Assembly: GCA_003223555.1 (NCBI GenBank)
Contig: QHVM01000091.1
Span: 1-53,737 of the forward strand
Direction: 5' to 3'
Length of the DNA: 53,737 nucleotides
From: Acidobacteriota bacterium
GTDB taxonomy: Bacteria; Acidobacteriota; Vicinamibacteria; Fen-336
A model generated the notes under the pieces. That model had not been told where the DNA came from, made no database searches, and saw only the letters and a program-made list of their open reading frames with translations. This document shows, piece by piece, positions 1 through 53,737 of the stretch; position 1 is the stretch's first letter; every line of letters begins with the position of its first letter. The position numbers were made by a program, and so were the translations under genes.

Positions 1-776
1 CGCTCCACCAACGTCCCGATTGCCGAGCGACCTCCCTTCCCGATGATCAGATCGCCTTCCCAGTGCCCGGGAACAGCGCGATCTTCGATCTCCGGCGGGC
101 GATCGCTGATCAGGATCGTGTGCTGGAGTCGGCCGGCACCGGATCGTTCGATCCGCATATGCGGTCGTCGCTGTGTCCGTCCCGTCCGGAGGCAGGCCGT
201 GAGCTCCTTGCGCAGCGCTCCCCGGGCCTGGACGAACAGCGTCCTGTAGATCGTCTCGTGCGAAACGCGCATGCTCAAGTCGTCAGGATAGTCACATATC
301 AACCGGGCGGCGATCTGCTGCGGAGACCAACGAGCGCGTAGGCCACGCTCGACCTCGCGGCACAACCTTGCGTCCACTGCCAGCTTCGCCGGCTTGGGTC
401 GTTGGCCTCGTCGTGTAGCCTCGCTGTCAGCGCGCCATGCGCGATAGCGGCTTCGCGTTCCGCTCCAGGCAACCTCTCGCGAGATCGTTGACGGCGCCCT
501 CCGCAGTCGTGTGGCGATCGTTCGCAGAGAGTCGCCGGCGACCAAACCGCGCGAAAGCTCCTCTCGATCTGCGAGCGACAGACGCAGGGGAGAGCGGGCT
601 TTGACTCGCCGCTTCAGCCCGCCCGAGAGCGCCAGAAAACGCTGGATTGACCTTGTCGAACAGCCCACGGCCGCGGCCGCCGTCGCAAATGTCTCACCGG
701 CCCAGATGCGGCGCTCGATCTCCGCCAGGTCCGCTTGACTCAGACGCCTTGGGTTGCCCGACCATTGACGCTCCAT
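1..776 (-). CDS. IS30-family transposase, C-terminus cut by window edge
   Basis: This reading frame is open from an ATG at 776 to the left edge, about 258 codons. It begins MERQWSGNPRRLSQADLAEI and has an N-terminal helix-turn-helix region (about residues 10-110), followed by the IS30 signature PGHWEGDLIIGKG near residues 235-250. The Asp in that signature is the first acid of the DDE catalytic triad; the other two acids lie outside the window. A Shine-Dalgarno-like GGGGAGG sits just upstream of the ATG. IS30 transposases cut and join element ends using short terminal inverted repeats. The outer end of the element should lie between 777 and about 850, but I could not define it because the other end is missing. 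Confidence 0.9.
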   Translation of the reverse strand, partial: MERQWSGNPRRLSQADLAEIERRIWAGETFATAAAAVGCSTRSIQRFLALSGGLKRRVKARSPLRLSLADREELSRGLVAGDSLRTIATRLRRAPSTISREVAWSGTRSRYRAWRADSEATRRGQRPKPAKLAVDARLCREVERGLRARWSPQQIAARLICDYPDDLSMRVSHETIYRTLFVQARGALRKELTACLRTGRTQRRPHMRIERSGAGRLQHTILISDRPPEIEDRAVPGHWEGDLIIGKGGRSAIGTLVE

Positions 777-845
777 CCTGGCCTCCCCGAGCACGTCGCC
801 CGGATCATGACCGAAATGTTGCGTCGTTCACTTGAGAGCACCCCC

Positions 846-949
846 GGATCAGCAGCGGCGCCGGTGCGCGCCGAAGGGCGCGCACGAGGCGGCCGCGTCC
901 ATGCTTCCGTTACTCGCGCGGCCGCCGAGAGGCGCCGTCTGCTGCATCC
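846..949. repeat. Long imperfect inverted repeat, folded attC-like element
   Basis: Arms at 846-862 (ggatcagcagcggcgcc) and 931-949 (ggcgccgtctgctgcatcc) are complementary along their length except for two single-base bulges. Inside are a perfect 8-bp hairpin (864-871 with 878-885) and a second 8-bp inverted repeat (890-897 with 917-924). Size and extrahelical bases resemble an integron attC site folded as a single strand. I do not find canonical GTTRRRY/RYYYAAC cores, so this is a resemblance only. It could also be a REP-like or non-coding RNA element. Confidence 0.5.
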
Positions 950-1234
950 GGTTGTTGTGCAGCGCCATAGATCCGTTGATCAGCAAAGCCATTGGTCCGT
1001 TCGAAAGGCCACGCTGCATGGGATGGCGGGTGTGGCCATGCTGCATGCCACTCGCCGGCCGCGCCCGGTGGCGCGTGCCCAGCGATCCGTAGCCGGCTGT
1101 GAAGCCGGTGATCCGTTGCACCCGCCGTGTCCGTAGCTGGCTCCGTGCCAGCTCGACGTGGGCCAGCCCATCCGGCCGCTGTTCGCCGTTTTGCCATCCG
1201 TAGCCCGCCATCCGTTGTCTGCACAACACATAAG

Positions 1235-1283
1235 TGAACAGGTCTGTACAGACAATCATATCCGCGTCATGCAGATCTGTTCA
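1235..1283. repeat. Inverted repeat TGAACAGGTCTG with an internal 12-bp palindrome
   Basis: TGAACAGGTCTG at 1235-1246 is matched by its reverse complement with one mismatch at 1272-1283. A perfect 12-bp palindrome GTCTGTACAGAC lies at 1242-1253. The same 12-mer TGAACAGGTCTG appears again at 14703-14714. It may be a protein binding site or the end of a decayed mobile element; no nearby gene decides this. Confidence 0.5.
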
Positions 1284-1435
1284 TGGCGGGAGGGCGGAGG
1301 GTGACCGACCAGGGCTGATCGCTTGCTGCGCATCTCTTTGCGAGCATCTCATACGTGCGCCCGTGCTCCGGAATGTTGTCAGGGGATCTACGTAACACAG
1401 CCGCCGACCTCCAGCCTGCCAGTGTGGCCCGGACG

Positions 1436-2155
1436 CTATCCTGGCAACCCGAACAGCCGCCGGGCCACCACCGCCGAGGTCCCGTTGAACCGCACGGCGA
1501 CGAGGTGCATTCCGGACTCGTCCGGCCGGGTCCACCGGACCGAGCCGGCCAGCACGATCCCCGTCGATTCGCGGTAGGCATGGAGCTGCAAGCCCACCGG
1601 CGTGCCGCGGGCCAGTGAAGTCCCCAGCTCCAGGCGGCAGCCGGAGAGGCCCACGTCCACGATATGGCCGGCGAGGCGCGCGCCGCCCCGCCGGTCCTCG
1701 ACCTCGACCTTCAGCAGCAGCGGCCGCCGCGTCCGGCGGCGCTCGGGGCGGGCGGGCCGCCCGGCCAAGGAGGCGGTTCGGCGGTCGGCCGCCCGGACCA
1801 GGCGCAACGCGAGGTCGTGCAGCTCGCCCGGTCCGGCGTCCGAGGAGACGTACGCGGCCGCCCCGCGCGCGAGCGCGCCGCCGTAGCTCTCCACGTCGGT
1901 CTCCGGCCCGACCACGAGGAGCGGCACGCCGTGCAGCGCGGGATGGGAGAGCAGGCGCACCTGCGCCGCTTCGCGGTCGGTGCGAGAGCCGCGGTGGGCC
2001 AGGACGAGCAAGCGCGCCGGCGGCAGCTCCCGGCGTGCCAGCGCGTCGCTCTCACTGAGCACGGTGACCTCCAGGCCGGCCTCGCGCAGCAGCTCGGAGA
2101 TCCGTTCCCGCTGAGGCCCGCCCGGACCTACGAGCAGCGCAGGCGGCGCGGGCAA
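1436..2155 (-). CDS. Receiver-like plus PilZ domain protein
   Basis: About 239 residues if translation starts at TTG 2155, just after the stop of the octaheme cytochrome gene. The same frame stays open further upstream, but there it is only the shadow of the cytochrome gene. Residues 1-110 look like a CheY-type receiver fold, but the usual phospho-acceptor Asp is not visible (the strand reads ARLLVLAHRG), so it is probably a pseudo-receiver. Residues about 130-235 form a PilZ domain: an Arg-rich RRRTRR stretch, then DVGLSGCRLE, matching the RxxxR and D/NxSxxG c-di-GMP motifs. Its place as last gene of the respiratory operon suggests co-transcription, not necessarily shared function. The start codon is uncertain. 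Confidence 0.75.
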   Translation of the reverse strand: MPAPPALLVGPGGPQRERISELLREAGLEVTVLSESDALARRELPPARLLVLAHRGSRTDREAAQVRLLSHPALHGVPLLVVGPETDVESYGGALARGAAAYVSSDAGPGELHDLALRLVRAADRRTASLAGRPARPERRRTRRPLLLKVEVEDRRGGARLAGHIVDVGLSGCRLELGTSLARGTPVGLQLHAYRESTGIVLAGSVRWTRPDESGMHLVAVRFNGTSAVVARRLFGLPG

Positions 2156-2163
2156 GGACCCGG

Positions 2164-5127
2164 CTACCGGCCGGGGCCGCCCGCCGCCGCGGTACGGGCC
2201 GCCTTGGGCTTCTCCCCTCCGACGGGCGGCCCGCCGGGGCCGAGGGTGAGGAGGTAGGACCGCACGGCCTCGATCTGCTGGTGCTGGTCGCCGCCGAGGA
2301 TCTCGGGGAACGCGTTCTCCTCCGGCTTCTCGGGGAAGTTCGAAGGCATGCGCGTGCCGGGCTGGATCTTCTGCGGGTCGGCCAGCCACTGGGCGAGCCA
2401 CGCCGCGCGGAGGCGGCCCGGCACGTTGGCCAGGTCGGGGGCCATGAAGGCCGGCTCCTGGTTGGGGAGCTTGCCCGCCACCACGTGGCACTTGATGCAC
2501 TGCCACCTGGTGAAGAGGTCGTGGCCGGCGGCCACCATCGGCGCCTGCAGCTCGGGCTTCTGCTCGTACGGGTAGGGCACCTTGTCGAGGGAGGCGAAGA
2601 AGTGGGTGACGACGTTGGTCTCGTCCTCGCTGAACTCGAAGGTGGGCATGCGCACCTGCAGCCAGGGCCGGATCTTCTTCGAGGGGTCCTTGATGAAGTC
2701 GTGCAGCCACGCCGTCTGCACGCGGGCGCCCTCGCCGATCTTCTCCTTGTCGTTGTAGAGCAGCGGCGGCGAGAGCCCCACGACCTGCAGGGTGTCCTTC
2801 TGCTCGGCCTCCAGGTTCGCCTTGACGATCTCGCGGAACGCGCCGCCGCGCTCGCCGACCTGGTGGCAGCCCTGGCAGTTCTTCTCGCGGATCAGGCGCT
2901 GGCCGCGGGCGACGAAGCGGTCGTCGGCCGAGAGCTGACGCTGGGCCGCCATCGGCACCTGCTCCTTGGTGAAGGAGAGCACCCCCGTGACGATGGCGTC
3001 GGCCTCGTCGTCGCCCACCCAGAACTTCGGCATCCGCAGCAGCTCCTCGGGCCGCTTGACCTTGTCCTTGTCGAAGACCCGTGGCTCGAGGAGCTTGCGG
3101 TGCACCCAGCCGGGCAGGGTATGGGGGATCTTGCCCTCCTCGAAGCCGAAGTCGAGCCGCTCGACGAGCTTGCTGCCCTCCTCGGTCAGCTCCACCCCGA
3201 TGGGCGCGGTCTTCTCGAAGCCCGTGATGGTGTGGCAGCCGAAGCAGCCGTAGCGCCCGATCGTCTTCTCGCCGACGAAGAGCGTGCGCTGGCGCTCGTC
3301 CATGGAGGCCAGCTTCTGCTCCACCTCCTTGATGGGCGTGCTGGCCGCGACGAGGTACTCGCGGACGATGTCGTCCCGGACCTTGGCGTCGATGGCGGGC
3401 CGGGGCCGGCTCGCGAACCCGTCGTTCTTCAGGCTCATGAGGTAGGCCGTGACGTCGGCGGCCTCCTTGTCGGTGAGCCGGAGGTTCGGCATCCGTGTCT
3501 CGTGCCAGTAGCCGCGCGGGTTGCGCACCCAGGCGTAGAGCCAGCCGGCGTTCACCTTGCTCCCGGTGCCGTCGAGGTTGGGGCCGTGGGTGCGGAACGC
3601 GGCGGCGTCGAATCCCTCGTTCAGGCCGCGCCGGTCGTTGCCCACCCGGTGGCAGGCCAGGCAGCCGACCGACTCGAACAGCTTCCGCCCCGCCTCCAGG
3701 TCACCCGCGGGCGGGGGGGGATAGGGCTCGGCGGCGCCCGCGTTGGAGACGAGATAAGCGATGACCGCGTTGGCCTCGGTGTCGTTGCGGTGCTTCTGCT
3801 CCGCGGTCTCGTCCACCCGCACGTCCCAGATCTGCGGCATCCGGGTGGGCCGAAAGCCTTTCGGCTCCTTGATCCAGCGGTAGATCCATTCCTCGTTGGT
3901 CTTGCTGGTGATGCGCGTGAGGTCGGGTCCGACCTTGCGGAAGCCCTCCCAGCCCTTGATCTTGTGGCAGCCGTAACAACCGTAGCGCTCGATGAGGAGC
4001 AGGCCGGTGTTGAGGCTCGTCGCCCGGGGAACCTCCACCATCCCCTGGTGGCACTTCATGCACTGCGCCTCCGTGTGGCCCCTGGCCATCATCGGGTAGT
4101 CCCAGAAGTGCAGCCCGTGGTAGCTGGCGGTCCCGCTGTACCGGCCCCACTTCTTCTCTTCGTCCACACTGGAGGCGGTGTGGGCCGCGTTGACGAAGCC
4201 GGTGGCCCGCCCGCGGCCCTGGTGGCACGAGGTGCAGCCGACCTTCTCCACCGGATGCGGCCCCTGCAGGTAGAACTCGAAGTTGGGATGGGTGGTGAAG
4301 GGCTGGGGCGCGTTCTCGAACCCGCGCTTGTCGATCCCGAGGTGGCACGTGGTGCAGCGGTCGACCTTCGGCGTGCCCGTGAAGACCACGTCGTCCTGGA
4401 GGCCCGTGGGCATGATCTGGTTGATCTTCAGGGAGGGGTTGGCGAAGTCGATGACGGGCAGGTTGCGCACGAAAGACACCACACCCGGCTCGATCTTGTG
4501 GAGCTTCTCCTCCAGCCGGTTGTACTCGGCGTACATCTCCTTCTGCGCGTTCTCCGCGTCGAGCTTGGTCTTCTCCAGCTCCTGGAGCCGCTTCGCCGCT
4601 TCGGCCTTGCGGGCGTTGACGTCCTCGAGCTGGAGCCGGAGGGCCTCCCACTTGCGGGTGAGGTCGTCGAGCCGGCGCCGCTTGCGCTCGGCGCCGCGGG
4701 AGCTGTCGTGGGCCGCTTCCTCGTAGTTGTAACGGGCGACGTCGATGTCGGCCTTCGTGAACCGGTACTCCTGGTCGGTGCGGTACCACTCGGCGTCGAG
4801 CTTGGAGCTGTCCTGCTCCGCCTTTCGGACCTCGTCGCGGTGGGCGGCGATCTCCTTCTCGCCCTGGGCGAGCTGGGCCTGGAGCTGCTGCCGCCGCGCG
4901 GCGTCCACCTTGCCGAGGGCCTGCTGGACCTGGTCCTGGGTGAGCTTCACCTCGAGCCCGTTGAAGCGCTTCTGGTAGCCCTTCCACTCGCGGTTGTAGT
5001 CGTCCCAGACCATGTAGGAGAACGCGAGCAGGAGGCCGATGGACGTGAGGGCGAAGACGAGGTTGAGCTTGATCGTGCGCTCGGCCATCTCCGGGTCGCG
5101 GCCCGGCTCGGGTTTGGCGGGCGGCAT
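2164..5127 (-). CDS. Octaheme c-type cytochrome with N-terminal membrane anchor and coiled coil
   Basis: 987 residues. A transmembrane segment at about 21-41 is followed by a charged coiled coil at about 60-215, then eight CxxCH heme c motifs at about residues 258, 298, 356, 384, 489, 628, 751 and 877. The first three lie close together, as in multiheme electron-transfer modules. The last five each begin a class-I-like cytochrome c domain with a later RMP motif (RMPQIW, RMPNL, RMPKF, RMPTF, RMPSN) supplying the probable Met ligand. It lies 1 nt downstream of the subunit IV-like gene in the Rieske/cytochrome b operon. It is therefore the likely electron acceptor subunit of that complex, in place of cytochrome c1 or f. 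A second Met at residue 14 is an alternative start. The coiled coil is unusual for this role. Confidence 0.92.
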   Translation of the reverse strand: MPPAKPEPGRDPEMAERTIKLNLVFALTSIGLLLAFSYMVWDDYNREWKGYQKRFNGLEVKLTQDQVQQALGKVDAARRQQLQAQLAQGEKEIAAHRDEVRKAEQDSSKLDAEWYRTDQEYRFTKADIDVARYNYEEAAHDSSRGAERKRRRLDDLTRKWEALRLQLEDVNARKAEAAKRLQELEKTKLDAENAQKEMYAEYNRLEEKLHKIEPGVVSFVRNLPVIDFANPSLKINQIMPTGLQDDVVFTGTPKVDRCTTCHLGIDKRGFENAPQPFTTHPNFEFYLQGPHPVEKVGCTSCHQGRGRATGFVNAAHTASSVDEEKKWGRYSGTASYHGLHFWDYPMMARGHTEAQCMKCHQGMVEVPRATSLNTGLLLIERYGCYGCHKIKGWEGFRKVGPDLTRITSKTNEEWIYRWIKEPKGFRPTRMPQIWDVRVDETAEQKHRNDTEANAVIAYLVSNAGAAEPYPPPPAGDLEAGRKLFESVGCLACHRVGNDRRGLNEGFDAAAFRTHGPNLDGTGSKVNAGWLYAWVRNPRGYWHETRMPNLRLTDKEAADVTAYLMSLKNDGFASRPRPAIDAKVRDDIVREYLVAASTPIKEVEQKLASMDERQRTLFVGEKTIGRYGCFGCHTITGFEKTAPIGVELTEEGSKLVERLDFGFEEGKIPHTLPGWVHRKLLEPRVFDKDKVKRPEELLRMPKFWVGDDEADAIVTGVLSFTKEQVPMAAQRQLSADDRFVARGQRLIREKNCQGCHQVGERGGAFREIVKANLEAEQKDTLQVVGLSPPLLYNDKEKIGEGARVQTAWLHDFIKDPSKKIRPWLQVRMPTFEFSEDETNVVTHFFASLDKVPYPYEQKPELQAPMVAAGHDLFTRWQCIKCHVVAGKLPNQEPAFMAPDLANVPGRLRAAWLAQWLADPQKIQPGTRMPSNFPEKPEENAFPEILGGDQHQQIEAVRSYLLTLGPGGPPVGGEKPKAARTAAAGGPGR

Positions 5128-5128
5128 G

Positions 5129-6262
5129 CTAGATGTTGAAGAATATCTCGGGCATCGCGACGATGTATTTCAGGTTCAGGGTCCAGCGCAGGACCATCTT
5201 GATCGGCAGGGCGAACATGGCCAGGACGAGGAACACGAACACCGCGAAGCGCCAGGGTCCCATCTTCTCGTAGTACTTCCGCAGGCCGACGTTGAACCTC
5301 ACGCCGCCCGGCAGGCTCACCTCACGGCGGGAGCGGGCGAGAAGCACCGGCAGCGCGCCGACGTAGAAGAGCACCAGCACGATGCCGGGCAGCTCGCGCA
5401 CGAACATGTTCAACCCGCTGATGTTGGCGTGGAAGAGCTTGACCCAGAAGTATTCCGACAGGTTGACGTTGTTGAGGGCGAGCAGCTTGTGGAGGTCCCA
5501 GTACTCGTAGGGGCCGAAGAAGTTCCAGTTGGGGCCGCGCAGGAACGTGCCGAGCATGACGAGCAGCACCCAGAGGATCACGAAGCCGAAGAGGAACAGC
5601 GTGATCTCCACCCGCCGCTCGCGGAACGTGAAATAGCCGTTCCCCCTCGGGTTGGTGTCGAGGTAGGGGATCGCCATCAGGCCGACGATGATCAGGCTCG
5701 GGAACACCACCCCGGCCAGCCACGGATCGAAGTAGACGAGCATCTCCTGGAGGCCCAGGAAGTACCAGGGCGCCTTGCTCGGGTTCGGCGTGCGGGCGGG
5801 GTTGGCCGGCTCCTCGATGGGGGCCTTGAAGACGATCCCCCAGATGACGAGCACGATGATGCCGATGACCATGCACACCATCTCGGTATACACGAGGTCG
5901 GGCCACACCCACGTCTTCTCCGCCTCCTTCGGGGTGGCCTCGAGGGGCGGCTCGCCGCGGGCGATGCGGTCGTCGTTGCCGTAGGCCTGGCTCATGCTCA
6001 GGAAGAAGAAGAAGCCGATCAGGAACAGCATGGCCACGATCGGGATGTTGTCGGGCTTGGCGACGATGAGGCGGAAGTTCGGGTCGAAGGTCGACACGGC
6101 CATGAAGGCTGCGGCCACCACGCCGACCGCCAGCCCGACCCGGGGCCGCCAGAAGGCGCGGCGGCCGATGACGAGGAAGAACGTCACCGCGACCAGGGTG
6201 ATGAAGATCGGCGGGTTGGTCAGCGAGTTGACGACGCCCTTGAGGGCGTTGACCGCACCCAT
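5129..6262 (-). CDS. Cytochrome b C-terminal domain protein (subunit IV-like)
   Basis: 377 residues starting at ATG 6262, which overlaps the preceding cytochrome b stop as TAATG, so the two are translationally coupled. It carries several hydrophobic segments. The motif [16 protein letters not shown] corresponds to the PEWY Qo-site loop of cytochrome b C-terminal halves, here with Ala in place of Glu. The protein is longer than a petD-type subunit IV (about 160 residues). The extra N-terminal hydrophobic helices and a C-terminal helix suggest additional membrane anchors. With the b6-like protein it should form the split cytochrome b core that oxidises quinol. Reading further upstream in this frame only covers the b6 gene, so I do not include it. 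Confidence 0.88.
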
Positions 6263-7068
6263 TACAGGGGCCCCGAGATGCCCCCGTCCTTGCGGACGCG
6301 CCAGAAGTGGACGGCCATCAGCACGCCGGCCACGAGCGGGATGCCCACGCAGTGCAGGACGTAGAAGCGCAGGAGCGCGCCTTCCCCGACGAAACGCCCC
6401 CCGAGGAGCGCGAAGCGGGCGTCCGAGCCGGCGTGGACCATCTTCACGTCGCCCAGGGCGAGGAGCTGCGAGCCCGGCCCCTCGTGCCCGAGCACCGGCG
6501 TCGCGCGGGCCATGTTCGAGCCCACCGTGATGGCCCAGATCGCGAGCTGGTCCCACGGCAGCAGGTAGCCGGTGAAGGAGAGCAGCAGCGTGAGCACGAG
6601 GAGGATGACGCCCACGTTCCAGTTGAACTCGCGCGGCGGCTTGTAGGAGCCGGTCATGAACACCCGGAACATGTGCAGCCACACCGTGATGACCATGGCG
6701 TGGGCGCCCCAGCGGTGGATCTCGCGCATGATGCCGAGCGGGACCTGCTCGGCCAGGTCCACGATGTCCATGTAGGCGTAGGCCACCGTGGGCCGGTAGT
6801 AGAACATCAGCAGCAGGCCGGTGAACGTCTCGACCAGGAACAGGAAGAAGGTCAGCCCACCCATGCACCAGGTGAACTTCAGCCGGATGCCGCTCTTGCG
6901 GATCTTCACCGGATGGAGGTGGAGGAAGACGTTGCTCATCACCACCAGCACCCGGTTGCGGTTGTTGGCGGGCATCCCGTGCCGGAAGATCGAGCGCCAG
7001 ATCTGGGTCTCGGTGATGTAGTCCCAGGTCCGGCTCAGGAACGGCTGGGGCGGCTTCGCGGTCGCCAT
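6262..7068 (-). CDS. Cytochrome b6-like N-terminal cytochrome b subunit
   Basis: 268 residues with four main membrane helices. Two His pairs bind the two b hemes. In the first, IHRW and WLHMFRVF are spaced H-x13-H; in the second, VLHC and AVHFWRV are spaced H-x14-H. The x14 spacing of the second pair is that of b6f-type rather than mitochondrial-type cytochrome b. The N-terminus is followed by an amphipathic region before the first helix, as in b6. It lies 7 nt downstream of the Rieske gene and overlaps the subunit IV-like gene by one base. It transfers electrons across the membrane during quinol oxidation. No cytochrome c1 or f gene is present; the octaheme protein probably replaces it. Confidence 0.93.
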
Positions 7069-7075
7069 GAGCCTC

Positions 7076-7768
7076 CTACGCCTTCAGGAACGCCTCCGGC
7101 TTGGTCCACTCGCCCTTCTCGTACTGGAACTTCACCGACTTGTCGACCAGGATCTGCCCGTCGTCGGCGAGCACGATGCGGGCCCGCTCCAACGGCCGGG
7201 GCGCCGGGCCCTCGAAGTTGATCCCGCTCATGTAGAACCCGCTGCCGTGGCAGGGGCACTTGAACTTGTTCTCCGCGGTCAGCCAGTTCGGCGAGCAGCC
7301 GAGGTGCGTGCAGACCGCGATGAGGGCGTAGAAGCCGTCGGCGGTGCGCACGATCCACACCCCGAAGGCGTCCTTCCAGCGCACGTCGACCTCGCCGACG
7401 TTGTACTCGGCCGGGAAGCCCGCCTTGAAGGACTGGGGCGGCTCGAAGAGCACGTTGGGGAAGAGGAAGCGGGCGGTGGCGACGAGGCTGGAGGCGCAGG
7501 CCGCCGAGAAGGCGACCCAGCCCACCGGCAGCGACCACTTCACGAAGCTGCGCCGGGAGACGCCTTCACGCCCGGCGGGGGCGGCGGTCCTGGCCGCGGT
7601 CGAGGCGGCGACACCGGGGCCGATGGTGTTGGATCGGCCGTAGGGCAGGGCGCCGGGCGTCGTTCCCTTGTCGGGCTGCAACGGCGTCATCGGCGGAGAG
7701 CCGACGGGGCCCGACCTCGCCCCGACCGGGGGAGTCGCCTCTGCGGCCGCGTCCTTCTCGTCAGCCAT
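7076..7768 (-). CDS. Rieske iron-sulfur protein
   Basis: 230 residues. CTHLGC at about 153-158 and CPCHGSGF at about 171-178 are the two Rieske motifs that bind a 2Fe-2S cluster through two Cys and two His. A twin-arginine-like SRRSFVKW at about 71-78 precedes the single membrane helix, consistent with Tat insertion of a folded protein. The first 65 residues are a disordered Ala/Pro-rich extension, longer than usual. This is the first gene of the operon, with a near-consensus promoter about 50 nt upstream. It takes the first electron from quinol at the Qo site of the cytochrome b subunits encoded next. Confidence 0.95.
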
Positions 7769-7818
7769 GAAGACCTCGCCTGATCGGATGAGTCACGCGG
7801 ACAGCCTGAAGCGGCAGC

Positions 7819-7846
7819 ATTTTATATCCGCGCTTCGCACTGTCAA
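7819..7846 (-). promoter_or_regulatory. Sigma-70-type promoter of the Rieske operon
   Basis: On the minus strand, a perfect -35 TTGACA (7846-7841) is separated by 16 nt from a -10 TAAAAT (7824-7819). This places the transcript start near 7812, about 45 nt before the Rieske ATG at 7768. It sits in the only sizeable gap between the HEAT-repeat gene and the operon and is strikingly A/T-rich for this genome. The match is direct; activity is inferred. Confidence 0.7.
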
Positions 7847-7857
7847 GGAGCGCACGC

Positions 7858-8727
7858 TCATCGTGGCCGTCCGGCCAGCTCCGCCCGGGCCGCCTCGCGA
7901 ACGCGAAGGTTCGGATCGGAGTCGCGCAGGTGCTCGAGTGCGGCGCGCAGCTCGGGGTCCGGCACCACCGCCGCGGCCTGCACCGCCTGCAGGATCGCCT
8001 CCTCCCGCTGATCGGGGGTGAGGTCGGCCACCGTCGCCAGGTGCCGGCGGTCCATCATCTGCAGGAGGACCGGAGCGGCGGCCGCGTCGCGCCGGCGCGC
8101 GAGCCCGACCGCGGCGTTCCAGCGCACGTCCTCCACCGGGTCGTTGAGGGCGACGGCCAGCGCCGCCCGCGGCGCTTCGCCCGGGAACGAGCCGAGAGCG
8201 TGCACGGCCGCCTTGCGCAGCCCGCCGTCCTCGCTGCCGGCCAGCCTCACCAGCGTCGGCACCGCCTCCGCGTCGGCGATCGCCCCGAGCGCCCAGACCG
8301 AGTAGACCTGCGTGTCGGGATCAGCCGGTGTGTCGCCCTTCGGGTCGGCGGCCTCGACGAGCGCGGGCACCGCGCGCTTGTCGCCCAGCCGGCCGAGGGC
8401 GAGGGCCAGGTAGCGCCTCACGCGGGGATCGTCCGCGGTCGCGGTCGTGAACACCCGGACCAGCTCGCCGGCGAAGCCGGGATCGCCGAGGGCCGGATCC
8501 TTGCGGGCCTGCAGGACCTTCGACAGCTCGAAGGCCGCCTGCCAGCGGCGGTTGGCGCTGCCGGTGCGCACCTCGTCGAGGTAGCCGCGCGCCCCCTTCC
8601 CCTCGGAGGCGATGAGGCCGAAGATCACGAACACCGTCACGCACACGGCCACGATGGCCATGGGGAAGATGAAGAACTGCAGGACGAGGAACGGTGTCGT
8701 CTGGCGAGCCTCGGTGCCCTCCATCAC
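7858..8727 (-). CDS. Membrane-anchored HEAT-repeat protein
   Basis: 289 residues, starting at GTG 8727 or the adjacent ATG 8724. One transmembrane helix at about 13-40 is followed by a soluble alpha-solenoid. PBS/HEAT-like repeats recur about every 31-35 residues (VRRYLALALGRLGDKRAVPAL, VYSVWALGAIADAEAVPTLV, LRKAAVHALGSF, VRWNAAVGLARRRD). HEAT repeats make protein-protein contacts and have no catalytic activity. The gene lies directly upstream of the respiratory operon on the same strand, so it could be an assembly or scaffold factor for that complex. That link is positional only, and an operon promoter lies between them. Confidence 0.8.
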   Translation of the reverse strand: MMEGTEARQTTPFLVLQFFIFPMAIVAVCVTVFVIFGLIASEGKGARGYLDEVRTGSANRRWQAAFELSKVLQARKDPALGDPGFAGELVRVFTTATADDPRVRRYLALALGRLGDKRAVPALVEAADPKGDTPADPDTQVYSVWALGAIADAEAVPTLVRLAGSEDGGLRKAAVHALGSFPGEAPRAALAVALNDPVEDVRWNAAVGLARRRDAAAAPVLLQMMDRRHLATVADLTPDQREEAILQAVQAAAVVPDPELRAALEHLRDSDPNLRVREAARAELAGRPR

Positions 8728-8788
8728 CGGCCAGTATATTGCCGATGGGCGGGGCCGAGACTAGACTGCCGTCCAGTCAACGACCTTG

Positions 8789-10177
8789 GTGGGCCCGACC
8801 GTCCGGCAACGTCTCGCTCCGCTCCTCCTCGTCCTGGTCTCGACGCTCTCGATGCTGCTCGTCCTCGAAGCCGCGGCCCGGCTCGCGCGGCGGGCCCGGG
8901 GGAAGGGCAAGGAAGCGGCGGAGATCGTCCACTACACCGAGTACGACCCCATCCTCGGCTGGAGGAAGACGCCGGGGGCGCGCGTCGTCTACCACCGTCG
9001 CGAGTACACCACCGAGGTGGCGGTGAACAACCACGGCCTGCGCGACCCCGAACGGGGCTACGAGACGCCGCCCGCCACCCAGCGGGTCCTGGCCCTGGGC
9101 GACTCCTTTATCGAGGGCTACACGGTTCCGCTCGCGCAGACGGCGAGCCAGGTCCTCGAGTCGTCCCTGACCCGCGCCGGGTGCCGGGCGGAGGTGATCA
9201 ACGGCGGCACGGCCGGCTACAGCACCGACCAGGAGCTGCTCTTCTACGAGACCGAGGGCCAGCTCTACGGGCCGCGGGTGGTGCTGCTCTTCTTCCATTA
9301 CAACGACGTCGTCTACAACGACCGCCAGGACTACTTCGGCGCGCCGAAGCCGGAGTTCGAGATGGGCGGCGGCCGGCTGTGCATCCACCGCCTGCCCGTG
9401 CGACGGCCGGGCTCGCCCCTGGCCCCCGAACCGTCCGCGGAGAGCGTGGGCGAGAGCGGATCGGCCCTCGTCGACTGGATCCGCGAGCGGCTCTGGTACG
9501 GTGCGCCGGGCGCCTACGGCTTCCTGGCGCACCTGGGCCTCTGGCGGCGCATGCCCGAGATGGCCACCCGGCTCGAGCTGAGGGTCTACGAGCGCCGCCG
9601 CGTCGACCCGGTCGAGAAGGCATGGGCCAAGACGGCGGCCATCCTGGCCGCGCTCGGGGCGGAGACGGCGGCCCGCGGCGCCCGTCTCCTCATCGTGCAC
9701 GTGCCCAGCCGGCTCGAGATCGACGACCGGAGTTGGCGCCTCAGCCGCCGCATCTACGGCTGGGACGAGGCGGCCTGGGACCGCGGCCGGGTCGCGCAGC
9801 GTCTCAAGGACCTCGGCGCGCAGGCACGCATCCCGGTGCTGGACCTCTCCGAGCCGTTGCGGCGGGCCGGCGAGGGCTGGAAGGAGAAGCCGTACTTCAC
9901 CTACGACGGCCACTGGACCGCGCTGGGCCACCGCATCGCCGCGGCCGAGGTGCAACGCTTCCTGGCCGCTCACGGCTGGCTGGCCGGCTGCTCGACTCCG
10001 TTGCCGTCGAGCGCCGGGGCGACCTCGCGCACACGCTCGCGGCTGTCCTGCGCAGGTGATTCTCACGCCTGCGTCTCTCCCTCCCCTCTCCCTTTCAGGA
10101 AGAGGATAGGGCGGGCTTCACGAGGACGACGTAGTCGGCGGTCGAGCCCGGCACCTCGATCCGGTCGCCGCCCTTAG
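8789..10177 (+). CDS. Membrane-anchored SGNH/GDSL-type hydrolase
   Basis: 462 residues from GTG 8789 (TTG 8786 is the alternative). An N-terminal hydrophobic helix at about 10-30 anchors or exports it. SGNH blocks are visible: LALGDSFIEGY (catalytic Ser), GGTAGYSTDQE (Gly), FFHYNDV (Asn) and YDGHWTALGHRIAA (His with nearby Asp). Such enzymes are typically carbohydrate or lipid esterases or O-acetyl transferases. The last 60 residues are Ser/Arg-rich, have no family look, and overlap the 3' end of the convergent GH2 gene by 83 bases. The real C-terminus may have been extended by loss of the original stop. No substrate can be named. Confidence 0.82.
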   Translation: MGPTVRQRLAPLLLVLVSTLSMLLVLEAAARLARRARGKGKEAAEIVHYTEYDPILGWRKTPGARVVYHRREYTTEVAVNNHGLRDPERGYETPPATQRVLALGDSFIEGYTVPLAQTASQVLESSLTRAGCRAEVINGGTAGYSTDQELLFYETEGQLYGPRVVLLFFHYNDVVYNDRQDYFGAPKPEFEMGGGRLCIHRLPVRRPGSPLAPEPSAESVGESGSALVDWIRERLWYGAPGAYGFLAHLGLWRRMPEMATRLELRVYERRRVDPVEKAWAKTAAILAALGAETAARGARLLIVHVPSRLEIDDRSWRLSRRIYGWDEAAWDRGRVAQRLKDLGAQARIPVLDLSEPLRRAGEGWKEKPYFTYDGHWTALGHRIAAAEVQRFLAAHGWLAGCSTPLPSSAGATSRTRSRLSCAGDSHACVSPSPLPFRKRIGRASRGRRSRRSSPAPRSGRRP

Positions 10178-12614
10178 CGTCCTTCACCCACGCGCGAAAG
10201 GGCACCAGCCGCAGGTCGTTGTCCCGCCATGTCCCGCCGATGCGGGCGTCGCGGAACCCGGCCGCCGCGAGCCGTCCCTCGAGCGCGGCCCGGCCGGTGA
10301 ACAGCACGAAGACGCTTGCTTGAGAAGCTTCCTGCAGCGAGAAAGAAAGGTCGGTCCGGCACTCCGGCTTGCTGAGGCGCCGGGTCGCGATCCAGCGCGC
10401 GCCCCCCAGCGCGGGCGGGATCCGGTGGAACGTGTTGTCGGCGCTGCCGTCGAACTCGTAATAGAAGGGCCACTCGTCGCGGACCTCGTCGTCGATGAAG
10501 AAGGCCGGGCTGGCCGGATTGCTCGACCGCAGGTCCTGGACGAGCGCGGCCGGGCTCGCCGCTTCGGGGCGCGCGCCGGGGCGATGGTAGTAGACGACCA
10601 TCGAGTCGGCGTGGCCGGCCCCGTCGCTCACCCTGGCTTCGTTGCGTCCCTCGCGAAGCGCGACGGGCCAGTAGAACACGTTCTCGACCACGCGCCGGTC
10701 GGCTTGCCGGTACGCGCCGCTGTGCCGGCGCCCGCGGTCCTCGCCGTTGAGCGTGAGCGTCAGCTCGGGCCGGTTCGAGTAGGCCTTGATCCCGTTGTCG
10801 GCCCGCCCGCGGCGCAGGAAGCACGTCTTGCTGGTGAGGTGGACGACGGGCTCGTCGGGCCGCAGGAACGCCTTGTAGAGCGCATAGGCGTCCTTGTGCA
10901 GGCCGGCGTAGGTGAGGAGTCCCTTGGTGTTGCGACCCTTGTACTTGTCGGCCGCGAAGTCGCGGAAGGCCCACAGCATGTAGAGGGGCAGGTCCTTCAG
11001 CTCGCGGAACACGGCCTGGAACTGGGCCTCCGCGACGAGCTGGCGGTACTCCTCCGGCTCGAAGCGGTCGACCACCCGGCGCGCGCTCGCGTAGTCGGTG
11101 TGGTGCGTCACGACCGAGCCCGCCCCCGCCTCGGAGACGAACCGCATCTCGCGCGCCTTCGGCTCGAACTCCCAGGCCGTCCCGCGATACCAGCCCCGGT
11201 ACGTGTTCTGGGCGACGAAGTCGAGCAGCGGGTAGCGTTTGCCTCGCCGGCCGGTGTTGCTGGCGTAGGTGATGAGCCGGGAGGGGTCCTCGGCCCGGAC
11301 CACCGCCGCGTAGCGGTTCACCCGCACGAAGCCGGTCTCGTTGCCCACCGACCACATGACGATGCTGGGATGGTTGTAGTTCTGGCGGACCATCTCGCGG
11401 GTGATCGCGTCGCCGGTGGCGGTGGCCTTGTAGGTGTTGGAGTGGCCGTTCTCCGCCCACACCAGCAGGCCCAGCTCGTCGGCGAGGTCGTACTCGAGCG
11501 TCGCGTGGGGATAATGGGCGAGCCGCACGCAGTTGACGCCCAGGTCCCTGAGCGCGGCGAAGTCCTCCCGCAGCTCGTCGTCGGTGACCGCCACGGCGTG
11601 GTCCTCGGTCTCCTGGTGCTTGCCCACCCCGCGCAGCGCGATCGGCGCGCCGTTGAGCAGGAAGCGCCCGCCCACGAGCCGGAAGTCGCGGAAGCCGGTG
11701 CTCTGCTCCACCACGTCCACGACGCGCCCCTCGAGGGCCAGCTCGGCCCGCACGCGGTAGAGATGGGGAGCGGCGGGGCTCCACAGCCGCGGCTGCTCGA
11801 TCCTCGCCGCCAACTCGACCGGGAGCGACGCACCGCCGTCCACGTCGATCGGCCGGACCAGCGCGACCACCTGCCGGGCCTCGGCGTCCAGCAGCCGGCA
11901 CCTCAGCTCCGCCCGCAGGCGGGCCGGACCGGCGTTGCGGACGAGCACCTTCACCGCCAGGTCGGCCGCCTCGGCGGTGACGTTGCGGGGAGTCACGTAC
12001 ACGCCCGGAGACGCGTCCTCGGTGGGATCGACGTGGAGGGGATGGGTGGCGAGCAGCCAGACCTTTCGGTAGAGCCCGCCGTAGAGGTGGTAGAGCTGCT
12101 TGCCGAGCCCGGACGGCAGCGAGTCGGCGGTGTCGGCGGGATCGTTGGTGAGGCGCACGGCGAGCACGTTGTCGCCCGCCACCGCGGCGGCTCCCGCCGG
12201 GAAGACGAAGCGCGTGAAGGCACCCCGGTGCTGGCCGAGGTAGGTGCCGTTGAGGTAGACGTCGGCGAAGACGGCCGCGCCCTCGAAATCGAAGTAGAGC
12301 GGCCGGCCCGCTTCGTCGTGCGGCAGCGCGAAGTGGGCGCGGTACCAGGCGCGGCGCAGCGGCCGCTCGCCCCAGGTGTGCGGCACGCTGACCGTCTCCC
12401 AGTCGTGGTCGTCGAAGGCCGGCGCCTCAGCGCCCGCCAGCTCGTTGCTGGCCTTGAAGCGCCACGGCCCGGGCAGCAGGAACCGCGTCCGCTCGCCCTC
12501 CGCGGACGGCGCGGGCCTGGCCGCCGCCGGACGCGCCTCGCGGCGGCAACCGGCCCCGGCCGCGAGCGCGAGGAAGAAGCAAGCGGCGAGCCTACTCCGG
12601 GGCGGCCGGGGCAT
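10095..12614 (-). CDS. Glycoside hydrolase family 2 (beta-galactosidase-like), exported lipoprotein
   Basis: 839 residues. The signal peptide ends near Cys 23 (LALAAGAGC, a weak lipobox). The GH2 order is recognisable: a sugar-binding jelly roll (about 45-190, with PHTWGERPLRRAWYRAHF), an immunoglobulin-like domain (about 200-310), and a TIM barrel from about 315. WSVGNETG holds the acid/base Glu (about 425) and FVSEAGAGS holds the likely nucleophile Glu (about 494). A C-terminal extension has Ig-like and carbohydrate-module-like stretches. Exact sugar specificity is not readable; beta-galactosidase, beta-glucuronidase and beta-mannosidase share these motifs. The start overlaps the end of the phosphatase gene by 23 bases, so the two are probably in one operon. 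Confidence 0.88.
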   Translation of the reverse strand: MPRPPRSRLAACFFLALAAGAGCRREARPAAARPAPSAEGERTRFLLPGPWRFKASNELAGAEAPAFDDHDWETVSVPHTWGERPLRRAWYRAHFALPHDEAGRPLYFDFEGAAVFADVYLNGTYLGQHRGAFTRFVFPAGAAAVAGDNVLAVRLTNDPADTADSLPSGLGKQLYHLYGGLYRKVWLLATHPLHVDPTEDASPGVYVTPRNVTAEAADLAVKVLVRNAGPARLRAELRCRLLDAEARQVVALVRPIDVDGGASLPVELAARIEQPRLWSPAAPHLYRVRAELALEGRVVDVVEQSTGFRDFRLVGGRFLLNGAPIALRGVGKHQETEDHAVAVTDDELREDFAALRDLGVNCVRLAHYPHATLEYDLADELGLLVWAENGHSNTYKATATGDAITREMVRQNYNHPSIVMWSVGNETGFVRVNRYAAVVRAEDPSRLITYASNTGRRGKRYPLLDFVAQNTYRGWYRGTAWEFEPKAREMRFVSEAGAGSVVTHHTDYASARRVVDRFEPEEYRQLVAEAQFQAVFRELKDLPLYMLWAFRDFAADKYKGRNTKGLLTYAGLHKDAYALYKAFLRPDEPVVHLTSKTCFLRRGRADNGIKAYSNRPELTLTLNGEDRGRRHSGAYRQADRRVVENVFYWPVALREGRNEARVSDGAGHADSMVVYYHRPGARPEAASPAALVQDLRSSNPASPAFFIDDEVRDEWPFYYEFDGSADNTFHRIPPALGGARWIATRRLSKPECRTDLSFSLQEASQASVFVLFTGRAALEGRLAAAGFRDARIGGTWRDNDLRLVPFRAWVKDAKGGDRIEVPGSTADYVVLVKPALSSS

Positions 12615-13356
12615 CGGGGCGCGTCGTCACCGGCTCGCCCGCTTCCTCGAGCGGCGCGACGAAGTTGTAGCGCTCGAGAACCAGCTTGCCGCGGCGGCCC
12701 TGGCGGCGGTCGAAGGCGAAGGCGGTGACGGAGCAGTTGGCGACGTCGGCCGCGCGGTCGATGGCGAGCAGCTCCTCCTCGCTCATGCGCTCGAGCAGGT
12801 AGCGGAAGCAGAGCACGACGACCTGGTGGGCGACGACGAGCACCCGCTCGCGGCGATAGTCGCGGGTCAGGGTGGCGAGCACGCTGCGCAGGCGCAGGAT
12901 GACGTCGCACCAGCTCTCGCCACCCGGCGGGCGGAAATAGAACTTTCCCATCCGCCGCCGCAGCGCCGCCTGGTCCGGGAACGACTCCTCGATGCCGCGC
13001 TTGGTGAGCCCGTCGAAGACCCCGAACTCGCGCTCCCGCAGCCGCTCGTCCGCGACGACGCTCAGGCGCGTCATCTCCGCCGCCGCGAGCAGCCGCTCGG
13101 CCGTCTCCCGCGCCCGCAGGTAGGGAGAGACGAGGACGGCGGTGGGCCGGCGGCTCGCGGCCAGGCCGCCGAACCACCGGCCGAGCGCGGCGGCCTGGCG
13201 GTGGCCGATGAGGGAGAGCGGGACGTCGGGGTCGCGCATGGCCAGCTCGATCACGCCGAGCCCGGCCGCCTCGGCCGCCTGCCGTGCCGTGTTGGCCGCG
13301 CTCTCCCCATGCCGGACGGCCCACAGCACGTCCGGCCACTTCTGCGCCTCGGCCAC
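12592..13356 (-). CDS. Histidine phosphatase (phosphoglycerate mutase superfamily)
   Basis: 254 residues from GTG 13356, which lies 8 nt after the stop of the preceding gene with GGAGG close by, so reinitiation is likely. VRHGESAAN near the N-terminus is the phospho-histidine RHG motif. VLVVAHQVVV supplies the second catalytic His, where SHG is usual, and SPYLRARETAE is the usual Arg/Glu block. Typical members remove phosphate from small molecules or proteins; the substrate cannot be told. The frame stays open upstream but that part overlaps the neighbouring gene. The C-terminus overlaps the GH2 start by 23 bases. Confidence 0.87.
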   Translation of the reverse strand: MAEAQKWPDVLWAVRHGESAANTARQAAEAAGLGVIELAMRDPDVPLSLIGHRQAAALGRWFGGLAASRRPTAVLVSPYLRARETAERLLAAAEMTRLSVVADERLREREFGVFDGLTKRGIEESFPDQAALRRRMGKFYFRPPGGESWCDVILRLRSVLATLTRDYRRERVLVVAHQVVVLCFRYLLERMSEEELLAIDRAADVANCSVTAFAFDRRQGRRGKLVLERYNFVAPLEEAGEPVTTRPDAPAAPE

Positions 13357-13364
13357 GCCTCCGC

Positions 13365-14267
13365 TCAGGCCTTGACCCGGTCCCGCAACCGGCGCAGCGT
13401 CAGCTCCACGTCGACGATGAGGGCCTCGGTGGTGTTCTCGAGCTGGTCCATCCCGCGGTGAAACTGCGCGTAGTCGGCGTTGTCCGGCTCGTCGGCCTCG
13501 GCCAGGTTCTCCAGGCGGGCCGCCCATTCCATCAGGCCCTGCAGGCTGGCCTCGCCGTGCGAGTCCATGTGGGAGCTCTCGGTGCGGCCGAGGTCGAGGC
13601 CGCGCATGAAGGCGCCGATCTCCCGCCGCCGGTGCTTGGCCCGCTCCACGACCCCGGCGAAGTTCCGGCGGCTGACGGGGCGCGTGGGCAGCAGCGGCTC
13701 GATCGTGCCGCTGTCGAAGCGCTCGCCGAGACCCTGGGCGAAGCGGCTCAGCTCGCCGCGGTCGCCCTCCGCCTCCGGCCCCTTCTTGACGACGATCTCG
13801 GAGACGCCGGCCTCTGGCGCCGGGTGCTCGGCGGCCACCGAACCCCGCAGCAGGTACTGGATCTCGTCGGGACCCTGCGGCCCTCCGGGCAACAGCAGGT
13901 CGCCCGGCTGGAACAGCTCGCCGTTGGGACCGCGACGCTGCCACAGCGGGCTCTTGCGCCCGCCCTTCTTCGCCGGCGGGCGCGCCGCGCCGGTCTTGAC
14001 CGGCGCCGCGCCGGTCTTGACCGCGGCCCCTGCGGCTCCGGAGCCGGGGCGGGCCGGGGCCGCCGGTGCCGCACCCGCCAGCGGTGCTGTCTTGGGCGCA
14101 CCCTTAGCCGACGGAGCGGGGACCGGCTTGGGCGGGGCGGGACGGGCGGGCTTCGGCGCCGGTCGCTCCGGGGCCTTCGGCTTCAGCTTCGCCTTGGGTC
14201 TGGCCCGCGCAGCGGGCGCGCTCGCGCGGGCCGGGCGCTTTGTCTTCTTGCGGGCGGCGGTCGGCAT
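13365..14267 (-). CDS. Ala/Pro/Lys-rich protein of unknown function
   Basis: 300 residues from ATG 14267, chosen because AGGAGAG lies 4 nt upstream; the longer frame to 14366 lacks this. Residues 1-125 are a disordered Ala/Pro/Lys/Arg tail like histone H1 or AlgP tails. It includes a 21-nt tandem duplication encoding VKTGAAP twice, near 13985-14026. The C-terminal 170 residues are charged and helical, with LLPTRPVSRRNFAGVVERA and TESSHMDSHGEASLQGLMEW as its most distinctive parts. I recognise no family. The basic tail suggests binding to nucleic acid or another polyanion. It lies 8 nt upstream of the histidine phosphatase and is probably co-transcribed. Confidence 0.75.
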   Translation of the reverse strand: MPTAARKKTKRPARASAPAARARPKAKLKPKAPERPAPKPARPAPPKPVPAPSAKGAPKTAPLAGAAPAAPARPGSGAAGAAVKTGAAPVKTGAARPPAKKGGRKSPLWQRRGPNGELFQPGDLLLPGGPQGPDEIQYLLRGSVAAEHPAPEAGVSEIVVKKGPEAEGDRGELSRFAQGLGERFDSGTIEPLLPTRPVSRRNFAGVVERAKHRRREIGAFMRGLDLGRTESSHMDSHGEASLQGLMEWAARLENLAEADEPDNADYAQFHRGMDQLENTTEALIVDVELTLRRLRDRVKA

Positions 14268-14406
14268 CGTCTCTCCTAGGGCAGGCACTTCACGGTGAAG
14301 GCGGGGCGCCCGCCGCGCGCGCTTTCGCCAAGTGGGAACCTCCCGAAGGCGGGCCGGGCAGCCCAAGCCTCAGGGAGTGTATCACATACGGGCGGCGGGC
14401 GCCCTT

Positions 14407-14679
14407 CTAGGCGCGGACGGCCTTGGAGATCTTCTTCTGGGCCGAATCCAGCTCGTCGTTGACGTAGTCGGCCATGTCCTCGATGGCCTCGCGTCCCTTC
14501 TTGAGCAGGTTCTCCTTCTCCTCGCGCAGCGTCCGCCCCATCCGCCGGGACTCCTCTTCCAGCCGGCGGCCGAGGCGGCGGCGGGTGTCGCGGCCGCTGG
14601 CCGGTGCGATGAGCAGGGCCACCGCCGCCCCCACGATCCCCGCGGTCAGGGCCACGCCGATGTACTTCAGACTCTGCAT
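14407..14679 (-). CDS. YtxH-like small membrane protein
   Basis: 90 residues from ATG 14679, preceded by GGAGGAG at good spacing. One N-terminal membrane helix (about 6-26) runs into LLIAPASGRDTRRRL, the hallmark of YtxH-type proteins, followed by an amphipathic coiled coil to the end. YtxH proteins are membrane-anchored stress-associated proteins of unclear mechanism. The 139 nt to the next gene downstream hold the palindrome GGGCGCCC but no clear terminator. Confidence 0.82.
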   Translation of the reverse strand: MQSLKYIGVALTAGIVGAAVALLIAPASGRDTRRRLGRRLEEESRRMGRTLREEKENLLKKGREAIEDMADYVNDELDSAQKKISKAVRA

Positions 14680-14702
14680 GGGCTCCTCCAATAAAGGAAC
14701 GA

Positions 14703-14714
14703 TGAACAGGTCTG
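14703..14714 (+). repeat. Third copy of the TGAACAGGTCTG 12-mer
   Basis: This exact copy of the arm at 1235-1246 lies between the divergent YtxH and MmcQ-like genes, only 24 nt upstream of the YtxH start. Its position in a divergent promoter region favours a regulatory or mobile-element remnant. Three occurrences of a 12-mer in 54 kb are suggestive, not conclusive. Confidence 0.35.
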
Positions 14715-14771
14715 AGCAAGCAAACGAGGTGCCAGGTTATCCTTCGTTCTTCGAGCGCAGGGAGGCCGGCG

Positions 14772-15203
14772 GTGGCGGCGAACACGAAGAAGAAGAGCCG
14801 GAAGAGCGGCAGCGGGCACCCTCTGACCTACGACACGGCGCGGCGCATCGCGCTCGCCCTGCCGGGAAGCGAGGAAGGCACTTCGTACGGCACGCCCGCG
14901 GTGCGGGTCGGGGGGAGGTTCCTCTTCCGGCTCCGCGAGGACGGCGACACGCTCGCGTTGCGGATCGGCTTCGAGGAGCGCGAGATGCTGATCGACAACG
15001 ACCCGGAGGCCTTCTACCTCACGGACCACTACCGCGACTACCCGGCCGTGCTCGTGCGGCTCTCCGCGGTGCGCCTCGATACGCTGCGCGCCGTGCTCGA
15101 GCAGGCCTGGCGGCAGGTCGCGCCGAGGCGCCTCGTGGAGGCCGCGGCGGGAAGCGTCTCGCGCCGGCGAGCGTCGGCCTCGGCGCGAGGGAGCAAACGA
15201 TGA
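14772..15203 (+). CDS. MmcQ/YjbR-family protein
   Basis: 143 residues from GTG 14772. A basic N-terminus (KKKSRKSGSG) leads into the MmcQ/YjbR fold: TYDTARRIALALPGSEEGTSYGTPAVRVGGRFLF, then LREDGDTLALRIGFEEREMLI and FYLTDHYRDYPAVLVRL. Family members have a double-wing DNA-binding-like fold of uncertain function. The C-terminal 25 residues are basic and low in complexity. It is convergent with the serine hydrolase gene, 6 nt away. Confidence 0.85.
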   Translation: MAANTKKKSRKSGSGHPLTYDTARRIALALPGSEEGTSYGTPAVRVGGRFLFRLREDGDTLALRIGFEEREMLIDNDPEAFYLTDHYRDYPAVLVRLSAVRLDTLRAVLEQAWRQVAPRRLVEAAAGSVSRRRASASARGSKR

Positions 15204-15209
15204 TTCGCT

Positions 15210-16325
15210 TCAGCGGGCGACGACCTCGGCGGCCTGGCGGGCCAGCTCCAGCAGCGGTGTGCCCACGCCCTCCAGGTTCGTGAAGATGGCCAGGGTCACC
15301 CCGCGGTCGGGCAGCAGGTAGAGCACGGTGCTGACGCGGGGCTGGCCGCCGATATGGTAGACCTCCCGCCGTCCGTGCTCCGTCCCGACCGTCCAGCCCA
15401 GCCCGTAGCCGGTGAGCCGGCCGTCCTTCGTCTTCTGCCGCGCGAACATCTGCTCCCGGGCGTCCTTCTTCAACAGGACGCCGGACTCTAGAGCGACGGC
15501 GAAGCGGACGGCGTCCTCGGCGGTGGCCACGAGGCCGCCTCCCGGCACGCGGTTGCTGGTGTCGGACAGCGCCGAGTTGATCAGCTCCCCCGCGGGCGTC
15601 TTCCGGTAGCCCGCGGCGCGATGGGCGATGAGGGCGAAGACGTCGTCGCCGCGCGCGCTCGTCATCCCCGCCGGCGCGAAGACGCTGTCTCGCAGGTAGT
15701 CGAGGAAGCCCTGGCCCGAAGCGGTCTCCACTGCGCTGCCGAGCAGGTTGTAGGCGAGGCTGCTGTAATGCGTGCGGGTGCCGGGCTCGAAGAGCAGGGG
15801 ATCGTCCTTGAAGAACTCCAACGACTCGGCCAGGCTCCCGTAATGGCGCGTGCTCAGGAACTCCTCCTCCGTCCACTGGCGCACGCCCGACTGGTGACAG
15901 AGCAGCTGCCGGCCGGTGATCGGCCACGGCTTCTCGGGATAGCCGGGCACGTAGCGCTGGACGGGCGCGTCGAGGTCGAGCTTGCCCTGGGCCGCGAGCT
16001 GAAGGACGGCCACCGCGGTGATGGGCTTGGCAACCGAGGCCAGCCGGTAGACGGTGCTCGGCAGGGCGGGCACGGAGTTCTCGACGTCGGCCATGCCGTA
16101 GCCGGAGGAGAAGCGCACCGTGCCGTCGGTGGCCACCGCGGCCGACAGGCCGGGAATGCCGTGCCGGTGCATGGCGGCGGTGAGGGCGCTCTCCAGCGCC
16201 TGCTGCCGGCCCGCAGGGAGAGCCGGCGGGGCCGAGGGTGAAGGCGAGGCCGGCGCCTGCGCGCCGGCGTTCGCGGCGGCGGCCGCGATCGCCACCGTGA
16301 GGATGGCCGGCGCGCGCCGTCTCAC
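15210..16325 (-). CDS. Secreted serine hydrolase of the beta-lactamase (class C/PBP4*) family
   Basis: 371 residues from GTG 16325, one base after the topoVI A stop, so likely in that operon. The signal peptide is about residues 1-22. The active-site SVAK (SxxK) is at 97-100, HYSSLAYNLLG carries the Tyr-x-Asn type motif, and HIGG is the third (KTG-equivalent) motif. Such proteins include esterases, D-aminopeptidases and PBP4*-like enzymes as well as true class C beta-lactamases, so resistance cannot be claimed. It is presumably periplasmic. Confidence 0.88.
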   Translation of the reverse strand: MRRRAPAILTVAIAAAAANAGAQAPASPSPSAPPALPAGRQQALESALTAAMHRHGIPGLSAAVATDGTVRFSSGYGMADVENSVPALPSTVYRLASVAKPITAVAVLQLAAQGKLDLDAPVQRYVPGYPEKPWPITGRQLLCHQSGVRQWTEEEFLSTRHYGSLAESLEFFKDDPLLFEPGTRTHYSSLAYNLLGSAVETASGQGFLDYLRDSVFAPAGMTSARGDDVFALIAHRAAGYRKTPAGELINSALSDTSNRVPGGGLVATAEDAVRFAVALESGVLLKKDAREQMFARQKTKDGRLTGYGLGWTVGTEHGRREVYHIGGQPRVSTVLYLLPDRGVTLAIFTNLEGVGTPLLELARQAAEVVAR

Positions 16326-16326
16326 G

Positions 16327-17268
16327 CTACTCCAGCCAATCCCGGTCCTTCAGCTTCTTCGGCAGGTACTCCTCGGTGATGAAGCTGATGCCGCGCCGGG
16401 AGAGCGCTTCCAGCTCGAACTTCTGGCCGCTCCTCACCATCTCCTGGATCTCCCGCTGCCAGTGCGCCTTCTTGAACCACGGGTAGGCCAGCATCTGCTT
16501 GGCCCGGTTGTTGTCGCCCTCGTCCATCTTGATGGCGACGGTGTTGGGCAGGGCGTATTTCTCCTTGTCGAAGGACGACAGGCCCACGAACCGGGCGTCG
16601 GGAACCGCCATGCGCATCGACTCGTAGGCCAGGTTGATCGAGCCCTGCTTCATGACGCTGTAGATGTAGAACCCCCAGGGGTCGTTGTCGACCAGCACGT
16701 AGACCGGCAGCTTCAGCTCGCGGTGCAGCCGCTGCACGAGCCGCCGCACCCCCCGCGGCGGCTGGCCGCCGCCCTGGACGATGATGCAATGGTTGCGCTT
16801 CCAGTATTTGTCCTCGTTGAAGCGCGTCCACACCGCGTCCTTCTCGATCAGCAGGACGTACCTGGCCTCGTGCCGGCCGAAGCTGATGACGTTCTCCTCG
16901 ACGATGGAAGGCACCGCCCAGCCGCCCGAGCCCATCCGGCGCAGGTCGATGGTGTCGCCGCTGTCGGTGATGGTGATGGGGCCCACCATCGAGCCCTTGC
17001 GCGCGGCGAACAGGTGCAGCTCCTCGCGCAGGGCGTCCACGGTGACCTCGAGGTCCTCGATGATGGGGTCGGACTCGTCCTGCTCTTCGAAGGTGCTCTG
17101 GCGCGTGTCACCGATGGTGTGCTTGGTGACGTAGTAGAGGTCGCGGATGCTGGTGGTCTTGCCCGAATCGATCAGCTCCTTGCAGGCCTCGCTCACCAGG
17201 AAGGTCTGCATGAACTTCTTGGCCATGGAGACGTTGAAGAAGTAGCGCTTCTGCTTCTGGCTGCCCAT
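16327..17268 (-). CDS. top6A: DNA topoisomerase VI subunit A (Spo11-like), apparent N-terminal frameshift
   Basis: 313 residues in the open frame from ATG 17268. TTSIRDLYYVTKH holds the catalytic Tyr (45 or 46 here), which makes the 5'-phosphotyrosine link. The Toprim acids are in VLLIEKDAVW and VLVDNDPWGF, which bind Mg2+. The usual subunit is about 350-390 residues, so about 45 are missing. They are encoded directly upstream in another frame, starting at GTG 17390, which overlaps the subunit B stop as GTGA. Adding one C near 17299-17300 would join the two frames. With subunit B it forms the type IIB enzyme that relaxes and decatenates DNA. The A gene lies downstream of B, so the pair is co-transcribed. 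Confidence 0.92.
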   Translation of the reverse strand: MGSQKQKRYFFNVSMAKKFMQTFLVSEACKELIDSGKTTSIRDLYYVTKHTIGDTRQSTFEEQDESDPIIEDLEVTVDALREELHLFAARKGSMVGPITITDSGDTIDLRRMGSGGWAVPSIVEENVISFGRHEARYVLLIEKDAVWTRFNEDKYWKRNHCIIVQGGGQPPRGVRRLVQRLHRELKLPVYVLVDNDPWGFYIYSVMKQGSINLAYESMRMAVPDARFVGLSSFDKEKYALPNTVAIKMDEGDNNRAKQMLAYPWFKKAHWQREIQEMVRSGQKFELEALSRRGISFITEEYLPKKLKDRDWLE

Positions 17269-17390
17269 CTCGACCAGGCGCCGCTTCTCGCTCCAGACGG
17301 ATTCTTGCCGCCGCCCACCGTCTTCAGCACGCCTTCGGCGAGCTTCTCGATCTTGGCCGCGGTCTTCTTGGAGATGGCGTCCTTTTTCAC
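17269..17390 (-). other. top6A: Displaced 5' end of topoisomerase VI A
   Basis: From GTG 17390 the frame reads MKKDAISKKTAAKIEKLAEG, then VLKTVGGGKN, after which it leaves the family. One extra C in the CC run at 17299-17300 would continue it as KNPVWSEKRRLVEM straight into MGSQKQKRYFFNV of the main frame. I see no slippery heptamer, so a programmed frameshift is unlikely. Sequencing error or a real mutation are the alternatives. If real, translation would have to start at 17268 and lose part of the N-terminal region. Confidence 0.75.
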
Positions 17391-20300
17391 GACTCTTCCG
17401 CCTCCTCGGCCTCGGCGCTCGCCTTCGCTTTCGCCTTGGCCTCGCGCGCCTCGAGCTCCATCGCCTTTTCTTCCTCCTTCATCTCGGCCGCGGTCACCTT
17501 GTGCGCCACGTCGAGGAACTCCCTCTTTATGCGGTCCGGCTTCCGTCCCGTGATCCTTCCGATCGCGATGGCCACCTCCTCGATGTACAGCTCGAAGATG
17601 CTGCGCCGCTGCGCCTGGTAGTCGGCCGCCTTGCGCTTGCGGATGAAGGCGGCCAGCTTGCGGCCGCACTCCTGCGCCGCGAGCTGGATCTCCTTGATGA
17701 TCTCCGGATAGTGGGCCACCGCCTCCTTGGACTCGCTGGTGAACGGCACCCAGACCGAAGCGATGTGCACGAGCAGCGCCATCGGTCCCACCGGTAGCGA
17801 GCCCTTGGGCTGGCTGAGCAGGTAGTTGCGCCAGTCCGTGCGCACGATGGCGTCGGTGATGCCGCATGCCCCGCGCTGGAATAGGAGCGGGACGCGGTTG
17901 GCGAAGCGGAACAGCTCGATCGTCTTGTCCGGGGGCCAGCTTCCGCCGTAGGCGAGGCCGACCTCCACCTGGAAGGGGTTGCCGCGGTAGACCTTCGGCG
18001 AGCGGGTCACCGTGGCGATGAAGTAATTGTGACCCTTGATCTTCTCGACCCCTTCCTCGGGCGGCGCGTCGGGAATCGTGGGCTGCTCCGGCGCCGGCGG
18101 TGCCTTGCCGGCCTGCTTCCCCGCCGCGGGGGCCTTCCCGGCCTTCTTCGCCGGCTTCATCGCGGCCGAATCCAGGTCGAGCTGGGCGCTCTCGTCCGCG
18201 CTCTCGCCCTCGCTCTCGATCACGTTCAGGAAGCTGACGAGCCCCTTCCGCATCAGCTCGTCGCCGATCGGGCTCAAGCAGTTCGTCGGGGGGTTCATGA
18301 GCCGGGTCTCGGCGATCGCCTTGTGCAGCTCCTCGGCCATCGCGCGGCTCGCGCCGAGGGCCCGCGGCCGGACCACCCTCTTGCCCCACGCGACCTTCCC
18401 CAGGATCTCGCCGGCCGTCCCCGCGGAGACGCGGCTGAACGTCGTCTGCAGGAAGCCGCGCACGTCGTGGCTCTTCGACTCCCGCGCCATCAGCATGAGC
18501 GCGCCCAGCTCGACGCCGTGGGGGTGCGGCTTGATCTCCATCGCCTCCTTGGGAAGCTCGTCCGCGGCCCGCGGGAAGGTCAGCATCTCGTTGCCCGGCT
18601 GGTCGACGTTGGGGTCCGACCGCTGGGCCGCGCTGACGGGGCGCGTGTAGTGGATCGTGGCGTGGGGGTTGGCGAGCGCGGTGTGCTCGACGTAACGGTT
18701 GACGAAGCGCTGGCCCTGCTGCCAGTTCGCCACGATCTCCAGCTCGACGCGCGTCCCATGGTCCAGATGCCAGTCGTCCAGAGCCTCGTCGTGAGTCACG
18801 ACCGGCTCGTTCTTGCGCGTATCGAGCTGGATGTCGAAGACGTGGGCCGCCTTGCGTCTGCCCACCCGGCTCGTGACGCGGATCGGCTTGCCGGTCGTGA
18901 GCTGTCCGTACATCGCCGCCGCGGAGATGCCAATGCCCTGCTGTCCGCGGGAGTTGTGGCAGGCAATCGCACCGTCACCGGCTACAAAGTTTTCGCAACC
19001 GGGGATGGACAGGTCGTAGACGAAAACATGATCTCCGTGCACACGCCGCACCTGGTTCACGCGCAAGAGGCACAGGTCTGAGGCCCCGAACGACCGCACC
19101 GCCGCAGCGTCGTGTCGCAGGTGTTGGACCTTGGGGGTCGCGGCATACCCTCCGGGTTCGACCTCCAGGAGATATCCTCGTTCGACGATGTGATTCGTGA
19201 GGTGTCGTGTCACCCGGCCACTCGCCAGGGCGGACAATTGCGGAAGACCATAAGTCGTTCCGACCGCAGCCCCCATGACGATCCCGACCGACTTCTCGGT
19301 GCCCGCCGGGCCGGTTCCCAGCCCGGCTGCGCGCATGATCGACTCGGGCTCGGCGGCGACTCGCACGCCGGCCTCCACCCCTGCGAGCGCCAGCTTCCGC
19401 GTCGGGAAGAGCCGGTAGCGATTCTGCCGCCCCTGAACGTGGCGCCGCTGGTAGACGTGCGAAACCCCGATGTCGAACCCGTGGACGTTGAGCCGCCAGG
19501 ACGTGGAGAGGTTGCGTCCCAGGCCGCGGTGACGAATTGGCCCGCAACGCGATGGCACCACGCCCTGCAGCAGCCAGAGAACCTCGACGTCCTCGACCAG
19601 CCTGCGACTGGCGGAGCCGAATATCAGGACTTCACGGGTCTTTACCCGATGGCCGTCTCCCAGGTACAGACCATCGAGGAAGTGCTGCCGCATGTCACGA
19701 TCGGCCTGGAATACGAAAGCCGGCACCTTCTTGTTCTTCGCACCCCGTCCGCACCACGCGGGAAAAAGCAGGGACGTAAGGCCGCCGAAAACCTTCACCC
19801 GGACGGCGTTGCGAGTTCGTGGCTCGACGGTGGTCGACAGGCCAAGCGCCCGCGTGGTGGCAACGACCTCCTCGACGAGGTTCGTCTCTCGCGATGAGAA
19901 CGTGAAGCCGACCTGGCGAACGTCGCAGTGCCCTTCGGCCACGTAGAGCCCCAACAGGCGCATCAGAGCCTCGCTCACGACCCAGGTGACGGGAGTCTCT
20001 CCGACGGCGCCGTGGTGATAGGTTCGCAACCGGCCGCCGGCGCACTCCGCTTCGAGGCCCAGGCGCTTCACCAGCAGCGCAGGAAGGAAGCGTTGCCGCC
20101 GATATTGGAACCACGAATCGTCCAGCACCTCGATGGGCGTCCCATCACTCGCTGCCAACCGAAAGAAGCGTCGCGACTTGTCCGTCCCGAGTTTCCGATG
20201 CGCGGTCGTGAACCTCGCGGCCAGCGCGTCGAAAACCGCCTCGGGAATGCCGTATACGAAGACCCACCGAGGAGCCAGATCATCGGCACGGAGGTGCGAG

Positions 20301-21292
20301 AGGAGGTTCACGTTGTCGAGATGGACTGGCTCCGGTAGCCGCCGTGGCGCCACGATATAGTCGCCCGCTCGCAGCGAGCGCGCCTCTACCTCCGCCACCT
20401 GGCGCAGGCCTGGATCGTAGGTGAAGAGGCTGTGGCAGCCGGTCACGCGAACTCGCTTGCCGCGCTCGGTTCGCACTTCGAGAACCTCGTTAACGCGTCG
20501 GTGGCGAATCACGTGGGACACGATGCGCCAGTCGTAGCGCCAGGTGAACGGATCAAAGGCCGGGGCGCGGATGCCGAGCGCGCTCACGTCTTTGACCTCT
20601 TCGTCGGGTGTGAGCAACGAGTCGATGAGCCGGCCGATGGGAAGCCGCTCGAGCCGGCCGCCGCGCTCGATGAGCACATTCTGGTCGGCCGTCAACGACT
20701 GCTTCAGCCGATGGAACTTCGAGCCGTACAGCAGCTTTCCGAAGATCTTCGGCACCTGCGCCTTGACGATCCCGGGCCCGTTGTCCTGGACGACGATGCG
20801 AAAGCGGCCTTCGCCTTTCGTCAGCTCGGCATCCCGCGGCTTGGCTTCCAGTCCCAGGTCGTGCACTTCGACGTACAACTCCGGCAGGATGCCGGCCTCC
20901 TCGCAAGCGTCGAGCGAGTTGTCGACGGCCTCCTTGATGGTGGTGAGGAGCGCCTTCGAGGGATTGTCGAAGCCGAGCAGGTGGCGGTTCTTGACGAAGA
21001 ACTCGGAGACCGAGATCTCCCGCTGCTTCTGGGCCAGCGTCTCGGCAGTCACGCGGCGGGTCGGCTCGCGCGGCGGGGCGGGCGCCGGAAGAGGCGTCGG
21101 CGCGACCGGCGGGAGCGCGGCCGTCGCCGGCATCTTCACGACCTTGCCGGCGTCGTCCTCGAAGAGCGCGAGCTGCGGGCGGGCCGGCTTGCGACCGCGA
21201 CCGACTGCGGGTTTCTTCTGTGCCGCTGCCTTGGCCACCGGCGGAATCGTAACCCGGGACGGGGCGAAGGCAGGACCACGCGGGAGACGCAC
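17387..21292 (-). CDS. top6B: DNA topoisomerase VI subunit B containing an intein
   Basis: 1301 residues as drawn; without the 582-residue intein the host protein is about 719. GHKL ATPase motifs are visible: IKEAVDNSLDA (N box), VQDNGPGI (G1), and, split by the intein, RLKQ plus SRGQQGIGIS (ATP-lid/G2 region). The H2TH and transducer domains follow, with VRTDWRNYLL and GHNYFIATVTRSPKVYRGNP recognisable. Residues about 1035-1085 are an Ala/Lys/Pro-rich linker not typical of the family, and the C-terminus is a charged Glu/Ala/Lys helix. ATP binding dimerises the subunit and gates DNA transport by subunit A. GTG 21292 leaves only 25 nt before the divergent kynA gene, so the GTG near 21238 is a plausible alternative start. 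Confidence 0.95.
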   Translation of the reverse strand: MRLPRGPAFAPSRVTIPPVAKAAAQKKPAVGRGRKPARPQLALFEDDAGKVVKMPATAALPPVAPTPLPAPAPPREPTRRVTAETLAQKQREISVSEFFVKNRHLLGFDNPSKALLTTIKEAVDNSLDACEEAGILPELYVEVHDLGLEAKPRDAELTKGEGRFRIVVQDNGPGIVKAQVPKIFGKLLYGSKFHRLKQSLTADQNVLIERGGRLERLPIGRLIDSLLTPDEEVKDVSALGIRAPAFDPFTWRYDWRIVSHVIRHRRVNEVLEVRTERGKRVRVTGCHSLFTYDPGLRQVAEVEARSLRAGDYIVAPRRLPEPVHLDNVNLLSHLRADDLAPRWVFVYGIPEAVFDALAARFTTAHRKLGTDKSRRFFRLAASDGTPIEVLDDSWFQYRRQRFLPALLVKRLGLEAECAGGRLRTYHHGAVGETPVTWVVSEALMRLLGLYVAEGHCDVRQVGFTFSSRETNLVEEVVATTRALGLSTTVEPRTRNAVRVKVFGGLTSLLFPAWCGRGAKNKKVPAFVFQADRDMRQHFLDGLYLGDGHRVKTREVLIFGSASRRLVEDVEVLWLLQGVVPSRCGPIRHRGLGRNLSTSWRLNVHGFDIGVSHVYQRRHVQGRQNRYRLFPTRKLALAGVEAGVRVAAEPESIMRAAGLGTGPAGTEKSVGIVMGAAVGTTYGLPQLSALASGRVTRHLTNHIVERGYLLEVEPGGYAATPKVQHLRHDAAAVRSFGASDLCLLRVNQVRRVHGDHVFVYDLSIPGCENFVAGDGAIACHNSRGQQGIGISAAAMYGQLTTGKPIRVTSRVGRRKAAHVFDIQLDTRKNEPVVTHDEALDDWHLDHGTRVELEIVANWQQGQRFVNRYVEHTALANPHATIHYTRPVSAAQRSDPNVDQPGNEMLTFPRAADELPKEAMEIKPHPHGVELGALMLMARESKSHDVRGFLQTTFSRVSAGTAGEILGKVAWGKRVVRPRALGASRAMAEELHKAIAETRLMNPPTNCLSPIGDELMRKGLVSFLNVIESEGESADESAQLDLDSAAMKPAKKAGKAPAAGKQAGKAPPAPEQPTIPDAPPEEGVEKIKGHNYFIATVTRSPKVYRGNPFQVEVGLAYGGSWPPDKTIELFRFANRVPLLFQRGACGITDAIVRTDWRNYLLSQPKGSLPVGPMALLVHIASVWVPFTSESKEAVAHYPEIIKEIQLAAQECGRKLAAFIRKRKAADYQAQRRSIFELYIEEVAIAIGRITGRKPDRIKREFLDVAHKVTAAEMKEEEKAMELEAREAKAKAKASAEAEEAEES
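18953..20698 (-). mobile_element. Intein with LAGLIDADG homing endonuclease in top6B
   Basis: Residues 199-780 of the top6B product, 582 residues. It starts with Ser (SLTADQNVLIERGGRL, block A) and ends AIACHN, followed by Ser +1 of the extein (SRGQQGIG). Block B is VTGCHSLF (T-x-x-H). Block F is VYDLSIPGCENFVAGDG. Two dodecapeptide motifs, LLGLYVAEGH and FLDGLYLGDGH, mark a LAGLIDADG endonuclease, with Glu and Asp as the catalytic acids. All splicing residues are present (Ser 1, block B His, penultimate His, terminal Asn, Ser +1), so it should splice. The insertion point lies in the ATP-lid motif, typical for inteins. Removal leaves RLKQ-SRGQQGIG, a normal family sequence. Confidence 0.95.
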
Positions 21293-21317
21293 CCGCGAGT
21301 GGTACGATGCGGCTCAA

Positions 21318-22124
21318 ATGCCGCTCACGTACGGGAAGTACCTGAAGGTGCCGGAGCTGCTCTCGCTGCAGCAGGGCCTTTCCGACCCGCCCCATCATGA
21401 CGAGCCGCTCTTCATCATCATCCATCAGGTATACGAGCTGTGGTTCAAGCTCGCGCTGCACGAGGTCGACAGCGCCTTCGCCCACCTGGACGGGGACCGG
21501 GTCGGGGAGGCGACGCGCCTGCTGCGCCGCGTGGTGGAGGTCCAGCACCTGCTCATCAGCCAGGTGCGCATCCTGGAGACGATGCGGCCCCAGGACTTCC
21601 TCGGCTTCCGCTATCACTTGAACCCGGCCTCGGGCTTCCAGTCGGTGCAGTTCCGCGAGCTGGAGTTCCTGCTCGGCCTCAAGGACCCGGCCGTCTGCGG
21701 ACGCCTCGTCTGCGATCCGGAAGAGGCGCGGCGCCTGCAGGCTCGGCTGGCCGCGCCGTCGCTCGCCGACGCGGTCGATGCGCTGCTCGTCCGGCGCGGG
21801 TTTCCGCGGGACGCCGGCTCGCGGCCGGGCGGCGCCAGCCAGCCGGAGCCGTGGCGGCTGCAAGCGCTCGTCCGGATCTACGAGGAGCCCGAGGCCCACG
21901 CCGACCTGGTGGCTCTTTGCGAGGTCCTCATCGAGGTGGACGAGTGCCTGGCCCTCTGGCGCGCGCATCACGTGCAGATGGTGGAGCGCATGATCGGGGC
22001 CAAGCGGGGGACGGGTGGCAGCGACGGCGTCGGCTACCTGCGCTCGACGCTGCCCAAGCGGGCCTTCCCGGACCTGTGGCGGGTGCGCACGCACCTCGGC
22101 CAGGAGCCGGAGGCCGACCGGTGA
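21318..22124 (+). CDS. kynA: Tryptophan 2,3-dioxygenase
   Basis: 268 residues from ATG 21318. FIIIHQVYELWFKLALHEVDSA carries the active-site His that contacts the indole. LWRAHHVQMVERMIG followed by AKRGTGGSDGVGYL carries the heme-ligand His and the substrate loop. The enzyme opens the indole ring of L-tryptophan with O2 to give N-formylkynurenine, the first step of the kynurenine pathway. Length and motifs match the family closely. No other kynurenine-pathway gene is adjacent. It is divergent from top6B and followed after 13 nt by a small membrane protein. Confidence 0.96.
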   Translation: MPLTYGKYLKVPELLSLQQGLSDPPHHDEPLFIIIHQVYELWFKLALHEVDSAFAHLDGDRVGEATRLLRRVVEVQHLLISQVRILETMRPQDFLGFRYHLNPASGFQSVQFRELEFLLGLKDPAVCGRLVCDPEEARRLQARLAAPSLADAVDALLVRRGFPRDAGSRPGGASQPEPWRLQALVRIYEEPEAHADLVALCEVLIEVDECLALWRAHHVQMVERMIGAKRGTGGSDGVGYLRSTLPKRAFPDLWRVRTHLGQEPEADR

Positions 22125-22137
22125 GAAGGAGGCGGAG

Positions 22138-22569
22138 ATGAAGACGGCAAGCTGGATCCTGATCGCGATCGCGGCGGGCCTGACGCTGCTCGGCGGTCTC
22201 GTGTCGCTTGGCGTGGCCTACGGCTCGACCCGGGACCAGATCGGACCGGCGAGCCTGGGCGAGTTGTCGGGCGCCAGCCCGGGAGTGGGCACCGCGGTGC
22301 GCGCGCGACGGGCGACCGCCGCCGCCTATGCGGCCGGCTTCGGCACGCTGCTCCTGGCCATCACGCTGGGGCCCTACCGCCGCGGCGACTTGTGGGCGTG
22401 GTGGGCGATCCTGGCCGGCGTCGTCGTGGAGTCGGTGCTGAGCATGCTGCGCGTGCCCTTCCTCGGCACCCGAGCCCGGGCGGGACCGGCGCTGCTCCAG
22501 CTCGTCGTGGTCGGCGTGGGCCTGGCGCTCGGCGCCGGCCGGCTGCGGGGAGCGGATCCTCCGAGCTGA
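22138..22569 (+). CDS. Small polytopic membrane protein
   Basis: 143 residues from ATG 22138, with GGAGGCGGAG just upstream. About four hydrophobic helices are seen: WILIAIAAGLTLLGGLVSLG, AAAYAAGFGTLLLAITLG, WAWWAILAGVVVESVLSM and LLQLVVVGVGLALGAG. No family is recognised. It follows kynA by 13 nt and is probably co-transcribed. Its 3' 196 bases overlap the tail of the convergent hypothetical gene. Confidence 0.7.
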   Translation: MKTASWILIAIAAGLTLLGGLVSLGVAYGSTRDQIGPASLGELSGASPGVGTAVRARRATAAAYAAGFGTLLLAITLGPYRRGDLWAWWAILAGVVVESVLSMLRVPFLGTRARAGPALLQLVVVGVGLALGAGRLRGADPPS

Positions 22570-22961
22570 TCCGGCTCGACGACCGGCCTTTCCGGCGGGA
22601 CCACCGCCGCCGGCGTGGCGGTCGCTTCGCCTGTCCGCTCGCCGAACACCAGACGGCGGATCGTCCGCAGGTCGTTCAGCAGCCGGCGGCTGGTCGTGAC
22701 GTGGACCTTCAGTTGGGACAGCTTGTAGGTGGCGAGCTGGATCGCCTCCAGGCGTCGCGCGGCTCCGGCCGCGACGGCGTGGGCGACCTCGGTCTCCAGG
22801 TCCCCGCGCGCCTCGTCCACCGACTCGAGGAGCAGCGCGAGGTACTCGATGGCGCTTTCGATGCTTGCGAACGTCGTCTCGGTCCCGAGCTTGTGTTTCA
22901 CGCGTCCTCCCGAAAGCTGCACGTCGAAGAATAACGGGACGTCGATGAGAGCAGAGCCCAT
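22374..22961 (-). CDS. Conserved-looking helical protein of unknown function
   Basis: 195 residues from Met at 22961 (MGSALIDVPLFFDVQL). Residues 1-110 look like a real globular helical protein (TTFASIESAIEYLALLLESVDEA, RLEAIQLATYKLSQLKVHV). From about residue 125 the sequence becomes Pro/Ser/Thr/Arg-rich and overlaps the convergent membrane-protein gene for 196 bases, so that tail is probably accidental read-through. No family is recognised. Frame and start are moderately supported; the true end is not. Confidence 0.5.
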   Translation of the reverse strand: MGSALIDVPLFFDVQLSGGRVKHKLGTETTFASIESAIEYLALLLESVDEARGDLETEVAHAVAAGAARRLEAIQLATYKLSQLKVHVTTSRRLLNDLRTIRRLVFGERTGEATATPAAVVPPERPVVEPDQLGGSAPRSRPAPSARPTPTTTSWSSAGPARARVPRKGTRSMLSTDSTTTPARIAHHAHKSPRR

Positions 22962-23032
22962 ACTGGCACGGCCGGAGCGGGAAGCAAAGCGCAATCTTCC
23001 GTAGAATCCTCCCCGGCCCGAGCGAGGTGCCC

Positions 23033-24781
23033 ATGCGGCCAGCACTCTGCGTCCTGCTCCTCTCGGCCTCGGTGGCGAGCGCCGAGACCCACCGCTTCAA
23101 GCCCACGGTGGGATATCCCACCTTCGCCGTCCGTCCCCCGGTGCTGACCGTGAAGCCGGGCGACGTCGTCGAGAGCGAGAGCCTGTGGGGCGAGTGGTAC
23201 GAGAAGCCGGGCGGGAAGTGGCCGGGCGAGGTGGGTCCGATCGCCATCGAGGGCGCCGAGCCGGGCGACACGCTCGTGGTGGAGATCCTCAAGGTCCGGC
23301 CCAACCGCGACACGGCCGTCTCCACCCAGGGCGGCCGGTTCGGGGCCCTCGTGCCCGACGGGGCCACCGCCATGCTCAACGACGTGTTCCCCCGCGGGCG
23401 CTACGTCTGGCGCCTCGACCGCGAGCGCATGACCGGCACTGTCGACCTCCCCGGCAGTGCGACCAAGTCGATCACCGTGCCGCTCCGGCCGATGCTCGGC
23501 CGGGTGGCCGTGGCCCCTGCCGGCGACGCGGCCTTCGACGGGCTCTGGCCGGGGAACTTCGGCGGCAACATGGACGCCTCCGACGTGCGGGAGGGGACGA
23601 CGGTCTACCTGCCGGTGTTCCACGCCGGCGCTCTCTTCTACTTCGGCGACGGCCACGCGCTCATGGGCGACGGCGAGGTGTGCGGCTCGGGGCTGGAGAC
23701 GGCCATGGACGTCGCGTTCCGCTTCGGCCTCGTCAAGAAGAAGACGATCGGGTGGCCGCGCTTCGAGGACGCCGAGCACCTGATGGTGGCCGGCAGCGCG
23801 CGGCCGCTCTCCGACGCGCTCCGGATCGCCTTCGTGGAGCTGATCGACTGGCTGGTGGCCGACTACGGCTTCGGCAAGGCCGACGCCTACCAGCTCGTCT
23901 CGCAGGTGGCCGTGGCGCGGGTGGCCAACATGGTCGACCCGCTCTACACCGTGGTCGCCAAGTTCCCCAAGCGCTTCCTGCCCGCGCGGGCCGGGGCCGC
24001 GCCGGGCGGCGGCGCCTCGGCTTCGCCCGGCGTCCGCCTCGGCGACATGCCGTGGACGGAGGCCGAGCGGGTGCTCACCACTGACCGCGTCGTCGTGCTG
24101 CCGCTCGGCGCGGGCGTCAAGGAGCACGGCCCGCATCTTCCGTTGAGCAACGACCAGATCCTGGCCGAGTACGAGGCGGCGCGGCTGCTGGCCGCGCGCC
24201 CGGTGGCGCTCCTGCCGGCGCTCACCTACGGCCACTACCCGGCCTTCGTCGAGTACCCCGGCACCGTGTCGCTCTCGTTCGAGACGCAGAAGCGGCTCGT
24301 CGTCGAGATCTGCCGCTCGATCGCGCTGTTCGGCCCGCGCCGGTTCTACGTCCTCAACACCGGCGTCTCGACCCGGCCGCCTCTGCAGGCGGCCGCGGAG
24401 GAGCTGGCCCGGGAGGGGATCCTGATGCGTTTCACCGATCCGCTCCTGGCTGGCAAGGCGGCCGAGGACGAGGTGCGGCAGGAGAAGTACGGCACGCACG
24501 CCGACGAGGTGGAGACGTCGATGATCCTCTACATGGCGCCGGCCTCGGTCCGCATGGAGCGCGCCGTCGCCGACGGCGGCGTCGTCCGGCCAGGCCCGCT
24601 CACCCGCGACCCGCAGCGCACCGACCGCCACTACTCGCCTTCCGGGGTTTTCGGGGATCCGACGCTGGCGACGTGGCAGAAGGGCGAGCGGATCACGGAA
24701 GCCGTCGTGGCGTCGATCCTGAAGGACGTGGACGCGCTGGCGGCCGCGCCACTGCCGGCCGGTTCGCTGCATCCGCAGTAG
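23033..24781 (+). CDS. Secreted acetamidase/formamidase-creatininase fusion protein
   Basis: 582 residues from ATG 23033 (GTG 23027 is the alternative), with a signal peptide MRPALCVLLLSASVASA. Residues about 18-320 are an FmdA/AmdA-type acetamidase/formamidase domain: EGAEPGDTLVVEIL, GGNMDASDVREGTTVYLPV and GDGHALMGDGEVCGSG. Residues about 335-575 are a creatininase-type metal amidohydrolase domain: GVKEHGPHLPLSNDQ carries the Glu, His and Asp metal ligands and HADEVETSMI another conserved block. The NGH segment that supplies a further His ligand reads NTGVST here. Both domains act on amide or cyclic amide bonds, so a linked two-step export-side reaction is imaginable but not shown. Confidence 0.85.
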   Translation: MRPALCVLLLSASVASAETHRFKPTVGYPTFAVRPPVLTVKPGDVVESESLWGEWYEKPGGKWPGEVGPIAIEGAEPGDTLVVEILKVRPNRDTAVSTQGGRFGALVPDGATAMLNDVFPRGRYVWRLDRERMTGTVDLPGSATKSITVPLRPMLGRVAVAPAGDAAFDGLWPGNFGGNMDASDVREGTTVYLPVFHAGALFYFGDGHALMGDGEVCGSGLETAMDVAFRFGLVKKKTIGWPRFEDAEHLMVAGSARPLSDALRIAFVELIDWLVADYGFGKADAYQLVSQVAVARVANMVDPLYTVVAKFPKRFLPARAGAAPGGGASASPGVRLGDMPWTEAERVLTTDRVVVLPLGAGVKEHGPHLPLSNDQILAEYEAARLLAARPVALLPALTYGHYPAFVEYPGTVSLSFETQKRLVVEICRSIALFGPRRFYVLNTGVSTRPPLQAAAEELAREGILMRFTDPLLAGKAAEDEVRQEKYGTHADEVETSMILYMAPASVRMERAVADGGVVRPGPLTRDPQRTDRHYSPSGVFGDPTLATWQKGERITEAVVASILKDVDALAAAPLPAGSLHPQ

Positions 24782-24786
24782 GCCGG

Positions 24787-25506
24787 ATGGTGCAACCTTC
24801 GGACTCAGGCATTTCGTGCCCCGCAGAGAATACTACTGTTGAAGGTCACATTTCGGACGGGGGTGGCCCAGGCGGTGGCGGCGGTCCAAGAGGGAATCGG
24901 CCCTGCCTACCTGGCGACCAGAATTGCCGTGAACGCACTGACCACCCTGAGAAGGACAAGGACAAGATGTTGTTTGCTCTTCTTGGCCTTCTGGGGAAAC
25001 TGAAGCCTAAGAAGCCATGCGAGATAGGGACTATGCCAAACAGAGCAGTTATCCAGAGCGGCGTCCAAGTTGAGGTGGGCGGCCCTCAACTGGGTGTGAT
25101 CCCTGCTGGCGCCATGGCTCAGGGAACTTACGGAATTGCTATCACCCGCGCAGTCAGCGTCTTCGCGAGTGGAGGGATCAACGCTGGCATGAACAACGGC
25201 CCGGGCTTCACTAGACCAAGGCCGTCGACACCGAAGGGTCGTGGATTCGCTCTTGGAGCCTCTGTCGGCGGCGGAGGAATGCAGCTCGGCGTCACGAATG
25301 CGCCGTCAGGGCGAGATCTGGAAGGACCATTCACGACTTATAATTTCAACAGTCCGTTCGGCTCCGGCCAACTCGCCCTCGGCCAGCCAACCAGCGGTCC
25401 CCGCGTTTATGTATTCTCTGTTGGCGGTCCGGCTATCGGCCTAAGCATTAGCAAGTATGCGACAACAACTACTGTCATGCCTATCGTCGAGGGCGAATGC
25501 AAGTGA
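24787..25506 (+). CDS. Orphan Rhs C-terminus-like protein
   Basis: 239 residues from ATG 24787; ATG 24967 is another possible start. The beginning (SDSGISCPAENTTV) resembles the DPSGL hinge that ends Rhs repeat cores. A Gly-rich stretch, a hydrophobic LLFALLGLL-like segment and a beta-rich tail (GASVGGGGMQLGVTNAPSGRDLEGPF, GPAIGLSISKY) follow, resembling C-terminal regions of bacterial Rhs proteins. The G+C drops clearly below that of the flanks, suggesting transfer. It starts 5 nt after the creatininase-fusion stop and overlaps the next gene by 10 bases. It may be the stranded 3' end of a lost rhs gene rather than a functioning one. Function unknown. Confidence 0.55.
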   Translation: MVQPSDSGISCPAENTTVEGHISDGGGPGGGGGPRGNRPCLPGDQNCRERTDHPEKDKDKMLFALLGLLGKLKPKKPCEIGTMPNRAVIQSGVQVEVGGPQLGVIPAGAMAQGTYGIAITRAVSVFASGGINAGMNNGPGFTRPRPSTPKGRGFALGASVGGGGMQLGVTNAPSGRDLEGPFTTYNFNSPFGSGQLALGQPTSGPRVYVFSVGGPAIGLSISKYATTTTVMPIVEGECK

Positions 25507-25883
25507 AGACGGCGATGGTAACGTTCGGCGTGATGTTCTTAACAGCTGCTTTCGTATTCTCCAATGTCCCTCTTCTGACGCACCTTTGGGAACTCCGGCA
25601 ATCGGCAGTGACAACCACCGGAACGGTCGTGGCGGTCGATGCAAACAACCATAACATCGCCACGTACCGGTATCGTGTAGGCGCTGTCGATTACATGGGT
25701 TCGGAGTCGGCTTCCCGTCACAAGGAGGGTGAGAGCGTGATGGTGTACTATGCGCCAGCTCATCCCTGGGTTTCTGTCCTAACAGATCCCGCCGGCACGT
25801 TTCGCGACAGCGTGGCAGGAACCGTCTTCATCTCTACACTGATTGTCTTACTGGGAGCATTTGCGGCGCTCCGTGCGAGATAG
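25497..25883 (+). CDS. DUF3592-like two-helix membrane protein
   Basis: 128 residues, overlapping the previous stop by 10 bases. An N-terminal helix (MVTFGVMFLTAAFVF) is followed by a beta-rich extramembrane part (TTTGTVVAVDANNHNIATYRYRVG, EGESVMVYYAPAHPW). A C-terminal helix (VAGTVFISTLIVLLGAFAAL) ends the protein. The order and the YYAPAHPW-type motif fit DUF3592. Gene order behind an Rhs-like tail would suit an immunity protein, but DUF3592 proteins are widespread elsewhere, so that is only a possibility. Confidence 0.7.
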   Translation: MQVKTAMVTFGVMFLTAAFVFSNVPLLTHLWELRQSAVTTTGTVVAVDANNHNIATYRYRVGAVDYMGSESASRHKEGESVMVYYAPAHPWVSVLTDPAGTFRDSVAGTVFISTLIVLLGAFAALRAR

Positions 25884-25895
25884 AAGGAGAACCCT

Positions 25896-26312
25896 GTGTC
25901 GAAAGAACGTCCAGCTGCTCGATCGCATCGCTGTGCTTTCGAAAACGGAACGCGGCTGCTCTGCATAGCTGTCATCGGTCTCGTGGGATGCATGGGCGTC
26001 GGTACGCAGCAGAAGCGCATGATCCTTCTGAACAAGGGAACGTTGGAGGAGAGGGTGAGAGCTGCGCAGGAGTACGCGACGAATGAGCACTTGGCTCTCG
26101 TGCGTGCTAGCGTTCGGAAGCGGTTTCCGGAGGTCCGCGAGAGCGATACCGCGGGCCTGGAGCTCTCGTGGCAGCGAATGGTGATGGGAAGCGGAGAGGA
26201 AGACGTCTTTGTCGTGGTTACGTTCACTCCCCAGCGCGACGACATCGATGCTAAAGGAATCGCCGATTATTCGGGGGAGCTAGTGCGCGGCGAGCTGCGG
26301 TCAAAGCTATAG
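25896..26312 (+). CDS. Putative small lipoprotein
   Basis: 138 residues from GTG 25896, with GAAGGAGAA upstream. A basic start and a hydrophobic run end in the lipobox LVGC near residue 32, giving a mature lipoprotein of about 107 residues. Its body is charged and helical with one beta-rich stretch (VMGSGEEDVFVVVTFTPQRD). No family is recognised. It is the third gene of the lower-G+C cluster, 12 nt after the DUF3592-like gene. The N-terminal 22 residues before the hydrophobic run are long for a signal peptide, so a later start is possible. Confidence 0.6.
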   Translation: MSKERPAARSHRCAFENGTRLLCIAVIGLVGCMGVGTQQKRMILLNKGTLEERVRAAQEYATNEHLALVRASVRKRFPEVRESDTAGLELSWQRMVMGSGEEDVFVVVTFTPQRDDIDAKGIADYSGELVRGELRSKL

Positions 26313-26410
26313 AAGGACTGGCTCTCGACGCTTGATGTGATTTCGTGGACGGTGCGACCAACGTGAGCCGTGCAGCCGTCGGCCGCTAGAATTGCAGAGC
26401 GACAGAGGCT

Positions 26411-28032
26411 CTAGGGCAACTGGATCACGGAGACAGCGGCCGCCACCGGCCGGTCTTCCACCGAGCTCACTCCCTCCGGGAGGAGAGACAGAGTCGGTTC
26501 TCGCCAGGCCGCAGCGCCCACTGGGGCATGACGAACTTCACGTCGGTCCATTGGGAGCTGAGCAGAGCGCCTGCGATCGTGAATCCGTTGAGGTCCGCGA
26601 CCTTCTGTTGTTGATGGGCTCGACCCGGAGCCCGAGCCGTCACGGTCGTTCGCAGGTCCTGCAGGGCGCTTTCCAGAGGGAACTTGACGCAAGCGCGTGG
26701 GAAGAAGGCCCATCGGTACTTGGCCCATGGGCGGTTGTCGCAACCATCGGCCGGCCTCGATTCTTGGCGATCGCGGCCCCCATGTCCTCGGCCTCTCGCC
26801 GAAACTGGCGGGCCTGGGCGGTGGCTACCCGTTCGAACAGCGCCGCCTCGGTGATGATCCGCAGCCGGTACAGACGGATGAGGCCGGTATTCCAGAAAGC
26901 GGCAGCCAGCAGGTACAGCGCTGGCAAGACGAGTGGGGCGCGCCGGTGCCGCTCGATCAGCGAAGCCAGGCCGAGGGCGGCGAAGGGAACCACGACGTCG
27001 AACCGCCGCCCGCCGAACGCGTCGTTGCCGACCCATTCGTGACCGAGCCGTTCACGTACAGGGTGAGCGCGACGGTCGCCAGCGCCCGATCCCCAACGCC
27101 CCCAGTCGCGGGCGAAGACGACGAGGGATACCATGGCGATCCGACGCCTGCAGACGTCAGTCACCCCTACGCTCAGGACGAGCGCGAGGCCGACCGCGGC
27201 CTGCCAGCGGACGAGGAAAAGCAGTCCCGCGATCGCGCCGACGAGCAACCAGCTCCCGGCCGCCGGCCGTTCATGAGCACGGACGAGCCTCCAGATGAGG
27301 GCGGCCGCGGCGGCGAAGACGAGGGCGTGGGCCATGTATGGCACCACGAAGATGTAATAGAGGATGGGCGACGTGACGATGGCGCCCAACACCGCGATCG
27401 CCGCCGCGGCCCATTCAAGTCTCCGCGCGAGCGTGTTCATCAGCAGGGCAGTCGCCAGGGCCGCCCACGTCAACAGCCCATGGCGGCGGAGCGGACGTAC
27501 GGGTCGGAGTAACCGTCCGCCGCGTGATTCGTCCATCCGAAGACACGGAGGCCGAGGACGTAGACGTGAGCCAGGAGAAAGAATGGGCTCCAGAGGAGGG
27601 CGCAGCCGATGGCAAAGGGGTTCGGCCGGCGGCCCGTCGGCGTCGACGGCATTTCTCGGAGCTCGGTGCCCGGATTCGCCAGCGTTCCCACTCGTTCGCG
27701 AAGTTGAGATCGTGATCGAAGACGACCGATCGGACGTAGGCGTAGTAGCCGGCGCTGTCGGCACGAAACTCGGGCTGGACCCTCGCTTGGATGCAGAAGA
27801 GAATCGCGACGCACGACGCGAGGAGCGGACCACGGCGGGAAGTGCGGCCAGCCAACGCGAGGGCGGCCCCGACGAGAGCGAGGGCGGGAGCGGCAACGGC
27901 TCCACGGCTCATCGTGGGATCGAGCAGCCGGACGGCCGACCAGAGCAGCCCGGCGATACTGAAGGCAAGCGCAAGCACTCTTCCCCCAATGCGCGGAGGA
28001 ACCGGGGTGCTGTCCGTGAGGCTGTCGCCCAT
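26411..28032 (-). pseudogene. Polytopic membrane protein, glycosyltransferase-like, broken by several frameshifts
   Basis: Coding sequence starts at ATG 28032 (MGDSLTDSTPVPPRIGGR) and can be followed downwards through at least four frames. The first has helices and RADSAGYYAYVRSVVFDHDL. The second begins NPGTELREMPSTPTGRRPN and runs to DPYVRSAAMG. The third carries more helices (LLTWAALATALLMNTLARR to LLAAAFWNTGLIRLYR). The last reads VKFVMPQWALRPGENRLCL then VEDRPVAAAVSVIQLP. The layout resembles ArnT/PMT-like membrane glycosyltransferases of about 540 residues. Shifts lie near 27679, 27478, about 26720 and about 26478, each mended by one added base. It may be a decayed gene or an intact gene in badly resolved sequence. 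Confidence 0.7.
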
Positions 28033-28201
28033 GTCTGGGTGACATCCTACGCAACGGTCCGCGACGTCTCAATGCCCTGCAGAGCAAGGGGCAGCGTGAG
28101 CAGCTGCACCGCCTCGACGAGCCTTCGTTACGAGACGGAACCCGCGACCATCGCCCGCCTTCGGCTACAGATCGCCGCGATCGAGGAAGGCACCGCGAGC
28201 T

Positions 28202-28663
28202 CTATGGAGTCGCCTGTCGAGCGTGAACGAGGCGGATCGGTCGCAGCAGCTCTTCGAGGACCTGCGTGCGGATCCTCACGGCGATTGCCCGCGCCCTTCG
28301 CTCGCCATATTTCGCCACGGAGAACGAGCGCTTCCGCGGACGCCCAGCAGCGTCGACCCAAGTAGCGCAGTAGTATCGCATCCGAGTGCCTCGGCGCGTC
28401 CTCTGGACGGCCAGGTGAACGCCGATCACGCCGGTCGTATTGAACACGTAGCGGCGCTTGAACTTTCGCGGCGGGGGCAGCGTCTCGGTCATTTCGTTGC
28501 GCCAGCGCGACGCGCGACGGAAGGACGCCTCTCGATCGGCCTCGTCGCTGAAGTAGCGATCATAGAGCCGCCCGGCCGCTTGAGGCAGACATGCCAGCCG
28601 TGGAAGTAATGATGGTCGACCCGCTGAACGTTCCGCATCTTGGACTGACTCTAAACGCAGCAT
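28202..28663 (-). CDS. AP2-like DNA-binding domain protein
   Basis: About 153 residues if started at the Met at 28663; the frame is open further up. The core from RRYVFNTTGVIGVHLAVQRT, then YYCATWVDAAGRPRKRSFSV and AKYGERRARAIAVRIRTQV matches the bacterial AP2/ERF-type three-strand-plus-helix fold. In bacteria such domains occur alone or in homing endonucleases and bind DNA. No nuclease motif is visible here. It lies next to the broken membrane-protein gene and the DUF4160 pair, in an accessory patch, so it may belong to a mobile element. The start is uncertain. Confidence 0.6.
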   Translation of the reverse strand: MLRLESVQDAERSAGRPSLLPRLACLPQAAGRLYDRYFSDEADREASFRRASRWRNEMTETLPPPRKFKRRYVFNTTGVIGVHLAVQRTRRGTRMRYYCATWVDAAGRPRKRSFSVAKYGERRARAIAVRIRTQVLEELLRPIRLVHARQATP

Positions 28664-28753
28664 CATCATGCCACGCATCTTCGCCAGCGGCGGGCGTACA
28701 ATCGACCCAAGGAGAGGACCTCGTGCGGCAGGGAATGAAGGTAGAAGCGGGCT

Positions 28754-28996
28754 GTGTCGACGCTGTTGCACATCGAGGGCTTCCGATTCTACTTCCACAG
28801 CCGGGAGGGCACGGAGCCTCCGCATGTGCACGTGCGCAAGGGCGATGCGAACGCGAAGCTATGGCTGCAGCCCATACGGTTGGCGTTCGCGGACGGCTAT
28901 AGCCCCTCGGAGCTGAGGCGGATTCGCGAGTTGACCCTTGAGCATCAAGCCTTCTTCATCGAGAGGTGGCATGAGTACTTCTCCGATCAGCGCTGA
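28754..28996 (+). CDS. DUF4160 protein (possible toxin-antitoxin component)
   Basis: 80 residues from GTG 28754. STLLHIEGFRFYFHSREGTE, then PPHVHVRKGDANAKLWLQP, is the DUF4160 core, with the conserved PPHVHV motif. DUF4160 proteins are usually followed by a DUF2442 gene, as here, and the pair is suspected to be a toxin-antitoxin-like module. The next gene overlaps by 26 bases, typical of coupled two-gene modules. Which partner would be the toxin cannot be read from the sequence. Confidence 0.88.
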   Translation: MSTLLHIEGFRFYFHSREGTEPPHVHVRKGDANAKLWLQPIRLAFADGYSPSELRRIRELTLEHQAFFIERWHEYFSDQR

Positions 28997-29216
28997 GCCG
29001 CGCGCCCGAGGGCTCGAGTTCATCCCTGATGCCTTCGTGGTCCATTTGCTGGATGGACGCTCGCTGACCGTGCCGCTCGAATGGTTTCCGCGCCTGCGCG
29101 ATGCGACGCCGGAACAGAGGGGCCGCTACGAGTTCTCCGGCCACGGCTACGCAATCCACTGGCCCGAGCTGGACGAAGACATCTCCGTGCCTGGCCTTCT
29201 CGGCCTGCCCGACTGA
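28971..29216 (+). CDS. DUF2442 protein
   Basis: 81 residues from ATG 28971, the start that begins MSTSPISAEPRARGLEF. FVVHLLDGRSLTVPLEWFPRL, then ATPEQRGRYEFSGHGYAIHW and PELDEDISVPGLL, is the standard DUF2442 sequence. It overlaps the DUF4160 gene by 26 bases in another frame. DUF2442 folds like the N-terminal domain of a NifQ-related protein and is thought to bind a partner, but its role is unproven. Confidence 0.9.
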   Translation: MSTSPISAEPRARGLEFIPDAFVVHLLDGRSLTVPLEWFPRLRDATPEQRGRYEFSGHGYAIHWPELDEDISVPGLLGLPD

Positions 29217-29231
29217 TCTTTCCTGACCGCG

Positions 29232-29265
29232 GCCGCACCGCCCTGGCGGCCCAGGACGGTGCGGC
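29232..29265. terminator. Bidirectional terminator-like hairpin
   Basis: GCCGCACCG (29232-29240) pairs perfectly with CGGTGCGGC (29257-29265). Inside, CCTGG pairs with CCAGG around a four-base loop, with one mismatch between the stems. It lies between the convergent DUF2442 and subtilase genes. The flanks carry CTTTC on the left and GAAAG on the right, short T-runs for either direction. Confidence 0.65.
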
Positions 29266-29282
29266 AACGACCGAAGAAAGCG

Positions 29283-30680
29283 CTACGGCGTGGCGGCCAG
29301 GGCGGCCGACGCGCTGGCCAGGCCGGCGCCCGCCGCGTCCGCGCCCCAGCAGATCTGCTGGGGCGGACCGGACGGCTGGGCCACCGTCCGGCAGCCGGGC
29401 GGAAGCGGCGTGGCGGTGCTCTCCAGGATCGACTCGACCTGGGCCGCGTTGAGGCCCGGGTTCTTCTGCATCATGAGCGCCGCGATGCCGGCCACGTGGG
29501 GCGAGGCCATGCTCGTGCCGCCCAGGAAGTAGTACGACGTCTTGCCGCTCTGGACCTGGTACGGCCCCACCACCCACGAGCCCGGCGCGGCGACGTCGAG
29601 GTCCTGGCCCGGTTTCTCGCGGCTCGAGAAGTCCGTGATGTAGAAGTCGGCCGGGTTGGTCGGGTCGGCCACGTCGTCGGCGTACCACCAGTTGAACGGG
29701 TTGCCGTCGGCGCCCGGCTTCCACTCGCCGACCCAGCCGGAGGCGGCGGCCGAGATGACCGGCGGATACGCGCCGGGATAGCCCATGCCCCTCTCGCCCG
29801 AGTTGCCGGCCGCGGCGACCACGATCACGCCCTCGCCGATCGCGTAGTCGATCGCGGCCTTCTCCATGGCGTCGAGGCCGGGACCGCCGAGGCTCATGTT
29901 GATGACGAGCGGCGAGGCGCCGAGCGCGCCCGAGGCCTTGAGGTCGGTGACGTACACGATGCCGCGGGCGATCACCGAGGACCAGCCGAAGCCAGCGTTC
30001 TTCAGGACCTTCACCGGGATGATCGTCGCCTTGGTGGCGGCGCCGTTGATGGGCACCCCGCCGAGGCTGTAGCCGATGACGGTGCTGGTCACGTGGGTGC
30101 CGTGGGAGTTCTGGTCGTGCTCCCAGCAGTTGGGCGGCTCCGATACGTTGCCCATGTCCCCGCCCCCGCCGCTGAAGCACTTGGCGAGCGAGGTGGCGAT
30201 GCGCTCCTGCGGGAAGTACTGCCGCCACGAGTCGAGCAGGCCCGTGTCGATGACGGCCACATACACGCCGCTGCCGTCGTAGGCGACCGTGCGGCCGCGG
30301 CGGAAGTCGGTGACGTCGATGGCGTCCTGGTCCCACGTGCTGAGCCCGTTCGAGAAGTTGGTGGCGGAGACGGTGTCGACGGGGGCGCCCGTGCGCGAGG
30401 CGTCGGGGTTGGCCGCGGCCACGTAGCGCAGGCCGCGGATGGCGTCGAGCTGGCTCTCATAGGCCTGCATCGTGACGGCGTCGATCTCCGGCACGACGTC
30501 GCGCACCTTGCCGTGGGCGCCGAGGTCGGCCAGGATGGCGTCGGTCACGTGCGTGCTCAGGACGACGTTGATCCCGATGAGCTTGTCGGCCGGAGCGGCG
30601 GCGGCGAGGGTGGCGCAGCCGAGAAGCGCGGCCAGCGACGCCCCCCGGGCGAGGCTGGACCGCAGCGAACACGCGTTCAT
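29283..30680 (-). CDS. Secreted subtilisin-family (S8) serine protease
   Basis: 465 residues from ATG 30680; GGAGG lies 9 nt upstream. The signal peptide is about residues 1-29, followed by a propeptide-like region (about 32-90). The catalytic triad is Asp 145 (VAVIDTGLL), His 193 (NSHGTHVTST) and Ser 390 (GGTSMASPHVAGIA), with oxyanion Asn 293 (AAGNSG). A Cys pair (about 168 and 185) may form a disulphide in the insert before the His block. It is exported and degrades protein outside the cytoplasm. The frame is open far upstream, but there it is the shadow of the GcvT-like gene. Confidence 0.95.
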   Translation of the reverse strand: MNACSLRSSLARGASLAALLGCATLAAAAPADKLIGINVVLSTHVTDAILADLGAHGKVRDVVPEIDAVTMQAYESQLDAIRGLRYVAAANPDASRTGAPVDTVSATNFSNGLSTWDQDAIDVTDFRRGRTVAYDGSGVYVAVIDTGLLDSWRQYFPQERIATSLAKCFSGGGGDMGNVSEPPNCWEHDQNSHGTHVTSTVIGYSLGGVPINGAATKATIIPVKVLKNAGFGWSSVIARGIVYVTDLKASGALGASPLVINMSLGGPGLDAMEKAAIDYAIGEGVIVVAAAGNSGERGMGYPGAYPPVISAAASGWVGEWKPGADGNPFNWWYADDVADPTNPADFYITDFSSREKPGQDLDVAAPGSWVVGPYQVQSGKTSYYFLGGTSMASPHVAGIAALMMQKNPGLNAAQVESILESTATPLPPGCRTVAQPSGPPQQICWGADAAGAGLASASAALAATP

Positions 30681-30794
30681 GGAATCGGACCTCCGTTCTA
30701 AGGGAAGGAAGCCACGGTAGCGGCGGTCGCGGCGGCTGTCAAGGCCGTCATCGGCACGGCCTTCCATCCGCGCACCTCCGCCCTCTGCGAGAGC

Positions 30795-31937
30795 ATGAGC
30801 TGGCGCGACTGGGCGGGCTACTTCGCGGTCAGCACCTACGAGGTCCACCACGAGCGCGAGTACAACGCGATCCGCAACGCGGCCGCCCTCATCGACATCT
30901 CGCCGCTCTTCAAGTACCGGGTGAGCGGCAGGGACGCCACCCGGCTCGTCGACCGCGTCATCACCCGCGACGCGGGCAAGATCGCGGTCGGCCAGGTCGC
31001 CTACACGCACTGGTGCGACGGCGAGGGCAAGGTGATCGACGACGGCACCGTGTCCCACCTCGGCCCCGACCTCTACCGCTGGACGGCGGCCGAGCCCAAC
31101 CTGCGCTGGATCACCCAGAACGCCCTCGGCCTCGACGTGAAGGTCGAGGACATCTCGGACCGGACGGCGGCCGTCGCGCTGCAGGGCCCGACGAGCCGGG
31201 CGGTCCTGGAATCGTGCGCCGAGACCGAGGTCCCCCTCGGCTCGCTGAAGTACTTCCGCGTCACCCGCGGGCGCGTCGGCGGCATCGCGGTGGAGGTCTC
31301 CCGCACCGGCTACACCGGCGACCTCGGCTACGAGGTGTGGGTCGACGCGCCGCGGGCGGTCGAGCTGTGGGACGCGCTCATGGAGGCGGGCCGCCCCTAC
31401 GACGTCACGCCCGCGGGCATGCTGGCCCTCGACGTGGCCCGCATCGAGGCCGGGCTCATCCTGCTCGACGTGGACTACGTCGGCTCCAAGAAGGCGCTCG
31501 TGCCGTCGCAGAAGTACACGCCGTACGAGATCGGGCTCGGCCGCCTCGTGCACCTCGACAAGGCACCCTTCGTCGGCCAGTCGGCCCTCAAGAAGGAAGC
31601 GGCGGAGGGCCCGAAGCGGCAGCTCGTCGGACTGGAGGTCGACTGGGACCATCTGGAGCGCCTCTACGACGAGGCCGGCCTGCCTCCTCAGCTCCCGGCC
31701 ACCGCCTCGCGCCTTTCGGTGCCCGTCTACCGGCACGGCCGCCAGGTGGGCAAGGCCACGAGCACGACCTGGTCCCCGACCCTGAAGAAGATGATCGCCC
31801 TCGCCACCGTCGCGTCACCGGCGGCCGTGATCGGCACCGCCCTCGAGATGGAGCTGACGGTCGACCACCAGCGCCGGCAGGTGAAGGTGACGGTGGCCAA
31901 GCTGCCGTTCTTCGATCCGCCGCGCAAGCGGGCCTGA
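30795..31937 (+). CDS. GcvT-family aminomethyltransferase-like protein
   Basis: 380 residues from ATG 30795. HEREYNAIRNAAALIDISPL, then GKVIDDGTVSHLG (with the conserved folate-site Asp), SRTGYTGDLGYEVW and LALDVARIEAGLILLDVDY match the T-protein/folate-dependent methyltransferase fold. True GcvT acts with H and P proteins, which are not here. This branch is usually annotated as aminomethyltransferase family and may demethylate another amine. The 45 nt upstream encode GTAFHPRTSALCES in frame, which looks like the usual N-terminus of this branch, yet no ATG, GTG or TTG is in frame there. Confidence 0.87.
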   Translation: MSWRDWAGYFAVSTYEVHHEREYNAIRNAAALIDISPLFKYRVSGRDATRLVDRVITRDAGKIAVGQVAYTHWCDGEGKVIDDGTVSHLGPDLYRWTAAEPNLRWITQNALGLDVKVEDISDRTAAVALQGPTSRAVLESCAETEVPLGSLKYFRVTRGRVGGIAVEVSRTGYTGDLGYEVWVDAPRAVELWDALMEAGRPYDVTPAGMLALDVARIEAGLILLDVDYVGSKKALVPSQKYTPYEIGLGRLVHLDKAPFVGQSALKKEAAEGPKRQLVGLEVDWDHLERLYDEAGLPPQLPATASRLSVPVYRHGRQVGKATSTTWSPTLKKMIALATVASPAAVIGTALEMELTVDHQRRQVKVTVAKLPFFDPPRKRA

Positions 31938-31943
31938 AGGCGG

Positions 31944-33266
31944 ATGGCGAGCAAGCGGGAGGCCGGGGGCAAGAAGCGCCGCTATCCGTGGTGGTTGGAG
32001 ATGTTGGCCGCCTTCGGAGTCGCCTCGACCATCACGGTCGTCCTCACGCTTTTCTTCGCCATCGGGCGCCGGCCCTCGCGCCTGGTCCCGACGCAGTCGC
32101 CGGCCGTCGACAGCCCCGAGTTCCTGGCCGCGGTGGCGGGGACGGCGGGCACGCCGATCCGGGCCGGGGGAACGATCCGCCTGCTGAACAACGGCGTCGA
32201 GTTCTTCCCGGCCCTGCTCCAGGCGCTACACGAGGCGAAGCACACGATCGACTTCGCGGTCTACATCTGGGAGCCGGGCCAGGCGTGCGACGACGTGAGC
32301 ACGGCGCTCATCGAGCGGGCGCGGGCCGGGGTCCAGGTGCGGGTGCTCCTCGACGGCATGGGAGCCCTGAAGATTCCCGGCGACACCGTCGACGCGATGA
32401 AGAAGGCCGGGGTCAAGGTCGAGACGTTCCGGCCGGCGCGCTTCGGCAAGCTGACGCGGTTCCACAAGCGGAACCACCGGCGGGCGATCGTGATCGACGG
32501 CGAGGTCGGCTTCACCGGCGGCGCCGCGGTGGCCGACAAGTGGGCCGGCGATGCGGACACCCCGGAGCACTGGCGGGACACGATGGTGAAGGTCACCGGG
32601 CCACCGGCCTCGACGCTCCAGTCCGCCTTCGCCCAGACCTGGGCCTACTCCGGGGGCGAGCTGATCGCCGGATCCACGTTCTTCCCTCCCGAGGGCACCC
32701 GCGGCACGGCGGGCGGCATGCTCCACACCGGCATCGCCAGCGCTCCTTCGAGCGACGATCACCCCCTCACGCTCTTCTTCATACAGTCCTTCGCCGCCGC
32801 CCGCCGGCGCCTCTACATCACCACGCCCTACTTCGTGCCCGACGAGAGCACCCGGCGCGTCGTGGAGGAGCGGGCCCGGGCGGGAGTCGACGTCCGCATC
32901 CTGCTCCCCGACCAGCACACCGACGCCAAGCCGATCCGGCTGGCCAGCCACCGCTATTACGAGGAGCTGCTCGAATCGGGGGTCGGCGTCTACGAATACC
33001 AGGGCACGATGATGCACACGAAGGGCGTGGTCGTGGACGGCCAGTGGTCGGTCGTGGGCTCGGCCAACATGGACATCCGCTCCAAGGAGCTGAACATGGA
33101 GAACGTGCTCGGCGTGCTGGACGCGCGCTTCGCGGCCGAGCTGGAGACGGCTTTCCACAAGGACCTGGGGAAGGCCAGGGAGATCCGGCTCGAGCAGTGG
33201 CGGCGCCGGAGCTGGCTGGCGCGGATCGGCGAGCGCTTCTGCGCGCTGTTCGGGGAACAGTACTGA
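31944..33266 (+). CDS. Phospholipase D family protein (cardiolipin synthase-like)
   Basis: 440 residues, 6 nt after the GcvT-like gene. One N-terminal helix at about 20-42 anchors it. The two HKD-type sites are NHRRAIVIDGEVGFTGG, in which the Lys is replaced by Arg, and MMHTKGVVVDGQWSVVGSAN. A second-half PYFVPDES motif matches cardiolipin synthases. The family swaps phosphatidyl groups between alcohols or cleaves phosphodiesters. Cardiolipin synthase is the best guess, with the His-x-Arg site as a caution. Confidence 0.9.
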   Translation: MASKREAGGKKRRYPWWLEMLAAFGVASTITVVLTLFFAIGRRPSRLVPTQSPAVDSPEFLAAVAGTAGTPIRAGGTIRLLNNGVEFFPALLQALHEAKHTIDFAVYIWEPGQACDDVSTALIERARAGVQVRVLLDGMGALKIPGDTVDAMKKAGVKVETFRPARFGKLTRFHKRNHRRAIVIDGEVGFTGGAAVADKWAGDADTPEHWRDTMVKVTGPPASTLQSAFAQTWAYSGGELIAGSTFFPPEGTRGTAGGMLHTGIASAPSSDDHPLTLFFIQSFAAARRRLYITTPYFVPDESTRRVVEERARAGVDVRILLPDQHTDAKPIRLASHRYYEELLESGVGVYEYQGTMMHTKGVVVDGQWSVVGSANMDIRSKELNMENVLGVLDARFAAELETAFHKDLGKAREIRLEQWRRRSWLARIGERFCALFGEQY

Positions 33267-33296
33267 CTGGCGTGGATCTTGCTCCAATCCTCACCG

Positions 33297-34586
33297 ATGG
33301 CTCTGACCGACCGGCATGCCGCCCGTGTCTTCCCGCAAAGTGCGCTGCCGGCATGCCTTCTGGCCGGCCTCCTGCTGCCCCTGCTCGCCTGCCACCGCGA
33401 GGCCCCACCCGTGAAGAAGGCGGAGACGACCGCCGCGCCGACCCCCGCCCCGACTCCCGAGCCGTCCGCGACGCCGATCCCGCCCGAGACGTGGGCAGCC
33501 GCCATCGAGAAGGTGGAGGAGCGGCGCGGATCGCCGGGCCGGATCGAGGTCCCGCACGAGCTGGAGCACTACGAGGACCGCCGGCGCTTCCTCGCCCTCC
33601 AGATGGCCGACTCCAAGGAGGAGGGCTACGACGTGCCCCACGACCAGGCCGAGCTGGTGGAGATGATTCAGCGGGGCGAGCTGGTCGAGGTGCGAGCGCT
33701 CGGCGACGACTACATCCTCTACGACGTCGGCACCGCGATCCGCGAGGACCCGCTCTCGCATTACGACGTGGCGAGCGGGAAGGACGTGAAGCTCTTCGCC
33801 TCCCTCGAGGACTACCAGGAGGAGGATGCCCGGCTGGCCGAGGAGGAGAAGCGACCGGGGCCGGCGGGGGTCAAGGCCCGGGCGGAGCGGGAGCTGCTGG
33901 CCTCGTTCTACAACGACCCGGAGAAGCGCGACAGGCTTTTTGCCGAGTACGAAGCGGTCACCGACCTGGCCCGGAGCTTCCGGGGCCTCACCTACGACCT
34001 GGACGACCCCGCCGACCGGACGCGCTTCCAGGTCCGTCTCCTGAGCTTCATCCGGCCGGCCGCGCGCGACATCCTCATGAAGCTCGCCCACGACTACCAC
34101 GAGAAGTTCGGGCGCCGCCTGCCCGTGACGTCACTGGTGCGCACGCAGCGCTACCAGCGCCGCATGGTGCACAACAGCCCCAACGCCACCGGCGTCGAAC
34201 TCGCCCCGCACTTGACGGGGATGGCGTTCGACGTCTCCTACAAGTTCATGGCTCCGGACGAGCAGAACTTCGTCATGGAACAGATCGCGCGGCTGAAGGA
34301 CGCGGAACGGGTCGAGGCGTTGCGCGAGCACAACAACTCGTTCCACGTCTATACCTACGCCGACGGCCACCGGCCGGCCGAGAGCGACGTCACCGGCTTC
34401 CTGGACGAGGTAGAGGCCGCTCACCCGCAATCCGCTCCGCACAAGGCCGTCGCCGCCGGTCGCCGGGCGACCGGGAGCCGCTCTGCCGCCAGCAGCGGCC
34501 CCTCGAGCCGCAAGGCAGGCGCAGCGCGCCGCGCGCATGTCGCGACGCGCCGCGGCGGCCGCCACCTCGCCTCCCGTAGCCGCTAG
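33297..34586 (+). CDS. DUF5715-type lipoprotein
   Basis: 429 residues from ATG 33297. The signal peptide ends in a lipobox (LLPLLAC), followed by a Pro/Ala/Thr linker. The C-terminal domain at about 250-375 reads LPVTSLVRTQRYQRRM, then NATGVELAPHLTGMAFDVSY, and NNSFHVYTY. This is the DUF5715 pattern, with His and Asp residues arranged like those of M15 zinc D,D-peptidases. A cell-wall role is plausible on that resemblance. The last 50 residues are basic and low in complexity. A Met at 33279 is an alternative start. Confidence 0.82.
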   Translation: MALTDRHAARVFPQSALPACLLAGLLLPLLACHREAPPVKKAETTAAPTPAPTPEPSATPIPPETWAAAIEKVEERRGSPGRIEVPHELEHYEDRRRFLALQMADSKEEGYDVPHDQAELVEMIQRGELVEVRALGDDYILYDVGTAIREDPLSHYDVASGKDVKLFASLEDYQEEDARLAEEEKRPGPAGVKARAERELLASFYNDPEKRDRLFAEYEAVTDLARSFRGLTYDLDDPADRTRFQVRLLSFIRPAARDILMKLAHDYHEKFGRRLPVTSLVRTQRYQRRMVHNSPNATGVELAPHLTGMAFDVSYKFMAPDEQNFVMEQIARLKDAERVEALREHNNSFHVYTYADGHRPAESDVTGFLDEVEAAHPQSAPHKAVAAGRRATGSRSAASSGPSSRKAGAARRAHVATRRGGRHLASRSR

Positions 34587-34600
34587 ACGGCCGGCCGTCT
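34585..34600. terminator. Perfect 16-bp palindrome between convergent genes
   Basis: AGACGGCCGGCCGTCT fills the 13-nt gap between the DUF5715 and SGNH gene stops and reaches into both stop codons. As RNA it folds into a six-pair stem with a four-base loop in either direction. A bidirectional terminator is the natural reading, though it has no T-tract. Confidence 0.5.
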
Positions 34601-35655
34601 CAGTTGCCTCGAGCGCGAGGCGCGGAGACGACGAAGCCGAAGGCGTGCTCCTCGGCGGCGGACGAGCCGGGAACGGCGCGGCCGTGGGCGATCGCCTCGA
34701 AGAAGCCGGTGGCGATGACCTCGTAGCCGGCGTCGTTGGGGTGGACGTCGTCCGAGAAGAAGCGCGACGGGTCGCCGCCCTGCTGCTGGAAGGCCTGGTA
34801 GAGGTCGACCAGGAACGCTCCCTCCTGCCGGGCCATCGACTTGATCGAGTCGTTGACGGCGGAGATCCACTGGTTGCGCCCGGGGTTGACGGCCGGGTTC
34901 GCCGGGGTGAGCGTGGCGATGAAGGGCAGGCTGCGGACCGCCTTCACGTCCTCCACGATCGCCCGCAGGTTGTCCGCCACCTGGCAGGGGGGGACGCCCT
35001 GGCACTCGGGGATGTTCCAGTCGTTGGTGCCGTAGAGGATCAGGACGTACGCGTCGTTGTTGAGGTTTCTCTTGACCCGCTCCACGCCTTCGAAGCTGTT
35101 GGTCGCCTCGGCGCCGCGGTTCCGCATGGAGGCGGCGCCGAAGTGGGCCTGCAGCTTGGCCTGGAGCCGTGCCGGATAGCCTCGGCCGTCCGTCGAGCCG
35201 TCGCCGCGGGTGATGCTGTCGCCGAAGGCGTTGTACTGGTTGGGCTGGTTGGCGCCGATCGGCAGCACGAGGGGCACGAAGACCTGCGAGCCTTCGGCCA
35301 TCGGCACCTGCACGCTCACCGGCGCTCCCGCCGCATAGAACGGCGGCAGCGTGTCCGCGCGGACGCTCACCGGGTACGTTCCCGCCGGCACGGCCGTGAC
35401 GACCGCCCGGCCGGTCCCCTTTTCCGACCGCGCCGTGCGCCCGCCGACGTCGACCTCGACGTCGGGCACCCGGGCGACCTCGCCCACCTCCGCCACCCCG
35501 TTGGCGTTCTCGTCGTAGAAGACGACGAAGGTGACGCTGTTCCCCGGCGGCGTCGGCACCGGGCCGGGACCGGTGCCCGACGACGAGTGGCCGCATCCGC
35601 CGAGGCCCATGAGGACGAGGAGGGGAATGAAGGCCAGCGCTCGGCGGCGGAGCAT
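34600..35655 (-). CDS. SGNH/GDSL hydrolase lipoprotein with N-terminal beta-sandwich
   Basis: 351 residues from ATG 35655, with a lipobox (LMGLGGC) near residue 21. Residues about 40-140 form an SdrD B-like or Cna-B-like beta domain (VVFYDENANGVAEVGEVARV, with PAGTYPVSVRAD). The SGNH domain follows: NAFGDSITRGDG (Ser), RNRGAEATNS, YGTNDWN (Asn) and DDVHPNDAGY (Asp and His). It is a probable outer or inner membrane-anchored esterase. Upstream frame extension only overlaps cydB. Substrate unknown. Confidence 0.88.
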   Translation of the reverse strand: MLRRRALAFIPLLVLMGLGGCGHSSSGTGPGPVPTPPGNSVTFVVFYDENANGVAEVGEVARVPDVEVDVGGRTARSEKGTGRAVVTAVPAGTYPVSVRADTLPPFYAAGAPVSVQVPMAEGSQVFVPLVLPIGANQPNQYNAFGDSITRGDGSTDGRGYPARLQAKLQAHFGAASMRNRGAEATNSFEGVERVKRNLNNDAYVLILYGTNDWNIPECQGVPPCQVADNLRAIVEDVKAVRSLPFIATLTPANPAVNPGRNQWISAVNDSIKSMARQEGAFLVDLYQAFQQQGGDPSRFFSDDVHPNDAGYEVIATGFFEAIAHGRAVPGSSAAEEHAFGFVVSAPRARGN

Positions 35656-35683
35656 GAACGAGCGAACGCTAGCACAACTTCGA

Positions 35684-36676
35684 TCACCGTGCCTTGAAGA
35701 CCCGGTAGAGGTAGAGCAGGGACGGCCCGGCGACGACCGCGCCCGCCCCGAGCGCGGCGAGCAGCGGCCGCAGCACGGTCGCGGGCGCCGCCGCCGCCTC
35801 GAACGTGAGGTCGGGCTCGATGAGGTAGGGGAACTGGGCGAGGCCCCAGCCCCACAGGACGAGCGTGACCTGGGCCATGGCGAGCACGCGCGCGAGCGGG
35901 AAGCGCCGGGTCCACAGGGCGCCGATCGCGCCCGCCGCCACCAGGCCCGTGACGGCCTGGAAGGGCAGCGACCACCACTCGCGGGCCAGGCCTCGCCGGA
36001 TCGACGGCGCGCCGCTGCTCGACAGGAGGAAGCAGACGAGCGCCATCGCTCCCACCGCCAGCGCGGCCAGGAGCGCACGGCGGCGGAAGTCGTCCTGGAG
36101 CGGACGGTCCTCGGTCTCGAGCGTCAGGTAGACCGCGGCCAGGAACGCGAAGAGGGCCAGCGTGAACAAGCCGATGGACAGCGGGAACGGGGCCAGCCAC
36201 GCCGACACGAAGTCCGTCACGACACGCCCGCCCCTCATCCGGATCGCGCCCGAGGCCACCGCGCCCGCGCACACTCCGAGCATCAGCGGGGTGACGACGC
36301 TGGCCATCGCGAACGTCCGGCCCCACCGGCGCTGGACCGCATCGTCCTGCCCGCCGTAGCCGCGGAAGGTGAAGGCCGAGCCGCGCAGCACGATGCCGAT
36401 CAGCATCAGGGTGAGGGGGATGTGGAGCGCGGTGGCCAGCGCGGCGAAGGCCACCGGAAAGGCCACGAAGAGCAGCACGATGACCAGGATCAGCCAGACG
36501 TGGTTGGCCTCCCAGATCGGGCCGATCGCGTGGGCGATCGTCTCGCGCTGCGCGCGCTCCCGCGGCCCCCGGGCGAGCATGTCCCACACTCCGCCGCCGA
36601 AGTCCGCTCCCGCCCCCAGCGCGTAGAGGTTCAGCGAGACCATGACCACGCCGGCCAGCCAAAGCTCGAGCGGCAT
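35684..36676 (-). CDS. cydB: Cytochrome bd quinol oxidase subunit II
   Basis: 330 residues from ATG 36676, which overlaps the cydA stop as TGATG. MPLELWLAGVVMVSLNLYAL, DFGGGVWDML and GPIWEANHVWLILVIVLLF are CydB landmarks. About eight to nine helices are predicted by eye. It pairs with CydA in the inner membrane to stabilise the hemes that reduce O2 to water. Length is at the shorter end for the family, as usual for cyanide-insensitive or CioB-type subunits. Confidence 0.95.
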   Translation of the reverse strand: MPLELWLAGVVMVSLNLYALGAGADFGGGVWDMLARGPRERAQRETIAHAIGPIWEANHVWLILVIVLLFVAFPVAFAALATALHIPLTLMLIGIVLRGSAFTFRGYGGQDDAVQRRWGRTFAMASVVTPLMLGVCAGAVASGAIRMRGGRVVTDFVSAWLAPFPLSIGLFTLALFAFLAAVYLTLETEDRPLQDDFRRRALLAALAVGAMALVCFLLSSSGAPSIRRGLAREWWSLPFQAVTGLVAAGAIGALWTRRFPLARVLAMAQVTLVLWGWGLAQFPYLIEPDLTFEAAAAPATVLRPLLAALGAGAVVAGPSLLYLYRVFKAR

Positions 36677-38001
36677 CACCCCTTCTCGGCCGCCGCGTCC
36701 GCCCCGAGGCGGGGGCTGGCGAAGACCTGGCGCCGCAGGAGGACGATCACGACCGCGGCCAGGAATAGATAAAGGATGGTGAAGCTCACGAACGGGAACG
36801 CCAGGTGGGGCATCGGCGTCACCGCCTCCGAGGTCCGCATGACGCCCTGGACGATCCACGGCTGGCGGCCGACCTCGGTTACCGTCCAGCCGGCCTCCAT
36901 GGCCACGAAACCCAGGGGGCCGGTGAGCGTGACCAGCCTGAGGTACCACGCGGCGTCGGGCAGCCGCCGGCGGCGCAGGAAGAGCCCGGCCCCGACGAGC
37001 GCGGTCAGCGCCATCGCGGCGCCACAGGCCACCATGACCTGGAAGGCCACGTGCACGACCGCCACCGGCGGGCGATCGGCGCGCGCGAACTCGTCGAGCC
37101 CGCGCACCTCGGCGTGCGGGTCGTGGAAGGCGAGCAGGCTCAGGCCGTAGGGGATCTCGACGGCGTATCGGGTCCGCCGTGCGGCTTCGTCGGGCCAGCC
37201 GCCGATGCGCAGGGGCGCTCCGCGCTCGGTCTCGAACTGGCCTTCCAGCGCGGCGAGCTTGGCCGGCTGCGAGCGCGCGACCACCCGGGCGCTCAGGTCG
37301 CCGCTCAGGGGCTGGAGCAGCGCGGCCGTGCCCCCCACCGTGAGTGCGATCGCCACCGCGCGGCGGTGGAAGAGGTTCCGGGGTTCCCGGCGCAGCCGAT
37401 GGGCGTGGATGGCGGCCACCGCGAAGCCCACCGCGGCGAAGGCAGCCAGCGTCATGTGCAGCGCCTCGCTCAGCGCGGCGGAGTTGGCCATGGCTGCCAG
37501 GGGTTCGACCTCGACGACCCGGCCGCCCTCGAGCCGGAAGCCGGCCGGCGTGTTCATCCAGGCATTGGCGATCACGACGAAGATCCCGGACAGCGTTCCG
37601 CTGAGGGCGACCATCGCGCCGGCCAGCCAGTGCGCCCGCGGCGAGACGCGGTCCCAGCCGTAGAGATAGACGCCGAGGAAGATCGCCTCCACGAAGAACG
37701 CGAAGCCCTCGAGCGCGAACGGCATCCCGAAGACGGGACCCGCGAAGGCCATGAACGCCGGCCACAGCAGCCCCAGCTCGAACGACAGCACGGTGCCGGA
37801 GACGGCGCCCACCGCGAACAGGATGGCCGTGCCCTTGGCCCAACGACGGGCCAGGGCCCGCCCCGCTTCGTCTCCCTGGCGCAGCCACAGCGCCTCGGCG
37901 ACCGCCATCAGCACCGGCATCGCGATCCCGGCCGAGGCGAAGACGATATGGAAGGCGAGCGACATCGCCATCTGGGAGCGCGCGGCGAACAGGTCGCTCA
38001 C
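36676..38001 (-). CDS. cydA: Cytochrome bd quinol oxidase subunit I, short Q-loop type
   Basis: 441 residues from GTG 38001 (VSDLFAARSQMAMSLAFHIV). Heme ligands are visible: His 18, His 182 (SEALHMTLAAF) and Met 323 (AFQVMVACG). ALEGFAFFVEAIFLG carries the two proton-path Glu residues and GRQPWIVQGVMRT is the family signature. The Q loop between helices 6 and 7 is short, placing it with CIO-type oxidases. It oxidises quinol and reduces O2 without pumping protons, bypassing the Rieske complex. The start is 18 nt from the divergent aldehyde dehydrogenase, so the two genes share a promoter region. Confidence 0.95.
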   Translation of the reverse strand: MSDLFAARSQMAMSLAFHIVFASAGIAMPVLMAVAEALWLRQGDEAGRALARRWAKGTAILFAVGAVSGTVLSFELGLLWPAFMAFAGPVFGMPFALEGFAFFVEAIFLGVYLYGWDRVSPRAHWLAGAMVALSGTLSGIFVVIANAWMNTPAGFRLEGGRVVEVEPLAAMANSAALSEALHMTLAAFAAVGFAVAAIHAHRLRREPRNLFHRRAVAIALTVGGTAALLQPLSGDLSARVVARSQPAKLAALEGQFETERGAPLRIGGWPDEAARRTRYAVEIPYGLSLLAFHDPHAEVRGLDEFARADRPPVAVVHVAFQVMVACGAAMALTALVGAGLFLRRRRLPDAAWYLRLVTLTGPLGFVAMEAGWTVTEVGRQPWIVQGVMRTSEAVTPMPHLAFPFVSFTILYLFLAAVVIVLLRRQVFASPRLGADAAAEKG

Positions 38002-38019
38002 GGGCCTATACTGGCAGTC

Positions 38020-39387
38020 ATGACCCTCAAGTCCATCAACCCCGCGACGGACGAGCTGCTGCGGGAGTACCCGGAAGCGAGCGACCAGGAGGTCCGGACG
38101 ATCCTCCTCGAGGCGAGCTGCGCCGCGGCGGGCTGGAAGCAGTCGCGCTTCCCCGATCGGGCCCAGAAGATACGGCGGGCTGCCGACCTGCTCGACGAGC
38201 GCAAGGCAGAGCTGGCCCGCCTGATGGCCCTCGAGATGGGCAAGCCCCTGGCCCAGGGAGCGTCGGAGGCGGAGAAGTGCGCATGGGTCTGCCGCTACTA
38301 CGCGGACAACGCCGAGCGCTTCCTGTCGCCGGAGCCGGTGGAGACCGACGCCTCCCGGAGCTTCGTCGCGTTCACGCCGCTCGGCGCCGTGCTCGCCATC
38401 ATGCCGTGGAACTTCCCCTTCTGGCAGGTGTTCCGCTTCGCCGCCCCCGCGCTCATGGCCGGCAACGCGGGCCTGCTCAAGCACGCCGCCAACGTGACCG
38501 GGTGCGCGCTGGCCATCGAGCAGGTGTTCCGCGACGCCGGGTTCCCGCCGCCGCTCTTCCGCGCCCTGCTGGTGGAGTCGAAGCGGGTGGAGGCGATCAT
38601 CGCCGCCCCCGAGGTGAAAGCGGTCACCCTCACCGGCAGCACGCCGGCCGGACGGGCGGTGGCGGGCAAGGCCGGATCGATGCTCAAGAAGACCGTGCTG
38701 GAGCTGGGTGGCAGCGATCCCTACGTCGTCCTCGAGGACGCCGACCTCGAGGCGGCGGCCGAGACGTGCGTCGCCTCCCGGCTCGTCAACAGCGGCCAGA
38801 GCTGCATCGCGGCCAAGCGCTTCATCGTGGCGGAGCCGGTGCGCAAGCGCTTCGAGGAGCTGTTCGTGGAGAAGATGCGCAAGCGGAAGATGGGCGATCC
38901 GCTGGAGCCGGGCGTCGACGTCGGCCCCCAGGCCCGCGCCGACCTGCGCGACGGCCTGCACCGGCAGGTCGAGGCCAGCGTCCGGGCCGGGGCCCGGCTG
39001 CTCCTGGGGGGCAAGGCGCCCGCCGGCCGCGGCGCCTTCTATCCGCCGACCGTCCTCACCGGCGTGAGCAAGGGCATGCCGGCCTTCGACGAGGAGCTGT
39101 TCGGGCCGGTGGCGGCGATCGTGGCCGCGAAGGACGAGGAGGAAGCGGTGCGCCAGGCCAACGACAGCCCGTTCGGCCTCGGCGCGGCGGTCTTCACCCG
39201 GGACGTGAAGCGCGGGGAGCGCCTGGCCGCCGACGCGCTGGAGGCCGGGAGCTGCTTCGTCAATGCGCTGGTGAAGTCCGACCCGCGGCTCCCCTTCGGC
39301 GGGATCAAGGAATCCGGCTACGGCCGGGAGCTGGCGGCCTTCGGCATCCGGGAGTTCGTCAACGTCAAGACGGTGTACGTGAAGTAA
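38020..39387 (+). CDS. NAD(P)-dependent aldehyde dehydrogenase, succinate-semialdehyde type
   Basis: 455 residues from ATG 38020. IMPWNFPFWQVFRFAAPALM (cofactor region), LTGSTPAGRAVAG (Rossmann loop), LELGGSDP (catalytic Glu) and NSGQSCIAAKRF (catalytic Cys) are all present. The start KSINPATDELLREYPEAS and the 455-residue length fit the YneI/Sad-type succinate semialdehyde dehydrogenase branch best. Specificity from sequence alone is uncertain. It oxidises an aldehyde to the acid. The 3' end overlaps the convergent surE gene by 23 bases. Confidence 0.92.
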   Translation: MTLKSINPATDELLREYPEASDQEVRTILLEASCAAAGWKQSRFPDRAQKIRRAADLLDERKAELARLMALEMGKPLAQGASEAEKCAWVCRYYADNAERFLSPEPVETDASRSFVAFTPLGAVLAIMPWNFPFWQVFRFAAPALMAGNAGLLKHAANVTGCALAIEQVFRDAGFPPPLFRALLVESKRVEAIIAAPEVKAVTLTGSTPAGRAVAGKAGSMLKKTVLELGGSDPYVVLEDADLEAAAETCVASRLVNSGQSCIAAKRFIVAEPVRKRFEELFVEKMRKRKMGDPLEPGVDVGPQARADLRDGLHRQVEASVRAGARLLLGGKAPAGRGAFYPPTVLTGVSKGMPAFDEELFGPVAAIVAAKDEEEAVRQANDSPFGLGAAVFTRDVKRGERLAADALEAGSCFVNALVKSDPRLPFGGIKESGYGRELAAFGIREFVNVKTVYVK

Positions 39388-40174
39388 GCCCCTCCGCGTC
39401 TACCCGCGCGAACCCCTCGATGGTCCACCGGGCCAGCTCCATCGCCAGCTCGGTAGCGGTCAGGTCGAGGTGGAGGGGGGTGACCGACACCAGGCCTTCC
39501 CGCAGCGCCGCGTTGCAGTCGCTGCCGGGGATGTCCTCGTGCTGGTACTCGTTGCCTCCGATCCAGTAGTACTTGCGCCCCCGCGGGTCCTCCTTCTCGA
39601 TCACGTCGTAGCCGTAGGAGTGCTTGCCGAGCCGGGTGACCGCGTAGCCCTTCGGCTCGCCGCCGGGGACGTTGACGTTGATCAGCAGGTTCGGCGGGCG
39701 CGGCTCGCGCAGCGCCGCCGCGGCGAGCTGGCGGGCGAAGCGCGCGGCGGGGCCGAAGTCGAAAGGACCGCGGGACACGAGGCTGAAGGCGATGGCCGGC
39801 ACGCCGAGCAGCGAGGCCTCCATGGCCGCCGCCACCGTGCCCGAGTAGGTGACGTCGTCGGCGAGGTTGGGTCCGTGGTTGATGCCCGAGACCATGAGCG
39901 CCGGCCGCCGGTCCTTCAGCAGGTGGTTGACGCCGATGTAGGAGCAGTCGGTGGGCGTGCCGTCGACCGCGAACCAGCGCGGCCGCACCTCACGGATCCG
40001 GAGCGGCCGGTGGATGGAGATCGCGTGCGAGGAGGCGCTCTGCTCCGCCTCCGGCGCCGCCACCCATACCTCGCCCAGGCTCTCCATCGCTTCGACGAGC
40101 GCCCGCAGGCCGTCGGCCATGAAGCCGTCGTCGTTGGAGACGAGGATGCGGGGAGGCGCCTGGGGATCGCTCAT
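39365..40174 (-). CDS. surE: 5'/3'-nucleotidase SurE
   Basis: 269 residues. ILVSNDDGFMADGLRALVEA supplies the metal-binding Asp pair. APEAEQSASSHAISIHRPL and VSGINHGPNLADDVTYSGTV, with AAAMEASLLGVPAIAFS, complete the family core. SurE removes phosphate from nucleoside monophosphates with a divalent metal and is linked to stationary-phase survival. Length is normal for the family. It stands alone here, convergent with the aldehyde dehydrogenase. The 162-nt gap upstream (40175-40336) contains no gene I can support. Confidence 0.96.
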   Translation of the reverse strand: MSDPQAPPRILVSNDDGFMADGLRALVEAMESLGEVWVAAPEAEQSASSHAISIHRPLRIREVRPRWFAVDGTPTDCSYIGVNHLLKDRRPALMVSGINHGPNLADDVTYSGTVAAAMEASLLGVPAIAFSLVSRGPFDFGPAARFARQLAAAALREPRPPNLLINVNVPGGEPKGYAVTRLGKHSYGYDVIEKEDPRGRKYYWIGGNEYQHEDIPGSDCNAALREGLVSVTPLHLDLTATELAMELARWTIEGFARVDAEGLTSRTPS

Positions 40175-40336
40175 CCGGCGGGCCGACGATCATTCTACGC
40201 GGGAAAAGCCGCGGAACGTTCTGCGCTTCCCGCGCGTACACCCGTTCATTGCGGACCGCATGGAAGATCACGCGCGTGCTCAGCTATGATCACCATGCCT
40301 TGCCGAAGTAGCCGCCCACGCTGAGGAGGATCACCC

Positions 40337-41479
40337 ATGGCCGACGTCCGCCACGTTTCCCCGAAGGACGGAGACGCGCTCCTGATGGTCGGGACGATGA
40401 AGGGCGCGTTCCTGTTCCGGTCCCGTGCTTCGCGCGCCCGCTGGGAGCGCGGCGGGGTCTACTTCCCGGGCAACCCCGTGTACGCGATGGCCTACGACGG
40501 CCGCGCCGGCCGGCACCGGCTGTGGGCGGCGCCGGAGAGCTTCCACTTCGGCTCGGTGATGCGCTCCAGCGACGACTTCGGCAAGACGTGGACTTCGGGC
40601 GAGACGGCCAACCTCCGGTTCCCCGAGGACTCGGGCGCGTCGCTGAAGCGCGTCTGGCAGATCGCGCCCGGGCGGGCCGAAGAGCCCGAGGTGCTCTACG
40701 CGGGCGTGGAGCCGGCGGCGCTGTTCGAGTCGCGCGACGGCGGGAAGAAGTGGTCGCTCGTGCGCGGCCTCTGGGAGCATCCCCATCGCCCGCAATGGCA
40801 GCCCGGCGGCGGCGGCCAGTGCCTGCACACGGTGCTCGTCGACCCCACGCGCCGCGAGCGGATCCACGTGGCCGTCTCCGCCGCCGGCGTGTACCGCACC
40901 GACGACGGCGGGCGCTCGTGGCGGACCGCGCACAAGGGCGTGCGGGCCCAGTTCCTGCCCGACAAGCACCCCGAGTTCGGCCAGTGCGTGCACAAGATCG
41001 TGCGGCACCCCTCGCGGCCCGACCGGCTCTACCTCCAGAACCACTGGGGCCTCTACCGCAGCGACGACGCGGGAGAGTCGTGGAAGGACGTGGCGAGCGG
41101 CGTGCCGTCCGACTTCGGCTTCGGGATGGCGGTCCATCCCTACGACCCCGAGACGGTCTACATCGTGCCGCTCGAGTCCGACGAGTTCCGCTGCACGCCC
41201 GAGGGCCGGCTGCGCGTCTACCGCACGCGGGACGCCGGCAAGTCCTGGCAGCCGATGACCCGCGGCCTGCCCCAGAAGGACGCGCTGGAGACGGTGCTGC
41301 GCGACGCGCTCGCCACCGACGGCTTCGAGAAGGCGGGGGTGTACTTCGGCACGCGCAGCGGCAAGCTCTTCGCATCCCGTGACAGCGGGACGTCGTGGGC
41401 CCAGCTCGCCGATGGCCTGCCGCCGGTCGTCTGCGTCAAGGCCGCGGTGGTGGCCAAGGCGCGGGGCAAGGGGCATTGA
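40337..41479 (+). CDS. Sortilin/BNR-type beta-propeller protein
   Basis: 380 residues from ATG 40337, with a strong GAGGAGG 8 nt upstream. Repeated Asp-box blades are visible: SSDDFGKTWTSGE, SRDGGKKWSLVRG, TDDGGRSWRTAHKG, SDDAGESWKDVASG, TRDAGKSWQPMTRG and SRDSGTSWAQLADG. This makes a six-bladed or larger propeller like sialidases and sortilin-type exo-glycosidases. No signal peptide is seen, so it is probably cytoplasmic. The conserved sialidase Arg triad is not evident, and sialidase activity should not be assumed. It overlaps the ThiS/MoaD-like gene by 4 bases. Confidence 0.85.
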   Translation: MADVRHVSPKDGDALLMVGTMKGAFLFRSRASRARWERGGVYFPGNPVYAMAYDGRAGRHRLWAAPESFHFGSVMRSSDDFGKTWTSGETANLRFPEDSGASLKRVWQIAPGRAEEPEVLYAGVEPAALFESRDGGKKWSLVRGLWEHPHRPQWQPGGGGQCLHTVLVDPTRRERIHVAVSAAGVYRTDDGGRSWRTAHKGVRAQFLPDKHPEFGQCVHKIVRHPSRPDRLYLQNHWGLYRSDDAGESWKDVASGVPSDFGFGMAVHPYDPETVYIVPLESDEFRCTPEGRLRVYRTRDAGKSWQPMTRGLPQKDALETVLRDALATDGFEKAGVYFGTRSGKLFASRDSGTSWAQLADGLPPVVCVKAAVVAKARGKGH

Positions 41480-41778
41480 AGCTGACTTTCCGCATTCCCG
41501 GCCCGCTCCTGTCCTTCACCGGAGGACGGACCGTCGTGGACGCCGAGGCGGAGGCGAGCACGGTGGCGGAGGCGCTCGACCAGCTCTGGCGCCTCTATCC
41601 GGGGCTGCGCGACCGGGTCCTGACCGAGCAGGGCCAGGTGCGGCCCCACGTCAACGTCTTCGTAGGGCCCGACAGCATCCGCGACACCGGCGGGCTGTCG
41701 ACGCCGCTGGAGGGACGCGTGGAGATCGCGATCATCCCTGCCGTAAGCGGCGGCGTGGCCCCGGGGCGGGACGGCTAG
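41476..41778 (+). CDS. ThiS/MoaD-like beta-grasp protein
   Basis: 100 residues from TTG 41476, overlapping the propeller stop by 4 bases, so translation is coupled. KLTFRIPGPLLSFTGGRTVV, then STVAEALDQLWRLYPGLRD and VRPHVNVFVGPDSIRDTG, followed by VEIAIIPAVSGG, is the MoaD/ThiS beta-grasp pattern. Sulfur carriers end in a Gly-Gly that is adenylated. Here eight residues (VAPGRDG and its surroundings) follow the GG, so processing would be needed or the carrier role is lost. It may be a sulfur carrier or a small modifier acting with the propeller protein. Confidence 0.8.
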   Translation: MKLTFRIPGPLLSFTGGRTVVDAEAEASTVAEALDQLWRLYPGLRDRVLTEQGQVRPHVNVFVGPDSIRDTGGLSTPLEGRVEIAIIPAVSGGVAPGRDG

Positions 41779-42179
41779 GGCGGCGGCGGAGGACCTTCCT
41801 CGTCCTCCGGCTTCATCTTGTGCTTCTTCGCCTTCTTCTTGAGCCAGTCGAAGAGGGGGAGGATGTTGTACCCGCCACCTGGCATCGGGTTCTGGATGTT
41901 GATCCCCCGGCCGTAGATCGACGTCTCGAAGTGGAAGTGCTGCCACCACTCGAACATCGCCTCGTTGGGGTCGCGGCCGTGGACCTCGACGTGGGCCTCG
42001 AAGTGGGGAAGCTGGGGCACGACGAACTCCGTCGGGGGCAGGCCGAAGCCGGCATAGGGGCCGAGCTTGAGGTGGCCCTCGGGCACGGCCGGCGCGGGCG
42101 CTGAGCCGTCCTGCGCTGAGGCGGCGGCGCCCACCGACAGACCGAGGACTGCGACGGCCGCCGGCCCCCACGGCCTCAT
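41775..42179 (-). CDS. Secreted protein of unknown function
   Basis: 134 residues with a signal peptide (AAVAVLGLSVGAAASAQ). The mature part has FEAHVEVHGRDPNEAMFEWW and FHFETSIYGRGINIQNPMP as its most distinctive blocks, then a Lys-rich and acidic tail ending in five Pro. No family is recognised. The aromatic content suggests a small beta-rich periplasmic protein. Its 3' end overlaps the ThiS/MoaD-like gene by 4 bases, convergently. Confidence 0.65.
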   Translation of the reverse strand: MRPWGPAAVAVLGLSVGAAASAQDGSAPAPAVPEGHLKLGPYAGFGLPPTEFVVPQLPHFEAHVEVHGRDPNEAMFEWWQHFHFETSIYGRGINIQNPMPGGGYNILPLFDWLKKKAKKHKMKPEDEEGPPPPP

Positions 42180-42238
42180 GCCTCCAATCTACCGCCGCCC
42201 GGGCCGCGCCGCCAGCGGAAAGACGGGAGTCGGGGTCG

Positions 42239-42889
42239 CTATCGCGGCTCGGCGGCGAGCGACCGGAGCAGCACGTGGAAGGTGCGGAGGCTCTCGGCCG
42301 ACAGCGTGCGCAGGTCTGCCCGGGCCGCGTCGATCCGGCTCCATTCCGCCTCCGCCGCGGCCCGGCGCTCGCGGATGCGCCTCGTGCTCTTCAGGAGGAA
42401 GTGGGTCGCGACACCGAACCCGCGGCGCAGCACGTACGCCCTCAGCCGGAAGCGCTCGGCCGTGGAGACGAGGAGCCGGTGGAGCAGGCCGGCCAGGAGC
42501 ACCAGGCCCGAGAGCCGCGGCAGGCGGAAGTCCCGGACGCGGAGCGGCTCGACGGGCGTGATCGCTGCGGCCATGCGCGACACCACGGCCATCCCGCGGA
42601 GCAGGGTCATCATGTCGGGCGAGGTTCGCTCGACGACTCTCAGGCCCACTTCGAGCAGTCGGATCGCCTCCTCGCCAGACCCGGCGGCCCGGGCCCGGAA
42701 CGCCTTCCGATACGCGTAGTCCGCCATGCCGGAGTCGCCTTCGATGCGCCCTTCCAGCTCGCGATACGCGTCCTCACCCCACGGCGACAGGACCATGTCC
42801 CAGTCGCGGAGGATGGCCGCCTGGTCGTGAAGGCCCGCGATGACGAGCACCAGCCCGCCACCCACGATCCCGACGGCGATCACCCACAT
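42239..42889 (-). CDS. Membrane-anchored helical protein of unknown function
   Basis: 216 residues from ATG 42889, overlapping the upstream gene by 10 bases. An N-terminal helix (WVIAVGIVGGGLVLVIAGL) is followed by TPR-like or coiled helices (AYRKAFRARAAGSGEEAIRLLEVGLR). A second hydrophobic segment (LSGLVLLAGLLHRLLV) and a basic C-terminal helix rich in Arg/Ala/Glu complete it. No family is recognised. It is coupled to the seven-helix protein encoded upstream, so the two probably act together. Confidence 0.7.
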   Translation of the reverse strand: MWVIAVGIVGGGLVLVIAGLHDQAAILRDWDMVLSPWGEDAYRELEGRIEGDSGMADYAYRKAFRARAAGSGEEAIRLLEVGLRVVERTSPDMMTLLRGMAVVSRMAAAITPVEPLRVRDFRLPRLSGLVLLAGLLHRLLVSTAERFRLRAYVLRRGFGVATHFLLKSTRRIRERRAAAEAEWSRIDAARADLRTLSAESLRTFHVLLRSLAAEPR

Positions 42890-43590
42890 GACGCGGCCTT
42901 CAGTTGCAGCTTGTGGATCGTCTCCGCATGGGCGCTCGCCGTCGCGCTCTCGGGCCGCCAGGCGATCCAGGCCCACCAGCAGACGAGCAGGAGATAGGCC
43001 GGCGGATCGATGGCGTTGAGGTAGCGCTGCGCGGCCCAGCCGTAGACGCCCTCGAGCCGCAGCAGCGCTCCGAAGAGGGTGAGGTAGGCCGCGAAGCTCG
43101 CGAGCAGCGCCGCATGGAACGGATGGACCGGGATGCGGTACCACTGGGCGAGCGCCAGCGTCGCCGCCATGAGCCAGATCGTGCCGTTCAGCAGCCGGGG
43201 GTGGAGCTGGCCGCTGGCGATCAGGAACAGGTCGGCCGTGGAGTTGTCGGTCGGCGCGGCCACGATCGCGAGCGTCGTCAAGCCGAGGATCGCCAGTGCC
43301 GCCCGGCGCGCCGCGACTTGCGCGCCGGGGAAGACGCGGAAGGTCCGCCACGCCAGCTCGAGCGCGATCCCCAGCTTTAAGACGTCGTAGAGGGCCTGCT
43401 TGGCCATCCAGAACCACGGCGCGTAGAAGCGATGCGGTCGGATCAGCACCAGCGACTCGCAGGCCCACACGACGACCACGTAGGCCGCGAACGTCCGGCT
43501 CAAGCGCCATCGGCCGCGAAGCGCGAGCCCCGCCGACATGACCGCGAGGGCGGCCTCGACGGTGACGAGAACGGCGCTCTCGGTCGTCAC
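42880..43590 (-). CDS. Polytopic membrane protein of unknown function
   Basis: 236 residues with about seven hydrophobic helices (for example VLVTVEAALAVMSAGLAL, TFAAYVVVVWACESLVLI, AALAILGLTTLAIVA and AYLLLVCWWAWIAWRP). Few charged residues lie within the membrane segments and no transporter or enzyme motif is evident. It begins 3 nt inside the end of the Fis-regulator frame and is coupled to the next gene by a 10-base overlap, so all three may form one operon. Confidence 0.72.
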   Translation of the reverse strand: MTTESAVLVTVEAALAVMSAGLALRGRWRLSRTFAAYVVVVWACESLVLIRPHRFYAPWFWMAKQALYDVLKLGIALELAWRTFRVFPGAQVAARRAALAILGLTTLAIVAAPTDNSTADLFLIASGQLHPRLLNGTIWLMAATLALAQWYRIPVHPFHAALLASFAAYLTLFGALLRLEGVYGWAAQRYLNAIDPPAYLLLVCWWAWIAWRPESATASAHAETIHKLQLKAASCG

Positions 43591-44177
43591 GTCGTCAGGC
43601 TCGTCAAAGCGTCGGCGCGTACCGTGAGCTGCGCTTGTCCTTCCGCACGCGCCTGCGCTCGATGTGCCACTCCGCGAGGCGCTTGTAGACGGTCGTGCGC
43701 GTGATGTTCATTTCCCGCGCGACCCGGGCCACGTTCCACTCGAAGCGGTTGAGCAGCAGCTCGAGCTTGCGGCGCTGGATCTCCTCGACCGCGCGTGCTT
43801 CGGGCGACGGCATCCGTGATCAGCGCCGAGGCTTCGGCGAGGCTCTCCATGTCCAGCGCAGATGCTTTCATGTATAGAAGGGCCACGATGCGTTCGGCGT
43901 GCATCAGGGGCGCCAACAGGCAATCGTCGGAGCGTGAGAACAGTCCACGCACGAGGCTCTCCCGCTCCCGGTCCCAACGCTCGCGCGTCCAGTCGAGGAC
44001 TTCCTGGGTGACGCCAAAGCCGACGAACAGGCCCAGCTCGGGCGCGACCGTGAAGACGGCGGCCGCGGCCGCGCGGTTCACCAGCATCAAGAACTCCAGG
44101 ATCGTCTCGGCGGAGCGTCTCGGGTCCTTGGCGATCAGCAGGCGGATCAGGGTTTCAGTGGATCGGGCCTTCGCCAT
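43587..44177 (-). CDS. Regulator N-terminal part, GAF-like sensing domain, frameshifted from its Fis domain
   Basis: As an open frame this gives 196 residues, but only the first 125 look real. MAKARSTETLIRLLIAKDPR and ILEFLMLVNRAAAAAVFTVA suggest a GAF-like sensor, ending near EASALITDAVA. After that the frame is the shadow of a Fis-type DNA-binding domain encoded one base out of register (next entry). Removing one C from the CCC run at 43802-43804 would join the two as ITDAVAEARAVEEIQRRKLE, a normal regulator of about 190 residues. It is divergent from the small peptide gene and its palindromic promoter, its most likely target. Confidence 0.65.
   Translation of the reverse strand: MAKARSTETLIRLLIAKDPRRSAETILEFLMLVNRAAAAAVFTVAPELGLFVGFGVTQEVLDWTRERWDRERESLVRGLFSRSDDCLLAPLMHAERIVALLYMKASALDMESLAEASALITDAVARSTRGRGDPAPQARAAAQPLRVERGPGRAGNEHHAHDRLQAPRGVAHRAQARAEGQAQLTVRADALTSLTT
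43604..43813 (-). CDS. Fis-family helix-turn-helix domain, detached by frameshift
   Basis: 69 residues in the open frame (MPSPEARAVEEIQRRKLELL). NRFEWNVARVAREMNITRTT, then VYKRLAEWHIERRR, is the Fis-type C-terminal helix-turn-helix used by NtrC-class and GAF-Fis regulators. A TGA lies only 6 nt upstream of its ATG, so it cannot be longer in this frame. It is therefore either a small free DNA-binding protein, or more likely the C-terminus of the preceding gene after a one-base insertion. Confidence 0.75.
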   Translation of the reverse strand: MPSPEARAVEEIQRRKLELLLNRFEWNVARVAREMNITRTTVYKRLAEWHIERRRVRKDKRSSRYAPTL

Positions 44178-44280
44178 GCAATCTCCCGCGTCGGATCATC
44201 GGCTGAGGGATGCCGGACTATTCGCCGTAATCTGATTCCTGTCAATACATTCCGTTCCGCCGCCTTCGTCTCGACAGAAA

Positions 44281-44311
44281 TTGTCCATTTATTGGACGAA
44301 ACGTGTACAAT
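44281..44311 (+). promoter_or_regulatory. Palindrome GTCCA-N5-TGGAC overlapping a promoter
   Basis: GTCCATTTATTGGAC at 44283-44297 is a perfect interrupted palindrome. It overlaps a possible -35 TTGTCC (44281-44286), followed at a long 19-nt spacing by a -10 TACAAT (44306-44311). The 32-codon gene starts 33 nt later with a strong ribosome site. A dimeric Fis-type regulator encoded divergently 100 nt away is the obvious candidate to bind it. The palindrome is direct observation; the binding is inference. Confidence 0.6.
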
Positions 44312-44343
44312 CGGCGAGCAGACTGATGCCTGAGGAGGTCACG

Positions 44344-44442
44344 ATGCTGGCCTTGATCACGATGCTCCTGGCGTGGTTCTCTTCCGAGTCGGCAGACATG
44401 CAAGCGTGCGAAGGCGGCTCTACGCAGCCGCCGCCGAAGTAA
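44344..44442 (+). CDS. Small secreted or membrane peptide, 32 residues
   Basis: ATG 44344 follows TGAGGAGGTCACG, a strong ribosome binding site at good spacing. The peptide reads MLALITMLLAWFSSESADMQ followed by ACEGGSTQPPPK: a hydrophobic leader, then a short polar tail with one Cys and three Pro. It could be a signal-peptide-like micro-protein, a regulatory leader peptide for the RCC1/Rhs genes downstream, or a secreted signal. Nothing homologous is known to me. Placement behind the palindromic promoter makes it likely to be translated. Confidence 0.55.
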   Translation: MLALITMLLAWFSSESADMQACEGGSTQPPPK

Positions 44443-44476
44443 AGCCCCGAGCCCCACTCCCTCCTCACGACGTTGC

Positions 44477-44496
44477 CGGAGGTGTCTCAACCTCCG
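44477..44496 (+). terminator. Hairpin downstream of the small peptide gene
   Basis: CGGAGGT (44477-44483) pairs perfectly with ACCTCCG (44490-44496) around a six-base loop, 35 nt after the peptide stop. No T-tract follows, so it may be an attenuator or an mRNA-processing structure rather than a simple terminator. Confidence 0.4.
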
Positions 44497-44627
44497 ACAC
44501 TCTTCGTCCGCTTGGTCGACACATCCCGTAAGAAACACTGGTAACTGCAGTTTTCTCTTGCCAGGACCAGCCTGACTCCCTAGCATCCGCCGTCCAGACG
44601 AATGCCAAATCTGAATAAGAGCTGCGC

Positions 44628-47600
44628 ATGACCAAGACACTGGCCCTCACCGCGCTTGGTCTCGCGCTTCTTGGTGCTATGCCGCCGCCCGCAGGCACGC
44701 GGCGCATCGCGGCCGGCGGCGCCCACAACGCGATGCTCGACGCGGACGCGACCATCTCCGTCTGGGGCGACGGCGACTCGGCGATCGCGGCCGTCTCCGC
44801 CGACGGCCTTCCCGTTTTCCTGAGGATGGTCGCCGGCCGCCGTCACGTGTCGTTCCTCGCGGCGGACGGGTCCGTGTGGACGTGGGCTGGCCGGGGGCAA
44901 GAGCGCCTGGAGCCCATCGCCGGCCTGGGCGGCGTTGCCTCAATCTCGGCGGCAGGAGATCACACGCTGGCGTGGAAGATCGACGGGTCGGTCTGGCGGT
45001 GGGAGCGGAACGAACCTCCGGCGCCCGTCGCCGGTCTTCCGCCAGTGCTCACGATCGCAGCCGGACCGGAGAAGGACCTCGCGGTCGGGTTCGACGGCAG
45101 CGTCTGGGCCTGGTCGGACCGGAACGCGCCCCGCCAGGTGCCGGGCCTGAGAGGAGTGGTCGCGATCGCCTCGGGCGAGCGGGAAGGCATGGCCCTCAAG
45201 GGCGACGGCTCGGTGTGGACCTGGCCACTCGAGCCTCCTCGCTTCGCCGAATCGATCCCAGCCCAGGTCGAGGGCTTGACGGGCGTCGTCGCCATCGCCG
45301 AAGGCCTTGAGCACCATCTGGCCCTGCGCAGCGACGGCGGCCTGTGGACCTGGGGCGCCAATGACAAGGGGCAGCTCGGCGACGGGTCGACCGCCGACCG
45401 GCTCGAGCCGGCTCGGATCCCGGAGCTGAGCGACGTTGTCTCGATCGCGGCCGGCGATCGCCACTCGCTCGCCATGACGAGTGACGGTTCGCTGTGGGGC
45501 TGGGGCGACAATGCTTCGGGCCAGCTCGCGGGCGGGACCGACCGGACTCAATCCAGCACCCCGACGCTGCTCGTGGTGGCCTCAGGCAACGTCGCCACGC
45601 CGACCTTCAGCCCGGCCGCGGGCACGTACGCGGTGGCCAGCAGCATCAGCGTCACCATCAGTTGCGCCACTTCGGGGGCAACGATTCGGTACACGACCGA
45701 CGGCTCGACCCCGACGACCTCCTCGCCGATCTACACCTCGCCGCTCTCGGTCACCACGACCACGACCATCAAGGCCAAGGCCTGGGCGACCGGCTTGAAC
45801 CCCAGCAGCGTGGCCAGCGGGACGTTCACCCCCCAGCCTCTGACGCCGACGTTCAGCCCGGCCGCGGGGACCTACACGGCGACCCAGAGCGTCGCCATCT
45901 CGAGCGGCACCTCGGGGGTGACCATCCGCTACACGGTCGATGGATCGACGCCCACGACGTCCTCGCCCCTCTACTCGAGCCCGATCTCGATCACCCAGAC
46001 GACCACCGTGAAGGCGATCGCCATCAAGACCGGCTGGGCCAACAGCGCCGTGGGCACGGCGGTCTACACGTTGAAGGTCGCGACTCCCACGATGAGTCCG
46101 GTTGCCGGCACCTACACGGCAACGCAGAGCGTCGCTCTGTCGACGACGACGGGCGGGGCCACCATCCGTTTCACGACCGACGGCAGTACGCCGACCGCCA
46201 CGTCGCCGATCTACTCGACCCCGATCTCCGTCACTCAGACGATCACGATCAAGGCGCTTGGGCTCAAGACGGGCTGGACCAATAGCGACGTGGCGACGGC
46301 CGTCTACACGCTGAAGGTCGACCTGCCGGCGATGAGCCCGTCCCCCGGCACGTATACCAGCACGCAGAACGTGACGCTTTCGACGACGACGAGCGGGGCG
46401 ACGATCCGCTATACGACGGATGGCTCGACGCCCACGGCCACTTCGCCGGCCTACACCGCCCCGATCCCTATCACCCAGACGACGACACTCAAGGCCATCG
46501 GCTTCAAGGCGAACTGGAGCAACAGCGACATGGCCACAGGCACCTATACGCTTCAAGTCGCGACGCCGACCTTCAATCCCGGCGGGGGCACCTACACTTC
46601 GGCCCAGAGCGTCACCATCTCGACGACCACCTCGAGCGCAACACTTCGCTACACGACCGACGGCACGGACCCGACTGCTTCGTCGCCGCTCGTCTCGGGG
46701 CCGATCTCGGTCAGCACCGGCACCACGCTGAAGGCCCGCGGCTTCAAGACCGGCTGGGTGGACAGCAGCGTCGGTACTGCCGTGTACGGCTTCAATTACG
46801 GGACGCTGGCCGCGCCCACCCTCAGCCCGGCGCCCGGCGTCTACGTCACCTCCGTCTCGGTGACGCTCGTGGGACCGTCCGGAGCCACGATCCGCTACAC
46901 CGTCGACGGAACCGACCCCACGCCAGGCTCGCCCATCTACTCGGCGGCGATCGCCTTGACCCAGACGACGACCGTCAAGGCGCAGGCCTCCAAGGTGGAC
47001 TGGACGTCCAGCCCGGTAGCGACTGGGACGTACGAGATCAAGGTCGCCACGCCCACGCTCAGTCCCGGCGGCGGCACGTATTCGAGTCCGCAGTCGGTCA
47101 TGGTTTCGTGCGCCACTTCGGGGGCGACCATCAATTACACGACCAATGGAGCTGACCCAACGCCCACGGATCCGACCGTCGCATCGGGATCATCGGTCCA
47201 GGTCGACATGTCGCTGACGCTCAAGGCCAAGGCGTGGAAGACAGGAGCCACGGCGAGCGACACCGCAAGCGCCGCATACACGATCAACCTGGCCGCGACC
47301 CCGCCGACGTTCAACCCGCCGGCAGGAACGTACAACACCACACGGTCGGTGACGATCACGAGCGACCCGGGAGCGGTCATCCACTACACGACCACCGGCG
47401 CCGACCCGAGCCAGAGCGATCCCTCAGTCATGTCGGGGCAGGGCGTGAGCGTCGACCGCAGCCTGGTGCTGAAGGCCAAGGTATTCGACGGCACTCCGAA
47501 CGGTGCCTCCGGGCGGGCCGACTACCTCGTCACCGGCGCAATCGCCGTGGGCGGCTATCACACCGTGGCCCTGAAGGCAGAGGGCAGCGTGTGGACGTGG

Positions 47601-48944
47601 GGCTACAACGGATCCGGACAACTCGGCGATGGGACGACGACCGACCATCAGGCGCCAGCTCAAGTGCCCTCCCTCACCGGCGTCGTCGCGGTCGCTGCCG
47701 GCAGCAATCACACGCTGGCCCTGAAGTCCGACGGCAGCCTCTGGGCGTGGGGATACAACGGTGTCGGCCAACTCGGCAGTGGAAACACCTCCAACTCGTC
47801 GACGCCGCTGCAGGTCAGTGGACTCACCGGGGTGAAGGCGATCGCGGCAGGAGAACACAGCTCCTTCGCGATCGATGCCACTGATCACCTGTGGGCCTGG
47901 GGCGGCAATACCTCTGGACAACTGGGCGACGGCTCCTTCAATGCCCGATCGCTGCCTGCCCAGGTGGCTGGGATCGACAACGTCCAGGCGGTGGCGTTCA
48001 ACAGCTCGCACGTCCTGGCCCTCAGGCGCGACGGCACGCTGTGGGCGTGGGGCGGCAATGGGAGCGGAGAGCTGGGGGACGGCACCACGAACCCGCACTA
48101 TGTCCCGCAGCCGGTGCCGGGCCTCACCGCACTCACGGCGATCGCGGTCAGCGCTTCCTCGTCGTTCGCGCTCCAGAGCAGCGCCAGCGGGGGCGTCCTC
48201 CTGGGGTGGGGTTCCAACGACAACGGCGAGCTGGGCGACGGCACCACGAACTCGCGCAGCGTCCCTGCGTCCATCCTGGCCGGTGTATCCGCGATCGGGG
48301 CCGGACCTACGCGGGCGTTCGCCGCCTTGCTGGATGGATCGTCGTGGGCATGGGGCTACAACGGCGACGGACAGCTCGGCGACGACTCGCGGACGACGCA
48401 ACTCCAGCCGGTGCGCGTTCATTTCCTGACCGACGTAATAGCTATCGGCGGCGCGTCACAGACCGTCGCTCTTGCGGCGGATGGCGGGGTCTGGGGCTGG
48501 GGCTACAACGGCTACGGTGCGGTGGGGGACGGCACGACGACCGATCGTTACGTGCCGACGCGTGTCTTCACCGCCGTCGACAACTCGTGGATGCTCACGG
48601 ACCCGGACGGCGACGGCCTGTCGAACGCGGCCGAATACCGCTACGGCACGGATCCCCTCGACCCCGACACCAACCACGCCGGCATCCCGGACGGGGCCGC
48701 GGTCTGGACCGGGCTCAGCGCCACGAACCAGGACATGGACGGCGACGGCCTGACGAATGCGCAGGAGATCGCGGCCGGCACGAACCCGTTCCTCGCCGAT
48801 ACCGACGGGGACGGAGTGGCGGACGGTCAGGACTGCTTCCCGCTCGACTCCACGCGGTGGCAATGCCCGGTGCCGGACCCCAATGACCACACGGCCCCGA
48901 CGATCACCCTTCTCGAGCCGACCGGCGCCACGCTGGTTCCCTGA
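44628..48944 (+). CDS. Large exported RCC1-propeller / chitobiase-repeat / calcium-repeat protein
   Basis: 1438 residues. A signal-like start (TLALTALGLALLGAMPPPA) is followed by a degenerate RCC1-type propeller (about 25-320). Next come eight tandem chitobiase C-terminal (CHB_HEX_C) repeats of about 80 residues (322-967, each with YTTDGSTPT-like and TTIKAKA-like motifs). A complete seven-blade RCC1 propeller follows (about 969-1318, with GYNGSGQLGDG-like turns), then thrombospondin type 3-like calcium motifs (DPDGDGLSNAAEY, DMDGDGLTNAQE, DTDGDGVADGQD). It is probably a surface or secreted adhesion/binding protein. The end (TITLLEPTGATLVP) is abrupt. The Rhs-type gene starts 2 nt after its stop, so the two share an operon. 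Confidence 0.92.
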   Translation: MTKTLALTALGLALLGAMPPPAGTRRIAAGGAHNAMLDADATISVWGDGDSAIAAVSADGLPVFLRMVAGRRHVSFLAADGSVWTWAGRGQERLEPIAGLGGVASISAAGDHTLAWKIDGSVWRWERNEPPAPVAGLPPVLTIAAGPEKDLAVGFDGSVWAWSDRNAPRQVPGLRGVVAIASGEREGMALKGDGSVWTWPLEPPRFAESIPAQVEGLTGVVAIAEGLEHHLALRSDGGLWTWGANDKGQLGDGSTADRLEPARIPELSDVVSIAAGDRHSLAMTSDGSLWGWGDNASGQLAGGTDRTQSSTPTLLVVASGNVATPTFSPAAGTYAVASSISVTISCATSGATIRYTTDGSTPTTSSPIYTSPLSVTTTTTIKAKAWATGLNPSSVASGTFTPQPLTPTFSPAAGTYTATQSVAISSGTSGVTIRYTVDGSTPTTSSPLYSSPISITQTTTVKAIAIKTGWANSAVGTAVYTLKVATPTMSPVAGTYTATQSVALSTTTGGATIRFTTDGSTPTATSPIYSTPISVTQTITIKALGLKTGWTNSDVATAVYTLKVDLPAMSPSPGTYTSTQNVTLSTTTSGATIRYTTDGSTPTATSPAYTAPIPITQTTTLKAIGFKANWSNSDMATGTYTLQVATPTFNPGGGTYTSAQSVTISTTTSSATLRYTTDGTDPTASSPLVSGPISVSTGTTLKARGFKTGWVDSSVGTAVYGFNYGTLAAPTLSPAPGVYVTSVSVTLVGPSGATIRYTVDGTDPTPGSPIYSAAIALTQTTTVKAQASKVDWTSSPVATGTYEIKVATPTLSPGGGTYSSPQSVMVSCATSGATINYTTNGADPTPTDPTVASGSSVQVDMSLTLKAKAWKTGATASDTASAAYTINLAATPPTFNPPAGTYNTTRSVTITSDPGAVIHYTTTGADPSQSDPSVMSGQGVSVDRSLVLKAKVFDGTPNGASGRADYLVTGAIAVGGYHTVALKAEGSVWTWGYNGSGQLGDGTTTDHQAPAQVPSLTGVVAVAAGSNHTLALKSDGSLWAWGYNGVGQLGSGNTSNSSTPLQVSGLTGVKAIAAGEHSSFAIDATDHLWAWGGNTSGQLGDGSFNARSLPAQVAGIDNVQAVAFNSSHVLALRRDGTLWAWGGNGSGELGDGTTNPHYVPQPVPGLTALTAIAVSASSSFALQSSASGGVLLGWGSNDNGELGDGTTNSRSVPASILAGVSAIGAGPTRAFAALLDGSSWAWGYNGDGQLGDDSRTTQLQPVRVHFLTDVIAIGGASQTVALAADGGVWGWGYNGYGAVGDGTTTDRYVPTRVFTAVDNSWMLTDPDGDGLSNAAEYRYGTDPLDPDTNHAGIPDGAAVWTGLSATNQDMDGDGLTNAQEIAAGTNPFLADTDGDGVADGQDCFPLDSTRWQCPVPDPNDHTAPTITLLEPTGATLVP
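45591..47530 (+). repeat. Eight tandem chitobiase C-terminal-like repeats
   Basis: Eight units of about 240-245 bp within the RCC1 protein gene. Each starts VATPTFSPAAGTY-like and contains IRYTTDGSTPT-like and TTIKAKA-like segments. Units 2-5 are the most alike, pointing to recent duplication; units 1, 7 and 8 are more diverged. Such repeats can expand or contract by recombination and can also be misassembled. Confidence 0.85.
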
Positions 48945-48946
48945 CC

Positions 48947-50818
48947 ATGAGAATGCGAGTGATGTCTCGAATATTGCCCTTCGTCGCGATAGCCCTCTCG
49001 TCACTTGTGGTAAACCGGCCCGGCCTTGCTCAGACGTGCGACCCCGCAATCGTGACCGTGACGGTCACGCCGGGCGACGCGCTCACCCCGCCTGTCGGTG
49101 ACGCGAGCGTGTGTCCGCTCCCGCGTGTTTCTCCCCAGAGGTGCTATGACGGATGGGGTTCCGTGGACCTCCAGATCGTCTACCCAGGGACATACCAGTT
49201 CCAGGCCACGGCTGAGGGCTACCTGGCTTCGCCAGTCGGGGGCGACGCCACCTGTGACTACCAGAATGGATGCCTTTCCTGTCACGGGACGGACACCATC
49301 GTTCTCTTCGGTAACACCGGGAACATCGTGGGGAGTGTCGTCGACCTGAACAACGGTCCGATCGAAGGGTTTCCGGTGAACATCAATCCCTACCCCCCGG
49401 TCGCCTACACCGACGCCGCTGGCGGCTATTCGTTCGGGCAGTTGTTCGTCTATGGGGACGGCTCCGGGCGTGGGACCGCAACTTACGCCGTCGACCCCAG
49501 TTTCGACGCGACCCAGGAACAGATCGTCAGCATCGCGAGCGGCAGTCTCGGCGAGGCGAGCTTCTTCATCAACCGACCGGAGCCGTTGCGCGGCGGCTAC
49601 TGTTCGCCGAGCGTGCCCGGGCCGCCCTCCAGCGTCGGCGGGCCGGTCAACATCATGAGCGGGAACGTCTGGCTCGATCAGACGGATGCTTCGATTCCGG
49701 GCGTGGCCGGCCTCCTCTTCCGTCGAAGCTACAACAGCAAGAATGCCTACCAGGGTCTGGCCGGAGTGTTCGGACGCGGGTGGAGGCATTCCTACGAGGC
49801 GACCCTGAGCTTTCCGTCCGCCACGATCGTGATCGTGAGAAATCCCGATGGCACGCCCTTGTACTACCGGGATGGAGACGGCGATCTCACCTACACCGCC
49901 CTCTACCCCGTCACGGAGCGGAGCTGGCTCGTCAAGTCCGGCTCGGGGTTCACCCGGTACTTCAAGGAAGGCGGCTCGGAGACGTACGATCTCACGGGCC
50001 ACCTCCTCACGATCGTCGATGCGGCGAACCACACGACAACCCTCGAGCGGGGGACCGGCGGACGCCTGGACGCCGTCGTCGACCCGGGCGGCCGGCGCCT
50101 GAGCCTGGCCTACGACGGATCCAACCGCGTGTCGAGCCTGACGAGCGGCACGCACACCCTGGCCACCTACGGCTACGACGGCTCGAACCAGTTGAGCCAG
50201 GTCCAATACGGCGACGGCTCGGGCTACACCTTCGCCTACGACGGCAGCGGGCAGCTCCTGAGCGCGACGGACCTCTCCGGCCGGCCGATCGAGTCTCACG
50301 AGTACTCGGGCTCCTACGGTGTGACCTCCGAGATCGCGGACGGGAGGGAGAAGTACACGCTGTCCTTCGGCTCCTTCCAGACCACGGTGAACGACGGGCT
50401 GGGCAACCAGACGGTCTACCAGTGGGCGAACGTGGCGGGCCAGAAGGTGATCACGAAGGTCACCGGGCCCTGCTCGTCCTGCGGAGGCGGTAGCGGCGAG
50501 ACCCGGGAGTGGACCTACGACAGCAAGGGCAGGATCAGCTCGTACAAGGACGGGGCCGGCACGATCACGACCTACACCTACGACGCCGACGGGAACCTCC
50601 AGCAGCAGCAGAGCCCTTCCGGCACGACCAGCTACACCTACGACTCGCAGGCGCGGGTCCTCACGGTGTCCGCCCCCGCCTCGGGGACCACGACCAACGT
50701 CTACGGCCCGGCACCCGCACGACGAACATCACCTATACTCCGGAGGGCAAGCCGGAGCACATCACCGATCCCCGCAACAAGACCACGATCCTCGCCTACA
50801 ACCCGTCCGGGGACCTGA
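48947..50818 (+). CDS. Rhs/YD-repeat protein, N-terminal part up to a frameshift
   Basis: Real sequence runs to about residue 586, near 50706; the last 36 residues are out of frame. The signal peptide ends near GLAQ. A cysteine-containing N-terminal beta region is followed by a carboxypeptidase-regulatory-like domain (NIVGSVVDLNNGPIEGFPVN). The Rhs N-terminal DUF6531-type domain is VNIMSGNVWLDQTDASIPGV, then LLFRRSYNSKN. YD repeats then begin (YDSKGRISSYKD, YTYDADGNLQQQ). Such proteins form hollow beta-cocoon shells that encase toxins or ligands. Adding one C to the CCC run at 50707-50709 would join this part to the next entry as NVYGPGTRTTNITYTPEGK. Confidence 0.82.
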   Translation: MRMRVMSRILPFVAIALSSLVVNRPGLAQTCDPAIVTVTVTPGDALTPPVGDASVCPLPRVSPQRCYDGWGSVDLQIVYPGTYQFQATAEGYLASPVGGDATCDYQNGCLSCHGTDTIVLFGNTGNIVGSVVDLNNGPIEGFPVNINPYPPVAYTDAAGGYSFGQLFVYGDGSGRGTATYAVDPSFDATQEQIVSIASGSLGEASFFINRPEPLRGGYCSPSVPGPPSSVGGPVNIMSGNVWLDQTDASIPGVAGLLFRRSYNSKNAYQGLAGVFGRGWRHSYEATLSFPSATIVIVRNPDGTPLYYRDGDGDLTYTALYPVTERSWLVKSGSGFTRYFKEGGSETYDLTGHLLTIVDAANHTTTLERGTGGRLDAVVDPGGRRLSLAYDGSNRVSSLTSGTHTLATYGYDGSNQLSQVQYGDGSGYTFAYDGSGQLLSATDLSGRPIESHEYSGSYGVTSEIADGREKYTLSFGSFQTTVNDGLGNQTVYQWANVAGQKVITKVTGPCSSCGGGSGETREWTYDSKGRISSYKDGAGTITTYTYDADGNLQQQQSPSGTTSYTYDSQARVLTVSAPASGTTTNVYGPAPARRTSPILRRASRSTSPIPATRPRSSPTTRPGT

Positions 50819-51678
50819 CGTCGGTCAAGGATCCCCTGAACCACGAGACCACCTTCGGGTACGACGACCTGGGCCGCCGGACGAGCGTCACCGACGCGCT
50901 CAACCACACGACGTCCACCCTCTACGACGATCGGGGCCACGTGACACGGATCACGAGCCCCGATCTGACCCACACGGATTTCGCTTACGATGCGGGCGGG
51001 CGGAGGACGAGCGTGACCGATCCTCTGGGGCGGAAGACGAGCTACGTCTACGACACCTACGGGCGGCTCATGGCGGTCGTCGATCCTGCGGGCGGGACGA
51101 CGAGGTACAGCTACGACCTCATGGGCAATCTCACATCCCTCACCGACGCCAACTCGCACACGACCTCGTTCGAGTACGACGCCTACAACCGGGTGAAGAA
51201 GGTGACCTATCCGGGCGGGGCGTACGAAAGCTTCACCTACGACTCGGCGGGGCGGCTGGCCACGAGGGTCGATCGGAAGAATGTCACCACGACCTATGGC
51301 TACGACGTCCTGAGTCGGCTCACGAGCAAGACCTATTCGGATGGCACGCCGCCGGTCAGCTACACCTACGACGACGCTGGCCGGCTGCTCACGGCAGGCA
51401 ACGGCACGGACAATCTCACCTGGACCTATGACCTGGCCGGCCAGCTCCTCACCGAGGCGAGCACCAAGAACGGCTCGACGACGGCTTACACCTACGACGA
51501 GAGGGGAAACCCCCTCAGCGTTTCTCTCGGCGGCAGCGTCTACGTGACCTACGCCTACGACGACGCTTCTCGGCTCACCACCATGACCCGGGGCGCGAAT
51601 GCCTTTGGCCTGGGCTACGCAGATGGCATTCCAGGATCCATCCATGCTGTGTCCTGGCGGGGCAGGACGGTACAATAG
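50707..51678 (+). CDS. Rhs/YD-repeat protein, C-terminal part, truncated
   Basis: Continuation of the YD-repeat array in the other frame: ITDPRNKTTILAYNPSGDL, FGYDDLGRRTSVTDALNHTT, YAYDDASRLTTMTRGANAFG and about ten more units. It breaks after GLGYAD, and the final residues (GIPGSIHAVSWRGRTVQ) are read from the promoter region of the next gene pair. The conserved Rhs core end and the variable C-terminal toxin or effector are therefore missing. The frame stays open upstream to 50509 but that part overlaps the N-terminal half. The protein is likely a non-functional remnant unless it was shortened without loss of shell folding. Confidence 0.8.
   Translation, partial: PGTRTTNITYTPEGKPEHITDPRNKTTILAYNPSGDLTSVKDPLNHETTFGYDDLGRRTSVTDALNHTTSTLYDDRGHVTRITSPDLTHTDFAYDAGGRRTSVTDPLGRKTSYVYDTYGRLMAVVDPAGGTTRYSYDLMGNLTSLTDANSHTTSFEYDAYNRVKKVTYPGGAYESFTYDSAGRLATRVDRKNVTTTYGYDVLSRLTSKTYSDGTPPVSYTYDDAGRLLTAGNGTDNLTWTYDLAGQLLTEASTKNGSTTAYTYDERGNPLSVSLGGSVYVTYAYDDASRLTTMTRGANAFGLGYADGIPGSIHAVSWRGRTVQ
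51651..51676 (+). promoter_or_regulatory. Inverted repeat and -10 element of the DUF104/PIN pair
   Basis: GTCCTG (51651-51656) and CAGGAC (51663-51668) form a perfect inverted repeat with a six-base gap. TACAAT (51671-51676) follows as a -10, 18 nt before the antitoxin ATG at 51694. The layout suits an operator bound by the antitoxin or toxin-antitoxin complex. It lies inside the last codons of the truncated rhs frame. Confidence 0.55.
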
Positions 51679-51693
51679 CGCCTGAGGTCAGTC

Positions 51694-51936
51694 ATGACGA
51701 TCGACGTGGACGCGGTGTACGAAGATGGCGTGCTCAAGCCTGAGCGGCCCCTGGCCCTCAAGGACAAGGCGAAGGACCACGTGACCATCAAAGCCAAGGC
51801 CGAGGAAGCGCCGGGTGCGAAGGACGACGACGACCCCGCCGGTTGGAAGGCGATCGACCGACTGATCGGCTGCATCGAGGACACGCCTCCGGGCGAGGCG
51901 ATCGGGCGCGACCACGATAAGCACCTGTACAAGTGA
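51694..51936 (+). CDS. DUF104-type antitoxin
   Basis: 80 residues from ATG 51694. MTIDVDAVYEDGVLKPERPL, then ALKDKAKDHVTIKAKAEE, is the DUF104 (AF2212-like) antitoxin beta motif. The remaining 40 residues (DDDDPAGWKAIDRLIGCIED onward) are acidic and probably wrap the toxin. It overlaps the PIN gene start by 4 bases, the usual antitoxin-first coupling. It neutralises the PIN nuclease and probably represses its own promoter. Confidence 0.85.
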   Translation: MTIDVDAVYEDGVLKPERPLALKDKAKDHVTIKAKAEEAPGAKDDDDPAGWKAIDRLIGCIEDTPPGEAIGRDHDKHLYK

Positions 51937-52367
51937 TCTTCCTCGACACCAGCTTCCTCTTTCCGCTCTTCGCCCGGCACGATCCCGACCACCAGCGGGT
52001 CCGCCAGGTGATGGAAGGCTACCGGGGCAAGCGGATGGCGGACCAGGTCCTCACCACCAACCACGTTGTGGCGGAAACGATCACCCTCGTCCGCTACAAG
52101 GGTAGCCGCGAGTCCAAGGCCGCCCACGCCCTGGCGGCCGAAGTGGGGAGGGCACTCTACGCCGGCAGGCTCGCGCGCATCCATTGGTCCACGCTCGAAG
52201 ACGAGCGCGCCGCCTTCGAGTACTTCGAGCGCCACGCCGACCAGGAATACAGCATGGTCGACTGCCTGAGCTTCGTCGTGATGGAGCAGCAGGGCATCCG
52301 CGAGGCCCTCGCGGTGGACTCGGACTTTACGCACCGCTTCCTCGCGCGGCCCGGGCCCGCCAGCTAG
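51933..52367 (+). CDS. PIN-domain toxin (VapC-type RNase)
   Basis: 144 residues from GTG 51933. The acidic site is complete: FLDTSFLF (Asp 5), NHVVAETITL (Glu), YSMVDCLSFVVM (Asp) and AVDSDFTHRF (Asp), which together bind Mg2+ for RNA cleavage. Members cut tRNA or rRNA and stop translation when the antitoxin is lost. Its neighbour is a DUF104 antitoxin, a known partner class for PIN toxins. Length is typical. It is convergent with the GHL10-like gene. Confidence 0.92.
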   Translation: MIFLDTSFLFPLFARHDPDHQRVRQVMEGYRGKRMADQVLTTNHVVAETITLVRYKGSRESKAAHALAAEVGRALYAGRLARIHWSTLEDERAAFEYFERHADQEYSMVDCLSFVVMEQQGIREALAVDSDFTHRFLARPGPAS

Positions 52368-52386
52368 GCGTAACTGCCCTCGGCGC

Positions 52387-52424
52387 CCTTCGCCGGCAGG
52401 TAGCGCTGGGTCGGCTGGCGAAGG
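52387..52424. terminator. Inverted repeat between convergent genes
   Basis: CCTTCGCC (52387-52394) and GGCGAAGG (52417-52424) are perfectly complementary around a 22-nt loop, in the 80-nt gap between the PIN toxin and the glycosidase. It is a possible bidirectional terminator; the large loop and lack of T-runs keep this uncertain. Confidence 0.35.
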
Positions 52425-52447
52425 CTCTCTAAGCGGGGCTCTCAGGC

Positions 52448-53737
52448 TCAGCGGCGCTGGTCGTGGGGGACGAGGACGCTGATGGAGGCGGTGCGCGCGT
52501 TGCAGGCGCGGTCGGTGGCCGTCACCTCGATGACGTAGGTCCTCCCGTCGCGGTCGCTGCCGTCGCGGGCGGCCTCGAGGGGGATGGCTTCCGCGAAGTC
52601 CACGCGGCCCAGCCCGCCGCCGGCCACGGAGCCCACTTCCGGCTGGACGCGGCTGTACTCGTCCAGGACGCGGAAGGAGACCGTATCGATGCCGGTGCCG
52701 CCGTCCACCGCCGCTCCCGAGACGACCACGTCCACCACTTGGTGATCCGGCGGCCACAGCTCCCGGGGGCTGGCGCTCAGCGTGACGGTGGGCGCGTCGC
52801 GATCGATCGTCACGTCGAAGCTGGTCACCCGACCGGCCGTGACCGCCGTCGTGCACGCGGTCGTGTAGGCCGGCTGGCCCACCGGCGTCACCGTGACCTG
52901 GTAGTGGCCGGAGGCTAGGTCCACCCCGCCGTAGAAGCCGCCGCCGTCGGTCACTCCGGCGATGTTCGTCCGCGTCGTCTCCGGAGCTTCGTCCTCCTCG
53001 ACGCGGGCGATGCTCACGCTCCCGGCGTCGACCACGCGGCCGGCCTCGTCGCGCACGAAGCCCATGAGATGGCCGGCGGCGGGGATGGACTTCCAGGGCA
53101 TATCGGGGACGAAGGCTTCGTCGGCGAAGACCGGGACCGGATTGGCCGACGGGTCCTCGTAGAGCCTCGTGCCGTCTCTCGATCGCCCGGTGGTGAGGCC
53201 GGAGGCCAGCTCGAAGAAGCCTCGCGCGGGCGTGCTCTGGTTGGGCGGAATGGAGAACGGGTTGGCCGTCACGGCCACGTCGGGCGTGGCCATGGAGAAG
53301 AAGATCACGCCGCTCGTGAAGTGGCCTGCGCTCGACGGGGTGAAGGCGCGCCGCACCTGGCGCAGCGTCCCCTCGATGGCGTTGACGAAGGCGCCCTGGC
53401 CCATCATCGTCGACCGGTTGTAGGCGTGGTTCTTCGTCCACTCGCTCCACTGGTCCCACTGCGGGCGAATGGTGGAGGAGTGCTCGGCCTTGTAGATCAT
53501 GGGCGCGGCGACGTCGAGGATCCCTTCCTCGGTCCATGCCCGCCAGTCCTGGTAGACGCGCCAGTAGGCCTCGGCCGAGCTCCAGGAAGCTTCGGTCGTC
53601 GGACCGCCGCCGAAGGCGATGAGGGCGGCCGAGAGCTTGATCTGGGGCCGGATGGCGACCGCATTGAGGTAGACCCGGCGCACGACGTTCGTGACCTGGT
53701 CGCGCCGCCACTGGCTCCACAGCGGGTCGTTCTGGGT
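52448..53737 (-). CDS. GHL10-like glycosidase with C-terminal Ig-like domains, N-terminus outside window
   Basis: The frame is open past the right edge, giving 429 codons visible. The first visible residues (DPLWSQWRRDQVTNVVRRVY) and LSAALIAFGGGP, with VYQDWRAWTEEGILDVAAPM, belong to the TIM-barrel family GHL10/DUF187 of putative glycosidases. After about residue 225 (visible numbering) a carboxypeptidase-regulatory-like beta domain follows (AGHLMGFVRDEAGRVVDAGS), then Ig-like modules (PTVTLSASPRELWPPDHQVV). It is probably secreted. The catalytic residues cannot all be assigned because the N-terminal part is missing. Confidence 0.85.
   Translation of the reverse strand, partial: TQNDPLWSQWRRDQVTNVVRRVYLNAVAIRPQIKLSAALIAFGGGPTTEASWSSAEAYWRVYQDWRAWTEEGILDVAAPMIYKAEHSSTIRPQWDQWSEWTKNHAYNRSTMMGQGAFVNAIEGTLRQVRRAFTPSSAGHFTSGVIFFSMATPDVAVTANPFSIPPNQSTPARGFFELASGLTTGRSRDGTRLYEDPSANPVPVFADEAFVPDMPWKSIPAAGHLMGFVRDEAGRVVDAGSVSIARVEEDEAPETTRTNIAGVTDGGGFYGGVDLASGHYQVTVTPVGQPAYTTACTTAVTAGRVTSFDVTIDRDAPTVTLSASPRELWPPDHQVVDVVVSGAAVDGGTGIDTVSFRVLDEYSRVQPEVGSVAGGGLGRVDFAEAIPLEAARDGSDRDGRTYVIEVTATDRACNARTASISVLVPHDQRR

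Follow-up and report, generated by a model that had tools for sequence, protein, structure and literature searches.

A fused acetamidase/formamidase and creatininase-fold protein of an Acidobacteriota bacterium, apparently exported, and the creatininase-family clade with altered metal ligands to which it belongs

Creatininase is a well-studied amidohydrolase that works with two metals and assembles as a hexamer, and few substrates are known for the wider family that bears its name. We take Glu34, Asp45 and His120 to be the ligands of one of these metals, and His36, Asp45 and Glu122 are presumably those of the other. The protein considered here is encoded at 23033-24781 on the forward strand of the window, by which is meant the whole stretch of 53,737 nucleotides that was analysed. 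Its reading frame is open from ATG to stop and translates into 582 aa, although the list of open reading frames also offers a GTG start 6 bases upstream of the ATG at 23033. The layout of the protein is as follows.

23033..23083, + strand: signal-peptide-like start MRPALCVLLLSASVASA, then ETHR (translation, by eye; low pLDDT at 1-14)
23084..23986, + strand: acetamidase/formamidase domain, aa 18-318, with the GGNMD and GDGHALMGDGE motifs intact (Pfam PF03069, phmmer, Foldseek)
23987..24025, + strand: Ala/Gly/Pro-rich linker, aa 319-331 (pLDDT <50 at 320-329)
24026..24745, + strand: creatininase-fold domain of what we call the KEHG/NTG clade, aa 332-571 (Pfam PF02633, Foldseek, clade support 100/98)

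The initial annotation proposed that two families of amide hydrolase are joined in one secreted protein, and this description holds. Both Pfam families match the translation of the single frame, FmdA_AmdA (PF03069) at 7e-26 (91.5 bits against a cut-off of 27) and Creatininase (PF02633) at 1.2e-49 over residues 338-564 (169 bits against a cut-off of 31.3). Read by eye, the N-terminus looks like a signal peptide, and the relatives L226 and L261 have similar hydrophobic starts. A predicted model built from 47 aligned sequences has a mean pLDDT of 86.7 and a pTM of 0.57. Since pLDDT falls below 50 at residues 320-329, the model suggests two confident domains separated by a loose linker, and because of the pTM value the arrangement of these domains is not to be read from it. 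When the predicted creatininase half was compared with solved structures by Foldseek, members of the creatininase family, including 1j2t, 1q3k, 3lub and 3no4, were matched at 1e-13 to 8e-12 with TMt of 0.71-0.76 and probability 1.00.

For the acetamidase half the nearest solved structure is 5ubu_A (phmmer 1.3e-54, Foldseek 9e-33). In an alignment with 32 stand-alone relatives, the window protein agrees with them in all 24 of the columns that they conserve to 95% or more. Asn175 is invariant in the 32 stand-alone rows and is replaced by Pro or Arg in three of the four fusions found, the window's copy being the one that retains Asn; in the fusion at L003 two more strongly conserved columns are also changed. 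We suggest that this half hydrolyses small amides outside the cytoplasm, with substrates that may resemble formamide or acetamide and could possibly include lactams.

The join itself is rare, and genuine. It is present in 4 of 149 genomes of the class, namely the source genome (G000), G001, G003 and G008, and the same four were recovered among 60 relatives, the source genome included. All of them belong to one family of 14 genomes (4/14). The three further copies are 74-88% identical to the window protein, that of G001 being cut by the end of its contig. Assembly error, a missed stop or a frameshift can in practice be ruled out by the same join in these three further genomes. A pattern scan of contigs, which detects close relatives only, returned 74 loci, of which two (G003 and G008) have both halves in one frame. 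Outside the fusion, the closest acetamidase halves among the class genomes are stand-alone proteins at 79% (G293) and 77% (G247) identity, and the closest creatininase half among the relatives is likewise stand-alone (G005, 68%). Separate neighbouring genes for the two halves were not found in the other class genomes that have both at E <= 1e-40; there they lie on different contigs (for example in G285, G301, G308 and G313). The suggestion that the two domains cleave one substrate in sequence is therefore unsupported, given these scattered unfused halves and a locus in G005 that has the creatininase half alone. In the literature searched on creatininase, acetamidase and kynurenine formamidase, no description was found of the fusion or of the metal-site variant described below. 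The fusion is a lineage-specific one, of an ordinary kind.

Comparison with G005 also gives some indication of how the join arose. At an orthologous-looking locus in this genome a small membrane protein is directly followed by a stand-alone creatininase, which groups with the fused ones (support 99/97). It appears that the join arose within one family, an acetamidase having been added in front of a creatininase-like gene that was already there, with an exported product, such as that of G005; the direction of this change, as against a loss in G005, is the part we infer. By a simple Nei-Gojobori count of the window gene against those of G001, G003 and G008, the acetamidase half has dN/dS values of 0.08-0.19 and the creatininase half values of 0.16-0.42; the count gives 0.24 against the stand-alone creatininase of G005 and 0.09 against the stand-alone acetamidase of G293. 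Both halves are under purifying selection, the creatininase half less so, its protein sequence evolving about two to three times faster.

Alignment of the second half with creatininase places the following residues at the metal site and near it.

24119..24121, + strand: Lys363 at the Glu34 position (Lys in 22/27 clade rows, never Glu)
24125..24127, + strand: His365 at the His36 position, retained (26/27 clade rows)
24152..24154, + strand: Asp374 at the Asp45 position, retained (25/27 clade rows)
24356..24373, + strand: NTGVST loop, in which Gly444 aligns with His120 and Ser446 with Glu122 (residue 444 is other than His in 27/27 clade rows)
24497..24499, + strand: His489 at the position of the catalytic His178, within GTHADEVETS, retained (27/27 clade rows)
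24605..24607, + strand: Arg525, clade-specific (15/15 Lys rows and 0/95 Glu rows; 25/27 in the larger clade set)

The window's V-K-E-H aligns with L-E-Q-H of creatininase, so that Glu34 becomes Lys363 and Gln35 becomes Glu364, and N-T-G-V-S aligns with N-G-H-Y-E. Of the residues expected in a binuclear member of the family, His36, Asp45 and His178 are present and the ligands Glu34 and His120 are not, Lys363 and Gly444 standing in their places. The Glu, His and Asp ligands had been thought to be retained: this is true of His36 and Asp45 and mistaken for the Glu, since Glu364 is one position off and falls on Gln35. It had also been proposed that NTGVST replaces an NGH-type loop and removes a metal-binding His, which agrees with Gly444 at the His120 position. 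A His from another loop might have filled the site, but no clade-specific His is present among the positions that the Lys rows conserve to 85% or more. The solved relatives 3lub and 3no4 retain Glu and His at positions 34 and 120, and the titles of creatininase PDB entries among the Foldseek matches name E122Q mutants of the Mn-Zn and the Zn-Zn type.

It could be argued that the creatininase half is nonetheless an ordinary two-metal enzyme in which the lost ligands are replaced, for example by a carboxylated Lys363 together with Glu364 and Asp491. In other amidohydrolases a carboxylated Lys does serve as a metal ligand, and none of these three residues varies among the 15 Lys rows. However, the equivalents of both Glu34 and His120 are gone with no clade-specific His to compensate, and some members of the clade do not have the Lys, which makes this explanation very improbable.

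The altered residues are not peculiar to the fusion; judged from the alignments, their loss defines a clade. The comparison covered 116 distinct PF02633 domains, which came from the family, class and phylum of the window, from the phylum to which a Cyclobacteriaceae genome belongs, and from a number of loci that we chose. Glu34 is present in 97 of these; position 120 is readable in 96 of the 97 and is His in 86, and the ten exceptions comprise six of type HLEP., two of type NQE.., one Gln and one Ser. At L002, of the HLEP. type, a His lies two columns earlier. Lys34 is present in 16 of the 116, and in the 15 readable at position 120 that residue is Gly (14) or Ser (1) and never His. The Lys rows form one clade (SH-aLRT 98) even when the motif columns are masked, so the pairing of Lys34 with a residue other than His120 represents one ancestral change since retained rather than repeated independent evidence. 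At two loci from the window's family (L201 of G004 and L202 of G002) Gln stands in place of Glu34 and other metal residues are missing as well (QAHHH and QAEHQ). At six others (L106, L107, L168, L169, L192 and L193) an open frame of about 780-930 aa carries a Glu-type creatininase domain at its C-terminus, and in the two of these that were scanned (L192 and L168) Pfam returned nothing for about 500 residues upstream of the domain.

The clade was extended by 12 loci, these being all further matches to the creatininase half at E <= 1e-40 listed from the class genomes, to give 27 rows, none of them shorter than 170 residues. The larger tree supports it at 100/98, which bears out the idea of a distinct subfamily, one that is found mainly as stand-alone genes whose products are apparently exported. 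Its members come from Acidobacteriota, Cyclobacteriaceae/Flammeovirgaceae (Bacteroidota) and KSB1. Besides the 22 Lys, position 34 is occupied by Arg in one row and by Ile and Val in two each. Lys363, Glu364, Asp491 and Arg525 are clade-specific invariants in the 15 Lys rows, and such invariants, together with dN/dS below 1 in both halves, argue against simple decay.

The four Ile/Val34 rows all belong to one family, f52. Two of them are also without Asp45 and one of these is without His36 as well, which suggests that some members of the clade probably have no hydrolytic activity. A C-terminal DUF4440/SnoaL-like domain was detected by Pfam in three proteins, two of them below the DUF4440 cut-off, and the fourth f52 Ile/Val row has a C-terminus that is similar by eye.

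L254 4836-6191: clade creatininase with a C-terminal DUF4440/SnoaL-like domain
L256 4016-5377: clade creatininase with a C-terminal DUF4440/SnoaL-like domain
L258 4416-5855: clade creatininase with a C-terminal DUF4440/SnoaL-like domain
L259 4632-6083: clade creatininase with the same C-terminal type, by eye

At L252, also of f52, a sequence of similar C-terminal type is present, again by eye, as a separate short frame downstream.

These observations bear on the possibility that the creatininase half is catalytically dead and acts as a binding or oligomerisation module, joined here to an acetamidase and elsewhere to a SnoaL-like domain. The loss of both ligands, Glu34 and His120, in 27/27 clade rows, the further losses of Lys34, Asp45 and His36 within the clade, the SnoaL-like fusions and the faster evolution of this half would all fit such a role. 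Against it, the half is under purifying selection and the His178 position (27/27), Asp491 (27/27), Glu494 (26/27) and Arg525 (25/27) are retained, but this retention may equally mean binding only. We consider a dead module a serious contender, though one somewhat short of an even chance.

The genes upstream of the fusion raise a different possibility.

21297..22124, + strand: tryptophan 2,3-dioxygenase (Pfam PF03301, 5.8e-62)
22138..22569, + strand: small hydrophobic (membrane-type) protein without Pfam match

Both lie upstream of the fusion in the window, G001 and G008, and a homologue of the small protein is the one beside the stand-alone creatininase of G005, where a different, longer dioxygenase (52% identity over 135 aligned residues) is placed divergently. 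In G003 the fusion has neither neighbour, and since a minus-strand ORF (22374-23045) intervenes between the upstream genes and the fusion in the window, an operon is unlikely there. Elsewhere in the window, a topoisomerase VI B subunit gene at 17387-21292 on the minus strand is interrupted by an in-frame intein (Intein_splicing 5.8e-17) that carries LAGLIDADG homing endonuclease domains.

It is conceivable that the fusion is an exported deformylase of N-formylkynurenine, an aryl formamide, acting in partnership with this dioxygenase. The recurrent proximity of the two genes would suit such a role, as would the enrichment of the dioxygenase in genomes with the clade: 6/6 against 3/8 within the family (Fisher p 0.03; the 14 genomes are close kin) and 15/19 against 5/20 elsewhere (p 0.001; the 20 controls, chosen by us, are all from the class, mostly have smaller genomes than the clade genomes and were screened only for the absence of a listed query match at E <= 1e-40). 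The association is suggestive only, a lead for which kinship, genome size and the choice of controls can account. Moreover, tryptophan 2,3-dioxygenase is a cytoplasmic enzyme while the fusion has a signal-peptide-like start, a protein resembling arylformamidase (KynB) is encoded elsewhere in the genome (a full-length match to TIGR03035 at 3.8e-53, scoring 180.5 bits where the cut-off is 223), and, as noted above, the fusion of G003 does not lie next to the dioxygenase and a minus-strand ORF intervenes in the window. This deformylase role therefore seems to us, if anything, the least probable of the explanations considered.

Among hand-picked neighbourhoods, stand-alone clade genes were found near S15 and S9 peptidases (L220), M28 (L230), M1 (L232) and Amidohydro_1/3 (L250, L251 and L257), which is a lead towards a peptidase-related role for the clade. 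The other neighbours scanned are unrelated (PLD-like, CHAT, MurB, PPK2, decarboxylase, FAD enzyme, GCV_T, crystallin-type and amino-acid permease). A GCV_T (glycine-cleavage T-like) gene occurs in the vicinity of a clade creatininase in the window (30795-31937, by Pfam) and at L224 of G005 (6122-7657, by similarity only), and directly upstream of one at L253 (3111-4502, by Pfam).

The explanation we favour, and which we would place evenly between acceptance and doubt, is that the protein is an exported two-domain hydrolase of small amides in which the N-terminal half is catalytic and the creatininase-fold half holds at most one metal. This second half would have lost the site that Glu34 and His120 make in creatininase, and the Lys at position 34 probably places a positive charge where the lost metal was. 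Because it retains His36 and Asp45 together, and the position of His178 too, it may be a one-metal hydrolase or may bind a ligand without cleaving it. A likely role is the scavenging of nitrogen, or of one- or two-carbon acids, from amides released in amino-acid or peptide breakdown. For the clade as a whole we propose, more tentatively, an exported lineage in which one metal was exchanged for lysine in a single ancestral step, leaving a one-metal or metal-free hydrolase or an amide-binding module that was later joined to different partners, an acetamidase/formamidase in one family and a SnoaL-like domain in another, mostly in tryptophan-oxidising bacteria. Such a clade, which has lost the ligands of one metal together, is still conserved and is apparently exported, is more telling than the fusion itself. 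It is spread over Acidobacteriota, Bacteroidota and KSB1 and has acquired partner domains on two or more occasions, and its loss of one metal site as a unit offers a direct test of the purpose of the second metal. Annotation at the family level would label these proteins creatininase, a name that their sequences do not support.

Of the systems nearest to it, the window protein may be set first beside the stand-alone KEHG/NTG proteins (such as L085, L030, L031 and L033), with which it shares the full motif set, 50-68% identity and, where these were read, signal-peptide-like starts; they lack the acetamidase half, and some of their relatives have the C-terminal DUF4440/SnoaL-like domain instead. 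With the FmdA_AmdA family and 5UBU of Yersinia enterocolitica it shares the whole aligned domain, 36% identity in the structural match and the GGNMD and GD.HA.. motifs, but it differs in its fused creatininase domain and signal-peptide-like start. Fold and family are held in common with creatininase (1J2T/1Q3K), MftE (TIGR03964) and IolN (NF041098) by Pfam, NCBIfam and Foldseek, as are the His36, Asp45 and His178 positions, whereas Lys for Glu34, Gly for His120, Ser for Glu122 and the signal-peptide-like start set it apart. Its scores fall far below the NCBIfam equivalog cut-offs for all three (73.9/235 bits for creatininase, 103.3/172 for MftE and 33.3/245 for IolN). The window protein marks a little-studied branch of the creatininase family rather than a new kind of system.
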